Source of the DNA: an uncultured Acidimicrobiales bacterium
GTDB taxonomy: Bacteria; Actinomycetota; Acidimicrobiia; Acidimicrobiales; CALAML01
Assembly: GCA_937925845.1 (NCBI GenBank)
Contig: CALAML010000260.1
Span: 1-64,000 of the forward strand
Reading direction: 5' to 3'
DNA length: 64,000 nt
Within the stretch, counting starts at the first letter, position 1, and each line of letters starts with the position of its first letter. Positions 1 to 64,000 of the stretch are shown in pieces. The notes under the pieces are model-generated. The model ran no database searches. It saw only the letters and a program-made list of their open reading frames with translations, and was not told the DNA's origin. The translations under genes were made by a program, and so were the position numbers.

Positions 1-1869
1 GTCCAACGAGGCCGCGGGACACGAAATCGCCGACAGCCCCGGCAAAGGGTCAGAGACGGAAACCGGATCCAACACCACGTTGCCGGTGTTCTCCACCACA
101 AACGTGTAGGTGATCACATCACCTTCAGAATCAACCCCATCACCATCGGTATCCGCCAACGAACCGGTCTTGACCAAGGTGATTTCTGGCTTGGGAACCA
201 GCGTGTTGGTGAAGCGGCAGGTGATGTCCTGGGTTGGGCCCGCGTTGACCTCCTGCTGGGGCAGCGTGACGTCGACCGTGGTCCCGGTCCCAGAACCGAC
301 GGACGCACCGGTGGCGTCCTGACAGGCGTAGGTGGTGGTGTAGTCGGCCAGGCTGGTTCCGCCCGCTCCCGATTCGCTCAGGGTCACGGTCACCGCGCTG
401 GTGGAGATGTCGGTGCCGGTCGTAACGTCCGGTCCATCGGTGTGGTACACCGTCACGCTGTTGGTGGTGCCACCGTCGCCGACGCCGGTGGCAGATGCGG
501 TTCCGTCTACCTCCAGGTCGAAGGTGCCGGTATCGCTCGCGGGGACTACAGCCTTGTCGATCCTCACCACCGGCTTGACGTGCAGCTTGTGATCCTCAAC
601 TTCACCGGAGTCGGCAAGGCCGGTCGGGCTGAGGACATCGGCTGCAGTATAGGCCGCCCGAACTCGCAGGAACGTCGGGCCCGCGGTGGCGGTGGCGGGC
701 ACGGTGAACGGAAGGGTGACCGACGTGGCGCCCGCGGCGAACGGCGCGCAGGCTCGCTCACCCACCTCGAAGGTCCCGTTGACGTTCCAGTCGATAAAGC
801 CACAGACCTGTCCCGCCTTGGACGCGCCGCTCAGGGGCACAGGCACGTTGTACACCGAGCCAATGGCCTCGACCGTCAGCGGTGGAAGGACAAGAACATC
901 GTCGGCATCACCATCGGCCATCGCACTGGCGTTGGGGCTCGGCGTGACGGTCGAGTGGTTCACGATGGTCGAGTTGTCGACCGTGACCGTGGATCCGATG
1001 CTCAGGTCGCCAACCACATGACTGGCCGCGAGAGCACCGTCGTAGCTGGCCGGAGCGTCACCGAAGTCTTCGTCGACCGATACCCCGAACACCCAGGCGT
1101 CGGACGCCGTGGCGAGGCTCGTCACGCCGCCGCCGATCACTTCTGTGATCCGCAGGTCGACGTCGAGGGTTATTGATGTGATGGTGCCGTCGATCCGCAC
1201 GCTGCCACATCCAGCGACCGCAGTCGCCCCCACCGACGCGTTGGTGGTCTCACAGTTGACCCAGGTTTCGGGATCGACGGTGGTCAACGTGGAGCCGGCG
1301 AGTGTCATATTGGTTGCGCCGCCGGATACCGAGCCAAAGCTGGCCCCGGGCGGGTTGCTCGACGCGATCGTCAACTGGGGGTGGAAGACGGTCGAGCGCA
1401 CGACGCCAGAGAAGTCACTCTGACGGCTGTTGCCACCCCAACCGGCGATGTAGAAAACCGGATCCTGCACCGGCTGGCTGAAGGTGACGGTGATGGTGCC
1501 CCGATCGGCGCAGACTCCGGTCTCGGTGGGGCAGTCCGCGGCGGAAGTAAGGATGCGGAGGCTCGGGGTGAACCGGGCGATCTGCGGGTCGAACATGGCG
1601 TTTTGTGCCCCACGCGAAGCAAGGGTGTCGTTCAGCAGGTCGATGCTGGTGTCGTCGGTGGTGGTTACATCGATGTCGAGCCCAGAGGGGTAGGTCGCCG
1701 ATGCGGCCGCACCACCTCCACTCCATGGGGTCGTGCCGTTTGGACCGACCAGTTGATACGAGTCAGCGGCGGGAATCCATGCGAGTTGCGCCGCCACCAG
1801 GGCAACGGTTGCGAGCAACAGGACGGCAAAGCGGGATCGCCGACGCCGCCCTAGAGGGGAAAGGGCCAT
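1..1869 (-). CDS. Secreted/cell-surface protein with DUF11-like repeats (partial, runs off the left edge)
   Basis: Reverse complement is open from ATG at 1869: [31 protein letters not shown] (signal/TM), [10 protein letters not shown] motif, then [33 protein letters not shown] typical of DUF11 repeats. Confidence 0.8.
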
Positions 1870-1976
1870 ACGGCCATGTCGGCCGTATCACCCAAAATGC
1901 AAGGGGACTAGTCAGATCCGCGCCAATTTTGAACAGGATTCCGAACACTTTGTAGCGCCGCTACTACCTTGGACGC

Positions 1977-2441
1977 CTATTCAGCAACGAATCTCTCGAC
2001 GCGTAGGACGCACTCCAAATCGTCGCTGGAGAGGTCGAGACGAGCCGACCAGTCCACCGGTTCGCCGCTTGGCACATCATCAACGGTGGTCTGAACCACT
2101 CCTACCGTGTCCCGGTCGGCGTCAAGAAACGAGATGAAGATTCGGTAGGTCGCCGCCGCATCCGTGGGGTTGGTGACCTGCCCGGTGGCCACCCACTCGC
2201 TTCCCTCCGCCTCGCAGACGAGACCGGATACATCCCGCAGCGCTCCTGTCGCCTCGACATCACCGGGTTGGTCTTCGATCGCGACCCGGGCCTGCGGCTC
2301 TTCCGCCGTCTCACCAGCGCGGTCGCCCTCGCCGGCCTCCTCACCTCCATCATCCCCACAGCCAACGGCGACTACCGCGAGAAGCACAACGAGGGCCAAG
2401 CCGGCTCGCCACCGCCTGATCTGGTCAAGAAGGAGAATCAC
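1977..2441 (-). CDS. Putative lipoprotein
   Basis: VILLLDQIRRWRAGLALVVLLAVVAVGCGDDGG lipobox-like N-terminus; GTG start inferred inside ORF 1977..2597. Confidence 0.6.
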   Translation of the reverse strand: MILLLDQIRRWRAGLALVVLLAVVAVGCGDDGGEEAGEGDRAGETAEEPQARVAIEDQPGDVEATGALRDVSGLVCEAEGSEWVATGQVTNPTDAAATYRIFISFLDADRDTVGVVQTTVDDVPSGEPVDWSARLDLSSDDLECVLRVERFVAE

Positions 2442-2687
2442 CCTACGAGTCTGGCAGCGGAAGACCGCCGAGAGACAGACCCCTCTGCGACGGCACCCGG
2501 GCGCCGTCGCTGGGAGCCTACGGTCGGCGGTGAACCACGGGGCAACAACGTAAGCCTCGGCCCGGGGATTCGATACGAGCACCACGGGCAAATCCACCCA
2601 TCTTCAATGCCTTGGGTGAAGCGCGACTGAGGGGTAGATTGGGGGTGGGAAGAATGGGGGCAAGCCCCGACCACACCCCTGGCGGGG

Positions 2688-3578
2688 TTGAATCCAAAAG
2701 GCAATATGGATCAATCGGTTAATTCATCGGTGTTGGCGCGCAGGGCGGCTCGGTCGCCGATAGCGCAGCGTGCAATCAGGTCGTTGTCTTCGGTCGGCAC
2801 CAGGTGGCTGCAACGCAACGCCCGTGACGGCAACATCATCTTCGACACCGGTTCGCTGATGGTCATCGCCCCTCACCCCGATGACGAGTCCCTCGGTTGT
2901 GGCGGCACGATCGCCCGAAAGACCAGCCAGGGGCTGCCGGTCACGGTGGTGGTGGTTACCGACGGCCGCAACTCTCACAACTCAGAAACAATTAAGCCTG
3001 CGGAGTTGGCGGAGCTTCGGGCTGCGGAACTCCTGGATGCTGCGGCCGCCCTCGGGGTGGGTCCCGAAGATGTTCGTCTGCTCGGCTTCGAAGATGGTCA
3101 CGTCCCGGAGAGTTACGACGATGTCGTGCGCCAAATCGGCAAGTTGGTGCGCGAGGTTGCGCCCAACCAGCTGTTGATTCCGTCTCGTCAGGACGCCCAT
3201 CGGGATCATCGCACCGTCCACGATGCCGCCCGGGCTGCGGTCGAGGCCGCCACTGAAGCCGGCCACTTGGTCGACTGTCAGGTGCTGTCCTATTTGATCT
3301 GGTTCTGGAAGCCCGAGGCCTGGGTTGATCCCGACGCCAGCGTGCCGCGCATGTGTGCCCAGCTCCTGACTCGACCGGTTGCCTTTATGCGCCAGATCGG
3401 TCGGACCCGGACCGTGGTTGCGGTAGACACCGATCGGTTCAGAACCGCAAAGCGGGCCGCGGTGAACGCCCACCGCAGTCAAACCTCAAACATCACCGAC
3501 GAGCCGGGCTGGCGCACCATCCCCGCTGATGTCTGTGAAGACTTCATCTCCGGCCAAGAACTCTATCTCACCGACTGA
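2688..3578 (+). CDS. PIG-L family deacetylase (LmbE-like)
   Basis: VIAPHPDDESLGCGGTIA and DAHRDHRTVHDA motifs of the PIG-L/LmbE family. Confidence 0.86.
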   Translation: MNPKGNMDQSVNSSVLARRAARSPIAQRAIRSLSSVGTRWLQRNARDGNIIFDTGSLMVIAPHPDDESLGCGGTIARKTSQGLPVTVVVVTDGRNSHNSETIKPAELAELRAAELLDAAAALGVGPEDVRLLGFEDGHVPESYDDVVRQIGKLVREVAPNQLLIPSRQDAHRDHRTVHDAARAAVEAATEAGHLVDCQVLSYLIWFWKPEAWVDPDASVPRMCAQLLTRPVAFMRQIGRTRTVVAVDTDRFRTAKRAAVNAHRSQTSNITDEPGWRTIPADVCEDFISGQELYLTD

Positions 3579-3879
3579 GAAGAGAAGCGGCACCAACCGA
3601 GAGCAGCGCGCGAGCCAGCGCGTCAGGCTGTTGCTGATGTGGTCTGAGTGCACCCCTGCGACAAAAGCGTCACCTCCGGCGCACCGCCCGGCACCCGGCG
3701 CGCTCGGTCCAAAGCGCAAAAGTGGGGATACCTCCCCGGTTGAATAGTTTGATCCCGACGTTCCCGCTTCATCGTCTGCGCTACTATCAGGGCCGAGCCA
3801 TCATCGGTCTGGTCGCCTACCGGCACCTGTTGCGTGGGCGTGTGGCTCTGGGAAGAGAACGAAGGCGGGAATCCAAAAA

Positions 3880-4947
3880 ATGAGTGTTGTAGTTGTGAGC
3901 GGGTCCGGTGGGCTGATCGGCTCTGAAGCGGCGACGAAGTTTGCGTCGCTCGGCTATCACGTGGTGGGCATCGATAACGACATGCGGAAAGTCTTCTTCG
4001 GCGAAGATGGCTCCACCGCGTGGAATGTTCGACGCCTGGTGGCGGAGTTGGGTTCAACCTATGAACACCATCACTGCGACATCCGTGACCGAGACGCGGT
4101 GAACAGCATCTTCGCCAAGTTCGGCTCTGCGGTCTCCGCGGTGATCCATACCGCGGCGCAACCGTCGCATGACTGGGCCGCACGAGAACCCTTTACCGAT
4201 TTCGACATCAACGCCGGCGGCACGCTGGCCATGCTGGAGGCGACCCGCCAGCACTGCCCCGAGGCTCCGTTTGTGTTCTGCAGCACCAACAAGGTCTACG
4301 GCGACGCCGCCAACTCCTTGCCGTTGCAGGAGATGGAGACCCGCTACGAGGTGCCCTTCGACCACACCTATCACCCCGGCATTCGCGAGGACATGTCGAT
4401 CGACGCCAGCCTCCACTCCATCTTTGGAGCGTCGAAGGTGGCCGCCGACGTCATGGTCCAGGAGTACGGCCGCTCCTTCGACATGCCGACGGTCTGTTTC
4501 CGTGGTGGCACCCTTACCGGCGGCTCACATTCCGCTTCGGAATTGCACGGCTTCCTCGCCTACCTGATGCGCTGCACCATGACCGGCCGGCCCTATACGG
4601 TCTTTGGCTACAAGGGCAAGCAGGTTCGCGACGCGATCCATTCCTCCGATCTCATCTCGGCTTTTACCTTCTATGTGAAGGATCCAAAGCCGGCTGCGGT
4701 CTACAACATCGGTGGTGGCCGTACGTCGCACTGCTCGGTGCTCGAGGCGATCGAGTTGTGCCAGCAGATCAGCGGTCGTGAACTGCGGTGGACCTACGAT
4801 GACACGAACCGCACGGGTGATCATCTCTGGTGGGTCAGCGACAACGGCGCCTTCGAACGTGATTACCCGGAATGGGGCCTCACCCAAGATGTCCCTGGCA
4901 TCCTCAAAGAAATTCACGCGTCCAACACCACCAACTGGACCCCGTAG
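3880..4947 (+). CDS. NAD-dependent epimerase/dehydratase (CDP-paratose 2-epimerase-like)
   Basis: N-terminal Rossmann [10 protein letters not shown]; extended SDR layout; KVYGD and sugar-nucleotide epimerase-like context. Confidence 0.82.
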
Positions 4948-4972
4948 CGGGACCCGAAAGGAAGGTGGCACG

Positions 4973-5776
4973 GTGAAAAACGAAGGTGGTTGCAACATCG
5001 CCGGAGTTCGGGTCCACGCGGTCGACTACGACTACACGGTGGAGCGCATTATCGACGCGGCGGTGGCCAATGAGCCGTTGAGCGTGAGTGCCTTGGCCGT
5101 CCATGGCGTGATGACCGGGGTCGATGATCCGGTGCATCGCGGGCGGTTGAACGGACTCGACCTGGTGACGCCCGACGGTCAGCCGGTGCGCTGGGCTCTG
5201 CGATGGCTCCACGGCATCAAGTTGGCTGATCGCGTGTACGGGCCAAACCTGATGCGTCAGACCGTCGCTCAGGCTGCTGAGAAGGGTCTGGCTATATACC
5301 TCTTTGGTGGCACCGAAGAGATTCTTGGTGAGCTCACCCGCAAGATTGAGGAAAAGCATCCGGACCTCATGATCCGCAGCGAGGCGTCTCAGTTCCGCAC
5401 CCTCGATGCCGCCGAGCGGGACGCTCTCGTAGCCCGCATTCGCGCTAGCGGAACCGACGTAGTGTTCGTGGGCCTCGGTTGTCCCCGCCAGGAGATCTTC
5501 GTATCGGAGATGGCCAAAGACGTTGGCCTGCCGATGCTGGCCTGCGGGGCGGCGTTCGAATACCTGGCCGAGATCAAGACCGAACCACCGGAGTGGGTGC
5601 AGAAGTCGGGCTTGCAGTGGTTCCAGCGGTTGCTGACCGACCCCAGGCGACTCTGGCACCGGTATCTGGTGTTGAACCCGCGTTTTGTCGCTCGGATTCT
5701 CGCCCAGTACAGCGGGCTGTGGAACCCGCGCCTCACCGACACTGAACCAGCGGGCGAACCGGTTCGTTACGGCTAA
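4973..5776 (+). CDS. WecG/TagA/CpsF family glycosyltransferase
   Basis: SVSALAVHGVMTG, DLVTPDGQPVRWALRW, VFVGLGCPRQEIFVSEM. GTG start at 4973 with GAAAGGAAGG upstream. Confidence 0.88.
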   Translation: MKNEGGCNIAGVRVHAVDYDYTVERIIDAAVANEPLSVSALAVHGVMTGVDDPVHRGRLNGLDLVTPDGQPVRWALRWLHGIKLADRVYGPNLMRQTVAQAAEKGLAIYLFGGTEEILGELTRKIEEKHPDLMIRSEASQFRTLDAAERDALVARIRASGTDVVFVGLGCPRQEIFVSEMAKDVGLPMLACGAAFEYLAEIKTEPPEWVQKSGLQWFQRLLTDPRRLWHRYLVLNPRFVARILAQYSGLWNPRLTDTEPAGEPVRYG

Positions 5777-5872
5777 GCCTGCGGAGCCGGGCTTCTCATC
5801 CCGGTTCGCCATGTTGTTGCGCCGGATCAGCGATAGGTGGCAACGCACCCAACCCCGTACTATCGGAAGTTG

Positions 5873-7111
5873 ATGTCCGAGCTCGATCACAAACGCCTTC
5901 GGGTGCTGATGTCGGCCTATTCCTGCGAGCCGGGCGGCGGCTCCGAGGACGGTGTCGGGTGGATGTGGGCATCGTTGGCCGCCCTCGACCATGAGGTGTG
6001 GGTGTTGACGCGCGAGAACAACGGCCCGGCCATCGAGGCGGCTATCGCGGTCCAACATGGACTGTCGTTGCATCCGGTCTATGTCGACTTGCCGCCGTGG
6101 GCCCGGTTTTGGAAGAAGGGGCTCCGCGGTCATCGCGCCTACTACATGCTTTGGCAGGCCCTGGCGCGACGCCGAGCGAACGCCTTGGCGGCTACTCAAG
6201 ACTTTGACGTGGTGCACCACCTCACCTGGGCGTCAGATTCGATGCCGGCATCGGTGGTTGGTGTTGGCGGGCTTCCCTCTGTGTGGGGTCCGGTTGGTGG
6301 CTCGCAGGCCATGCCTCGTTCGCTCTACCGATGGCTGTCGCCAAAGGACAAGGTGGCCGAGATGGGTCGGACGGTGCTGCTCGGGGTGTTGCGCCGTGGG
6401 TTTGGTCAGCGGGTGGCGGAGCGGGCCGACGTGACGGTGGCCCTCAACGGGGTGGTTCGGGATCGTTTCGAACCCCATGCCCACCGCCTTGAGGTGCGCC
6501 CGAACGTGGCCATCGATACCGCCGAGCTTGAGGCAAGCACCGGGGGTGTTGTCGCGTCAGGCGAGACCGGCGCCGAGCGCCCCTATCGGGCGGTGTTTGC
6601 CGGTCGGTTGTTGGCGTGGAAAGGGTTGCGCTTGGCGCTGGAGGCCTTGGCTCGACCCGAGGCGGCCCGCTGGACCCTCGATGTGTTTGGTGAGGGGCCC
6701 TTTGCCGACGAGGCCCGCCATCAGGTGGTGCGGTTGGGGTTGGCCGATCGGGTTCGGTTCCGCGATCGGATTCCTCGTGACGAACTTCTGGCTGAGGTCG
6801 CAGCCGCCGACGCCATGTTGCATCCGTCGATGCACGATTCGTCGCCGTGGAGTGTGGGGGAGGCGGTGATGGTCGGCACGCCGGTGGTGTGTCTTGACTA
6901 TGCCGGACCGGCCGCCATCATCGGCGAGACCGGCGGGGTGGCGGTGCCGATTTCCGGTGATGTTCCGGGCGCGCTGGCCCGGGCCCTGGCTCAGGTTGAG
7001 GGCACCCGGGTCACCACCGATGAGTGGTCATCGGATCAGGTGCGACCGTTGCTGAACCGTTGGTATGCCATGGCTCGCAGCGACCAAGCCACCAACGAGG
7101 TGTCTGCGTGA
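5873..7111 (+). CDS. Glycosyltransferase family 4
   Basis: GT-B architecture: VFAGRLLAWKGLRLALEAL, HPSMHDSSPWSVGEAVMVGTPVV. Confidence 0.85.
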   Translation: MSELDHKRLRVLMSAYSCEPGGGSEDGVGWMWASLAALDHEVWVLTRENNGPAIEAAIAVQHGLSLHPVYVDLPPWARFWKKGLRGHRAYYMLWQALARRRANALAATQDFDVVHHLTWASDSMPASVVGVGGLPSVWGPVGGSQAMPRSLYRWLSPKDKVAEMGRTVLLGVLRRGFGQRVAERADVTVALNGVVRDRFEPHAHRLEVRPNVAIDTAELEASTGGVVASGETGAERPYRAVFAGRLLAWKGLRLALEALARPEAARWTLDVFGEGPFADEARHQVVRLGLADRVRFRDRIPRDELLAEVAAADAMLHPSMHDSSPWSVGEAVMVGTPVVCLDYAGPAAIIGETGGVAVPISGDVPGALARALAQVEGTRVTTDEWSSDQVRPLLNRWYAMARSDQATNEVSA

Positions 7112-8316
7112 AGATTCTCCAGGTGCACAACCACTACCTCCAGCCCGGTGGTGAAGACACGGTGGTGGGGCTTGAGGCCGAGCAGCTTCGGGAGCTGGGT
7201 CATGAGGTGGTGATCGAGCGTTCGACCAACCCGTCGGCGACGCTGCCGACGCTTGCCGATCTGGCCCGGGCCCCCTGGAACATGGCCCAGGCTCGACGGC
7301 TGGCTCGGCTGGTGCGGTCGGTGCGGCCCGAGGTGGTGCACGTGCACAACACCTGGTTCCATCTGTCGCCCGCGATCTTTGGCGCCATGCGGGCCGAAGG
7401 AGCAGCCATCGTGGCCACCCTCCACAACTACCGCGGGGTGTGCGCTTCGTACTCGTTGTTTCGCGATGGCGAGCCGTGCACGAAGTGTTTGGTCGATCAA
7501 AGTGCCCGTAGTGCCGTGGTCCACGCCTGCTACCGCGACTCGCGGGCCCAGACGCTGGCCCCGGCGGCCACCATCACCGTGGCTCGTAAGCGTCGAGTGT
7601 GGCACCACGATGTTGATGCCATCATCTGCCTCACCGATTTCGCTCGGGAGCAGTTCATCACTGCCGGCTATCCGTCGGATCGTTTGGTGGTGAAGCCCAA
7701 CTTTGCCGCCGATCCGGGCTCACGGTCGCAGGCGCCGTCGGCTTCAAACCGGGTGATCTTTGTGGGCCGTCTCACCGAGGAAAAGGGTGTGGGTCTGCTG
7801 CTGGAGGCGTGGGCTCAGGCTCAGCCCGAGGGCTTGGAACTGCATGTGATCGGCGATGGGCCACTACGAGCCGATGTGGATGCTGCTGCCGCGGCGTCTG
7901 CCGACGGCGCTTCGCCGGCACCGGTGGTGGCTCGCGGCTGGCTGGAGCCCGACGAGGTTCGCCACGAGATGCTGACCGGCCGGGCGCTGGCCTTCCCGTC
8001 GCGCTGGTTTGAGGGTTTCCCCCTCACGATGGTGGAGTCGATGGCTGCCGGTCTCCCGGTGGCTGCGTCGGAGCTTGGGGCCATGCCCACCATCCTTGGT
8101 GGGGAGCGCCACGATCGACCGCTGGGGTTTGATCCTACGGTCGCCGGTCTGGCCGCTGCGCTTGAACAGCTTCGGGACGATTCGCTGGTCGACCAGGCCG
8201 GCGCGGCCTGTCTCGACCGCTACCGCCGGAACTTCACCTCGACTGCGACGGGTCGTCGGCTGGTGGAGGTGTATCAACAGGCGGCTGAGCAACGGCGGCT
8301 TCAACCGCTTCCGTAA
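7108..8316 (+). CDS. Glycosyltransferase family 4
   Basis: KILQVHNHYLQPGGEDTVV N-terminus; FVGRLTEEKGVGLLLEAW; FPSRWFEGFPLTMVESMAAGLPV. GTGA overlap with the preceding gene. Confidence 0.9.
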   Translation: MKILQVHNHYLQPGGEDTVVGLEAEQLRELGHEVVIERSTNPSATLPTLADLARAPWNMAQARRLARLVRSVRPEVVHVHNTWFHLSPAIFGAMRAEGAAIVATLHNYRGVCASYSLFRDGEPCTKCLVDQSARSAVVHACYRDSRAQTLAPAATITVARKRRVWHHDVDAIICLTDFAREQFITAGYPSDRLVVKPNFAADPGSRSQAPSASNRVIFVGRLTEEKGVGLLLEAWAQAQPEGLELHVIGDGPLRADVDAAAAASADGASPAPVVARGWLEPDEVRHEMLTGRALAFPSRWFEGFPLTMVESMAAGLPVAASELGAMPTILGGERHDRPLGFDPTVAGLAAALEQLRDDSLVDQAGAACLDRYRRNFTSTATGRRLVEVYQQAAEQRRLQPLP

Positions 8317-9526
8317 CCGCACGGGTACTGGCTCGCCACCACAGCACCGCCGAGTAGGTCATGGTAATGGCCGACAGGATCACCATGCCGCGGGCCCCGT
8401 CCCAAAGCGCCCCGATCAGCACGCCAGCCACCAAAACCGGTGTGGTGACCAGTCGCAGGTTGAGGCTGCGTTCCATTTGGGCGATCACCCGCAAGCCCAC
8501 TGCGCTCATGTTCACCACCGCCGCCGCCGGCAGGGTGAGCCCGACCCACAGCACCAGCTTGGATGCGTCGGGCCAGGTTTCGCCCAACAGCAGCTCGCCG
8601 AGTGAGTCCGGTATCGCCACCATGGCCACGATGGCCACCAGCGATACCCCGACCAACAACAGCACCGCTTTGTTGATTGCTCCGGGGAGTTGCTTGGGGG
8701 TTCTATCGAAGATGCGGCTTCCTTCTGGCACCAGGAACGACGAAGTGCCCGAGAACAGGACCAGCAATGGGCCGACGACGATGCCCACGCCGCGGTAGGC
8801 CGCCAGTTCGTCGAGGCCCAGGATGAAGCCCGCGACTACCTCGGTGATACGCGAAGCACCGGTCGAGGCCAGCCATTCGCCGCTAAGGTAGCGGCTGCCC
8901 TGCTGGAGTGATTCCCGCACCCATTTGCCGGCGCCGAGGAAGTCGGGCATCACCCCCATCTGCACCACACCAAAGAGCGTGGCCGCCCAGGCGCTGGCGC
9001 CCCAGGCCAGGATGAGTCGGGCCGCGTTGGCGCCGCCGAGGGCAAAGACGATGCCCACAAACACCACTTGGCTCACCATCCAGACGCCATCGTTGATGGC
9101 CGCGTTTTTTGGTTTGCCCTGGGCGAAGAAAGCGAAGCGCCAGGCATCCTGAGCCAGCAGTCCCGGCAGCGCCACCACCATGGTGTAGAGCGCCCCTTGC
9201 AACGGTTGGTTCACAAAGAAGCCGACCGCGGCCACGATCGCCCCCGACAACACACCAAAGACGGCGCTGGCCCCAACCGCGCCAGCGGCCACCCGCCGGA
9301 ACGTGTCGGGCTCGGCGGTGGCGTAGCGGATGGCGAGGATTTCAGTGAGCAGCGCCCGGGCTGCACCCATGGCCAGGAGGTAGGCGATAAAGGCACCGGC
9401 GAAGGCGCCGAACTGCACCTGTTCAAGACGGGAGGCGATGGCGAACGACAGGGCCACGTTGGTGAGGCTGGAGATGGCCTGGTCGGCCAGCGTCCATCCG
9501 GCTCGACGCCCCTGTACCGCTTCCAC
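8234..9526 (-). CDS. Polysaccharide flippase (Wzx/MATE-like membrane protein)
   Basis: VEAVQGRRAGWTLADQAISSLTNVALSFAIASRLEQVQFGAFAGAF; multiple TM segments; GTG start overlaps the stop of the upstream gene. Confidence 0.8.
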   Translation of the reverse strand: MEAVQGRRAGWTLADQAISSLTNVALSFAIASRLEQVQFGAFAGAFIAYLLAMGAARALLTEILAIRYATAEPDTFRRVAAGAVGASAVFGVLSGAIVAAVGFFVNQPLQGALYTMVVALPGLLAQDAWRFAFFAQGKPKNAAINDGVWMVSQVVFVGIVFALGGANAARLILAWGASAWAATLFGVVQMGVMPDFLGAGKWVRESLQQGSRYLSGEWLASTGASRITEVVAGFILGLDELAAYRGVGIVVGPLLVLFSGTSSFLVPEGSRIFDRTPKQLPGAINKAVLLLVGVSLVAIVAMVAIPDSLGELLLGETWPDASKLVLWVGLTLPAAAVVNMSAVGLRVIAQMERSLNLRLVTTPVLVAGVLIGALWDGARGMVILSAITMTYSAVLWWRASTRAVTEAVEAAVAQPPVDTPPPADDPSQSR

Positions 9527-10710
9527 TACTTCGCTGCTCCGGTGGCTGGTTCGGTGCCGTCGAGCACCGAGCGGTAGATGCCGGCCAGCTCTCGGGCTCG
9601 GGCCGCGATCCGAAACGACTGGGCGTCCTGCGCGCCCTGTTGACCCAGCTGGGTTCGAAGGTCGGCGTCGGCGGAAAGCGAGTGGAGGTGGGCTGCAAAT
9701 TCGGCGGTGGTGCTGGCGACCCGAGCGTTGTCGGTGGTGAGGAACTCGCTCCACACCGGCAGTTCCATGGCCACCACCGGGAGTCCGCAGGCCATCGCTT
9801 CCACCACCGACATACCGAAGCCTTCGGTTTCGGTGGCGGTCACAAACACGTCGCTGGCCTGCAGGAGGGAGGCGACGTCGTCGCGGTGGCCGAGAAAGTG
9901 CACCTGGTTGGCGAGGCTGAGTCGGTCGACCTGAGCTTCCAGGCAATCCCGTTCCGCGCCATCGCCGGCGATCAACAGCTCGACCGGACTCTCCACCGAA
10001 CGCTCGACCGAGCCTGCATCGCTACCTGCGTGAGACCCGGCTTCACCTTCGACCAGACGCGAAAACGCGTCGATGACCGTGCCCACCCCTTTGCGGTTGG
10101 TGAGGCGACAGACCGAGATCAGCCGGACCGGGCTCGGCAATCCGGTGACAGGTTGCCTCGGCGCCGGTAGCGGCGGATCGGGGGGTGGGGCCGGCTCGAA
10201 GAACTGGTCGGTGATGCCGGGATAGGCCACCGTGATGGTGTCGGGGGCGAGATCCACCACGTCGGCATAGGCCCGCCCGCACTGTTGCGACACCGCCAGC
10301 AGCCGGGGTTGTCCGACCCGGCACAGCGCCTTGTTCACCAGCCGTTGAGCCGCCTTGGCCACGCCGGTCCCGACTGTGGGGAAGGAGTGAAAGGTATTGA
10401 TGACCGGCGTGCCGGTGGCGAGGGCGCCGAGTTGGCCGCAGAGGCGGTCGGGCGGGGTGTTGTTGGTGTGGACCAAACCGATGCCACGGGTGCGAATGGT
10501 TTTGACCATCTTGGCCACCGCTACCGGGGTGGCCTGATCAAAAACCTCCACCTGGGCGCCAACGTCACGGAACTCCTCGATCATCGGGCCATGGGCCCGG
10601 CCGACCACCACATGGTCGAAGTCGGTCAGCTCAGCAATGGTGCGGCGAAGGAGGGTTTGGCCTCCACCGTGGGCGAAGTCGGGCAGCGTGTGGGCGACGG
10701 TGGCCCTCAC
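9526..10710 (-). CDS. Glycosyltransferase family 4
   Basis: FAHGGGQTLLRRTI N-terminus; ISVCRLTNRKGVGTVIDAF; VTATETEGFGMSVVEAMACGLPVV. Confidence 0.88.
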   Translation of the reverse strand: MRATVAHTLPDFAHGGGQTLLRRTIAELTDFDHVVVGRAHGPMIEEFRDVGAQVEVFDQATPVAVAKMVKTIRTRGIGLVHTNNTPPDRLCGQLGALATGTPVINTFHSFPTVGTGVAKAAQRLVNKALCRVGQPRLLAVSQQCGRAYADVVDLAPDTITVAYPGITDQFFEPAPPPDPPLPAPRQPVTGLPSPVRLISVCRLTNRKGVGTVIDAFSRLVEGEAGSHAGSDAGSVERSVESPVELLIAGDGAERDCLEAQVDRLSLANQVHFLGHRDDVASLLQASDVFVTATETEGFGMSVVEAMACGLPVVAMELPVWSEFLTTDNARVASTTAEFAAHLHSLSADADLRTQLGQQGAQDAQSFRIAARARELAGIYRSVLDGTEPATGAAK

Positions 10711-12716
10711 CCCGATCTTCCCTCGCCGACATAGAGGGCGATGTGGCGTCCGTCGACGTCTCCGGTGGTGAGGTCCCGGGTGTCGTCGCTGCGAGTGTCG
10801 CGAACCTGCACCGGGTACTGGGTGTTGGGGGCGTAGTCGGAGACGGAGTAGATCGCCGAGAAGTCGGAGTCGATCGATTCGAAGGCCGGCTGCTCAAGGT
10901 CGATGGCGCTGAACTGTGTGGCCGGGTACACCAGCGTGCCCAGCACTTCGGTGCGGCCACCGTTGATGGTCTGCACCACGGTGCCGGGTTTTTCCGTTTT
11001 GATGCCGAGCACCCAGAGGTTGCCGCCGTCGTTCACCACCCGCGGTTCGCCTTCGACGTAGCCCTCCACGTTCAGCTGCCGGGCCCAGACCGTCTGGCCT
11101 GGAACTACCTGCAACCCGCTGGTGAGTACGTCTTCGAGGAACAGCGTGCCGGCGTCGGGTCCGGGCACGTATTCGAATCGGCCGTGGCTCAGCACCACGG
11201 TGCGGTCGCTGCGGTGGTTGAGGGTAATGCCGTCGTTGAACTGGTCGATCACCAGGGGGGTGTCGGCTGATTCGTCGACGATCACCGAAAGCATTTTGGC
11301 GTCGATGGCCGCGGAGAAACCCACGAGGCGTTCGACGCTGGCGGGGACGGTGACCTCGATCGGTTCGCTCACCTGGTAGCGGCCGAAGTCGACCGCCACG
11401 GTGGTGGCTCCGGAGTCGAGCACCGCTTGAAAGGCATCGGGGTCAAAGCCGGCGTCGCCGGGTCGGTAGCGGGCCCAGCGGTCAACCGGTTCGATGGTTG
11501 GCTTCGGGGTGTCTTCGATCTCCAGTTTGAGCGACGCCTCGGCTTGGCCGTGGAGGTCGAGCGGTTGACCACCGAGGTACTCACGGATCGGACCTTCGAC
11601 GTCCCGGCCTTCGTCGGCGGCGGTCACGCGGTAGCCGTCGGACACCACGTTGCGCAGGTACAGCTGGCCCGCATCGTTCACGATGGCCGCGTTGTTGTCG
11701 TTGCCACCGCGCAGCTCGCTGTCGATCAGGATTGCTGATCCGCTCGTGACCAGCGCCGGCACCGAGTTGTCGCTCACCAGGTTGCGCACCGCCACGATGT
11801 TGCCTTCGTTCAGCATGGCCGCTTCGGTCTGGTTGGTGAGGGTGATGCGCTCGAAGGTGGGTCCGTACTCGTTGTGTTTGGTGCGGATGCCGATGGCGAA
11901 CCCGTCGACGGTCACGTCCTGCACCAGGAGCGGGCCGGGCCATTGGCGGGACATGTCGAGGCCCACCATTCCGGCCCCGTCGCCCGAAACGAGGTGCACG
12001 TTGTCGACCGAGGCGGTGTTGTTGGCGATGAAGTCGAGGGCGATGGCGCCGGGGTTGTCGGTGCCGGTGTTGATGGTGAGGTCTCGCACGTGTTGGCGGA
12101 ACGACTCATTGCCATCCTGGGTGGTGAGTACCGCCGCCGGGCTATCGGTGTCGGAAAACGGTTCGAGGCCGTTGGCCAGTTTGAGGATGGACTCCTCCGG
12201 GCCCGCGCCCTGGATGGTCACACAGCAGCCGTGCCAGATCAGCGGCTCGGTGATCAGGTATTCGCCGGGGGGAAAGTAGAGCCCGAGGGGGATGTCGAAG
12301 AGCACCCCGTCGACCTTCTCGCCATCGATTCGCCGGCCCTGGTCGAGTGCGGTCTGGATGGCGGCGGTGTCGTCGGTAACGCCATCGCCAACGGCGCCGA
12401 AGCTGGTGATGTCGCTCATCACTCCCTGGGGCAACGGCACCGCGTCGAGGAGCGGCCCCTCGGGCTCACCGCTATCCGCATTGTCTTCGGCGTTGCCGTC
12501 GTCGCCGGTCACGGTTTGATCGGCCTGGTCGGAGCCGTTGGCTTCCAGGTCGTCGCCGTCGACCGCGCCGTCGGCGAGCTCACCGGTGTCGGAGATACCG
12601 GGCCCGTCGGGGCCGTTGTCGTTGGAGCCGTTGACCAGCGCCGCCAGGCTGAGGCCAAAGAGGACCGCGATGATCAGCGCTCCGGCAATCGCCATATTGC
12701 GGCGGCTGTCAGCCAC
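10707..12716 (-). CDS. Membrane-anchored right-handed beta-helix protein (pectate lyase / Pgl3-like)
   Basis: N-terminal TM helix MAIAGALIIAVLFGLSLAAL, then VMSDITSFGAVGDGVTDDTAAIQTALDQ typical of Pectate_lyase_3 proteins. GTG start at 12716. Confidence 0.78.
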   Translation of the reverse strand: MADSRRNMAIAGALIIAVLFGLSLAALVNGSNDNGPDGPGISDTGELADGAVDGDDLEANGSDQADQTVTGDDGNAEDNADSGEPEGPLLDAVPLPQGVMSDITSFGAVGDGVTDDTAAIQTALDQGRRIDGEKVDGVLFDIPLGLYFPPGEYLITEPLIWHGCCVTIQGAGPEESILKLANGLEPFSDTDSPAAVLTTQDGNESFRQHVRDLTINTGTDNPGAIALDFIANNTASVDNVHLVSGDGAGMVGLDMSRQWPGPLLVQDVTVDGFAIGIRTKHNEYGPTFERITLTNQTEAAMLNEGNIVAVRNLVSDNSVPALVTSGSAILIDSELRGGNDNNAAIVNDAGQLYLRNVVSDGYRVTAADEGRDVEGPIREYLGGQPLDLHGQAEASLKLEIEDTPKPTIEPVDRWARYRPGDAGFDPDAFQAVLDSGATTVAVDFGRYQVSEPIEVTVPASVERLVGFSAAIDAKMLSVIVDESADTPLVIDQFNDGITLNHRSDRTVVLSHGRFEYVPGPDAGTLFLEDVLTSGLQVVPGQTVWARQLNVEGYVEGEPRVVNDGGNLWVLGIKTEKPGTVVQTINGGRTEVLGTLVYPATQFSAIDLEQPAFESIDSDFSAIYSVSDYAPNTQYPVQVRDTRSDDTRDLTTGDVDGRHIALYVGEGRSG

Positions 12717-15168
12717 GATCGTGGGCCGTGCCGCGGTCGGGGTTGTTGGAGTTGCCGGTGGAGCCACCGGGCCGGCCGGGCTGGCCGGAGAGATCGAGGG
12801 CGTCGGGGGCGCAAAGGCTGGTACCGATGGCCAGCCAACTGCAGGCTCCGGCCAGGTTTCGGGCCCCTTGGCCCAGCCGGGTGTTGGTGGCGGTTTCCGC
12901 GAGTGACAGCAGGGCCCGTCCGACCGCCTCGGCGTCGTCGCCGTCGACCACAATGCCAGCGTCGTGGTCGCGGACCAGGTCGGCAAAGTTGGTTTCCTCG
13001 GTCACCAGCATCGGTGTGCCAAAGTGGGCCGCTTCACGCAGTGTTCGGGGCGAGCCGTCCCAGCGCGACAACAACACGGTGGCTTCAGCGTCGCGAAGCG
13101 GCGCCTTTGAGCCGGCGCCGTACTCGGCCGGCCCGAGGATCTTCACCACCTCGCCGAGGCCGTGTTGGTCGATGAAGGACTGGGCTGCAATGGTGCCGCC
13201 GCGGTAGTCGGGGCCGGAGAGGTAGAGGCGGAAGCCCGGCTGGCCGTTGCGGTGCTCGTGGGCCCAGCGGGCTCCGGCCAAGGCCCGGTCGAGGCCCTTG
13301 AAGTGGAAGTCGAGGCGGCTCCACACCACAAAGTTGGCGATGCCGTCCCCCTGCGGATCATCTGCGTCGTTGGCGCTGTCGAGCTGGCGGTAGAAGTGCT
13401 CCGGGGCTTCGTCAGGGATCGACGCCACGTCGATGCCCCACGGCATCGGCAGATAGACCAGGTCGGATTTGGGGTAGAGGCCTTTTACTTGGCGGGCTTC
13501 TTCGGTGGAGAGTGCGGCCAGATGGGTGCTGCGGCTGGTCATGAACCTGCCGGCGGTGGCACAGAATACTTTCTTGGCGATCGGGCTCACCTGGGCGGCG
13601 ACCCGGTCCTTCATCCGCTCGGCGTTCACGTTCTGTTGCTCGAGTTCGGTCACATCGCAACCGTGGGTGAACACGCGATCCTCAAACATCACGTCCGACA
13701 CCTGACTCATCGGGTGCAGCGCCACCGGCACCCCGAGCTTGTGGGCCACCCGCACCGCGATGGGGTTGTGGGGCAGGAAGAAGCCGATCACCAACAGGCG
13801 GACCGGCCGGTCGTTGGTGAGCCACTCTTCCAAGAGGGCCGGGAGTTTGGCCGGGTTGGGGTACTCGCGGCGCACCGCGTTGCCGATATCGGGCTGAGCG
13901 GTGGTGGCTTTGCCGTAAACAAACACCGGCTCGCTGGGCGACAGCGCCCGCATCAGGTGTTGTAAGCCGATCGGGGCGCCACCGGTGTCGAAGGCGTCTT
14001 CGTAGAAGATGGCCAAACCTCGCCGGTCGCTCCCGCCGGTTGGTTGCTGTTTGGACTGGTCAGACGCTTGCGGCTGGTCGAGTTCGATCGACCCTGGCGT
14101 CTCGGAGATGGTCATCGGGGGGGTTCCGTTGTTCTTTCGGGCTTGGACGCCGTCGGCCATCGCTCCCACCAGTTGTCGACGGAGGTCGGCCGGGTCGAGG
14201 GCGCCACGGATCACGGCATCGGCGCCAGCGTCGGCTCCGGTACCTGCGGTTATGTAGAGTCCGGCCCGTTTCCGAGCCACCTTGGCTTTGGCCACCGATC
14301 CTCGACCACCTGCGGCGGCGACGGTGACCCGCGGCAGCAGCGGCACGAGGGGCTTTACCGCTTCGTCGGCTACCGCCGGGGTGACGTCGGGCATGGCCAC
14401 CCACCAGCCCACGGCTTCGCGGGCTCGGCGGAGGTAGTAGTCGGGGTTGGCGGCCACGTTTCGAATCCGCCGGTCGAACGCTGCGCCGCCCGGATCGGTG
14501 TAGCGCGAGGTGGTGAGCATCGTCTCCAGCGCGGTTGCTGCTTCTGGTCGAAAGGCCTGATGGGCTCGGTTCACCAGCTCAGGCACTTCGTTCGGGATTC
14601 GCGCCAACAAACGGGCCACCTCGGCTTCGCTGCGTTTCACTTGTCGTTTTCGAAGAACATAGAGGTATTCGTCGTCCGGGTGGAGGCGGCACCAGCGGGC
14701 GCCGGGCTCGGCTCGGTCCAAGAGTGCTCCGGACTTAAAGCCGTAGCGGCCGGCACCGTCAGGGTCGTGCACCAGATCGAGCTGAACGCCAAGGTTTCCG
14801 CCGGCGTCGGCAAAGAAGTAGGTGGTTGATTGTCGGTCATAGGGCCATCGTAAAATGACTGACGGATCGGTCTCGCCGCCGGACTGGCCGTCGGTTTCGA
14901 GTTGCTCCAACAGCCGGTCGATCAGCTGGTCGGGAACGGCGTCCACCACGGTGTCGATGTCACTGGGGATGGCGCCACCGGCAATCTCCGCTTCGCCGTG
15001 CAGGACTGCGGTGCGGCTGTCGAGCGCGCTGAGGGCATCAAGCAGGCGTACGCCCATACTTGTCCCCGTCGTTGCCATCTGCCCGTCTCCGCGATCACTT
15101 TTGGCCTTGAGAATGCTGCTTCTCTGCAATTTCTCTGTAATGCTGCCGGTCGCTTCCGCCGAAACCAC
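12709..15168 (-). CDS. Fusion: N-terminal nucleotidyltransferase-like region plus C-terminal GT4-like glycosyltransferase
   Basis: VLHGEAEIAGGAIPSDIDTVVD (G-x-D-x-D pattern) near the N-terminus; C-terminus VWSRLDFHFKGLDRALAGARW...VLLSRWDGSPRTLREAAHFGTPMLV. Exact start uncertain. Confidence 0.72.
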   Translation of the reverse strand: MVSAEATGSITEKLQRSSILKAKSDRGDGQMATTGTSMGVRLLDALSALDSRTAVLHGEAEIAGGAIPSDIDTVVDAVPDQLIDRLLEQLETDGQSGGETDPSVILRWPYDRQSTTYFFADAGGNLGVQLDLVHDPDGAGRYGFKSGALLDRAEPGARWCRLHPDDEYLYVLRKRQVKRSEAEVARLLARIPNEVPELVNRAHQAFRPEAATALETMLTTSRYTDPGGAAFDRRIRNVAANPDYYLRRAREAVGWWVAMPDVTPAVADEAVKPLVPLLPRVTVAAAGGRGSVAKAKVARKRAGLYITAGTGADAGADAVIRGALDPADLRRQLVGAMADGVQARKNNGTPPMTISETPGSIELDQPQASDQSKQQPTGGSDRRGLAIFYEDAFDTGGAPIGLQHLMRALSPSEPVFVYGKATTAQPDIGNAVRREYPNPAKLPALLEEWLTNDRPVRLLVIGFFLPHNPIAVRVAHKLGVPVALHPMSQVSDVMFEDRVFTHGCDVTELEQQNVNAERMKDRVAAQVSPIAKKVFCATAGRFMTSRSTHLAALSTEEARQVKGLYPKSDLVYLPMPWGIDVASIPDEAPEHFYRQLDSANDADDPQGDGIANFVVWSRLDFHFKGLDRALAGARWAHEHRNGQPGFRLYLSGPDYRGGTIAAQSFIDQHGLGEVVKILGPAEYGAGSKAPLRDAEATVLLSRWDGSPRTLREAAHFGTPMLVTEETNFADLVRDHDAGIVVDGDDAEAVGRALLSLAETATNTRLGQGARNLAGACSWLAIGTSLCAPDALDLSGQPGRPGGSTGNSNNPDRGTAHDRG

Positions 15169-15592
15169 CGCCTATGTGCCATCTACCACTGTCGGCAGCA
15201 GTGGTTTTGGTGCAATCAACCCGGGCCGAACGATCGTCCGGACACGCGTTGATCCAACAGAAGTATAGCCGCCGCCGGTACCCGGAGGAATCGCCCCGGA
15301 ATCACCCGGAAGTCGCCCTGGAATCACCTTGGAGAGACCGGAAGCGACTCGAGCGACCGCGCTGTGGGCGTTTTCATGGAACCCCGCATGTTCAGCTCGC
15401 ATATGAGGCGCTACTCTCGGGTTTGGCGGTGTGACAGTTCATACCGAGGTTGCTAGGCAAGTAGCGGTCTTGGGCGGGAAGACAAACCGAGGTGCGGGTG
15501 AAAGCTGTGTGGCGCGGATCTGCGAACAGCGACACGACAATGGGCGAGACAACGGGTGATTCGACGGTAACGATCGGCCTCGACCCTGACCG

Positions 15593-17551
15593 GTGTACCT
15601 CATGAAGCGGTCCCTGACGGTTTTGGCCGTCGCTGCGCCGCTGCTGCTGGTGGCCGCGTTGGTGCTGGCCGTGATGCAGAACCGCGACGAGCCGGAGGTC
15701 GCTGGCCTCACCAGCGGCTACGTGTCGCCGCTCACCGATGTGCCGAGTGCCGCGTCGGTCTCTTCCGACACCTTCGGCGGCACCGCCCTGGAGTCGTTGT
15801 GGACTCCGGTAGACATTGCCACCGACGATTCGATCGAGGTGGGAAGCGGCACGGTCCAGCTTCGTTCATCTTCGGCCACGGCTCGAGAGGCGTGGGGGGT
15901 TCTGGATCGCCCCCGTATCGCTCAGGCGGTCGACAACGAGGACTTTGTTGTCGATGTCCGTTTCCTGCAGGTTCCGAATGTCGCTGGGCAGCGGGCTGGT
16001 CTCACCTTCGAGGCCGACTCCCGAAACTGGGCTGGCTTTGAAATGGAGTTCGATGGCCAGCTTCGTCTGAACGCGGTCCAGACCAGCGACGGCCAGTCAT
16101 CGGTCCGGTTGGTGGAGAACGTCAGCGGCCCGGTCGACTCGATGATCCTTCGGGCCGCCCGTCGGGGCCCAACCTGGTCCTTCGAGTATTCGGTCGATGG
16201 CACCATCTTCCGCCCGATCGGCACCTTCGAGTTCGCCCTCGATCTGGCCCAAATCGCCATCGGCGCCGGCGCGGTTGAGGGGCCGGCGTCCACCGTCGAC
16301 GGTGAGGTAATGCCGCCGTCGGTGCCCGAGGCCTTCTTCGAGGTCACGTCCTTTACCAACACTGCCGAGACCGGTCTGGGCGGGTTGAGCGGGCCGGGCG
16401 TGGAGATCAACGTGGTCGGGCCAGGCTCGTTTACGGTCTCGCCTCCGCTGTCAGACATCCAGGATGGCGACACCCTCACGATCGAGGCCGTAGCGGAAGA
16501 GAACGCTTCCTTCGACGGCTGGGAAGGCACCGGCACCGCCGATGGCTCCACCTACCGGGTCGTCATCGAGGACGGAACCGAGGTAACCCTCAACTTCGAG
16601 GACCTGTTGCCGCTGCCGCAGTTCGACATTTGGTACGGCAACGACCAGACCTTCGGCGCCGACGGTAGGGCTCAGACCTGGATCAACCTGCTGGGCAACG
16701 TCGACGATCGTGACGGCATCGCCGAGTTCACCTTCACTCTCAACGACCAGCCACCGTCGCCGTTGACCGTGGGTCCGGATGGCCGGCGCCTCGCCGAGCC
16801 GGGCGACTTTAACGCCGAGATCGCCTTCGAGGATCTCCAACCCGGCATCAACACCGTGGTGCTGGAGGCGACCGACTCCCTTGGCAACACCTCGACCGAG
16901 GTCATCAACGTCAACCTCGAGGACAACGACGACCCGCTCACCGATCGCACCATCACCTGGGACGAAGATGAGAGCCCGGCCGATCAGGTGCAGATTCCCG
17001 ATGGCAAGTGGGAGATCCGTGACGGCGAACTGGTAACCGTCGAGCCCGACTATGACCGGGTGTTCCTGCTGGGCCAGGAGGACTGGGCCAACTACGAGGT
17101 GGAGGTGGAGGTCACGCCGCGGGAGCTCGACGTCAACGCCTATCAGGAGAACTCCGGGTCCCCGTCGATCTATCTGGTGGGCGGTTGGAGAGGACATGTG
17201 GACTGGACCGGGCTTCAGCCCCGTACCGGCTACTGGCCCCTCGGCGCCTTTGCCCTTTGGGTGTGGCCACCGGAACAGCAGCTCCAGCTCACCGGCAACG
17301 AGCGCGACGCCGAGGCCACGCTGCCTCGTCTGCCTCCACAGCTCGGCACCACCTACATCTTCAAGATGCGGTCCGAGGAAGTAACTGCGGGCGTGGAGTA
17401 CAGCTTCAAGGTCTTTGCCAAGGGCACCGCCGAGCCCAGCGATTGGGATCTGTCGATCGTGGATCAGTCCGGTCCCCGCTCCGGCTCGATTCTGATTGCC
17501 GCCCATCATGTCGACGCCGCCTTTGGCGAGATCAACATCGAGGCTCTGTGA
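15593..17551 (+). CDS. Secreted protein with concanavalin-like/DUF1349-like region and repeat domain
   Basis: N-terminal signal anchor MKRSLTVLAVAAPLLLVAALVLAVM; DTFGGTALESLWTP, RAGLTFEADSRNWAGFEMEFDG; FTVSPPLSDIQDGDTLTIEAVAEENASFDGWEG. Confidence 0.68.
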   Translation: MYLMKRSLTVLAVAAPLLLVAALVLAVMQNRDEPEVAGLTSGYVSPLTDVPSAASVSSDTFGGTALESLWTPVDIATDDSIEVGSGTVQLRSSSATAREAWGVLDRPRIAQAVDNEDFVVDVRFLQVPNVAGQRAGLTFEADSRNWAGFEMEFDGQLRLNAVQTSDGQSSVRLVENVSGPVDSMILRAARRGPTWSFEYSVDGTIFRPIGTFEFALDLAQIAIGAGAVEGPASTVDGEVMPPSVPEAFFEVTSFTNTAETGLGGLSGPGVEINVVGPGSFTVSPPLSDIQDGDTLTIEAVAEENASFDGWEGTGTADGSTYRVVIEDGTEVTLNFEDLLPLPQFDIWYGNDQTFGADGRAQTWINLLGNVDDRDGIAEFTFTLNDQPPSPLTVGPDGRRLAEPGDFNAEIAFEDLQPGINTVVLEATDSLGNTSTEVINVNLEDNDDPLTDRTITWDEDESPADQVQIPDGKWEIRDGELVTVEPDYDRVFLLGQEDWANYEVEVEVTPRELDVNAYQENSGSPSIYLVGGWRGHVDWTGLQPRTGYWPLGAFALWVWPPEQQLQLTGNERDAEATLPRLPPQLGTTYIFKMRSEEVTAGVEYSFKVFAKGTAEPSDWDLSIVDQSGPRSGSILIAAHHVDAAFGEINIEAL

Positions 17552-17558
17552 TGCTGCG

Positions 17559-20240
17559 GTGACCAGCCTGCCTTCGCTGTCGGCCCCGAGGGGCCTTCGT
17601 CGGTTCGACGCCCCGCGCGCCGACCTGCCGGTGCGTTGGCTCCTCGCGCTGGGCGCCGCCATCGGCGCCGTCGTGATCGGTTTCCTCACCAGCCAGTTCG
17701 CCACCGTGGCCCTGGCCTTGGCCCTCACGCCACTGTTGATTATCGCCCTGAGCGTCGAACCCTGGGTGTTGGTGGGTACCGCGGTGGCCACGCCCTGGCT
17801 GGCTCGGGTGGTGACCACTTCGGGCATCGCCCCCAAGGCCTTCGACTTCGCCGACTTCGGCATCACCATCGTGGCTCTGACTGCGGCGGTGATGAGCTGG
17901 TTGGCCCGCGACCGCGAGAGCACGATCGAACACAAGCGCATCCTTCAGGCCATCGGTGGCATGGCTGCGGCCATCACCATCTCGGCGGTGGTGAACGTAA
18001 CCGCGGTCGAGCGTTTGGTGGTGGGCCTGCTCCTCACGCTGGAGCCGTTCTTCCTGATCGCCGCCATCATCATTGCCCCACCGTCGCTCGGAGCTCGCCG
18101 AATCCTGTGGCGGTTGATGGCCGTGATCTGCGTGATTCAGGTGCCGATCGCCATTCGCCAATCGCTGTCGAGTTCCGATCCTGATGTGGTCAAGGGCACC
18201 TTGTTTGAGGCCGGTGCCGGTCACCACGTGATGGCCGGCGGGCTGATCGTGGGCCTCTTTGCCGCCATCGGGGTGATGAAGAGCCGAATCGCCATGGCCG
18301 CCATCGCGGTGGTGGTGTTGGTGATTGGCGCGTTGGCTGACGCCAAGCAGGTGATGTTGGTGGCGCCGGTGGCCTTTGTGGGCGCGGCCATCCTGATCGC
18401 CACCCGGAACAACGATGCGGTGAGTCGTCGGCGGGTGGGCCAGGCCCTGTTGTTCACTGTCGCCGTGGCCCTGGTGCTCTTTACCCTTGCGCCGGTCGAC
18501 ACCACGATCGACACCCTGAACCGCACCCGCGATACCGGTGGCGGCAAGCCCGCCCTCACCGTGGCGCTGGCCAACGACCTGGCGTCGAGTCCGCTTCAGG
18601 GTGCGTTCGGCTTTGGGCCGGGGGAAACGGTTTCGCGTTTCGGCTACCTCACCACCATTTTGGAATCGTCATCGGTCGCCGCCCGTCAGGTTGGTTTGGG
18701 GCCGGGCAAGCTCACCCGCTTCTACGACGATGTGGTGTCGAGTTCCGGCTTTGTGGCCGACTCCTCGTTCTCGTCGGGTCAATCATCGCTGTTGGGTGTG
18801 GCTGGCGACTACGGGTTTTTGGGATTGACCGCGTTGTCGGTACTTGGCTGGCGGATCGGTACCACGCTGCGTCGCATCGGCACCCGTCTGGCGCAGTCGG
18901 CGTTGGCCGCATGGCTGATGGTGATCCCGCTGGGGTACGTGTTCGATTGGCTGGAGCAGCCGCCGTTCATGTTGATGATCGCCTTGCTGACCGGTTTGGC
19001 CCTGACCGATACCCAGGCCCGTGACGGGGGCCCCGAGCTGTTCGAGGCTACCAGTCGCCCCTTCCGCGAACAGGTAGCCACCAACCTGGCTTTGATCGTG
19101 GCCCTGGTGGCTCTCTCGATTGGCAGTGCCGCCTTTGCTGCGTCGACCGCCCCCGAGGTGGAACAGGCCATTGCCCGGATCCGCACCGCCGATGCCGAAC
19201 CGGTGCCAGGCTTCCTAACGAGTGCCGAACGTACCGGCGGCCTCCAGGTGGGCAGCCGCATCCTGCAGCTTGAGGATGTGTCGCGTTCTCAGGCGTTCCG
19301 CGAGCGGCGCGACCGCATCGTCGACCGGAACCCGAATGTCGACCATTCGCTCACGGTGTTGGTGGAGCCCGGCTACGTCGAGATCGATGTACGGGGCGAC
19401 GCCGAGTCGGTTGCCGGATTGGCCCAGCAGTATCGCACCGCTTTCCTTGACGTCTTCCACTCGTTGCGTCAGGCGTCGGTGGCCGACCAACTGGCTAAGG
19501 TCGACGAGCTTCAGGCCGAGCTCGATGCCAGCACGGTTGGCACATCGCCTGAGGCTGCTGATGCCAGTGAGCGGCGCTTCACCGCGCTGGAGCAGATCCG
19601 TACCGACCTCTTCCTGTTCCAGGCCAACGAGGCCGCTTCGGTGATCGCCGATGGGGTGCCGGTTCAGCAGGTGGCGCCCGGGCGCGGTTTGGCCCGTTCG
19701 CTCTTTGCCGCCGGGTTGATCGGCGCCATGTGGGCGCTCGGCTTTGTCGCCGTTCGATCGTTGCTGGTGGACAAGGTTGTAACCCGGGATGAGATTGTGG
19801 CCCTGAGCCCGGAAGGTACGCCGGTTCAGCAGACCACTACACCGGTCGCCCCCCACAACCCCGAGATCCAGATCCTGGCCCTCCGGGTCGCCACCGCTTG
19901 TCAGCCTCGCCATCGTGGTGCCAATCACATGGTGATCGTTGATGCCCCGAGTGTCAGCACCGCCGAGGGCGAGGAGCTGTGCCGGGTGCTGGAGATGACG
20001 GTTGGGGCTCGGGATCCGCTGCTTGGGCTTCGCTTCGGGTTGATCCCCGAGGCCGATGAAGAGTTGGTCGGCACGGTCATCGCCGTGAAGGCCGGTCACC
20101 TTGACGGTCCGGCGGTGGCTGATGCAATTTCTACCGCTCGACGAACAGGTCTAAACGTACTTGGTGTCCTGCTGTATCCTTCGGTACAGGCGGCATCGGG
20201 TACCCACCGGAAACGCCGTAAACAGGGAGCAAATGCGTGA
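17559..20240 (+). CDS. O-antigen ligase/polymerase-like membrane protein fused to Wzz-like and degenerate ATPase-like regions
   Basis: About 12 hydrophobic segments in the first 500 aa; then periplasmic RDRIVDRNPNVDHSLTVLVEPGYVEIDVRGDAESVAGLAQQYRTAFLDVF, second TM and C-terminal alpha/beta region. GTG start at 17559. Confidence 0.76.
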   Translation: MTSLPSLSAPRGLRRFDAPRADLPVRWLLALGAAIGAVVIGFLTSQFATVALALALTPLLIIALSVEPWVLVGTAVATPWLARVVTTSGIAPKAFDFADFGITIVALTAAVMSWLARDRESTIEHKRILQAIGGMAAAITISAVVNVTAVERLVVGLLLTLEPFFLIAAIIIAPPSLGARRILWRLMAVICVIQVPIAIRQSLSSSDPDVVKGTLFEAGAGHHVMAGGLIVGLFAAIGVMKSRIAMAAIAVVVLVIGALADAKQVMLVAPVAFVGAAILIATRNNDAVSRRRVGQALLFTVAVALVLFTLAPVDTTIDTLNRTRDTGGGKPALTVALANDLASSPLQGAFGFGPGETVSRFGYLTTILESSSVAARQVGLGPGKLTRFYDDVVSSSGFVADSSFSSGQSSLLGVAGDYGFLGLTALSVLGWRIGTTLRRIGTRLAQSALAAWLMVIPLGYVFDWLEQPPFMLMIALLTGLALTDTQARDGGPELFEATSRPFREQVATNLALIVALVALSIGSAAFAASTAPEVEQAIARIRTADAEPVPGFLTSAERTGGLQVGSRILQLEDVSRSQAFRERRDRIVDRNPNVDHSLTVLVEPGYVEIDVRGDAESVAGLAQQYRTAFLDVFHSLRQASVADQLAKVDELQAELDASTVGTSPEAADASERRFTALEQIRTDLFLFQANEAASVIADGVPVQQVAPGRGLARSLFAAGLIGAMWALGFVAVRSLLVDKVVTRDEIVALSPEGTPVQQTTTPVAPHNPEIQILALRVATACQPRHRGANHMVIVDAPSVSTAEGEELCRVLEMTVGARDPLLGLRFGLIPEADEELVGTVIAVKAGHLDGPAVADAISTARRTGLNVLGVLLYPSVQAASGTHRKRRKQGANA

Positions 20241-22978
20241 AACGCACCGATTTGGCGCGCTATGTCGATTTGGTTCGACGCCGCTGGCAGATGTTGGTTT
20301 TGATTGTGGCGGTCGTGGTTGGTGCGTCGTTGCTGCAGTCGTTGACCAGTACAAAGCAGTATGAAACCTCGAGCCGGGTCATCATCCTGGAGCAGGGGCC
20401 GGCCGATGTAGTGGTCGAGCGACCCACCCGCGATCTGGGGCGAGCGTTGCAGACGGAGCGCCGCGCCTTGGATAGTCAGTCCCTTCGGGCCGACGTCGAG
20501 GCTCAGCTTCGGCGTGAGGTCGACGTGCGATTCGGCACCCAGTCACCGGACCTGTTGCTGATCACCGCCCGTGACTCTGATCCGGCCGAGGCCGCGGTGG
20601 CGGCCAACGTCTATGCCCAGTCGTTTGTGGAGTTCCGCAAGGCCGAGGGCATTGAGCGTTTGAACGTGACCCGGCGACAGTTGCTGGCCGAGTCGGAGCT
20701 GCTGGATCAGCGGATCACTGCGCTGGAGCAGGCGCTCGACGAGAACCCGGGCGACCGGGCCGCAGCGGTTTCGCTGAATTCCCGGGTGGCCCAGCAGGCC
20801 GACTTCCGTGGCCAGATCGACAAGCTCGACTTCCTGATCGCTTCCGAGACCGGTGGCCTCGATCTGGGTGAGGCGGCGACCGTGCCGGCCAGCCCGGTTA
20901 GCCCCCGACCGGTGCGTGGTGCCGCCTTCGCTTTTGTGTTGGGTTCGATTCTGGCTCTGGGTGTGGCCTTGGCTCTTGAGGCGCTCGACGACACGGTTCG
21001 TTCGAGTCGCCGCTTGGCTGGCCTTACCAAGGGTGCGCCTGTGCTGGGTGTGATTCCGCCTTACGGCGGTTCGGCGCCCACCATCGCCACCCTCGACCGT
21101 CCCGACGATCCGGCCACCGAGGCCTACAGCAACCTGCGGACGGCGTTCCTGGCCGTGTTGCGGGATCAGACCCGTCCGATTGTGCAGGTCACGAGTGCCG
21201 GTGCCAACGAGGGCAAGTCGGTGGTGGCTACCAACCTCGCGGTCACACTTTCTCAGATCGGTCTGCGGGTGGCGTTGGTTGACGCCGATCTGCGTAATCC
21301 GAGCTTGCGCCGGTTCTTCCCCCAGCTTCCCGAAACCGGTTTGGCAGAGATTCTCGAAGGCGAGCTTCCGATCGACACCCAGCTTTCCGATGTGGGCGAA
21401 ACCATGGTTCTGCATGCGCTTCCGGCCGGTTTGCCTGAGGCCAGCCCGGCCGAGCTCTTGAGCTCGCCGACCGCCAAGCAGGTCTTTGGTCGAATCGCGG
21501 TGGAGCACGACGTCACCATCATCGATACCTCCACGGTGATCGGTTACGCCGACGCCAACGTGATTGCCGCGCTGGCCGACTTCACCCTGATGGTGGTGCG
21601 GGCCGGCGAGACCAAGTCGGAGCAGGTCCGCCGAGCCTTTGATGCGCTGGCGTTGATTGATGCACGGCCACTGGGTGTGGTGTTGACCGATTCGCGTGAC
21701 AGCGCCGCCGGCACCGAGACCGCTATTGCTCCGGCCCGCCGGATCCGCCGTCGGGGCGCCGATCGGCCGGAGCTGGTCCCCGTGGCTGCGCCCGAGTCGG
21801 CCGGAGTCGCTGATGACGGCAACGTCCGGCAGCTGACCGCCAAAGCCGGTGGTCGTGGTCGACGTGGTCAGGTGGCGGAGGTGGCGGGCGCCGCCAATGC
21901 CGAAGTGCTTCCGATTCAGCCGGATGATCCGGTGCCCACGCCAGTGGCCCTCTATGACGTTGAGGCCTCGGCCGAGCCCACTACGGCCGACCCGAGCGCG
22001 ACCGCCCGTTTGGGCACCGCAGCCGCTATAGCCGCGGTGCAGCAGACGGCCCGCGCCGATGAGTCCGATCCGGCGCCGCGCACGGCGGCCAATGTTCCCC
22101 CGGCCCCACCTCCGGAGACGACGGTTCGCAAGCCCGAGGCCGCTCCCGCCCCGGCGCCGGCACCAAAGGCGGATCCTGCCGCGGACACCAGAACCGTCCC
22201 TCTGGTTGCCCCTACCGATAGCGAAACTCCAGCCGCATCACCGACACAGGCCAAACCAGCGGCGCAAAAGCCTGCGGAGCAGAAGCCCGCGGCTGCGGCC
22301 GCGGCTCCACCCAAGAAGCCGGCCTCCAAGGCTAAGCCCGCTGCGGCAGCGCCGAAGGGTCAGAAGCCCGGGGTTCAGAAGCCAGGGGTTCAGAATCCAA
22401 AGGGCCAGAATCCAAAGGGCCAGAATCCAAAGGGCCAGAACCAGAAGGGCCAGAACCCAAAGGCCAAGGCTGCTCCGGCGAAGTCGGCTTCACCTCCGGC
22501 CAAGTCAGCAAAGGTTGATCCGTCGACCACCACGCCGGGTGCGGTTCCCAAGAAGCCAGCCACCAAGTCGAAGACTGCGCCCGCAGCGTCGGCAAAACCA
22601 TCCAGCCCAGCTAAGGCCGCCCCTGCAAAAGCGGAAAACGACAAGGCGGCGGCTAAGCCCCGCGGCGCGACATCCTCTTCAGGCACTCCGGCATCAGGCG
22701 ACAAGTCCTCGGACTCTTCACCTCCAGCCGCTTCCGATGCCGGTCGTTCGCCAGTGCCCCCGCCGCCACCCCGCATGACCAAACAGCAGGCTCGCGCTGC
22801 TCGACGCCAGGCCGGTAAGACCCAGGCTGATAAGGCCCAGCCCGGAATTGATCTCACCGAGTCAAAGTCGGGTTCGGCCGCGGCCAAGCGGGCCAAAGAC
22901 GGCGCTGACAAGGCCAGTGAGGGTGCCAGCCAGGCTAAGGACGGGTCGCCATCGAAGCCCCAGGCTCCGCCGGAGTGA
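20237..22978 (+). CDS. Wzz/BY-kinase-like polysaccharide co-polymerase with long Ala/Pro/Lys-rich C-terminal tail
   Basis: N-terminal Wzz-like RYVDLVRRRWQMLVLIVAVVVGASLLQSL; Walker A VTSAGANEGKSVVATNLA; Walker A' LVDADLRNPSLRRFF. GTGA overlap with the upstream gene. Confidence 0.85.
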   Translation: MKRTDLARYVDLVRRRWQMLVLIVAVVVGASLLQSLTSTKQYETSSRVIILEQGPADVVVERPTRDLGRALQTERRALDSQSLRADVEAQLRREVDVRFGTQSPDLLLITARDSDPAEAAVAANVYAQSFVEFRKAEGIERLNVTRRQLLAESELLDQRITALEQALDENPGDRAAAVSLNSRVAQQADFRGQIDKLDFLIASETGGLDLGEAATVPASPVSPRPVRGAAFAFVLGSILALGVALALEALDDTVRSSRRLAGLTKGAPVLGVIPPYGGSAPTIATLDRPDDPATEAYSNLRTAFLAVLRDQTRPIVQVTSAGANEGKSVVATNLAVTLSQIGLRVALVDADLRNPSLRRFFPQLPETGLAEILEGELPIDTQLSDVGETMVLHALPAGLPEASPAELLSSPTAKQVFGRIAVEHDVTIIDTSTVIGYADANVIAALADFTLMVVRAGETKSEQVRRAFDALALIDARPLGVVLTDSRDSAAGTETAIAPARRIRRRGADRPELVPVAAPESAGVADDGNVRQLTAKAGGRGRRGQVAEVAGAANAEVLPIQPDDPVPTPVALYDVEASAEPTTADPSATARLGTAAAIAAVQQTARADESDPAPRTAANVPPAPPPETTVRKPEAAPAPAPAPKADPAADTRTVPLVAPTDSETPAASPTQAKPAAQKPAEQKPAAAAAAPPKKPASKAKPAAAAPKGQKPGVQKPGVQNPKGQNPKGQNPKGQNQKGQNPKAKAAPAKSASPPAKSAKVDPSTTTPGAVPKKPATKSKTAPAASAKPSSPAKAAPAKAENDKAAAKPRGATSSSGTPASGDKSSDSSPPAASDAGRSPVPPPPPRMTKQQARAARRQAGKTQADKAQPGIDLTESKSGSAAAKRAKDGADKASEGASQAKDGSPSKPQAPPE
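22391..22465 (+). repeat. 15-bp tandem repeat encoding QNPKG, about 5 copies
   Basis: cagaatccaaagggc x3 followed by cagaaccagaagggc and cagaacccaaaggcc. Confidence 0.85.
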
Positions 22979-22985
22979 CCTCGGA

Positions 22986-24581
22986 GTGACGCCTTCGACT
23001 CGGCCGACGGCTCGGGTGCTACTGGTCGGTCCCGATGGGACGGGAAAATCAACGGTTGCGGCGATGTTGGCTGAGCGTCTGTCCGACGACGCCGTCGATG
23101 TGGTGACCGGCCACTACCGACCGGGCTTGTTGTGGAAGCGGTCGGAGTCGCCGGTGACCGACCCTCACGGTGAGCCGTCACGTCCGTCGGCCTCTGCGTT
23201 GGCGAAGGTGGGAGCGGTGTACGCCGACTTTGTTCTTGGGTATGTGGGGCCCTGGCGTTCGGCTGCAGCCAAGGTGGTGATCCTGGAGCGGGGCTGGTGG
23301 GATCATCTGGTTGATCCGGTGCGCTATCGCTTGCCGTCAGCCGCCAAAGGGGTGGTGCGGACGTTGGGTCGAACGCTGCCGAAGGCCGACATCGTGGCCG
23401 TTCTGGCGGGTGACGCCGAGGCCATCGTCGCTCGGAAACCGGAGCTCGACGTGGCCGAGGTGCAGCGACAGCTCGCCTCGTGGAGGTTGATCGCACCAAC
23501 TGCGGGCCGAACCGTTATCGAGATCGACACCGTAGCCAACGACGCCGACGGAGTGGTCAACAAGCTGTTGGCCGAGCTGGGCCACACAGCCACCGGCCAA
23601 TCCAATGCCGTCCTGGCGGCTGGCGGTGTGGGTTCGTCGGAGCCGGTGTGGCGTTCGGTGCCGGGTACTCCAGCCCGGGTTGCCCTGCGGGCCACGGGCG
23701 GGCCCGATCGTCTGGCCGCGCTGGCGCTGTATCAACCGATGTCGACCGCGGCCAAGGTGGCGGGTCAGGGAGCAAAGCTTGCAGTGCGGGCCGGCTTGGG
23801 CGCCCGGGTGTCGGCGCCGGTTCCTGATGCTGCCGGGCTCTTTGCCTCAGCAGGCGTAGGGTCGGTCGGTGCGATGGTGGCCATGGATTCCTCCACCGAG
23901 GGCCGGGTGGTACTCGGTGCCGCTAGTTCCGGAGTGTTGGTGGCCGTGGCCAAGGTGGGTCGGACCGATGACGAATCGCTGATCAACGAGGGCCGGATCC
24001 TCGAAGACCTGTCGACGGCTCAAACCGTTGGGTTTGAGGTGCCCGAGCTGGCGTTTGCCGGGGTGTGGAATGGTCGACCCTCGGTGGTGGCCCGAGCTGT
24101 CGGTTCGGTTGGTGCACCACCGACGCTGGATGAGGCGCTGGCCCTCGCGGTGGGGTTGGCCGATGTCGACGGCCGCTTCCTCACTCATGGAGATCTGGCG
24201 CCGTGGAACGTTCGCCGCACCGCTGCGGGCCTGGCGCTGGTGGATTTCGAACATGCAGCCTGGGAGGAGCGTCCGCTGGCCGACCTCGCTCATTTCCTGG
24301 TCCAGACCGGCGCCCTCACCGGTGCCCGTCCGGTGGCCGAGACCGCGGCACTGTTGTGCGAGCCAGGCGGCTTGGGTCGCCGCTATCTCGACGCCATAGG
24401 TGCGAGTTCGACGCTCGATCCGGCCACCTTGGTGGCCGACTACGTCCATCGCCAGCTGGAATCGGGGCGGGCATCAACCTCGGCCGAACAGAACTACCTG
24501 GGCGAGCTCGGCCAACAGGTCTCTGCCCAATCCGCTCCAACCGAAGCAGTCATCGCCAAACACGGTGAAGAAATCCTGTGA
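22986..24581 (+). CDS. Thymidylate-kinase-like P-loop kinase fused to aminoglycoside phosphotransferase (APH)-like domain
   Basis: P-loop LLVGPDGTGKSTVAAML; C-terminal THGDLAPWNVRRTAAGLALVDFEHAAWEERPLADLAHF (APH Brenner and DFG-like motifs). Confidence 0.8.
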   Translation: MTPSTRPTARVLLVGPDGTGKSTVAAMLAERLSDDAVDVVTGHYRPGLLWKRSESPVTDPHGEPSRPSASALAKVGAVYADFVLGYVGPWRSAAAKVVILERGWWDHLVDPVRYRLPSAAKGVVRTLGRTLPKADIVAVLAGDAEAIVARKPELDVAEVQRQLASWRLIAPTAGRTVIEIDTVANDADGVVNKLLAELGHTATGQSNAVLAAGGVGSSEPVWRSVPGTPARVALRATGGPDRLAALALYQPMSTAAKVAGQGAKLAVRAGLGARVSAPVPDAAGLFASAGVGSVGAMVAMDSSTEGRVVLGAASSGVLVAVAKVGRTDDESLINEGRILEDLSTAQTVGFEVPELAFAGVWNGRPSVVARAVGSVGAPPTLDEALALAVGLADVDGRFLTHGDLAPWNVRRTAAGLALVDFEHAAWEERPLADLAHFLVQTGALTGARPVAETAALLCEPGGLGRRYLDAIGASSTLDPATLVADYVHRQLESGRASTSAEQNYLGELGQQVSAQSAPTEAVIAKHGEEIL

Positions 24582-24692
24582 CCGAAACCAACCCTCCGCG
24601 CCACAGTCCGTGGATACCAGCCGTCAACGTCAGAACAGCACGTCGCCTGAGTATGTCGCAAGAGAATGTCAGCAGAGAATCGGGAGTCGTCG

Positions 24693-25859
24693 ATGAGTGA
24701 CCTGTCGCGTTGTCCGGTGTGTGCCGGGGACCGGCTTGAACGGCTGGTGACACTGGCCAACCTGCCAACCTTGCCTAATGCCGTCTGTGCAAGCGCTTCG
24801 GAATCACAGGCCATGCCTCGGGGCGAGTTGGCGTTGGAGCTGTGTGTCGGCTGCGGTCACCTGTTTAATTCCAGCTTTGATCCGAGCTGTCTCGATTACG
24901 ACGCTCGCTACGAGAACTCGCTGCACTTTTCCGCGGTATTCCAGGAGTGGATCACCAACCACGCGCAGGATCTGGTGACCCGCCACGGTCTGACTGGCGG
25001 GTTGGCGGCTGAGTTGGGTGCCGGTTCGGGCGACTTTCTGGATCTCTTGGTGCAGGCCGGCATGGCCGAGGGTCGGGGGTACGACCCGAGCTATTCCGCT
25101 GAGCGGGTAGCGGCGGTCGAGAACCCGGCGGTAACGATGCGGGCCGAGTTCTTTCCGACCGATGGTTCGGTGCAGGCCCAGCTGATTACCAGCCGGCATG
25201 TGTTGGAACATCTTGAGGATCCGGTTGGGGTGGCCAGGTCGTTGGGTTCGGCGTTGGCCGAAGGGGGTGTGGTGTATCACGAGGTGCCCAACGGCGACCT
25301 GATGGTGCGGGATCTGGCGCTGTGGGACCTGATCTACGAACACGTCTCCTATTTCACCCAGAGTTCGTTGCGGGAGTTGTGTCGGCGGGCCGGGTTGGCT
25401 CCAAGTTCGGTGCAGGCCCATTTCGGTGAGCAGTTTCTATCGGTGGAAGCGCGGGGCGATGCCTCGGCACCGAACGAACCGATGGTGGCGGCGACGGCGT
25501 CGGAGCTGGATGCCGCTCGGGCCTTTGGTGATCAGGTTCGCAGCCAGATCGATCGGTGTCGGGCGGAGCTCGGCTTGGCGTTGGAGCAGGGTCCAGTGGT
25601 GCTGTGGGGTGCGGGCTCGAAGGGCACCTCATATCTGAACCTGGTCGACGCTGATGCCGCCGCGGCCGGCGCCATCGACCTCAACCCACGCAAGCACGGC
25701 ACCTTTGTGGCCGGCACCCCGCACGAGATCAGCGGACCGGATGCGTTGGCCGAGCTGAACCCGGCCACAGTGTTGGTCGCCAACCCCATCTATCTCGATG
25801 AGATCACCGAGCAGGTCCACCAAACCCACCCCAACGCTCAAGTAACCCCAATCTGGTAG
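24693..25859 (+). CDS. Class I SAM-dependent methyltransferase (sugar C-methyltransferase-like, zinc-binding N-terminus)
   Basis: N-terminal CPVCAGDRLERL...CVGCGHLFN; AAELGAGSGDFLDLL; ISRHVLEHLEDPVGVARSL-type motif. Confidence 0.83.
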   Translation: MSDLSRCPVCAGDRLERLVTLANLPTLPNAVCASASESQAMPRGELALELCVGCGHLFNSSFDPSCLDYDARYENSLHFSAVFQEWITNHAQDLVTRHGLTGGLAAELGAGSGDFLDLLVQAGMAEGRGYDPSYSAERVAAVENPAVTMRAEFFPTDGSVQAQLITSRHVLEHLEDPVGVARSLGSALAEGGVVYHEVPNGDLMVRDLALWDLIYEHVSYFTQSSLRELCRRAGLAPSSVQAHFGEQFLSVEARGDASAPNEPMVAATASELDAARAFGDQVRSQIDRCRAELGLALEQGPVVLWGAGSKGTSYLNLVDADAAAAGAIDLNPRKHGTFVAGTPHEISGPDALAELNPATVLVANPIYLDEITEQVHQTHPNAQVTPIW

Positions 25860-25874
25860 CTCACCAAAATGCAA

Positions 25875-25978
25875 AAGTTGGGGGCGTTTGGGTTCAGGTT
25901 CCAAACGCCCCCAACTTCAATACTTTCGGTCAACCAAGTTTGTACTTTTCGGGGTCTGACCCGGAAAAGTACAAACTT
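25875..25978. terminator. Two consecutive long inverted repeats between convergent genes (bidirectional terminator-like)
   Basis: aagttgggggcgtttgg/ccaaacgcccccaactt (25875..25917) and aagtttgtacttttc/gaaaagtacaaactt (25936..25978). Confidence 0.7.
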
Positions 25979-25990
25979 TTGCCGGTGGAA

Positions 25991-26674
25991 TCAGACGCGT
26001 AGTCCGCACTCGGGCCAGGGGAAGCGGCCTCGTTCCGACCAGAGGGCTCGGGTCATGGCGTCCTGAGCTTCCGGCGGGGCGTCGATCGGGTCGACACCAA
26101 CCAGGTGGGGAAACCAGCGCTCGGCCACGCCGTTCCAGGTTGGGAAGTCGAACTGGTAGGCGCCGCGGTACTTGCCGCTGGGGTTGGTGACCCAGTAGCG
26201 ATCGGTCGATTCGCAGTCGCGCAGCCGTTTGAGGCCAGCATCGCTCACATACTGCTCGACTCGCTTGTAGCCGTAGGGGTCGGCGGCTCGTGCTTCTTCC
26301 TCAGCTTTGGCGGTGAGGAAGCGCAACACAGCGTTGATCTCGGCCTGCTTCTTAGCCTTGGCCCGGCGGTCGGCCCGAGCCTTTGCGGCGCGGACCCGGT
26401 CGATTCGGGTCTGTTCCATGATCTGACGACGCTTCAGCAGAGCGGCGCGGCGGGCGAATTGGACCTGGTTGGTCTTCTTTGCTGCCGCAGCGGTCTTCTT
26501 CGCTGCTGCCGTCTTGGCTTTGGCTGCGGTAACTGATGGGGCTGTGGTGCTGGCTTGGGCGGGCGAGTCCGTGGCTGCGGCTCTCGCAAACGATCGTGCC
26601 TGGACCATCGTGCAGCTGCTAAGAATCACCATCATCACGACAGTGAGGCTGAGCAGGCGTACGCGGGTGAGCAT
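25991..26674 (-). CDS. Secreted Rpf/transglycosylase-like protein
   Basis: Signal MLTRVRLLSLTVVMMVILSSC; C-terminal LKRLRDCESTDRYWVTNPSGKYRGAYQFDFPTWNGVAERW resembling the resuscitation-promoting-factor fold. Confidence 0.74.
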   Translation of the reverse strand: MLTRVRLLSLTVVMMVILSSCTMVQARSFARAAATDSPAQASTTAPSVTAAKAKTAAAKKTAAAAKKTNQVQFARRAALLKRRQIMEQTRIDRVRAAKARADRRAKAKKQAEINAVLRFLTAKAEEEARAADPYGYKRVEQYVSDAGLKRLRDCESTDRYWVTNPSGKYRGAYQFDFPTWNGVAERWFPHLVGVDPIDAPPEAQDAMTRALWSERGRFPWPECGLRV

Positions 26675-27155
26675 TGGTGAGGGTTCCTCCGAGGCCGAGA
26701 ATCCACCGCTGATTCGTCGGTCGGCGCCCTTGTCGCTCCGGTCAACAGCCTGCCGTCCAACTCCGCTTGGACGTCGACCTCTCGGATTGATCCCGCCGCT
26801 CACTTCGGTGAGAACGTCCGGGTTCAAGGCACCTGATTGGTACGTAGATGACGAGTATGGTCACCATCGTCACAAAAACGCAACATATTGTTCAGGTGAC
26901 CCAGTCCACAAACACTGTTAGAAGCCCGCAAAACAGGGCGAGTGAGACCAGAAAACCTTTGGTCAACACAGTGTTACAGACCCGCGGATCTGGGACCCGC
27001 AGGCAGAACCGGCACCATCTGGCGTGACCTCGGACGGACCCGGTTCAACACGTCTCAGCCACGGCGAACCGGCCCTGGATGCCACAGATCTGACGCCTTG
27101 GTGAGAGGTTGTCGAACAACGGCTGCTTCACGGCAGACGGTTGTGGTGGCCAGCG

Positions 27156-27896
27156 TTAGACGACTCGCCACACCGAGACGTGGGCTGGACTCTCGGCAGC
27201 AAAGGGGGATCGGTTCCAGTCGGCCCATCGGTGTTCGAGCTCCATGCCCGCGAGGCGGGCCATGAGGTCCAGTTCGCTGGGCCAAACCCATCGGAACTGG
27301 CCCGAGACCCGCTTGGCCTCGTCGCGGCCGATCAGCCAGTGGTGGGACCAGAAGAGTTGGTTGACCGGGTCGGTGTATTCGTCGAATCCCACGTATGACT
27401 CTTCGTGGGCAAATACCCGGATGCGCTCCCCCGGAGCGAGTGAGGCCAACTTGGGAACCCCAACCTCGATGAGAAATCGACCGCCAGCCGCCAGTTGCGC
27501 CCGGGCGTTGGTGAAACAGGCCAACTGACCGTCCTGGCTGGTGACGTTGCCGATGGTGTTAAACACCAGGTAGGCGAGGGAGAACCCGCTACCAACCACC
27601 GTGGTGGTCATGTCGCCGATGGTTACGGCGATGCGGTCGGCTCCCGGTTTGGCCAGCATCTGGTCCACCATCGGCTGCGACGCGTCAATGCCGTGCACTT
27701 CAAGGCCCCGAGCCTGAAGTGGCAGCGCAACCCGCCCGGTGCCGATGGCCAACTCCAGCACAGGGCCGTCCTCAGCCAGTTCGGCCAGCAGATTCAAACA
27801 CGGATCGAGGTGGGCCGGGTCGAACCGGTCCGCTTCCCGATCGTCATAGGTGGCGGCAACCACCGGGTCGAGATGCTGGTCCGGATAGTCCCCCAT
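27156..27896 (-). CDS. SAM-dependent methyltransferase
   Basis: VLELAIGTGRVALPLQARGLEVHGIDASQPMVDQM. Confidence 0.82.
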   Translation of the reverse strand: MGDYPDQHLDPVVAATYDDREADRFDPAHLDPCLNLLAELAEDGPVLELAIGTGRVALPLQARGLEVHGIDASQPMVDQMLAKPGADRIAVTIGDMTTTVVGSGFSLAYLVFNTIGNVTSQDGQLACFTNARAQLAAGGRFLIEVGVPKLASLAPGERIRVFAHEESYVGFDEYTDPVNQLFWSHHWLIGRDEAKRVSGQFRWVWPSELDLMARLAGMELEHRWADWNRSPFAAESPAHVSVWRVV

Positions 27897-28082
27897 CCCC
27901 CGTTGCTACCAGGTCTCCCGAGGGATCAACACTGAGTTTCGCAGCCAGTTCCCGAGCGAAATCCGCCGCGGAGGACTTTTCGCAACGAACTATCTGTTTC
28001 AGTGTTGGCTTGGTTGAGTCGATCTCCCAGACCGTTTGGAGCTCCCCAACCGGGCGGGACGGTCAGCACCACCAAGAATCAG

Positions 28083-28156
28083 CGCCCAGGACGGGACTCG
28101 AACCCGCAACCGCTTCCTCGACAGGGAAGTGCTCTACACAATTGAGCTACCTGAGC
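28083..28156 (-). tRNA. tRNA-Asp(GTC)
   Basis: Cloverleaf read by eye: GCTCAGG/CCTGGGC acceptor, CTTCC-CTGTCGA-GGAAG anticodon arm, GCGGGTTCGAGTCCCGT T-arm, discriminator G. Confidence 0.9.
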
Positions 28157-28161
28157 ATGAG

Positions 28162-28234
28162 AGCCCTCGAGAGGAGTTGAACCTCTGACCTCCTGGGTCG
28201 AAACCAGTTGCTCTGTCCACTGAGCTACAAGGGC
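28162..28234 (-). tRNA. tRNA-Arg(TCG)
   Basis: GCCCTTG/CGAGGGC acceptor, ACTGG-TTTCGAC-CCAGG anticodon arm, AGAGGTTCAACTCCTCT T-arm. Confidence 0.87.
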
Positions 28235-28240
28235 AAGATT

Positions 28241-28313
28241 TGGCACGGCGGCGAGGAGTCGAACCCCGAACATCGGTTTTGGAGACCAAAGTGGTGCCCA
28301 GCACCACCGCCGT
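28241..28313 (-). tRNA. tRNA-Trp(CCA)-like with compact D-arm, CCA encoded
   Basis: ACGGCGG/CCGCCGT acceptor, TTGGT-CTCCAAA-ACCGA anticodon arm, CGGGGTTCGACTCCTCG T-arm, GCCA end; D-region is only TGGTGCTGGGCACCACT. Confidence 0.72.
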
Positions 28314-28322
28314 ATGTATGGA

Positions 28323-28396
28323 CCTGCTGGAGGAGGGATCGAACCTCGAAAAGTTGACCGAGGCAGCGAAGGATGAGCGTCGCACTGCGCCAGCAG
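28323..28396 (-). tRNA. Degenerate tRNA-like element (identity uncertain)
   Basis: Perfect 7-bp acceptor CTGCTGG/CCAGCAG with 73-nt spacing and a T-loop (GAGGTTCGATCCCTC), but imperfect anticodon stem and atypical D-arm. Confidence 0.35.
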
Positions 28397-28472
28397 TGCG
28401 GCCGAGAAAATGTCCGCAGAGGCGGTCGAGGAGGCCCCCCGGGGGCCGACGGATCCGCCCTGCGGAATGAAG

Positions 28473-28545
28473 CTGCGAGAGGAGGGATCGAACCTCCGCT
28501 GTCGGTGGGTAACAACCACCCGCTCTGCCGCTGAGCTACCTCGCA
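28473..28545 (-). tRNA. tRNA-Asn(GTT)
   Basis: TGCGAGG/TCTCGCA acceptor, GGTGG-TTGTTAC-CCACC anticodon arm, GGAGGTTCGATCCCTCC T-arm. Confidence 0.9.
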
Positions 28546-28546
28546 T

Positions 28547-28620
28547 TGGCATCCCGCAGGAGAATCGAACTCCTCTCTCCAGGGTGAAGGCCTGGTGTCT
28601 TTGCCGATAGACGACGGGAC
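28547..28620 (-). tRNA. tRNA-Glu(TTC), CCA encoded
   Basis: GTCCCGT/GCGGGAT acceptor, CCAGG-CCTTCAC-CCTGG anticodon arm, AGGAGTTCGATTCTCCT T-arm, GCCA end. Confidence 0.85.
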
Positions 28621-28639
28621 AGGTGATGGCCGGCTGTCG

Positions 28640-28681
28640 AAAACCAAGAAAGCCGCTCTCTCGTTCAGCGAGAGGCGGCTT
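28640..28681 (-). terminator. Rho-independent-like terminator
   Basis: Minus strand AAGCCGCCTCTCGCTGAACGAGAGAGCGGCTTTCTTGGTTTT: near-perfect hairpin followed by T-rich tract. Confidence 0.7.
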
Positions 28682-28890
28682 CGAAGGAAGGGTTGTGTGG
28701 CGGGTCCTCTTTACGAGACCATCACTCCCGAAGCCGGCGAGGGATTGCGCTCCGACCACCGAGACGAGGCAGGACGCGCGCTGGTATCGACCTGGCGGTC
28801 GATACTCGGTGAGTTCTGTTCTGAAGAACTGGTCATTGCCATGGTGGTCTCGGCGGGTGCACGTAGGTCGTGGCTAGCGCCGGGCTCTCA

Positions 28891-28919
28891 GTTATACGCA
28901 CAAGCGCCGCGGGAGTCAA
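28891..28919 (-). promoter_or_regulatory. Sigma-70/HrdB-type promoter
   Basis: Minus strand TTGACT-N17-TATAAC. Confidence 0.65.
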
Positions 28920-29005
28920 CGCAATTTCCGTAGGTCGATTCCCCCACAACCTCCGCTGCGTGCCAGGCCCGACGCCAATGCAGCAACGCAACTACGGTTG
29001 TGCAC

Positions 29006-29467
29006 ATGGGAGGCTCGGAGCGGGTCGATGTCGAGGCGGTCGCTCGCCCGATCGTCGAACGAGTGGTGTGGAGTTCTGTCGCAACTGTGGGGCCAGACGG
29101 CCATCCGCGCACAAGGTTGATGCACCCGGTCTGGTTCTGGGACGCCGAACTGCCGACAGCTCTGGTCTCGGCTCGCCCAACGTCGCTGAAGGTCGCACAC
29201 CTGGCCGCACAGCCGATGATCAGCTGCCATTACTGGGATCCAGCGCACGACACTGTCGCCATCGACGCCGCCGCGCACTGGGTCCCCGGCGGCGAACGCC
29301 AGGACGCCTGGGAGCGAGTGAAGGCCGTGCCCGAGCCCGTCGGCTTCGATCCCGCGATCATCTGGCCGGACGGTAGCTCGTCGGAGGACTGCGCCTTCCT
29401 GCACTTGACGGCGCATCGCATCGTTGCCCAACGCGTCGGCGAGCCGGCGGTGCACTGGCGTCGCTGA
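29006..29467 (+). CDS. Pyridoxamine 5'-phosphate oxidase-like FMN-binding family protein
   Basis: SSVATVGPDGHPRTRLMHPVWFWD...YWDPAHDTVAIDAAAHWV pattern. Confidence 0.68.
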   Translation: MGGSERVDVEAVARPIVERVVWSSVATVGPDGHPRTRLMHPVWFWDAELPTALVSARPTSLKVAHLAAQPMISCHYWDPAHDTVAIDAAAHWVPGGERQDAWERVKAVPEPVGFDPAIIWPDGSSSEDCAFLHLTAHRIVAQRVGEPAVHWRR

Positions 29468-29666
29468 ACAAGCGAGTTGCCCGAGCTGCAGGAACCCCAA
29501 AGGCCCGCCAGGGCCGACGGGTTCCCAGGGACAGGGGCAAAGCGAGAAAAAGTTCGCAGCGCGACATAAGAGGAGCCAGGGAACCCGACAGGTTCCTGGC
29601 GACGACTGTTAGCCCGAACCCCGGGGTGCCTCAGACGATGTTGTGAGCGCTAGCGAGTGAACGACG

Positions 29667-29757
29667 CGGAGAGGGTGGGATTCGAACCCACGGACAGCGT
29701 TGCCGCCGTCACTTCCTTAGCAGGGAAGCCCGATCAGCCAGACTCCGGCACCTCTCC
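29667..29757 (-). tRNA. tRNA-Ser(GCT)
   Basis: GGAGAGG/CCTCTCC acceptor, CTTCC-CTGCTAA-GGAAG anticodon arm, long variable arm, GTGGGTTCGAATCCCAC T-arm. Confidence 0.92.
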
Positions 29758-29844
29758 TATAACCGTTGCCGATGGTACACCGATTCGGCCTCTGAACCGC
29801 ACGAATTTGCCCCGGCGCGCCCGACAGGACGAACCCGTGGGTCT

Positions 29845-29885
29845 AAAACCTACAAAGCCGCGGCGGTGGCCGCGGCTTCGTTCAG
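29845..29885 (-). terminator. Terminator downstream of tRNA-Arg(ACG)
   Basis: Minus strand GAAGCCGCGGCCACCGCCGCGGCTTTGTAGGTTTT hairpin plus T-rich tail. Confidence 0.65.
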
Positions 29886-29959
29886 CGCGCTTGGAGGGAC
29901 TCGAACCCCCAACCTTCTGATCCGTAGTCAGATGCTCTATCCAATTGAGCCACAAGCGC
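29886..29959 (-). tRNA. tRNA-Arg(ACG)
   Basis: GCGCTTG/CAAGCGC acceptor, TCTGA-CTACGGA-TCAGA anticodon arm, GGGGGTTCGAGTCCCTC T-arm. Confidence 0.92.
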
Positions 29960-30055
29960 TGGGACTCACGAGTCTACGGCGAAACGTCCGGTTCGGCGAC
30001 TGAATTTCCCCACCTATGGCACAGGTCACCAGCCAACGACTCGGTCGGAGACGAC

Positions 30056-30304
30056 TCAGTCGGGGATCTTCACCAGGTCGGGATGTCCGTGGGGGTCGAT
30101 GTTCTCGGCCAACAGTCGGACTGCGGCCTGCACTGCGAAACACTTGTCGCTCGAGTGGATGTTTGAGTAGAAGCTGAGCAGCACTTCGGGTTCGATCACC
30201 CGCCAGCCCTCGATGACTCGTTCCGGGTGACGGTCGACAAAGAAGTCGATGGTGATGCGCCACTGTCGCCCACCGGCCTCAGCATGTTTCTTGTGGGTCG
30301 GGAC
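30056..30304 (-). CDS. Hypothetical protein
   Basis: VPTHKKHAEAGGRQWRITIDFFVDRHPERVIEGWRVIEPEVLLSFYSNIHSSDKCFAVQAAVRLLAENIDPHGHPDLVKIPD; globular-looking composition. Confidence 0.45.
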   Translation of the reverse strand, partial: VPTHKKHAEAGGRQWRITIDFFVDRHPERVIEGWRVIEPEVLLSFYSNIHSSDKCFAVQAAVRLLAENIDPHGHPDLVKIPD

Positions 30305-30305
30305 A

Positions 30306-30461
30306 CTAGATGCCAGCTGTGTTGGCCAGCACGAGGGTGACTGTGCCGACGGCGATGGCGAGCAGCAGGAATCCAACCAATGCTGCGCTGGGGCCGGGTG
30401 AATCCTGCCCCAGGTCCTGGACCTGCTTTTTGTCTATGGCTTTTGCTTCAGACTTCGACAC
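30306..30461 (-). CDS. Small single-TM protein
   Basis: VSKSEAKAIDKKQVQDLGQDSPGPSAALVGFLLLAIAVGTVTLVLANTAGI; start inferred. Confidence 0.4.
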   Translation of the reverse strand: MSKSEAKAIDKKQVQDLGQDSPGPSAALVGFLLLAIAVGTVTLVLANTAGI

Positions 30462-30592
30462 GACCGACACACTCCTGGCTAGAAGGGGTGTCCTCCACAC
30501 AGTTCCGACGCTCCTGCAACCAAAAAGTTACAGAGAAGTTACGAAAATGTACAGAACGGTCGTTTTTCCCAGCAAATCAGGGGAGTTTGGGC

Positions 30593-31624
30593 TTAGGTTG
30601 GCGTGGGTAGGCCGTCATATTTGCGACCTCCAGCCTGCCATTCCTCATAAAGGGTGAAGAAGTCAGCACCGAAGGGGTCACCGCCGGTCAACGGCATGGC
30701 CGAGCGGCGAATGGTGAAGTCATGCGGTGCCAGGCCAGCCGCCGTGTCGAAGTGGGCCTTGGCGGCATCGTCATTGCCCGAGCGGCGGGCATGCAGAGCG
30801 ATCCGGTAGTGAAGTCGGGCCCGAACCTCATCGTCGCTTAGCCCGGTAACCGCGGTGGCCGCCGCGTCGGGTTCGATGTCGACCTCGCCGGTTCTTACCC
30901 AGTTTCGAAGGGCTTCGATGTGGGGTTCGCACGACACACCGGTGAAGTCCTTAAAGATGTCGGTGCCGGGCGCTGCGGTATTGGGGCGCACGATCTTGTC
31001 GTTCTCGTCGATCCACACCACCGTTGGGATGTTGGTGATGGAGTAGAGCTCGGTCACGCGATGGTTGGCGTCCATCAGCACCGGGTAGGTGATGCCGTCC
31101 ACAAAGTCGGCGACGGCTTCGGCGTTCTGCTCAAGCGCGATTGCGATCGGAGTGAAGCCGGTGTCGGCCAGTTCGTCGGCTACTGCCTGCCACCCGGGCA
31201 GGTCGAGGGCACAACCTCACCAGCTGGCGAACACGACCAGCATCTTCTTGCGACCCTTGAAACCGGCGGTGGAGACCTGGTTGCCGTCGAGGTCGGGCAG
31301 CACCAGCTCCGGCGCCATCATGTCGTGGACCGCCACGTTGCGTTGGGCCTTGGGTTGCGAAACTGCCACCACTCCGAGATCGGTATCGACCAATGCGGTT
31401 GCGCCAATTGCTTTAGCCACTGCGGTGAGATCGTAGCCGTCACCCAGTGCCAGCGAAGCCGGATCGCTTACCGGGATGCAGACTTCATCGCGACAGAGGC
31501 CCTCTGGCTTCAGTTCCCAGCCGATGGCGGCCGCGAGCCCGGCGGCATCGACCTCTACCCCACTTTCGGAGATCGCTCCGCCCACCCTGGTTTCGTCTTC
31601 GGCCAACACCACAACTTCGCTCAT
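30593..31624 (-). CDS. Thioredoxin-like/TlpA-type redoxin read through in-frame UGA (31217..31219), candidate selenoprotein
   Basis: ORFs 31217..31624 and 30593..31102 are in the same frame and open on both sides of a single UGA: LVVFASW-UGA-GCALDLPGWQAVADELADTGFTPIAIAL...TNIPTVVWIDENDKIVRPN. Confidence 0.72.
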
Positions 31625-31970
31625 GCCGGAGTATCCCTTTGGTCGCGTCGCCTCAGACTACTGGAGCCTCTGTTCGCCCGACGCCGGACAGGCCCATCGG
31701 GCCTCGAGCCGGAATTTGGCGGTGTACCGGCCCAGACCGTGATCACCGCAAACTCGTTCCAGTGGAGCAGAGTTTCTGGTCCTGAGGGTCTGACCAAATC
31801 GCGGGCAAGTTTGGGTTCGCTGGCGTCGCCCACTCGGGGCGACGCCAGCGTTTTCATTAGTCGGCGAGTCGCTTCCAGAAGGTGACCTTCCTGCGATTGT
31901 GCTCGCTACCACCGCGGGATTGCTGGCATCCTGAACTGTCGCCGCCAGAGAGGCTGCGGACCCCGAACCC

Positions 31971-34900
31971 ATGTCTGACCCGACCGACCCCACCCCCACG
32001 CCATCCAACGAGGCGCCAACCATCACCTATCCGGCCGACCTGCCGATCACTGAACGCCGCGAGGAGATCCTGGAGACCATCGCTAACAACCAGGTGGTGG
32101 TGATCGCCGGTGAGACCGGTTCGGGCAAGAGCACTCAGCTGCCCAAGATGTGTTTGGAGTTGGGCCGCGGCGTCGACCACTGGATCGGGCACACCCAGCC
32201 TCGCCGCATCGCCGCTCGCTCGGTGGCCGACCGCATCGCCAGCGAGTTGGGAACCGAGCTCGGTGGCCAGGTGGGCTACACGGTGCGGTTCAACGATCAG
32301 GTGGGCCCCGATACCTCAATCAAACTCATGACTGACGGCATTCTGTTGGCTGAGATCCAGCGGGATCGCATGTTGCGTCGCTACGACACCATCATCATCG
32401 ACGAAGCCCATGAGCGCAGCCTCAACATCGACTTTCTGCTCGGCTACCTCCACCAGCTGCTCCCGAAGCGCCCCGACCTCAAGATCATCATCACCTCGGC
32501 CACCATCGACACCGAACGGTTCTCGGAGCACTTCGGCGGGGCCCCGATCATCGAGGTGTCGGGCCGCACCTATCCGGTAGAGATGCGCTACCGCCCGCTC
32601 GAGGATGAAAGCAACGGCACCACCCTCGACCAGGCCGAGGGGGTGCGGGAGGCGGTTCGGGAGTTGATGAAGGAGGGGCCGGGAGACGTGCTGGTGTTCT
32701 GCAGCGGCGAGCGCGATATTCGCGACGCAGCCGATGCCATCGCCGAAGCCAAGTTCCCCAACACCGAGACCCTCGCCCTCTACGCCCGCCTGTCGGCCAA
32801 GGAGCAGCATCGGGTCTTCGAACCTCACAAGGGTCGACGGGTGGTGCTGGCCACCAACGTGGCCGAAACCTCGTTGACCGTTCCCGGCATCCGCTATGTG
32901 GTCGATACCGGCACCGCCCGGATCTCCCGCTTCAGCAACCGCACCAAGGTGCAGCGGCTGCCGATCGAGGCGGTGTCGCAGGCCTCAGCCAACCAGAGGG
33001 CCGGTCGTTGCGGCCGGGTTGGGCCCGGCATCTGTGTTCGGCTGTTCAGCGAGGAGGACTTTGAGTCCCGGGCCGAGTTCACCGAGCCCGAGATCCAGCG
33101 CACCAACTTGGCGTCGGTCATCCTGCAGATGGCGGCGCTGAACCTCGGCGACGCCGCCGACTACCCCTTCGTGGATCCACCCGATGCCCGCAACATTCGC
33201 GACGGCGTGGCGCTTCTCGAAGAGTTGGGGGCCGTCGACCCGGAAGCGGCTGGCACCAAGGCCTGGCTCACCCCGCTGGGTCGGAGCCTGGCCAAGCTAC
33301 CTATCGATCCCCGCTTCGGTGCCATGGTGGTGGCCGCCGATCGCCTGGGTTGTCTCGACGAAGTCATGGTGATCACCGCCGGCCTTTCGGTGCAGGACCC
33401 CCGGGAGCGGCCGCGGGAAAAGAAGGGCACCGCTGATGAGTTTCATCAGCGGTTCGAGCATCCGAGTTCCGACTTTCTCAGCTTGCTCGACCTGTGGGAC
33501 TACCTCGAAACCGAGCGGAGAAATCGATCCAACAACCAGTTTCGCCGGATGTGTGGCAAGGAGTTCTTGAACTTCAACCGCATCCGGGAGTGGCAGGACA
33601 TCTACCGCCAGTTGGTGCGGGTGACCAAGCAGTTGAAGCTGGTGCCGTCGAACAACCAGGCCGACGCCGACGCCATCCATCAAGCGCTGGTGGTGGGGCT
33701 GTTGTCGCAGATCGGCTTCCGCGACGGGGAGGGCAGCGACTACCGCGGTGCTCGCAACGCTCGGTTTGCTATCGCTCCTGGCTCGACCCTCTATAAGCAG
33801 GGCCCTACCTGGGTAATGGCCGCTGAGTTGGTGGAAACCAGCCGGCTCTTTGCCCGCACCGTGGCTCGGGTGCAGCCGGAGTGGATCGAGGATGCCGCCG
33901 AGCATCTGGTCACCCGTTCCTACAGCGAGCCGTGGTGGGACGACGAGCGCGGCACGGCCATGGCCATCGAGCGGGTCACGCTATTCGGCTTACCGTTAGT
34001 GGCCGATCGCCGCATGAACTACGGCCGGGTTCGCACCGACATCGCTCGGGAGATGTTTATTCATCACGCCCTGATCGAGGGTGAGTGGGATTCAGCGCTG
34101 CCGCTGCGGAAGCGCTTCATCGACCACAACTCCAAGGTGATGGGTGAGATCGAGGCGTTGGGGGCCCGGTCCCGAAGTCAGGACTTCGCCGTTGAGTACC
34201 AGCGGCTCTACGACTTCTTTGATGGCCGTATCGGCTCCCGGATCACCTCGGCTCAGGATTTCGACCGGTGGTGGCTCGAAACCCTCGAGCAGAATCCGGA
34301 GCTGCTGCACCTGGCCGTCGAGGATCTGATCGATCCCGAAGCGGCCGAGATCGATGACGAGGCATTCCCCACCACATGGACTTCGGGGCCTCACGAGTTG
34401 GCGCTGAGTTATGAGTTTGATCCGGCGAGTGAGACCGATGGCGTGTGTGTGACCATCCCGGTCGAGCTGTTGGGGCAGGTCGACCCGGAGGGTTTCGAGT
34501 GGAACGTTCCGGGCGTACGCACCGAGTTGGTGACCGCTCTGGTGCGGTCGCTGCCCAAGCCGATGCGAAAACGGTTTGTGCCTATTCCTGACACCGTCGC
34601 CAAGGTATTGCCCGAACTCGACCCCGCCGCCGGGTCGCTGGTTGAGTCGTTGCGGCGGGAACTCACCCGGCTCTCAGGGACGCCTGTTGCCGTTGATTCG
34701 TTTGATCTCGACCGGCTGCCGGGGCATCTTCGGCCCACGTTCCGGGTGGTGAACGACGCGGGCGACACCATCGGTACCGGCCGCAACATCCCGGAGCTTC
34801 GCCAAGCTCTCACCACCCAGGTCCGTAGCGTGTTGTCGGAAGCTGGTTCCACCCTCGATCATCCGGCCATGACCACCTGGGAGTGTGGCACTGTCGATCG

Positions 34901-35714
34901 TCAGGTGACGGTGAGCGTGGGTGGCCGTGATGTGGAGGCGTTCCCGGCGCTGGTAGCTGAGGGTGACGCGGTTTCGTTGCGCCTGATGGCGACCCGCCGT
35001 GAACAGGCCGGAACTCATTGGAACGGCACCCTGCGACTGTTGGAGTTGAATCTGCCGAAGGCGGCCAAGGCGCTCAAGCGGCTGGCTACTAACGAGGTGG
35101 CGTTGGCGCTCACGTCCAGCCCATATGAGAACCAGGCCGCCTGGTTCGACGACGTGGCCCGGGCGGTAGTGGAGGCTCTACTCGACACTCATGGCGGTCC
35201 GGTTTGGGATGCCGACGCCTTCGCCGGTCTGCTGCAGCGGGTGCGGGGCGACTATGGCAGTGAGTTGTGGACCGTGGGCCAGCGCTCGGCCCAGCTGCTG
35301 GTGACCCACGCCCAGCTTCGGTCGATGCTGGACCGCACCGACGCGCCAGCCCTGGCCACCGCAGTCGACGATATGAGTAACCATCTGAGCCGGCTGATCT
35401 ACCCCGGGTTTGTCTCGTCGGTGGGCACGGCCCGACTAGAAGACCTCCAGCGATACCTGCGGGGGATTGCCGTTCGTCTCGACAAGGTGTCGGAGCGGGC
35501 GGCCAAAGACGCTCAAGCGATGTCGGGATGTTGGGCACTGGAACACCGCTTCGGCGAGCTGTGCGACACCGTCGGCGTGCGACCCGACGTTTCCGAGATC
35601 GGCTGGATGCTGGAGGAGTTCCGGGTGAGTTCCTTCGCCCAAACACTGGGCACCTCCGGGCCAGTCAGTAAGAAGCGCATCGAAAAGGCCATCGCCGACG
35701 CCCTCTACGCATAA
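31971..35714 (+). CDS. hrpA: DEAH-box ATP-dependent RNA helicase HrpA
   Basis: VVIAGETGSGKSTQLPK, IIIDEAHERSLNIDFLLGYL, QRAGRCGRVGPGICVRL; about 1247 aa with DUF3418-type C-terminus. Confidence 0.94.
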   Translation: MSDPTDPTPTPSNEAPTITYPADLPITERREEILETIANNQVVVIAGETGSGKSTQLPKMCLELGRGVDHWIGHTQPRRIAARSVADRIASELGTELGGQVGYTVRFNDQVGPDTSIKLMTDGILLAEIQRDRMLRRYDTIIIDEAHERSLNIDFLLGYLHQLLPKRPDLKIIITSATIDTERFSEHFGGAPIIEVSGRTYPVEMRYRPLEDESNGTTLDQAEGVREAVRELMKEGPGDVLVFCSGERDIRDAADAIAEAKFPNTETLALYARLSAKEQHRVFEPHKGRRVVLATNVAETSLTVPGIRYVVDTGTARISRFSNRTKVQRLPIEAVSQASANQRAGRCGRVGPGICVRLFSEEDFESRAEFTEPEIQRTNLASVILQMAALNLGDAADYPFVDPPDARNIRDGVALLEELGAVDPEAAGTKAWLTPLGRSLAKLPIDPRFGAMVVAADRLGCLDEVMVITAGLSVQDPRERPREKKGTADEFHQRFEHPSSDFLSLLDLWDYLETERRNRSNNQFRRMCGKEFLNFNRIREWQDIYRQLVRVTKQLKLVPSNNQADADAIHQALVVGLLSQIGFRDGEGSDYRGARNARFAIAPGSTLYKQGPTWVMAAELVETSRLFARTVARVQPEWIEDAAEHLVTRSYSEPWWDDERGTAMAIERVTLFGLPLVADRRMNYGRVRTDIAREMFIHHALIEGEWDSALPLRKRFIDHNSKVMGEIEALGARSRSQDFAVEYQRLYDFFDGRIGSRITSAQDFDRWWLETLEQNPELLHLAVEDLIDPEAAEIDDEAFPTTWTSGPHELALSYEFDPASETDGVCVTIPVELLGQVDPEGFEWNVPGVRTELVTALVRSLPKPMRKRFVPIPDTVAKVLPELDPAAGSLVESLRRELTRLSGTPVAVDSFDLDRLPGHLRPTFRVVNDAGDTIGTGRNIPELRQALTTQVRSVLSEAGSTLDHPAMTTWECGTVDRQVTVSVGGRDVEAFPALVAEGDAVSLRLMATRREQAGTHWNGTLRLLELNLPKAAKALKRLATNEVALALTSSPYENQAAWFDDVARAVVEALLDTHGGPVWDADAFAGLLQRVRGDYGSELWTVGQRSAQLLVTHAQLRSMLDRTDAPALATAVDDMSNHLSRLIYPGFVSSVGTARLEDLQRYLRGIAVRLDKVSERAAKDAQAMSGCWALEHRFGELCDTVGVRPDVSEIGWMLEEFRVSSFAQTLGTSGPVSKKRIEKAIADALYA

Positions 35715-35774
35715 GGGTTGGGCGGCCGGAAACGGTCGTGTTACAACTCGCTTCCCCGGCTGGTATCCGGCTCG

Positions 35775-36785
35775 GTGAATCAGCCACGCTGGAGAGCTGT
35801 GAATCGACCCCTGTTGATCACGGTGCCCGCCCTTTTGGTGGGTACCCCGCTCGCAACCCTGGCCGCGCCACTCGTCTTTGCCGTGGCCTTGCTGGTCGAC
35901 CTGGTGACCTTGCGTTTGCGTCAGCTGTCGACGGTGCGGCTGCTGGCGTTTTCTTTTACCTACCTGTGGTTTACCTCGGCTGGGGTCCTTTGGATGGGTT
36001 GGCTGTGGTTGCGCACCGGCGGGGTTGGTGTCCGCCGGCCCGCCTCCCTCGAGCGCCATCGGGTGGTGCAAGAGTGGTGGGTGACCCGGTTGATGGACGC
36101 GGCCGGGCCGTTGCTGAACCTCGACGTGCAGGTAGACGGCCTGGAGTTGGCCGACGATGGGCGGGCGGTGGTGTTGAGTCGCCACGCCAGCACCCTCGAT
36201 GCGGTGGTGTCGTTTCAGGTGATGGGTCTTCAGGCCAAAAAGAAGGCCCGCTATGTGTTGAAGCGGGACTTGTTGTGGGAGCCGGCGCTGAGCATCGCTG
36301 GTCGGCGGCTGCCCAACCACTTCGTCGACCGCAAGGGCCGTAACACCGAGGCCGAGTTGGCCGCCGTGGGGGCCCTGGCGCGGGGTCTGGAGCCCGACGA
36401 AGTTGTGGTGATCTTTCCCGAGGGAACCTTTCCTGCGCCTCACCGTCGCCAGCGGGCGTTGGCTCGCCTGGCTGATCGGCCCCAGCTTGAGGCGCTGGCC
36501 ACCGGCTACCAAACCTTGCTGCCGCCCCGCACCGGGGGCGTTCGGGCCCTGGTCGAAAACAGCGACGGTGCCGACGTGATCTTTGTTGGCCATGTGGGGT
36601 TCGAGTCGTGTTCGTCGATCGCCCGTATCTGGCGCACGATCCCGTTTCCCGAACCGGTGAAGGTGAAGCTCTGGCGGGTACCCGCTTCGGAGGTGCCGAC
36701 CGACCCGGTCGCCCAGGCCGAGTGGCTCTTCGAGCAGTGGCGCCACCTCGACACCTGGGTCACTACTGAACTGTCAAACCGCTAA
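35775..36785 (+). CDS. 1-acyl-sn-glycerol-3-phosphate acyltransferase (PlsC-like)
   Basis: VVLSRHASTLDAV (HX4D-like) and VVIFPEGTFPAPHRRQRAL motifs; start uncertain (35775 or 35799). Confidence 0.76.
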   Translation: MNQPRWRAVNRPLLITVPALLVGTPLATLAAPLVFAVALLVDLVTLRLRQLSTVRLLAFSFTYLWFTSAGVLWMGWLWLRTGGVGVRRPASLERHRVVQEWWVTRLMDAAGPLLNLDVQVDGLELADDGRAVVLSRHASTLDAVVSFQVMGLQAKKKARYVLKRDLLWEPALSIAGRRLPNHFVDRKGRNTEAELAAVGALARGLEPDEVVVIFPEGTFPAPHRRQRALARLADRPQLEALATGYQTLLPPRTGGVRALVENSDGADVIFVGHVGFESCSSIARIWRTIPFPEPVKVKLWRVPASEVPTDPVAQAEWLFEQWRHLDTWVTTELSNR

Positions 36786-36939
36786 CGCCAACCACCACCT
36801 GGCGCCGGCTCCACCGAGACTCCGGCGCCTTACTGGCGGGTGTCCGCCGAGTCCTGGGTCTGGGTGGGCCAGGAGGCCGGATCGCTGACGGGCTGCGAGC
36901 AGTTGTCGCCGGTGGTGACCCGCCTCTCACTCCCGCGGC

Positions 36940-37515
36940 TCAGTGATCGAGGTCGTCCAACACGCTGATGAGTAGTCGACGCAGTGTCGGCTGGAGTTGG
37001 TGACCATCGAACGGCGCCGCCAACGGTCCACCAACCCACAGGTCGACGATGCCGTGCACCATGCCCCAGGTGATCGCGATCAGGTCGAGGACCTCATAGC
37101 TGGGTGCCCAGCTAGCCGCCTGGCCCCGCTCAAGAATGGCCGCCAACGCGAAGTAGCCGCGCTCGCGTGCTTGCCAGAGCTCCGGGGTATCAACGTTTAC
37201 CAGTTCCAGCCGACTCATCACCGAGAACTGGGCCGGTTGGGCCTCAGCAAAGCGGGCGTAGGCGTCGGCCGCTGCGAGCATGGCCTCGCGTGGGTCCTCG
37301 AGTTCGCTGGCGGCCTCGATGCCGTCGGCCATGGTGTTGTAGGCCCGGGTGATGTAGGCGGTGAAGAGACCGGGTTTGTTCTGGTAGTAGTGGGCCGCCG
37401 CGGTGTGCGAGAGCCCGGCCTGGGTTCCGACCCGCCGCAACGTGACCCCGGAAGGCCCGTGCTCAGTGATCACTTCGTCGACCGCGTCCAAGAGACGCTC
37501 GCTGGTTTCGCTCAC
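36940..37515 (-). CDS. TetR family transcriptional regulator
   Basis: SERLLDAVDEVITEHGPSGVTLRRVGTQAGLSHTAAAHYYQNKPGLFTAY. Confidence 0.87.
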   Translation of the reverse strand: MSETSERLLDAVDEVITEHGPSGVTLRRVGTQAGLSHTAAAHYYQNKPGLFTAYITRAYNTMADGIEAASELEDPREAMLAAADAYARFAEAQPAQFSVMSRLELVNVDTPELWQARERGYFALAAILERGQAASWAPSYEVLDLIAITWGMVHGIVDLWVGGPLAAPFDGHQLQPTLRRLLISVLDDLDH

Positions 37516-37946
37516 GCCAGTTGTTCGGCTCGGAGCGTTGAGGTGGCTGGTGTTTCCGTCGCTGCGGTGCGACGCAAGCCGAGGGCATGACCCACGCCAA
37601 AGACCCCCACGATCGCACCGTCGGCCAACACCAGCGCCTGGCCCGCAGCGGGTTCAACGATGCCGCTCACCACCAGTCCAATCATCATCAGTGGGTACGG
37701 GGCGATCATGGCCAGGTTGAGCTTGCCGAGTGGGCGGGGGTCGGGGCGGCTGATGGCAAAGGCCAGAATCGGCGCGTGGCCGATCAGCGCGACACCCAGC
37801 AACCGCAGCCAGCCATCGATTTCGACCCCAAGCCAATCGCCAACACTGGAAGGGGCGACGACAAGTTGCAGGCCGGTCGCTAGCGAGAAGACGGCGTTGG
37901 CCGCCATGGCGGTGCGGAGAAGCTTGTGGGGTCCGGAAGTGTCCAT
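37512..37946 (-). CDS. Four-TM membrane protein, overlaps tetR start
   Basis: Hydrophobic segments; ATGA overlap with the downstream regulator gene. Confidence 0.7.
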   Translation of the reverse strand: MDTSGPHKLLRTAMAANAVFSLATGLQLVVAPSSVGDWLGVEIDGWLRLLGVALIGHAPILAFAISRPDPRPLGKLNLAMIAPYPLMMIGLVVSGIVEPAAGQALVLADGAIVGVFGVGHALGLRRTAATETPATSTLRAEQLA

Positions 37947-38078
37947 ACCTCACCATAAACAAGAAACTTTACTTTGTAAAGTCGTTTCTTAAAGACGGTC
38001 GATTTGGACCGTAACTTCGGCGGGTGAGCAGTTGGGGCGCCAGTTGGGGGGATGCGGGGCGGCTGGTACTTTGCGGAC

Positions 38079-38849
38079 GTGACCAATCCTGTTTCGCAGT
38101 CCGTGCTCGAAGAAGTTGTGTCCTTGGCAACGGCCGCCGGCCAGCGAACGTTGAAATGGTTCGGCACCGACTCGCTCGGCATCGACAACAAGGGTGACGG
38201 CACGCCGGTCACCGACGCCGATCGCGATGCGGAACGCTTCGTCCGGGAGTACCTGGCCGACCATCACCCCGACGACTCGATCGTGGGTGAGGAGGAGGCC
38301 GACACCATCGGCACCAGCGGGCGCCGCTGGATCGTCGATCCCATCGACGGCACCAAGGCCTTCACCAAAGGGGTGCCGCTCTACTCCACCTTGGTGGCGC
38401 TGGAGGACGAACATGGCCCGGCGGTTGGGGTGATCGCCGTCCCGGCCCTCGACCAGGTGGTATTTGCCGGTCGGGGTCTGGGGTGTTTCTTCAACGATGC
38501 TCCGGCCCAGGTGAGTGACACCGCGGTGGTGAAGGACGCGTACGTCACCACCAGCGGGTTCGGACCGTGGAGCCCAGACGCATTGGCTCGGATTCACGCC
38601 GCCGAGCCGAAGCTGCGGACGTGGGGCGACGCCTACGGCTACACCCTCGTTGCTACCGGTCGCGCCGATGCCATGGTCGACCCGATAGCCAGCCTGTGGG
38701 ATCTGGCGCCGATGCCGGTGATCCTCGACGAGGCGGGAGGCCGTTTCAGTTCACTCGCAGACAGCGAAGGGGCCGATCACGGCAGCGGCGTAGCTACCAA
38801 CGGCCACATCCACGCCGAAGTTCTCACCCTGATGGACCAAAACCGCTAA
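38079..38849 (+). CDS. hisN: Inositol monophosphatase-family, histidinol-phosphatase-like
   Basis: GTPVTDADRDAERFVREYL, GEEEAD, WIVDPIDGTKAFTKGVPLYSTLVAL, WDLAPMPVILDEAGGRF. Confidence 0.8.
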   Translation: MTNPVSQSVLEEVVSLATAAGQRTLKWFGTDSLGIDNKGDGTPVTDADRDAERFVREYLADHHPDDSIVGEEEADTIGTSGRRWIVDPIDGTKAFTKGVPLYSTLVALEDEHGPAVGVIAVPALDQVVFAGRGLGCFFNDAPAQVSDTAVVKDAYVTTSGFGPWSPDALARIHAAEPKLRTWGDAYGYTLVATGRADAMVDPIASLWDLAPMPVILDEAGGRFSSLADSEGADHGSGVATNGHIHAEVLTLMDQNR

Positions 38850-38856
38850 CCCGTCC

Positions 38857-38910
38857 AAGATTTGTGACGCCCAGCGCGCCGTTTTTGGCGCGTTAGGCGT
38901 CACAGATCTT
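38857..38910. repeat. Intergenic palindromic repeat, copy 1
   Basis: aagatttgtgacgcccagcgcgccgtttttggcgcgttaggcgtcacagatctt. Confidence 0.8.
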
Positions 38911-39008
38911 GAAGGTCGGTCTGGCCGAGGTGTTGCCGGGGTGGGATCGGACCCGGCGGTAGAGGGTCCCGGCGGAGAGGGGCCCGGGGTGGAGGGTTTC
39001 CTGCTCGG

Positions 39009-39626
39009 CTAGGAACTGACGGTGGGTTCCCCGACGCCGCGATCGCAGGGGGCGCCGGGTTCAGGCGACTGGCTGGACGATTCAAAACGGTCGATGAACG
39101 CTTCGACCCGTTCGTCGTTGAGATCATCGACCGCAAGCTGGGCGCCCCAGGCCGACAACACGATCGTGCTGGACTGGTCCTCGAAGGCGCTGACGAGAAT
39201 GTGGCTTTCGCCTTTCACCCGTTCCTGGAGGGCTTCGAGGACTCCGGCGTCGGTCCCTGGCTGATAGGTGATCCAGACTGCTCCATGCTCAAGCGCGTGT
39301 ACCGCGTTCTCGTTGGGGATTCCCGAGTCATAGAAGCCACAGTTGATCCACTGCGGGCTATGGTCGCCGCCGACGGGAGGGCTCTGGTCGTAGTCGACTG
39401 CAGTCTCGACGTGAAACGCTTCACCGATAACGAAGGTTTCCACCCCGTCGATGGCCACGGCTCCCCCATCGTCGCTGCTTCCACCATCGCCGCCGCAGGC
39501 CGCGATCACCAGTCCAAGCGCCAGCAGCGTCAGCACCGCCCTGCCGGCTCGGCGTTGCGATGATCGATCCGTGCCTACTGCTGAACTCATGTTGCCATCC
39601 ATTCGGTCAAGATCACTTCGGGTCAT
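39009..39626 (-). CDS. DUF3105 domain putative lipoprotein
   Basis: VDYDQSPPVGGDHSPQWINCGFYDSGIPNENAVHALEHGAVWITYQP. Confidence 0.78.
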   Translation of the reverse strand: MTRSDLDRMDGNMSSAVGTDRSSQRRAGRAVLTLLALGLVIAACGGDGGSSDDGGAVAIDGVETFVIGEAFHVETAVDYDQSPPVGGDHSPQWINCGFYDSGIPNENAVHALEHGAVWITYQPGTDAGVLEALQERVKGESHILVSAFEDQSSTIVLSAWGAQLAVDDLNDERVEAFIDRFESSSQSPEPGAPCDRGVGEPTVSS

Positions 39627-39772
39627 CGGTCCACAGGGTCATAGGTCAACGCTTGCCGACGGTCATCAGGGAGTCGGCGACCACCGAGCAAGTCTTCGAA
39701 CAGGTGGGCCCAGTTTACGGGCCGAACTTGGGTGGTCCCATGGTCAGGAGTCCCCCGAATCCGCCCACTTCC

Positions 39773-39826
39773 AGGATTTGTGACGCCCAGCACCGCAAAA
39801 ACACCGTGCTGGGCGTCACAGATCTT
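39773..39826. repeat. Intergenic palindromic repeat, copy 2
   Basis: aggatttgtgacgcccagcaccgcaaaaacaccgtgctgggcgtcacagatctt. Confidence 0.82.
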
Positions 39827-39859
39827 GGTTTGGTCGGCGTGACGTCGGCGAAAACGGAC

Positions 39860-39891
39860 GACGGGCGCCTGAGCGAACTCAGGCACCCGTC
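39860..39891 (-). terminator. Terminator-like hairpin downstream of the sigma factor gene
   Basis: gacgggcgcctgagcgaactcaggcacccgtc with T-rich sequence following on the minus strand. Confidence 0.6.
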
Positions 39892-39952
39892 CATGCAAAG
39901 ACATTTGCGGTCTCTAGCCGGTCGACCGTGTCGACCTGGTCCTAGGAGGCTC

Positions 39953-40897
39953 TTAGGAGGCGGCGATGGCCTCGAGGGGTTCGGGGTCGATGACGTCTTG
40001 CGACATCGGCTGTTCGTCGAGGCGGTTCTTCCATTCGCTGGCCACACCGATATGGCTGGCGAAGGCGGCCTTGCGGCGAGCGACGCGACCCGTGGCCTCG
40101 TCGGGTTGGGGCAGTTCGCCGACGTACTGGGCCTCGATACCTTCGCGGAGCATCTCGAGGGCTTCGGACCGCAGCTGCGACACGCGTGACTCGGTGACAC
40201 CGAGGAAGCGGGCCAATTCATAGGACGTGCGGCCTTCGAGGAAGTAGCCCACGATCACGAGGCGGTGACGGTCGGGAAGCAGGTGCACGGCGTCACGCAT
40301 GTAGGCATGCAGCTCGCGGGTCTCCAACTCTTCGCTGGGCTCCACCTGGGAGCGGTCGACCAGCACGTCAACCAGGGTGAGGTCTTCGTCGTCGTCATCG
40401 GTGACCTCGTGTTCAAGGGCGAGGACAACCGAGCGGAACACCCGGTCCTGGAGGCGGGTGAGCTCATGGAGTTCGATCCCCAGCGCCTCAGCCATCTCTT
40501 CGAGGGTCGGGACCCTACCGAGTTGAGTGGCGAGTCGCTGTTCGACCGACTCAAGCCGACGGGCGAGGGTGCGGACTGAGCGGGGGGCCCAGTCGGCGGC
40601 ACGCACCGCATCGAGGATGGCGCCACGGATGCGCTGTGCCGCGAAGCGGTCGAAAGGAACTCCACGGTCATCGTCGTAGCGGCGGGCCGCTTCAACCAGA
40701 CCGAGAGCGCCGGCTCGAGCCAATTCCTCACGGTCGACGTGGCGGGGGAAGTGCACCGCCACTTGGAACACGATGTGTTTGACCAGCGGCAGGTTTTCTT
40801 CGATCAACGCCCGGTGTTCGGCCACGTTGTCGAGAACAACTCGCTCCTTGGTTTTGGTGTTCTTCGCCGCGCGCTTGTTGTTGCCCGGTTCGCCCAT
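39953..40897 (-). CDS. RNA polymerase sigma factor, FliA/WhiG type
   Basis: ENLPLVKHIVFQVAVHFPRHVDREELARAGALGLVEAARRYD, RDAVHLLPDRHRLVIVGYFLEGRTSYELARFLGVTESRVSQLRSEAL. Confidence 0.88.
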   Translation of the reverse strand: MGEPGNNKRAAKNTKTKERVVLDNVAEHRALIEENLPLVKHIVFQVAVHFPRHVDREELARAGALGLVEAARRYDDDRGVPFDRFAAQRIRGAILDAVRAADWAPRSVRTLARRLESVEQRLATQLGRVPTLEEMAEALGIELHELTRLQDRVFRSVVLALEHEVTDDDDEDLTLVDVLVDRSQVEPSEELETRELHAYMRDAVHLLPDRHRLVIVGYFLEGRTSYELARFLGVTESRVSQLRSEALEMLREGIEAQYVGELPQPDEATGRVARRKAAFASHIGVASEWKNRLDEQPMSQDVIDPEPLEAIAAS

Positions 40898-41101
40898 TGG
40901 TTTGAAATTCCTCCTAGAGATACGCAGTAAGGAACTTCGACACAATCATGAGCAACCTTTAGCAATTTTTTTATCTCGGCTTTCAATCGAGCCAAGATCC
41001 CCGGATTAGCAGGCCAAAATCGCCGAAAAAAGTTTTGCTGGCGATCGTGATTTACAGCGATAGCCGACCGGATCTGACCCGGCCTCGACCCGCTCACTCG
41101 T

Positions 41102-42106
41102 TCAGGCGACCAGACCTTCGAAGGCCGCGGCCCGCACCCCTCGGTCGGCCAGGTCGTGCAGGAGTGGAAGCGGGGCAAAAAGCTCACTCAGGCCGCCTGA
41201 ACCGGGTCGCCGAACCCGATCGTTGAGAATGGCCACGGCAACGACTGCGGCTACGGTACCGCCGGCCAATCCGGGCCGGTCCATCGAGCCCAGCACGTGG
41301 GTTTCAAAGGCCCCGTCACGGGTCCCTCGCACCTCCACCCGCACTCCCCCTGGTCCGCCTTCGGCGTGGGGCGGCCGGAGCATCGGCAGCTTCATGGTGA
41401 GCCGGTCTCGGCGGTTGGCCGCCATACGGGCGGTCACCCGTTCGATCCCGGGGAAGGATCGCACCAGCAGCATCGAATCGGGAAGGGCGGCCCGATAGCA
41501 ATCGCGCCCGTCGATCGGTGTGGGGAACCAGCACAGCTCTCGACCGGTGCCGCCCGGTCGTTCAACCCAACCGCCGTCACGCCAGTCGCGGGCCGTGCCG
41601 CTGAGCGCGCCGTGGTGCTGTCGGGCACATGCGGGCCCGCCGGTGCCGGCCTTGGCCACATGGATCTCGGTCACCTGGTCGAACCGAACTCCGGCATGGG
41701 CCGCGAGCAGGCAGGTGAGGCCCGGAGCAAATCCGGCGCCAACCGCGATGGTGCGGCCCAGTTCTGTTGCCAGCGGATCGAGGTCCAGCAGCCCTTTGAC
41801 TTCAACGATGTCGTCGCTGCCGGAGATGACGTCGATGCCCTGGGCGATGGCCTGACGGGCCAGGTCGGTGTGGCCCGACGGGTGAGCGAGGATGACGATG
41901 TCGATATCGGCCGCGAGTACAGCCTCCGCCGTATCGACGACCGTTACTGTGCGTTCTTCTTCCAGAGCGCGGTGCACCATGTCGAGGCGCTTCAGGTCGG
42001 TGTCGCAAAGCACCAACCGCTCGATCTGTTCAACGGTTGCACATTGGCGGGCCGCACGAGCACCGAGTGCTCCGAGCCCGATTACCCCTACGCTGGCGCC
42101 ACTCAC
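41102..42106 (-). CDS. NAD(P)-binding oxidoreductase (dihydrodipicolinate-reductase-like/saccharopine-dehydrogenase-like)
   Basis: VSGASVGVIGLGALGARAARQC Rossmann motif; IVILAHPSGHTDLARQAIAQGIDVIS; GAGFAPGLTCLLA. Confidence 0.72.
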   Translation of the reverse strand: MSGASVGVIGLGALGARAARQCATVEQIERLVLCDTDLKRLDMVHRALEEERTVTVVDTAEAVLAADIDIVILAHPSGHTDLARQAIAQGIDVISGSDDIVEVKGLLDLDPLATELGRTIAVGAGFAPGLTCLLAAHAGVRFDQVTEIHVAKAGTGGPACARQHHGALSGTARDWRDGGWVERPGGTGRELCWFPTPIDGRDCYRAALPDSMLLVRSFPGIERVTARMAANRRDRLTMKLPMLRPPHAEGGPGGVRVEVRGTRDGAFETHVLGSMDRPGLAGGTVAAVVAVAILNDRVRRPGSGGLSELFAPLPLLHDLADRGVRAAAFEGLVA

Positions 42107-42319
42107 CCTGCTACCGCAGGTCCTGTCCGGACAGCTCCCGCCATCCGCCTTCCTGGGGCGGGGTGCCACCGGTGCCGCGAAGGCGTAGGACCGAGGCAAC
42201 GATTCCGGCTACTCCAAAGGCCAAGAAGGCCCGACGCAACATGTTGATCATGCTCATCCGTCCTGGGGAGAGGAGGTGAAAAGTGTGGCGGTGGGTAGTG
42301 CGAGTAGTGCGGAAACCAG

Positions 42320-42393
<74 letters not shown>

Positions 42394-42429
42394 GCAGCTT
42401 TGACGGTATCGCCAACGAAGCGGTAGTTG

Positions 42430-43236
42430 CTACCGAATTCTGCGGCGGGCTGATTCCTCTTGAATCACGGTGACCCGGATGCCGCCGGTGAGGTCAGAAA
42501 TCAGGTTGAAGAGGATGGCCATCAGCACAGTGATGGCGGTGGCTGCGACCGCGGCGGTGAGCCCGCCGAAGAGGGCGACCCGGAAGAGTGTTTCCCCTTC
42601 GAAGGCGAAGGTTTCGAAGCCAAGAAGGGTGGCGATCAGGTTCTCGACGTTGTCGATGGTGCCGGACTGCACGGCGCCGCTCCAGAGGATGACGCCGGCG
42701 GTCATCAGGACCAACCAGAGGCAGAAGTAGAAGATGACCGAGACCTTGAGCACACTCCAGCCGTCGACGCGACGGATGATGCGGTAGACGCGGCGGGCTT
42801 CGAGTGGCTCGCGGAGCCAGCGGCGGCTGGTGGCCGGTTCGTCCGGGGTAACCGTTTGTGGTTGACGACGGACCTCTGGTTGGGGCGCTGGAGCCGGCGC
42901 GATCTGGGGTTCGGGGGCTGGGGTCGGCGTCTGAACCGGGGCCGGGGTTGGTGCTGGGGCGGGCCGGACCGGGGCGGGGGCGGCTGCCACAACGGCCTCG
43001 GTTGGCCGTTCAACGGTGGGTACCGACGCCGAAACCGGCTCACGGGTGCGCATTTCGAGCGATGGCTCGTCGCCGGTGAGGTCGATGATCACGTCGTCGG
43101 TGTCACCGGTGGTGGCCGGCGGGTTCGATAGCCCATGGTTTGGGGCCTGTTCCGGTCCGCCAATAGTCACGGTTTGATCCAGGTCGATGGAGCTGGCTGC
43201 GTTGTCGGGGGCGTCGTCGGCGTCGAGGTGGTCCAT
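42430..43236 (-). CDS. DUF3566 domain membrane protein with Pro/Ala-rich N-terminus
   Basis: RVYRIIRRVDGWSVLKVSVIFYFCLWLVLMTAGVILWSGAVQSGTIDNVENLIATLLG; located next to gyrA as in other Actinobacteria. Confidence 0.82.
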   Translation of the reverse strand: MDHLDADDAPDNAASSIDLDQTVTIGGPEQAPNHGLSNPPATTGDTDDVIIDLTGDEPSLEMRTREPVSASVPTVERPTEAVVAAAPAPVRPAPAPTPAPVQTPTPAPEPQIAPAPAPQPEVRRQPQTVTPDEPATSRRWLREPLEARRVYRIIRRVDGWSVLKVSVIFYFCLWLVLMTAGVILWSGAVQSGTIDNVENLIATLLGFETFAFEGETLFRVALFGGLTAAVAATAITVLMAILFNLISDLTGGIRVTVIQEESARRRIR

Positions 43237-43659
43237 GTCGATCGCGACCAGGCCTGCCTGGCCACGGCTGGCCAGGGGAGATACCGCCTCGTGCGAGCCG
43301 GTGTCACTGAGTTCGGAGTTGGGGGAGATAGCGATGGGAGCAGTCCTTCGTTCGGCCGCACCGACCGACGGCTGCGCCGCCGGAGCTGACTGGTTGGGTC
43401 AGTTGACTTCTTATGGTCCCACTGCCGACTCGCCGATTGTGGGAGCCCATGGTGAGACCACGGAGAGTGTATGCGACGGAACACCACCAGGGCGAGCGGG
43501 GGCCGATCAGCACTCAATGGTCGTAACCTCGCAAACCCCGAACAGCACCACAAAGCAATTCAATACCCTTCAGCAACTCTCATTCAAGGTATGTGTTCGA
43601 GTTCGTTTGGTGGGTGGCTTCTGAGCCGGTTTGGTGTGCTCGGTCATTCCGCCACATCA

Positions 43660-44337
43660 TCAGCGGGCACGGGGATACCGACAATGAACGGTGCTACCGG
43701 TTTGGCCAACCGACGGTGGATCACTTCCGGTGCTGCAGCTCCAGCCCACTTCGGCGAGCAATTCCGCGGTCCATTGGGGAACCACTACCGCCGATTGCTC
43801 TGGACCACGATCCCTTTTGCCAATGGTGCCAGAGTTCTCGGACCGGTCCGCACGGGCGGCGCTGTCGGTCTGGTTGTCAAGCACATCGATGACGACAAGT
43901 TCGCCGTGACGGTCTGAGGCTGCGGTGAGCGCGGGGATGAGTTCTGGGGTGAGGGCGGTGGCTTGTTGGTCGCCGGGGAGTTCTTGCGCCGCCGACCGGG
44001 CCCGCAGACTCTGCAGCCACGGCTGAGTCCGCCCAGAGAGTGGGCCAACCTCGACGGTCACCACACCAGTGGAGCCGATGGGGTTGTCGTCGGTAGCCGC
44101 GTTGTGCTCAAAGGACGCCAGGTTGGTCCCGTTGAGCCTTGCCAGTCGGGCCGCTTCGTTGCTGTCGACCGCGGCTCCGGCCAGTGCCGCGGCGTCGCTT
44201 CCAGTCTGGAGGCGGCTTCGGGCCACCGCTTGTTGGCTGGCCGCGGCGACAGCGGCCATCGCCACCAGCGTCAACGCCAGAATTGCTACAAGCAGGGGCA
44301 TGGCCTGGCCCCCGTCGCGCCAATGTGCGTTCTCCAT
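43660..44337 (-). CDS. TadE/TadG-like pilus-assembly-type protein
   Basis: GGQAMPLLVAILALTLVAMAAVAAASQQAVARSRLQTGSDAAALAGA. Confidence 0.66.
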   Translation of the reverse strand: MENAHWRDGGQAMPLLVAILALTLVAMAAVAAASQQAVARSRLQTGSDAAALAGAAVDSNEAARLARLNGTNLASFEHNAATDDNPIGSTGVVTVEVGPLSGRTQPWLQSLRARSAAQELPGDQQATALTPELIPALTAASDRHGELVVIDVLDNQTDSAARADRSENSGTIGKRDRGPEQSAVVVPQWTAELLAEVGWSCSTGSDPPSVGQTGSTVHCRYPRAR

Positions 44338-44560
44338 CGTTACTCCTCCCCAGGAAGCCCGGCCGCCAACGACATCGTCAGAGGCGCAAGTCACCCTGGA
44401 CCTGACTACCCGAGGGCACAGCCAAGGCCGAAGCGCGGCGGCGCTGAGCACCGCAGCACGTCGTCTGTAGGGGGAAGTTGGTGGGGGAAGAAGTTTCTCC
44501 TGAAAGAGCTAGAGCTCGTGCCAAGCGAGCGCTAAAGCCGGAGCGCCAGCCCTCGGGTCA

Positions 44561-47179
44561 CTACTCTTCTTCGTCAGTTTCGTCGGCCGGCTCGGTGTCG
44601 GCAACTTCGTCGGCGCCAGACTCCGCCTCAGCACCGGCGTCGGCGTCGATGTTGTCGAGGTCGACCACTTCGGCGTCTGCGTCGGCAGCCACCGTCCCGT
44701 CCGCTTCGTCGCCGTCGAGAAGTTCGTCTTCGTCATCTTCTGGCGGAGCCGGTGCGATGGCAGCCACGACTTCACCGTCGTCAAGGCTCATCACCGTGAC
44801 GCCGGTGGCGTCGCGGCCCTGTTCGGAAATGTCGGCTACCGCCATACGGATCACTACGGCACCGCTGGTGACAAGGAAGACCTCGGCGTCGTCGGTGGTC
44901 ATGAACGCGCCGGCAACTTTGCCTTTGTCTTCAGTGGTCTTCATGCCGCGGACGCCGAGACCGGCTCGACCCTTTTGGGTGAAGGCCTCCACGTCGGTGC
45001 GCTTGCCGTATCCGTTTTCGGTGATGATCAGCAGCTTGTGATCGTCCTGCACCCGGTCACAGCCGATCAGGTGGTCGCCGTCGCGGAACTTCATGCCCCG
45101 CACACCGGCGGCCGATCGGCCCATCGGTCGGACGTCTTCTTCGGTGATGCGCAGCACCTGGCCGTTGCGTGAGCACAACAGGATGTGGTCGTTACCGTCG
45201 GTCGGCATCACCTCGACCAGCTCGTCGCCGTCGTTGAGTTTGATGGCGATAAGCCCGGCCTTGAGCGAGGAGTCGTAGGCGTTAAAGAGGGTCTTCTTGA
45301 CCCGACCCGACTTGGTGGCAAAGAACAGGAACCGGTTGGTCTCGTAGTCGCGGGTGTCGATGATGGCCTCGATGGTTTCGTCTTCCTGCAGGGGTAACAG
45401 GTTGACGATGGCCGTGCCGCGCGCCGTTCGAGCCGCGTTCGGGATCTCGTGGGCCTTCAGCCGGTACACCCGCCCACGGTTCGAAAAGAACAGCAGGTAG
45501 GCATGCGCCGAGGTGTGGATCATGTGGACGACGTGGTCTTCGTCCTTCAGGTTGCCGCCGGAGACGCCGCGGCCGCCGCGACCTTGGGTGCGGAACTCCG
45601 AGCTCGACGTGGTCTTCACATAACCGGTGTCGCTCATGGTGAAGACCAGGTCTTCGTCTTCGATCAGGTCTTCGATGTTGAGTTCGCCGGGGTCGAATCC
45701 GACGGTGCAGAGGCGATCGGTGGCGAAGTTCTCGCGGATCTCGCTCATCTCTTCGCGGATGACGCTTCGCAGCTTTACATCGTCGCTGAGGATGGCTTCG
45801 AGTTCGGCGATCTGGCTCTGGAGGTCGGCCACCTTTTCTTCAAGGTCGACCCGGGCCAGGCGGGTGAGCTGGCCGAGCGTCATTTCGAGGATGGCGTCAG
45901 CCTGTTCGTAGGAGAACTCGAACGGTTCGGCCTGCAGACCTTCGCGAGCTGCAGCCTTGTCGTCCGACGCCCGGATAAGGGCGATGATTTCATCGATGAC
46001 GTTGACGGCGCGCAGCAGGCCCTCACGGATGTGGAGATCGCGCTGGGCTTTGTCGAGGCGGTACTGGCTGCGGCGACGGATGACGTCGAACTGGTGGTCG
46101 ACGTAACAAACCAGCGCTTCGCGCAGGCTGAGGGTGCGGGGCACGCCATTGTCGAGCGCCACCATGTTCACTGAATAGCTGATTTGCAGCGGCGTGAACT
46201 TGTAGAGGTTGTTGAGCACCACGATGCCCGGGGCGCCACGCTTGAGGTAGAAGACCAGGTTGGTCTCGTCGCCGGCACTGAGGTTCTTGATGTCGGCGAT
46301 GCCGTCGATACGGCCAGCCTTCACCGCTTCGGCCGCCTTGTCGGCGATCGTTTCCACGCTGGTCTGGTAGGGGAAGGAGCTGACGACGATCTGCTGGCCC
46401 CCCTTATCGTCCTCAATGATCTCGGCGTCGCCACGGATCTTGAACGAGCCACGACCGGTTTGGTACGCCTGCTCGATGCCCTTGCGGCCAAGCACCTGGC
46501 CGCCGGTCGGGAAGTCGGGGCCCTTGATGAACTCCATCAGGTCTTCGACCGAGGCCTGCGGGTTGTCGAGGAGGTGGAGGGTGGCGTCGATCACTTCGCC
46601 CAGGTTGTGGGGCGGAATGTTGGTGGCCATACCCACCGCGATGCCTTGTCCACCGTTTACCAACAGGTTGGGGAAACGTGCCGGCAGCACCACGGGTTCG
46701 TCGTGGCTGCCGTCGAAGTTGGGTACCAACTCCACTGCGTCTTCGCCGATGTCGGCGAGCATGTGCATGGCCAGCGGGGTGAGACGACACTCGGTGTAGC
46801 GGTAGGCGGCTGGTGGATCGCTGGGCGAGCCGAAGTTGCCGTGGGGGTCGATCAGTGGGTGGCGGAGGCTGAAGTCCTGGCCGAGGCGCACCAACGCGTC
46901 GTAGATCGAGAGGTCGCCGTGGGGGTGATACTTGCCGATCACGTCACCAACGACGGTGGCACACTTCACGTGGTTGCGGTCGGGGCGCCGTCCCGCTTCG
47001 TCCATGGCCCACAGGATGCGGCGGTGGACCGGCTTGAGGCCGTCGCGGGCATCGGGCAGCGCGCGCGAGACGATGACCGACATCGCGTACTCGAGGAAGG
47101 ATTGCTCCATCTCCTCTTGGATCTCGATCGGCTCGATGTTGTCGGCAATAGCGGTGCCGTCATCGGTGGTATCACTCAC
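44561..47179 (-). CDS. gyrA: DNA gyrase subunit A
   Basis: SFLEYAMSVIVSRALPDARDGLKPVHRRILWAMDE; QGRGGRGVSGG GyrA-box-like motif. Confidence 0.98.
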   Translation of the reverse strand: MSDTTDDGTAIADNIEPIEIQEEMEQSFLEYAMSVIVSRALPDARDGLKPVHRRILWAMDEAGRRPDRNHVKCATVVGDVIGKYHPHGDLSIYDALVRLGQDFSLRHPLIDPHGNFGSPSDPPAAYRYTECRLTPLAMHMLADIGEDAVELVPNFDGSHDEPVVLPARFPNLLVNGGQGIAVGMATNIPPHNLGEVIDATLHLLDNPQASVEDLMEFIKGPDFPTGGQVLGRKGIEQAYQTGRGSFKIRGDAEIIEDDKGGQQIVVSSFPYQTSVETIADKAAEAVKAGRIDGIADIKNLSAGDETNLVFYLKRGAPGIVVLNNLYKFTPLQISYSVNMVALDNGVPRTLSLREALVCYVDHQFDVIRRRSQYRLDKAQRDLHIREGLLRAVNVIDEIIALIRASDDKAAAREGLQAEPFEFSYEQADAILEMTLGQLTRLARVDLEEKVADLQSQIAELEAILSDDVKLRSVIREEMSEIRENFATDRLCTVGFDPGELNIEDLIEDEDLVFTMSDTGYVKTTSSSEFRTQGRGGRGVSGGNLKDEDHVVHMIHTSAHAYLLFFSNRGRVYRLKAHEIPNAARTARGTAIVNLLPLQEDETIEAIIDTRDYETNRFLFFATKSGRVKKTLFNAYDSSLKAGLIAIKLNDGDELVEVMPTDGNDHILLCSRNGQVLRITEEDVRPMGRSAAGVRGMKFRDGDHLIGCDRVQDDHKLLIITENGYGKRTDVEAFTQKGRAGLGVRGMKTTEDKGKVAGAFMTTDDAEVFLVTSGAVVIRMAVADISEQGRDATGVTVMSLDDGEVVAAIAPAPPEDDEDELLDGDEADGTVAADADAEVVDLDNIDADAGAEAESGADEVADTEPADETDEEE

Positions 47180-47263
47180 CGGATCTCCTCTCGCTGCATG
47201 TTTGGTGGAGTTGGGGCTGCACGTTTTTAAGGGTGGAGCTCGGGGTTGTGCCTGGAACCGGGA

Positions 47264-49375
<2,112 letters not shown>

Positions 49376-49431
49376 TCAAACGGGCTTTTCAGCGCCTTTC
49401 CTCAACAGAAATTGAAGGGTATTCAATACTC

Positions 49432-49484
49432 AAGATTTGTGACGCTTAGCACCGTAGTTTGCGGCGCGGGGCGTCACAGATCTT
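49432..49484. repeat. Intergenic palindromic repeat, copy 3
   Basis: aagatttgtgacgcttagcaccgtagtttgcggcgcggggcgtcacagatctt. Confidence 0.78.
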
Positions 49485-49851
49485 GGTTGGTCGGAGCTGC
49501 GTCAGCGAAACGTTTGGGGTCGACTCGAACCACGGTCCGGGCCGGTGTCACGCCGCAGACTTCGCCGCAGCGGCGCCGGAGGTCGGTGTCGTGCCAGCGA
49601 ACCTGGCTGGCCCAGGCCGGGTCGCCCACCACTACCACCAGTTCGTCGGCATCGAGGCGTATCGGCCGCACCGAGGCCGCCAGTGCCGCTCCGGCAACCG
49701 TGGGCCACTGGTCAAACAGGGCAGCTACCGCCGGGGCACTCGGGGCTCCGAGTGAACGCATGAGGGTGTCCAGCACTTCACCAACGGGTTTGGGTTCACG
49801 CTTGGCGCCGACACTCTCGGCATGGGCCGCGTCGTCGACCCAGCGACTCAT
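49474..49851 (-). CDS. DUF721 (DciA-like) protein
   Basis: LDTLMRSLGAPSAPAVAALFDQWPTVAGAALAASVRPIRLDADELVVVVGDPAWASQVRW; between recF and gyrB. Confidence 0.87.
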   Translation of the reverse strand: MSRWVDDAAHAESVGAKREPKPVGEVLDTLMRSLGAPSAPAVAALFDQWPTVAGAALAASVRPIRLDADELVVVVGDPAWASQVRWHDTDLRRRCGEVCGVTPARTVVRVDPKRFADAAPTNQDL

Positions 49852-51209
49852 GGCGCAGCCTCACCGGTAGCAACCGGGTTTGGTGCAGCCGGTGCCGAGG
49901 GCTGGTCTCGAAGATCGATGACCGGCTCCAAGGTCTGGGGATCAGCCGCAGTGTCCACGTCTGTCGGGCCGTTCGCATCGTTGCCTGGATTGCCGGTCAT
50001 GGTCTCAGGGCCCGGACCCGGACCCGCGTCACGGTGAGAGTCATCAGACTCATCAGACCCATCGGTGGTGTCGGGGGCATCGCCACCGGGCGTACCGCCG
50101 ATGCTCGGGCTACTGACGGGCGCAATGTGATGGTCCCGTACCTCGTAGACCGCGCCGGCATGGGCTTCTTCGGGCAAGTCGGCGGCGGTGGTGAGCACGG
50201 TCTGGCACTGGGGCAGGGCTCGCAGCAGCGCCGATCGTCGACCGGCGTCGAGTTCCGACAGCACGTCGTCGAGCAACAGCAACGGTGACTGGCCGGTGGC
50301 TTCGGTAACCACCCGGTGCGATGCCAGGCGCAGCGCCAGGGTGAGCGATCGCTGTTCCCCCTGTGAGGCGTGGGTGCGGGCCGCCATGTCGTTGAGCGCC
50401 ACCCCGACATCGTCGCGGTGGGGGCCGACGGTGCTCACTCCCCTACGGAGGTCATCGTCGCGGGCCTCGGCCAGGGCTGCGGCCAGACCGGTCTCGCTGA
50501 ACGATGACAGGTACTGCACTCCGACCTGGTCGTTGCCGCCGGCGATATCGGCCAGCGCTTGGGTGACCACGGGCTCGAGTTGGGCCAGCAGGTCGCGACG
50601 GGCGGCCACAAAGGCTTCACCGACCTCCACCAGCTTGTTGTCCCATACGTCGAGGGTGGCCAGCATTTCCGGGTCGTTGCGGCCCCGGCTGCCCTTGATG
50701 CGAGCCCCTTTCAACAGCGCGTTGCGTTGTTTGAGGACGCGGTCGAGGTCGGTGCGCATCGCCTGGTTGCGGGGGTGCAGCGACACCAGCGTGTCATCGA
50801 GATACTGGCGCCGCTCCCCCGGTCCGCCTTTGATGATGACCAGGTCATCGGGGGCAAACACGGTGGTGCGAACCACGCCGAGCAGGTCGCGGCTGCGCGA
50901 GAGCTTTTGCCGGTTTACTTCGATGCGGGTCCGCCGACCGGGCACCACTTCGATCTCGATCAGGGTGTCGCGGCCGTCGTTGTCGAGTTCGGCCCGCAGA
51001 ATGGCGGAGCTGGCGCCGCGCCGAACCATGGCCTCGGTCGGGGCCCCACGAAACGACGACATCGTGGCGACGTAGCCGATGGCTTCCAACAGGTTGGACT
51101 TGCCCTGACCGTTGGCGCCGATGACCGCGGTGACGCCGTGATCGAATCGGACGTCGACCGACTCGTAGCAGCGAAAGTCGATCAGTTGGAGCCGGCGCAG
51201 CATCATCAT
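49848..51209 (-). CDS. recF: DNA replication and repair protein RecF
   Basis: LQLIDFRCYESVDVRFDHGVTAVIGANGQGKSNLLEAIGY; LLLLDDVLSELDAGRRSALL. Confidence 0.96.
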   Translation of the reverse strand: MMMLRRLQLIDFRCYESVDVRFDHGVTAVIGANGQGKSNLLEAIGYVATMSSFRGAPTEAMVRRGASSAILRAELDNDGRDTLIEIEVVPGRRTRIEVNRQKLSRSRDLLGVVRTTVFAPDDLVIIKGGPGERRQYLDDTLVSLHPRNQAMRTDLDRVLKQRNALLKGARIKGSRGRNDPEMLATLDVWDNKLVEVGEAFVAARRDLLAQLEPVVTQALADIAGGNDQVGVQYLSSFSETGLAAALAEARDDDLRRGVSTVGPHRDDVGVALNDMAARTHASQGEQRSLTLALRLASHRVVTEATGQSPLLLLDDVLSELDAGRRSALLRALPQCQTVLTTAADLPEEAHAGAVYEVRDHHIAPVSSPSIGGTPGGDAPDTTDGSDESDDSHRDAGPGPGPETMTGNPGNDANGPTDVDTAADPQTLEPVIDLRDQPSAPAAPNPVATGEAAP

Positions 51210-51314
51210 CGACAGGTACCGCGTTCTACCTTTGCCGGGGATCCGGCCTCGAAAACCTTGAAATAACGGGGGAAGAAGGGAGTGGGCACTGCCAGCCGGT
51301 CGGCGGCCAGCCTC

Positions 51315-52409
51315 CTACGAGACTCGTACCGGCATCAGCAGATACAGGAAGTTGTCGTCTTCGGTGGGCTTGATCAGCGCTGGTTTGTGGGCATCGATGG
51401 TTTCGAGCACCACTTCGTCACCGGGGGTGATTTCGAGGCCCTTGGCGAGGTATTCGGGGTTGAACGCCACGGTGAGCGGACTGCCCTCGAACTTGGCGTC
51501 GATCTCCTCGTGGGCCTGGCCCACGTCTTGGGTGACCGCCGAAAGCGTGAGCGAATCGGCATCCATGGTGAGCTTGAGTGGGGTGGCTTCGCGAGCCAGC
51601 AGCCGCACCCGGCGAAGAGCATCGAGCAGGGTTTCGCGGCCGATGGTGAGCCGGTTGGGGTGGGTGCTGGGGATCAGACCTCGGTAGTTGGGGAAGTCGC
51701 CTTCGATGAGCTGGGTGGTGAGTTTGGAGCCGCCGACGGTGAACGATGCTGCGCGCTCGCCAAAGACGATGGTGACCTTTTCGTCGCCGCCGAGCACGCG
51801 GGCCAGTTCCGAAAGCGCCCGGGCCGGCACCAGGACCTGCTGGCCTTCGCTGAGGACGTCGACGCCGGTGAGGTCCCGCACCGCGAGCCGATAGCTGTCG
51901 GTGGCCACCAGGCGCACTCCGCCGTCCTCCGGGGCCATCAGCACGCCGGTAAGGATCGGTCGAGTCTCATCCCCGCTGGCTGCCGGAATCACCTGGCGGA
52001 GGGCGTCGTTGAGGGCGATGGCGTCCATCACCACGCCTTCATCGTCCAGTTCGGTGATCCGTGGGTATTCGTCGGTTCGGATTTGACGGACGGAGAATTC
52101 GCTTCGACCCGCGGTGATGATGGTTTCGTCTTCACCCGCGGCGAGGTGCACCGCGCCCGGTTCGACCGCTCGCACGATGTCGGTGAGCAACTTGGCTGGC
52201 AATACCACCACGCCGTCGCTTTCGCCCGCGACCTCGATGGTGACCGACATGGTCAGATCGATATCGGTACCGGTCACCGTCAACCGGTCGCCAACCAGCT
52301 CCATCCGAACTCCGGAGAGTCCGGGCATGGCCCCCGGTCGGGCTACGGCTCGCCCGGCGGTGTTGCATGCATCGGCCAGAGTGTCTCGTTCGCATCGGAA
52401 CTTCACCAC
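51315..52409 (-). CDS. dnaN: DNA polymerase III beta sliding clamp
   Basis: MVKFRCERDTLADACNTAGRAVARPGAMPGLSGVRMELVGDRLTVTGTDIDLTM; C-terminal MPVRVS. Confidence 0.97.
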   Translation of the reverse strand: MVKFRCERDTLADACNTAGRAVARPGAMPGLSGVRMELVGDRLTVTGTDIDLTMSVTIEVAGESDGVVVLPAKLLTDIVRAVEPGAVHLAAGEDETIITAGRSEFSVRQIRTDEYPRITELDDEGVVMDAIALNDALRQVIPAASGDETRPILTGVLMAPEDGGVRLVATDSYRLAVRDLTGVDVLSEGQQVLVPARALSELARVLGGDEKVTIVFGERAASFTVGGSKLTTQLIEGDFPNYRGLIPSTHPNRLTIGRETLLDALRRVRLLAREATPLKLTMDADSLTLSAVTQDVGQAHEEIDAKFEGSPLTVAFNPEYLAKGLEITPGDEVVLETIDAHKPALIKPTEDDNFLYLLMPVRVS

Positions 52410-52725
52410 TGGGTACTCGCTTTCCTTGTATATATCTCGGTAGTAATCAGTAGGTGCTGTGGATTGTGGACAACACGATATTTGGGCCTGTCAGAGGGTG
52501 TTTTGGTTTCCGCACGATGTCCCCAACGGTGCACATGTGCCACGCGTGTAATTTGTGAGCCGGTGGATAGCCCCCAACTCATCCCCTGCATCGTCCCCCG
52601 CGGCTGGCGAGATGTCCACAGCGCTGTACCCACCTGTGGACCTACGTTGGCGCGAAGTTGACGGCATCGTCCACACGCTAGTCGGGCGCGATGACAGCCT
52701 TTGAGGCGGGCCGATGCCGTGTGGT
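52410..52725. other. oriC: Probable chromosomal replication origin (oriC), dnaN-dnaA intergenic
   Basis: Cluster of DnaA-box-like 9-mers: tgtggacaa (52465..52473, = TTGTCCACA), tgtggattg (52458..52466), atgtccaca (52612..52620), tgtggacct (52635..52643), tcgtccaca (52667..52675); AT-rich tatatatctcggtagtaatcag beside dnaN. Confidence 0.85.
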
Positions 52726-54156
52726 TCACCGTTGGTCGCCTTTGACGACGCGGACCAGTTCGGTGACCTGGTCATAGATCTGGTGCCGCTCGCCCATCTG
52801 GGTGGTGATCTTTTCGACTGCGTGGATCACCGTTGTGTGGTCGCGGCCGCCGAACTCGCGGGCGATTTGGGGGTAGCTGAGGTCGGTGAGTTCGCGGAAG
52901 ACATACATCGAGATCTGGCGGGCGGTTACCAGCGGGCGGCGTCGGCTTCGGCCTTTGAGTTCTTCTTCGGTGAAGCCAAACATCTCCACGGTGGCGTCGA
53001 GGATGTCGGCCGGCGTGATGCGCTTGGGTTGTTCCTTCGACACGATGTCGCTGAGGGCCCGCTCGGCGTCTTCAAGGGTGATGGCCGCCTTGTTCAGGCT
53101 GACCCAGGCCTGGACTCGCACCAAGGCGCCTTCGAGTTCACGAATGTTGTTGGAGATGTTGCTGGCGATGAAGCGAAGGACGTCGTCGGGGATGGGGACG
53201 CCGGGCTGAGCTTCGGCTTTCTTATAGAGAATGGCGAGGCGGGTCTCAACGTCGGGAGGCTGAATGTCGGTGATCAGGCCCCACTTGAAGCGGCTGCGGA
53301 GGCGATCTTCCAGCGTGGAGATGGCATCGGGCGGCCGGTCGGAGGAGATGATGATCTGGCGGTCGGCTTCGTGGAGTGTATTAAAGGTGTGGAACAACTC
53401 TTCCTGAAGGCCTTCTTTGTTCTCCACGAATTGGATGTCATCGATCAACAACACGTCGACTTCGCGGTAGCGCTGTTTGAAGCCGGCCTGGTCATTGGTA
53501 CGGATGGCATTGACAAATTCGTTGAGGAACGCCTCAGTGGAGACGTAGCGAACCAAGAAGTTGGGGTAGTGCTCGCCGACGTAGTGGGCGATCGAGCGCA
53601 GCAGGTGGGTCTTGCCCAGGCCGGCATCGCCGTAGATAAAGAGCGGGTTGTAGGACTTGCCTGGGGTTTCGGCGACCGAGAGCGCGGCGGCGTGGGCGAA
53701 GCGGTTCGAGGCACCCGTAACGAACCACTCGAAGGTGTACTTGTTGGTGGAGGTGGCGGCTCCACCTTCTGAGCGGGCCACCGGTCGGCCAGTGTCGTTG
53801 AGAGGGGCGGGCGACCCTGCGGCACCGGTAGCCAGCGTGGCTACGCCATCGGTGGCGGCATCCGCGGGGGTGTCGTTGAGTTCGAGCACCACCTGGGCGC
53901 TATCGCGCAGATCGATGACGATGGTCTTCAGTTCGAGGTTGGGGGCGCCGGCTTCGGCGAGGGCGTTGAGCACCAGGTCTCGGTAGCGCTCTTCCACACG
54001 CGTCTTAGCGAATCCGTTGGGCACCCCGAGGGTGAAGGATTCATCGTCAATCTCCACACCGGTGGCGTGGGCGAACGTGGATTGCCAAACAGCATCGGCG
54101 ACCAGAGGTCGGACGTGGGCGGCGGTGCGGTTCCAAAGCTCTTCGGGCTGGTTCAC
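52726..54156 (-). CDS. dnaA: Chromosomal replication initiator DnaA
   Basis: NPLFIYGDAGLGKTHLLRSIAHY; LIDDIQFVENKEGLQEELFHTFN; FGGRDHTTVIHAVEKI. Confidence 0.98.
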   Translation of the reverse strand: MNQPEELWNRTAAHVRPLVADAVWQSTFAHATGVEIDDESFTLGVPNGFAKTRVEERYRDLVLNALAEAGAPNLELKTIVIDLRDSAQVVLELNDTPADAATDGVATLATGAAGSPAPLNDTGRPVARSEGGAATSTNKYTFEWFVTGASNRFAHAAALSVAETPGKSYNPLFIYGDAGLGKTHLLRSIAHYVGEHYPNFLVRYVSTEAFLNEFVNAIRTNDQAGFKQRYREVDVLLIDDIQFVENKEGLQEELFHTFNTLHEADRQIIISSDRPPDAISTLEDRLRSRFKWGLITDIQPPDVETRLAILYKKAEAQPGVPIPDDVLRFIASNISNNIRELEGALVRVQAWVSLNKAAITLEDAERALSDIVSKEQPKRITPADILDATVEMFGFTEEELKGRSRRRPLVTARQISMYVFRELTDLSYPQIAREFGGRDHTTVIHAVEKITTQMGERHQIYDQVTELVRVVKGDQR

Positions 54157-54708
54157 CGATCGGTACTCTCCGGTCGATCGAGTCTCGAGCGACTGCTGCC
54201 GGTAATCCACCGGTAATCCACACCCTGTGGAAGCGATAGATCGATGGTGCGTTGCTGCGACCAGCCATCGGTGTCACAAATGACATCGATGTGATTTCGA
54301 GGCGGAATGACGGGGGAGATCGTCATCGACAACCAGGCGTGGGCGGCAGGAAAATGGGCATCAGGCGATTCGATAGTTTTATTGGGCCGACGGACATTAC
54401 CAGGGTTTTCCACAGGTCGCACCGGCCCAACCTCAAAGCACCAAAACCACAACGCAGCGTGACATTCCCACCAAAAAACCAGGTGCAGCGAGCTCCGCCC
54501 GCTGTTGTTGGTTGCCCGCGGTCTCCCTTCAGCCGCTTCGTTGGTCACCGTTAGTTGTCCGGCTTCGCCGGGCGTTCTTTGTTGTTCCGTCGGGCCAAGG
54601 CTGCGATCGTGCAACGCTCAACCTGTTTCGTGAGAGCAGCCGGCCCGACGGGCTATCGGCAATTCACTCGCTAGCGCTCGCAAATCCTGATAGCTGCAGC
54701 TGCCTGGC

Positions 54709-55110
54709 GCGGCGTAAGGCGCAACCAGAAGCGCCAAAGCGTAGGAGAAGTGCAAGCCAAATAAGGTTTGCTGGCCGACGTGCAAAGGCACCCCGTCAAC
54801 AACAGAGGGGCGGGGCACCAAAGGCCAGCCAAAAGCTCCGTGCAACGGCCGTGCGGAGCACAGTGCAACGGCGAGACGACGAAACGCGCAGCGGTCAGGC
54901 GCGGCGTAAGGCGCAACCAGAAGCGCCGAAGAGTACAAAGGCACAAGCCAGGAGGGCCGGCTGGCCGACGGGCAAAGGCACCCCGTCCGGCAAGTGGGTC
55001 GGGGCCCCAAAGGCCAGCCAAAAGCTCCGTGCAACGGCCGTGCGGAGCACAGTGCAACGGTGAGACGACGAAACGCGCAGCTGCCAAGCGCGGCGAAAGA
55101 CGCAAGCCAC
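54709..55110. repeat. Roughly 190-bp tandem repeat, two full units plus a partial third, between dnaA and rpmH
   Basis: gcggcgtaaggcgcaaccagaagcgcc at 54709 and 54901 (related gcggcgaaagacgcaagcc at 55090); 74-nt core ccaaaggccagccaaaagctccgtgcaacggccgtgcggagcacagtgcaacggYgagacgacgaaacgcgcag at 54818..54891 and 55007..55080 with one mismatch. Confidence 0.92.
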
Positions 55111-55147
55111 CTCGGCTTTTTTGTCGGTTGGCGCTACTATCCGTGGG

Positions 55148-55282
55148 GTGAAACGCACGTATCAACCGAATCAACGTAAGCGCTCGAAGAAGCATGGCTT
55201 CCGTCACCGGATGTCGGACCGTTCGGGTCGAGCCATCGTGAAGAGCCGTCGTCGCAAGGGTCGCAAGCGCCTCAGCGCCTGA
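55148..55282 (+). CDS. rpmH: 50S ribosomal protein L34
   Basis: GTG start; [44 protein letters not shown]. Confidence 0.97.
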
Positions 55283-55327
55283 GTTTGGTGTTCGTTCGAG
55301 CCGACCGGCGTCGAATGCGATGACACC

Positions 55328-55753
55328 ATGAGTCCCGAGCTACCGAGACTGCCTCGAGTGGACCGAATCTCTGATCGGTCCACTTTTTCGCGTCTGCGGG
55401 GTCCCTCTGCGGTGCGGACCAAGGCCGGACCGTTGGGTTTTTGTTACTCACCCGACACATCCGCCGATGGGTTGGGTGTGGGTTTTGCCATTCCTCGAGC
55501 GGTCGGAAACGCGGTGGTCCGAAACCGGATTCGCCGTCGCCTCCGCGCCATCTTCGCCGAGCTGGGTTCAGCCGCGGGCGAACCAACCTTGGCCCCAGGG
55601 GCGCTGCTGGTGATGGTTCGGCCAGGCGCGGCGAACGTCGATTTTGTTGGGCTGCGGGCCGCGGTGTATCACGCCCTTGGTTCCTTGGCTGCGTTGCCCG
55701 GTGAAGCTGCAGTCCCGGTTGACAAGCGCCAGAGTCGGGACACTGGGCGGTGA
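55328..55753 (+). CDS. rnpA: Ribonuclease P protein component
   Basis: [25 protein letters not shown]; follows rpmH. Confidence 0.93.
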
Positions 55754-56265
55754 GGGGTTCAAGCGCGTCGAATGTGGGTTACAGAAGCGATACCGTCATC
55801 GGCATGGCCGAGGCGGGGTCTGCCCCTGATCGAACCGATGCAATGAGCCCGCCGCACCCTGACGCGCCCAGCGTGGTGGCAGCTCCTGATGACGCCGGTG
55901 GGGGCGGGAATCATCATGGGGATTGCCACGCCGATCACCATCACGGCGACCCCGATCATGACGCGGCTCGCCACCACCATCAGCATCCGGCCGATGGTGC
56001 CCAACCTGGCGTCCTTGCCCGCATGCTACGAAGCCCAATCAAGGGCTACCAGGTGGTGATGGCGGGCCGGGCCTCGCCATGCCGATACAGTCCAAGTTGT
56101 TCGACCTATGCCATTGAGGCGCTCGAGACCCGCGGTGCGGTGAAGGGCAGTGCCCTCGCCCTTTGGCGAATCGCCCGGTGTAACCCGTGGGGCGGATCCG
56201 GTTGGGATCCCGTTCCACTCCCCCGCAACCATCCGGGCTCATCTGAGGAACACATCAATGTTTGA
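55750..56265 (+). CDS. yidD: Membrane protein insertion efficiency factor YidD with long His/Asp-rich N-terminal extension
   Basis: [58 protein letters not shown]. Confidence 0.9.
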
Positions 56266-57475
56266 CGGCATTTTCAACTTCTTCGCTCAACTGCTGGCCT
56301 GGTTCTATGACATCGCCGGTAGTTATGCCGGTGCCATCGCCATCCTGACCGTTGCGGTGAACATCGTGTTGGCGCCGCTGACGCTGAAGGCCACGCGGGC
56401 CAGCATCGACCTGCAGCGTTGGGCGCCGGAGCTCAAGAAGATCCAGGCGGCCCACGCCGATGATCGTGAAGCCCAAGCGGTGGCGATGCAGGAGTTCTAC
56501 CGGGAGCGGAACCTGAACCCGCTTGGTGGCTGTTTGCCCCAGTTGGTGCAGGCCCCGATTTTCCTGGTGCTCTACCAGGTGATGCGTGGCCTCTTCCGCC
56601 GAGGTGATGGCCCAGGCGATCCGGCAAACTTCGATCCGAAGTACCTCGACAGCTGCTGCCCCGAAAGTGCGTTAAACACCCGCCTGGAGGGCTCGAACGA
56701 GGCCTTGTCACTGGGGCTTGACCTCTCCCGGACGCCGTTGAACGTGATCCAGGAGAGCATCTTTAAGGGAATTCCCTACCTGATTCTCATCGGCCTGGTG
56801 GCCTTGAGTGGTTGGTATCAGCATCGTCAGATTCAGGGCCGCAACCCGAACGCTTCGGCCATGAATCCCCAGCAGGCCATGATCCTGAAGTACCTGCCGT
56901 TTATGCTGCCGATCTTTTCGTTCAGCTTCGCCACTGGCCTGGTGATCTACTTCGTGGTCGGCAACCTCTGGCGGGTTGGTCTGCAAACGTTCATCACCCG
57001 TAAGTACTACGGCGACGGCGCCCTGGATCTGGCCGAGGAGGATGCCCTCGATGAGGATCAGGTCAAAGAGGCTGCGGCCCGAGCCAAGAGCCGAAGCGAA
57101 GAGAACCGGGCCCGCAAAACCGGGGCCGCCGGTGGCGCCCAGAACGGTTCGAACAAGGGTGGATCCAACAAGAGTGGGTCGAACAAGAGCGGTTCAAACG
57201 GCGCCAAGAAGAACGGTTCCGGGACCAAAAAGGGCGCATCAAGCAACGGCCGCTCCGTCGGCGGGCGCTTTACCGGCGATGACGATGAGGTGGCTGAGTC
57301 ACGCCACGGACGTCGGTCGGGATCGGCCAGTTCGCGGCCGCGACCCAAACCGAAACCGAAGCCCAAATCGGATTCCGACAACGGAGATGGTGGTGGTCGT
57401 CCGTCTGCTGGTGGCCGCGTAACTCCCGCGGGTACTCAGGGGAATGCGAACCGGAAGAAGCGCAAAAAGCGTTGA
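56258..57475 (+). CDS. yidC: Membrane protein insertase YidC
   Basis: [79 protein letters not shown]. Confidence 0.94.
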
Positions 57476-57502
57476 TGCTCGCCGCGGGGAGTTAGAAAAC
57501 CG

Positions 57503-58027
57503 ATGGAGTGGGTCGAGACAACCGCCGAGACCGTTGAAGAGGCCACCGCCATCGCGCTCGACCTGCTTGGGGTTGCCGATGTTGAGGCCGAGATCATCGT
57601 GGTTGATGAGCCGGGCCGACGGTTTCTGTGGAAGACCGATGCGCGGGTGCGGGCTCGGGTAAAGCCTCGCCAGCCTCGGGAAAAGAAGGAGCGGCGTCGG
57701 GGCCAGGATCGAAAAGGGAAACGTCGTCGCGGTCGCGGCGGTTCGGGCAAGGGTGGGGGCTCCGGCAAGGGTCAGTCCAAAGGCCAGAGCCGCGGCGGTG
57801 GCCAGAAGAGCAATTCGGGCAAAGGCGGTTCGCGTAAGCGTGGCTCCGGTAATGGGGGGCAGTCCAAAGGAGGCGGTTCCGGCAACGGCGGCGGCTCTCG
57901 GGGCGGGTCGAAGGGCGGGTCCGGTCGCGGCGGCGGCCAGTCGAAGAACCGGTCCAAGGGCGGTGGCCAGGGTGGCCGCGGCGGTCATGGCAAAAGCGGC
58001 GGCGCCAGTTCCGGGAACTCCGGCTGA
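57503..58027 (+). CDS. Jag N-terminal-like domain protein with Gly/Ser/Lys/Arg-rich low-complexity tail
   Basis: MEWVETTAETVEEATAIALDLLGVADVEAEIIVVDEPGRRFLW matches the Jag-N pattern; tail KGGGSGKGQSKGQSRGGGQKSNSGKGG... Confidence 0.75.
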   Translation: MEWVETTAETVEEATAIALDLLGVADVEAEIIVVDEPGRRFLWKTDARVRARVKPRQPREKKERRRGQDRKGKRRRGRGGSGKGGGSGKGQSKGQSRGGGQKSNSGKGGSRKRGSGNGGQSKGGGSGNGGGSRGGSKGGSGRGGGQSKNRSKGGGQGGRGGHGKSGGASSGNSG

Positions 58028-58145
58028 CCAAGCCGGTTTCGAGCATCAGAGCGCCGTGGCTTGGGGATGCAAGCGGGGGCGTCGGCGACCGCTTTGCTGC
58101 GGTGTTAGCAACAGCACGGTAGGCTTACCAAGCTGAATTGCGGCC

Positions 58146-58685
58146 GTGCATATCCTGGGCTCGCAACTACTGATTGATGAAGGGACCCCCGTGGGAGATC
58201 TTGTAACCCTCGACGACCAGGTCGAAGCTTCGGCCGAATTTCTTGAAGGCCTGCTTGACGCCTTTGGCCTTGAGGGCGAGGTCGATGCGGTGGAGATCGA
58301 AGAAGATGTGGTCGAGGTCCGCTTGATCGGCTCTGACGATCTCGCCATTTTGATCGGCCCTCGTGGCCAGACACTCAGCGCCATTCAGGAGCTCAACCGC
58401 GCCGTGCTGCAGCGCCAGTTCCGTGGTCGTCGTGAGGGCCGGTTGTTCCTCGATATCGCCGGCTACCGCGAGCGTCGCCGTGAGGCCCTCGGCCGTTTCG
58501 CTACCCGCATCGCTGAAGAGGTGCTGGAAGCGCAGGAGTCCCAGGCGCTCGAGCCGATGAACTCGGCCGATCGCAAGGTGGTGCACGACACCATCAACGG
58601 CATCGATGGGGTCCACACCCAAAGCGAGGGCGAGGACGCCCGCCGCCACGTGGTCATTCTCCTCGACGACGAAGACGCCGACTGA
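58146..58685 (+). CDS. jag: KH-R3H domain RNA-binding protein (Jag/KhpB C-terminal module)
   Basis: VRLIGSDDLAILIGPRGQTLSAIQELNRAVLQRQF (KH) and RRREALGRFATRIAEEVLEAQESQALEPMNSADRKVVHDTIN (R3H). Start may be GTG 58191. Confidence 0.88.
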   Translation: MHILGSQLLIDEGTPVGDLVTLDDQVEASAEFLEGLLDAFGLEGEVDAVEIEEDVVEVRLIGSDDLAILIGPRGQTLSAIQELNRAVLQRQFRGRREGRLFLDIAGYRERRREALGRFATRIAEEVLEAQESQALEPMNSADRKVVHDTINGIDGVHTQSEGEDARRHVVILLDDEDAD

Positions 58686-59437
58686 TTCTTCTCGACGCCG
58701 ACGACAGCTCCCGGCTGCTCCGGGTACTCCAGCGGTCCCAAGATGCAGGCCATCTGGGTCCGGGTGACGTTCGGCGTCATTTTGATCACGCAGAGTCGAT
58801 GATTCGCTCCGCTCAGGTGGCTCTCAGTCGCGCTCCGGCGCGGCTGTTGGACTTGGGGACCGGGGGAGGGGTGCCGGGCCTTGTGTTCGCTCTGAGCTAC
58901 GTTTCCGCCGAGGTCACTTTGGTGGAAATTCGAGAGATCCGGGCCGACTTTCTTTCGACGGCGGTGCGCGAGCTTGGCCTTGAGGGTCGGGTCACCGTGG
59001 ATCGACGTCGGGCTGAAGAGGTGGGACGAGATCCTGACCACCGTTTTGGGTACGACCTGATCTCGTCCCGCAGCTTTGGCCCTCCGGCGGTGGTAGCCGA
59101 GTGCGCCGCCCCGTTGCTGGCCGACGCTGGTTTGTTGGTGGTGGCCGAACCTCCACCCGATGCCAGCGAGGCGAGGAATCCGAATCAGCTGCGGTGGCCC
59201 GTCGAGCAGTTGGAAGCATTGGGCCTCCAGGACGTAACCGCCTGGCCCCTCTCACCGGGAGCCGATGGTGTGGCGGTCGTGGTCGACGAGTCTGGGGTCG
59301 ACAGTGCCCAAGTCCACAGTGGTGCAACCAAGGCCGACCGGCCGAAATTCGCCACTCGATTGCTCCGTCGGTTCCAACCCTGCGGCGATCGATATCCTCG
59401 CCGGGCCGGTGTGCCAAACAGGTCGCCGCTCTGGTAG
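58682..59437 (+). CDS. rsmG: 16S rRNA (guanine-N7)-methyltransferase RsmG, probable non-ATG start
   Basis: LLDLGTGGGVPGLVFALSYVSAEVTLVEIREIRADFL; in-frame upstream LILLDADDSSRLLRVLQRSQDAGHLGPGDVRRHFDHAES looks like RsmG N-terminal sequence, while the first ATG is at 58799. Confidence 0.8.
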   Translation: MILLDADDSSRLLRVLQRSQDAGHLGPGDVRRHFDHAESMIRSAQVALSRAPARLLDLGTGGGVPGLVFALSYVSAEVTLVEIREIRADFLSTAVRELGLEGRVTVDRRRAEEVGRDPDHRFGYDLISSRSFGPPAVVAECAAPLLADAGLLVVAEPPPDASEARNPNQLRWPVEQLEALGLQDVTAWPLSPGADGVAVVVDESGVDSAQVHSGATKADRPKFATRLLRRFQPCGDRYPRRAGVPNRSPLW

Positions 59438-59836
59438 CGGATGGTTGACAATCGCGAACAAATGATCGTGCAGAACAGGTCGACCATTGAGGCCTTTTGA
59501 ACGGTCTGGGAACCGCTCCGATCATGCAGAAAACGCGCAGAGATTTGGGTGTCAAAAACACCTGTGATCAAAGGGCCTTAGCCAAGCGCTTAAACACCCA
59601 CAATGTAACTTGTTGCGAATGGCTCGATCAGCGCGGCCCGCCGCGATCGAAGTCGACCTTCGGGCACCAAGAAGACCGTTCGCCGCGCTGTCAAGCCCCA
59701 AAATCTCGACCACTCTGTGTCGCGCAACATGAAGCGCAGGTTTAAGTGGGGCAAGTGACGCGGTTGGCAATACCGTGTCCCATTGGGGCTAATTGTGCCT
59801 CATGTTGCCATTGTTGACCACTCAACTTGACAACTC

Positions 59837-59857
59837 GCGCGGAAAACCGCGCTTTTT
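59837..59857 (+). terminator. Rho-independent terminator upstream of parA
   Basis: gcgcgg-aaaa-ccgcgc-ttttt. Confidence 0.75.
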
Positions 59858-59969
59858 GACAACCGGGCGCTATGAACGCGGGTCACGCTCTGTGGTCGTC
59901 GGGGGATGGCCATCACCTCGACCAAACGCACGCCTTGCAATTGCTTCGCCCTCAGGTGAGGATGACCCC

Positions 59970-61082
59970 ATGTCGACGCCATCCTCCTCGAGGGAGACTG
60001 TCGCGCACCCGGTGGAAAACGATGAAAATGCATCGGCCACGGGGCCAACAGCAGCAGAAGAAAATCCCCCGCATCGTGAACCAAATCCCGAAGTAGTGGC
60101 GCCCGCATTACCACCGGAAAAGCTCACCACTTCTCCGTCTGATTCGACACCACCATCCGGGGCTCATGCAGCCACTACCGCTGATCGTGCCGCGGCGCGT
60201 ACCGACGAAGAACTTTCGGTTCAGATCGGAGCCGATCTTGAGGTAGTGATCGCCAGCCACTCCCCTGGCGAGGCTCCTCGACCTACCTCGCCCTTCGTCC
60301 GACCTCTGCCCCGCACCATCTGTTTGGCCAACCAAAAGGGTGGTGTCGGTAAAACCACCACCGCCGTGAACCTGGGTGCCGGTTTGGCTGAGCTGGGTTA
60401 CCGGGTACTGGTGGTCGACCTCGATCCGCAGGGCAACGCCACCACCGGGCTCGGTATCGAGATGGCCTCCTTGGAGTACTCGATGTACGACGTCTTGTTG
60501 CGGGACGTCCCCATGGAGGACTGCATCGAACCCACCTCGGTCCGCAACCTCTTTGTCGCCCCATCCAACCTCGATCTGGCCGGTGCCGAAATCGAGTTGG
60601 TGCCGGTCATGAGCCGCGAACTCCGTCTCCGGGCCGCAGTAGCCGACATCCGTGAGGACTTCGACTACGTCCTGATCGACTGTCCCCCGTCGCTTGGACT
60701 CCTCACGGTCAACGCTCTTGCGGGAGCTCAGGAAGTCCTGGTTCCCATCCAGTGCGAGTACTACGCCCTTGAGGGCCTGGGGCAGCTGCTGCAGAACGTA
60801 GAGATGGTGCAGAAGAACCTGAACCCCGGCCTCGAGGTCTCCGCCATCGTGTTGGTGATGTTCGACGGACGTACCAAGCTCGCCGGCCAGGTTGCCGACG
60901 ACGTGCGAGCCCACTTTGGTGCCCGCGTCTGTGAAGTAATGATCCCCCGAAACGTTCGGTTGTCCGAGGCCCCCTCCTACGGCCAACCGGTCCTAACATT
61001 TGATGCAACATCTCGCGGGGCCCATGCCTACCGCGACCTGGCAATGGAGGTGAGTGGTGGCCCGTCCGAGCGGCCTCGGTAG
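59970..61082 (+). CDS. parA: ParA/Soj chromosome partitioning ATPase
   Basis: CLANQKGGVGKTTTAVNLGAGLAELGYRVLVVDLDPQGNATTGLG. Confidence 0.95.
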   Translation: MSTPSSSRETVAHPVENDENASATGPTAAEENPPHREPNPEVVAPALPPEKLTTSPSDSTPPSGAHAATTADRAAARTDEELSVQIGADLEVVIASHSPGEAPRPTSPFVRPLPRTICLANQKGGVGKTTTAVNLGAGLAELGYRVLVVDLDPQGNATTGLGIEMASLEYSMYDVLLRDVPMEDCIEPTSVRNLFVAPSNLDLAGAEIELVPVMSRELRLRAAVADIREDFDYVLIDCPPSLGLLTVNALAGAQEVLVPIQCEYYALEGLGQLLQNVEMVQKNLNPGLEVSAIVLVMFDGRTKLAGQVADDVRAHFGARVCEVMIPRNVRLSEAPSYGQPVLTFDATSRGAHAYRDLAMEVSGGPSERPR

Positions 61083-62169
61083 AGGTCTGAGTTCACTGAT
61101 TCCCGAGGCCGCAGAGCAGCCTGGGACTCCGGCGGTTCTGCGTAATGTCGCCATTGGCGATATCACGCCCAACCCCAACCAGCCCCGTGTTCACTTCGAC
61201 CAGGAAGCCCTCGATGAACTCGCCGATTCGGTGGCGGAGTTGGGCGTGCTCCAGCCGATTCTGGTCCGCGAGCTTGGTGATGGCCGCTACGAGTTAGTCG
61301 CCGGTGAGCGGCGCTGGCGGGCGGCAACCCAGGCCGGCCTGGAGACCATCCCGGTCCTGGTCCGAGACATCGGCCCCGAAGGTTCGCTCGCCGAGGCGTT
61401 GGTCGAAAACCTGCACCGCCGTGAGCTCAACGTGCTGGAAGAGGCCTCGGCCTATCAGCAGTTGATGGACCAGTTCGGTCTCACCCAAACCGAGGTGGCC
61501 AAGCGGGTTGGTAAGAGTCGTCCGGTGATCAGCACCATGCTGGGCACCCTCACCATGCCCCAGCCCATCCAGAAGCTGGTGGCCGAGGACCGCTTGACCG
61601 CCACCCAGGCCCGCATGCTCCAAGGGGTTCCCCAGAAGGAACTGGCCATCAGTTTGGCCGAAGAGGCTGCGGACGGCGGCATGACGGTCCGAGACCTGCG
61701 GGAGCGGGTACGAGAGGCCGAAGACGACTACGCGGCGCTCACCGGCGCTCCGAAGCGGCACCGCAGCCCCAAGACCAAAACTCACCGCAAGCCCAAGCGC
61801 ACCGAGCGGCTCTCGACCGATCCGGCGCTTTTGGAACTTGAGGAACGACTCGAAGAGCGTTTCTCCACCTCGGTCTCAGTAGCCATGGGCTCCAAGCGGG
61901 GCCGCATCGTTATCGACTTTTCCACGGTCGAGGACCTCGAGCGGATCTACCGCTTGATGATGCTCGGCAGCAGCGATCCGGAGTACTACGACCCCGACGC
62001 CCGAGTGATCGACCTGGATCGCTTCCCGGAACCTGAGGCCGAAGCTCCAGCCGGGTCCGACCCAACACCTGAGTCAGAGGCTCAGGCCAAGCCAAACTCG
62101 ACCAAGGCCGAAGAGCCGATCGAGCCGGTACGGATCATCCCGACCAAGATGAAGCCGCAACAGGACTAA
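61054..62169 (+). CDS. parB: ParB/Spo0J chromosome partitioning protein
   Basis: GRGLSSLIPEA; NPNQPRVHFDQEALDELADSVAELGVLQPILVRELGDGRYELVAGERRWRAA. Confidence 0.96.
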   Translation: MVARPSGLGRGLSSLIPEAAEQPGTPAVLRNVAIGDITPNPNQPRVHFDQEALDELADSVAELGVLQPILVRELGDGRYELVAGERRWRAATQAGLETIPVLVRDIGPEGSLAEALVENLHRRELNVLEEASAYQQLMDQFGLTQTEVAKRVGKSRPVISTMLGTLTMPQPIQKLVAEDRLTATQARMLQGVPQKELAISLAEEAADGGMTVRDLRERVREAEDDYAALTGAPKRHRSPKTKTHRKPKRTERLSTDPALLELEERLEERFSTSVSVAMGSKRGRIVIDFSTVEDLERIYRLMMLGSSDPEYYDPDARVIDLDRFPEPEAEAPAGSDPTPESEAQAKPNSTKAEEPIEPVRIIPTKMKPQQD

Positions 62170-62274
62170 GCCGGGCGAGGGCCGTCGGGCCCGAAGCCCA
62201 TACCCCAAATCCGGGAACCGGATTCGGAGTCAGAGCTCAGAGTGAGGGCCAGAGCCCAAGATCGGTTACGAGCC

Positions 62275-62330
62275 CAGATCTCTGACGCCCAGCACTGCGC
62301 CTCTTTCAGCCAAAGGCGTCAAAACCTTGA
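62275..62330. repeat. Degenerate copy of the intergenic palindromic repeat (copy 4)
   Basis: cagatctctgacgcccagcactgcgcctctttcagccaaaggcgtcaaaaccttg. Confidence 0.5.
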
Positions 62331-62356
62331 TTGCGGGGATCCGTAACGAGACAGAA

Positions 62357-62390
62357 AGAGAGCCCGGACCACATCGGCCCGGGCTCTCTC
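62357..62390. terminator. Bidirectional-type terminator between parB and trxA
   Basis: agagagcccgg accacatcgg cccgggctctct long GC stem. Confidence 0.75.
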
Positions 62391-62555
62391 AGTTCTGAAT
62401 TCCTTGTACTTTCCACACCTGTGGATAAACCTGGGGAAGAGGGGGGAGAATCCTGAGGATTACTCCTTCGCCTCCTCAGCCGGCTTGGTCAAGTGGCGCG
62501 AGTTTCCGGCTGATTTTGCCAAAAACTGGCCAAGGTCTAAAGCCGACGGCTGGGC

Positions 62556-62882
62556 TTAGAGGTGGGGGGTGAGTTCGTCGAGGAGCTGGGCCTTGCTCTT
62601 GGCGCCCACGATCTTGTGGGCCACTTCGCCGTCCTTGAACAACAACATGGTGGGGATGCTCATCACTTCGAAGCGGCGGGCCACGTTCGGGTTTTCGTCG
62701 ACGTTGACCTTCGAGATGTTGATCACACCAACCTTCTCGTCGGCGATCTCGTCGAGGATCGGGGCCACCATCTTGCAGGGGCCGCACCATTCGGCCCAGA
62801 AGTCGACCAGCACCGGCTCAGAGGCGGAGCCGATGGTCTCATCAAAGGTGGCGTCGGTGAGTTGCGAAACGTTTTCGGACAT
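62556..62882 (-). CDS. trxA: Thioredoxin
   Basis: VLVDFWAEWCGPCKMVAPILDEIADE; SIPTMLLFKDG. Confidence 0.97.
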   Translation of the reverse strand: MSENVSQLTDATFDETIGSASEPVLVDFWAEWCGPCKMVAPILDEIADEKVGVINISKVNVDENPNVARRFEVMSIPTMLLFKDGEVAHKIVGAKSKAQLLDELTPHL

Positions 62883-63175
62883 GGTGTGGGCCTTTCGGGG
62901 TGGGTGGCCGGGTCGTTGCCGCCGGGCCATTGAACTTAGTCGCAGTAGGGGCGTGGTTCCGGACAATCACCGTCACGCCAGTGAGCTACGGCAAAGCGAA
63001 TGTCTGGTTTCAGGCTACCGACGATGCAACCGGAGAAGCGCCGCCGTCATTCCCGATCAGTGAACGAATCGAACGCGTGATCGCAGAAATCTCGGGAGAG
63101 GTCGAAGCGGATAACCGGAAGCGGATAGAGACTGAGGACGTAGCTCTATCGGCCTTCCTCGACTGTTGTCCGGAA

Positions 63176-64000
63176 TTAGGCGTCGTGTTGGGCTTCTAGC
63201 CAGCGTTCGGCGTCGATGGCGGCCATACAGCCGGAACCGGCGGCGGTGATGGCCTGGCGGTAGTAGTCGTCCTGGACGTCGCCGCAGGCAAACACGCCGG
63301 GCACGTTGGTGATGGTGGTGCCGGGCTCGGTTACCAGGTACGCCGACTCGTGGAGGTCGAGGGCGCCCTTGAACAAGTCGGTGTTCGGGCGGTGACCGAT
63401 GGCTACGAACAGGCCGGTGAAGTCCATCTTCGACTCTTCACCGGTGTTGGTGTCGGTGATGGTGATGCCCTCAAGTTTGGTCTCGCCGTGGATGTCAGTG
63501 ACCGTCGAGTTCCACTGCCACTTGATCTTTTCGTTGGCCATGGCCCGGTCCTGCATGATCTGTGAGGCCCGCAGTTCATCGCGGCGGTGGATAACCGTTA
63601 CGCTTTTGGCGAACTTGGTGAGAAACGTGGCTTCTTCCATCGCAGAGTCGCCACCACCGACCACGGCGATGTCCTGGTCCTTGAAGAAAAAGCCGTCGCA
63701 GGTGGCGCACGTGGACACCCCGTGGCCGAGGAGTCGGCTCTCGCCGTCGAGGCCCAGCATCAGTGACTGGGCGCCGGTGGCCACGATCACGCTCTTGGAC
63801 ACAAAGTCGGGTTCGCCTTCGGGGTCACCGGTCCAGACTTTGAAGGGCTGTTCGGTGAAGTCGACGCGTGTGGCCTTGACCGTATGCACGTCGGTGCCGA
63901 ACTTGGTGGCCTGTTCCCGGAAGCGCATCATCAGCTCCGGACCCATGATTCCCTCGGGAAATCCGGGGTAGTTCTCCACATCGGTGGTCAGCATCAACTG
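63176..64000 (-). CDS. trxB: Thioredoxin-disulfide reductase (partial, N-terminus beyond the right edge)
   Basis: STCATCDGFFFKDQDIAVVGGGDSAMEEATFLTKFAKSVTVIHRR; GVFACGDVQDDYYRQAITAAGSGCMAAIDAERWL. Confidence 0.96.
   Translation of the reverse strand, partial: QLMLTTDVENYPGFPEGIMGPELMMRFREQATKFGTDVHTVKATRVDFTEQPFKVWTGDPEGEPDFVSKSVIVATGAQSLMLGLDGESRLLGHGVSTCATCDGFFFKDQDIAVVGGGDSAMEEATFLTKFAKSVTVIHRRDELRASQIMQDRAMANEKIKWQWNSTVTDIHGETKLEGITITDTNTGEESKMDFTGLFVAIGHRPNTDLFKGALDLHESAYLVTEPGTTITNVPGVFACGDVQDDYYRQAITAAGSGCMAAIDAERWLEAQHDA

Follow-up and report, generated by a model that had tools for sequence, protein, structure and literature searches.

The window (the whole 64,000-nt stretch of DNA analysed) carries on its minus strand, from 31624 to 30593, a reading frame interrupted by just one stop codon, a TGA. 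If this TGA stands for a residue, the frame gives one 343-aa product (table 1). Gene calling with Table 11 breaks the gene into a 135-aa ORF (31624..31217) and a second ORF whose called start lies only at 31102. The original prediction, made from the letters of the DNA, had stated that one frame is split only by UGA at 31217..31219 and that automated callers would return two pieces; translation and gene calling bear out both points. The neighbouring genes encode an HrpA-type helicase, an acyltransferase, a TetR protein, an inositol phosphatase and methyltransferases. Around 39 further family loci (mostly about 1.5 to 6 kb per side), none of the window's neighbours has a match, and no conserved partner was seen. 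Seven tRNA genes lie just downstream on the same strand (28082-29959, within 2 kb).

Table 1. Features of the predicted selenoprotein locus (window coordinates).
Feature	Position	Strand	Basis
Predicted selenoprotein gene, 343 aa + stop TAA	30593..31624	minus	Translation; Pfam Redoxin; AlphaFold model; Foldseek
Cys44 and Cys49 (CxxxxC) of the N-terminal domain, possible second thiol pair	31478..31495	minus	Invariant, 11/11 sequences
In-frame UGA, putative selenocysteine (codon 136)	31219..31217	minus	Column TGA in 70, TGC/TGT in 12 related loci
Cys138 codon, putative resolving cysteine of U-G-C	31211..31213	minus	Invariant in alignment A1
Predicted bacterial SECIS hairpin	31186..31202	minus	Fold energy; covariation in UGA genes; published bSECIS model

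The joined translation has three parts: an N-terminal alpha/beta domain (residues ~1-90), a ResA/TlpA-like thioredoxin-fold domain (~90-217) and a C-terminal helical, TPR-like part (~233-331). An AlphaFold model of the protein (pLDDT 83, pTM 0.86) folds the N-terminal domain with confidence. The assignment of the thioredoxin-fold domain to ResA/TlpA comes from profile comparison (E 2e-20) and from Foldseek (E 9e-11). The best Foldseek matches are ResA structures and cover the thioredoxin domain alone, giving no lead on the N-terminal domain. ResA/TlpA thiol-disulfide oxidoreductases (e.g. structures 1st9, 2h1b and 3kcm) share this central fold with the window protein, but they are without its N-terminal and C-terminal parts and they carry CxxC rather than U-x-C. 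Pfam Redoxin spans the stop (residues 103-216, E 1e-15), and the active site reads VVFASW-U-GCALDLPGWQ. In the profile alignment this U-x-C (UGC) motif is one residue short of the usual ResA/TlpA CxxC, a detail that can be added to the original prediction.

Homologues were sought with a genome scan whose search patterns leave out the active site. The scan gave ten homologues, 41-53% identical, from metagenome-assembled genomes titled Acidimicrobiales, Ilumatobacter, Ferrithrix or Actinobacteria. All ten carry TGA at the same codon, which argues against both a sequencing error and a pseudogene mutation. More broadly, 91 of the 296 genomes searched in the window's class have matches to the family, and the column reads TGA in 70 of the related loci and TGC or TGT in 12, with no other codon. 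The UGA had been placed at the redox-cysteine position of a thioredoxin-like fold, and an alignment of homologues had been proposed as the check; with a column that is Cys or UGA only and a Redoxin match that crosses the stop, this placement stands. The 12 cysteine codons, each one base away, also lend some appeal to the reading in which a point change from TGC or TGT accounts for the TGA and the gene is dead, or intact with Cys. Set against this, the same TGA recurs at 70 related loci spread over many independent genomes and the frame behind it is conserved, so we reject both pseudogene and sequencing error as extremely improbable. The apparently broken gene is an intact thioredoxin-fold enzyme gene.

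The cysteine forms bear on a second reading, in which the stop itself is regulatory. That is, low selenium would yield a 135-residue N-terminal piece with a role of its own, and the full-length selenoprotein would be made only when selenium is plentiful. Such a role would suit an N-terminal domain that is confidently folded in the model and carries the invariant C44 and C49. However, the Cys-form relatives retain the whole protein without the stop and selection therefore keeps the full-length protein, which makes a regulatory stop very unlikely.

Reading UGA as selenocysteine (Sec) needs a dedicated machinery, whose genes selA, selB, selC and selD the original prediction had named for a search of the genome; all four are present. 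The source genome (5.1 Mb in 328 contigs, 87% complete) was surveyed through family searches, from which the genome-wide counts derive. It encodes a tRNA-Sec with anticodon UCA (66.5 bits), selA (392 bits) adjoining selB (269 bits) on contig C162, and a selD (382 bits) with its own in-frame UGA in a GAG-U-GCK site. At this selD locus (L027, contig C40:39375-40295), a strong hairpin lies behind the UGA. Moreover, the genome seems rich in selenoproteins, since three more thioredoxin- or peroxiredoxin-like genes carry one UGA each at the redox site: WAPWUGTC (L104, contig C11), WAPWUVRC (L105, contig C20) and AVWUPPC (L063, contig C112).

Across genomes, the form of the gene follows the machinery. 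In the UGA-form genomes of the window's group, selA was found in 27 of the 28 tested and tRNA-Sec in 33 of 41; the sole genome without selA is 70% complete. Cys-only genomes have selA in one case of 12 and tRNA-Sec in none of 12 under strict filters (one weak match among ten re-searched with laxer filters), and genomes without a family match have tRNA-Sec in 5 of 20. The Cys-only genome with selA (G162) carries it on a contig, C418, where it scores far above the others, and contamination is possible. Laxer filters did not recover tRNA-Sec in eight UGA-form genomes (G252, G020 and G032 among those that have UGA-form genes and selA), three of which are 95-100% complete. Because selA is present in seven of these eight, the gaps are likely due to missing contigs or to a divergent tRNA. 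One further genome (G195) has two tRNA-Sec genes.

The mRNA behind the UGA can form a SECIS-type hairpin with a 6-bp stem (CCUGCC/GGCAGG), a 5-nt loop (CGGGU) and a folding energy of -10.4 kcal/mol, the loop lying 20 nt after the UGA. The published bSECIS model asks for a loop of 3-9 nt, an upper stem of 4-16 bp, a distance of 16-37 nt from the UGA and an MFE of at most -7.5, together with a G in the first two loop bases, mostly as N1-G[G/U]-N-N2 with N1 and N2 paired (PMC13188914). The window hairpin agrees with every one of these terms. By folding energy, the whole 42-nt region is unexceptional (MFE z -0.8) and prefers another fold, and the 20-nt hairpin taken alone reaches z -1.8. As the whole-region energy is uninformative, the hairpin was assessed by covariation. 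All 64 distinct UGA sequences keep the stem pairs at positions 18-22/28-32. In particular, the pair 20-30 is kept in 64/64 UGA genes and in 6/10 Cys genes, where it is broken in four. The cross-loop pair 23-26 is formed in 63 of the 64 UGA genes (as C-G, G-C or A-U) against 31 expected from shuffles that ignore relatedness; in the Cys genes it is formed in 6 of 10, with 6.0 expected. Independently of the shuffles, the type of this pair changes 11 times on the tree. Both of its bases are third positions of codons, for Pro and for Gly/Val (i.e. synonymous sites). As the protein hardly constrains such positions, the pairing points to selection on the hairpin RNA itself, acting only where UGA is used.

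The hairpin and the machinery also weigh on a third reading, in which a general suppressor inserts, e.g. Trp or Cys at UGA in place of Sec. The UGA does fall at a Cys column; nothing else specific favours this reading, which had been named as an alternative at the outset and is now disfavoured. In the window, UGA is the commonest normal stop and ends 12 of the 22 long ORFs, which excludes a general reassignment. The window's Trp tRNA has anticodon CCA, and tRNA-Sec, selA, selB and selD are present along with the SECIS-type hairpin. Overall, we give a general suppressor next to no chance.

Selenoproteins of this UGC type are a kind already described. 'Prx-like (UGC-containing)' selenoproteins were reported in the Global Ocean Sampling survey of 2008 (PMC2398784), and a 'UGC-containing TlpA disulfide reductase family protein' is listed in a 2026 review (PMC13188914). 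Both resemble the window gene in their Redoxin/TlpA domain, their UGC Sec motif and their many Cys homologues; as the two entries are given at the domain level, the likeness to the window's subfamily holds at that level. A closer relative is NF041054, the NCBIfam family WAxxUGC_long ('ResA-like WAxxUGC motif-containing protein'), which is like the window protein in length, layout, the UGC motif with its UGA-encoded residue and the N-terminal GW.LKPEG.C....C.P. The window protein matches the family over residues 24-315 (205 bits, E 1.7e-60), below its cut-off of 300 bits. Every one of the 11 members of the window's group matches it (best E 2e-67), and two more score 200 and 192 bits. The motif itself is FASWUGC in the window protein, with Phe for the first Trp of WAxxUGC, and WASWUGC in other members of the group. 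The source genome also holds two paralogues that are true NF041054 members (499 and 433 bits). These lie at L060:1357-2463 (contig C47) and L061:955-2427 (contig C68), have one in-frame UGA each and carry the redox motifs WSPYUGC and WAPYUGC, respectively. The Cys44/Cys49 pair is likewise found in NF041054-type paralogues. Scoring 205 bits where the cut-off is 300 and the two paralogues reach 499 and 433, the window gene represents a well-separated sister subfamily of this known selenoprotein family. Our literature searches found nothing under the family name WAxxUGC, and nothing on point for actinobacterial or acidimicrobial selenoproteins.

Taken together, UGA codon 136 of this redoxin/ResA-like gene is very probably read as selenocysteine, and the gene would encode a Sec-containing thiol-disulfide oxidoreductase of the ResA/TlpA fold. 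The selenoprotein with an SW-U-GC site that had been predicted is supported by the Sec/Cys column, by selA, selB, selC and selD, and by the covarying SECIS-type hairpin. What the DNA itself shows is an intact frame, a Sec/Cys column, the genome's own Sec machinery and a covarying SECIS; from these we infer Sec insertion itself and the redox chemistry. In the proposed mechanism, SelB would attach to the hairpin that follows the UGA and bring in Sec-tRNA-Sec; with Sec inserted at codon 136, translation would run on to the end of the 343-residue protein. Within the U-G-C redox motif, Sec would then be the nucleophile and Cys138 the resolving cysteine, and the conserved N-terminal CxxxxC may hand electrons on. 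The protein likely works in thiol-disulfide or peroxide redox chemistry through a Sec nucleophile, a protein disulfide or a peroxide being the candidate substrate.

The history of the subfamily can be followed on a tree of 80 rows, where the window's group (60 rows) and the NF041054 group (20 rows, including the two paralogues of the source genome) separate with support of 100/100. It requires seven Sec/Cys switches, at least five of them forced by well-supported branches. We tentatively propose, at slightly less than even odds for the scenario as a whole, that in a subfamily widespread across the class and lacking its own model Sec prevails and is perhaps ancestral, that Sec and Cys were exchanged at least five times, that the Cys state goes with loss of the Sec machinery and that U-G-C works with the CxxxxC pair of the fused N-terminal domain. 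For annotation, the result corrects a gene model split by standard callers and adds to the known selenoproteins a sister subfamily that the NCBIfam cut-off would miss. For the biology of the family, it provides a clear natural experiment: the choice of Sec or Cys in one and the same gene goes with whether a genome has or has lost the Sec machinery, and only UGA-using genes keep the SECIS loop pair.
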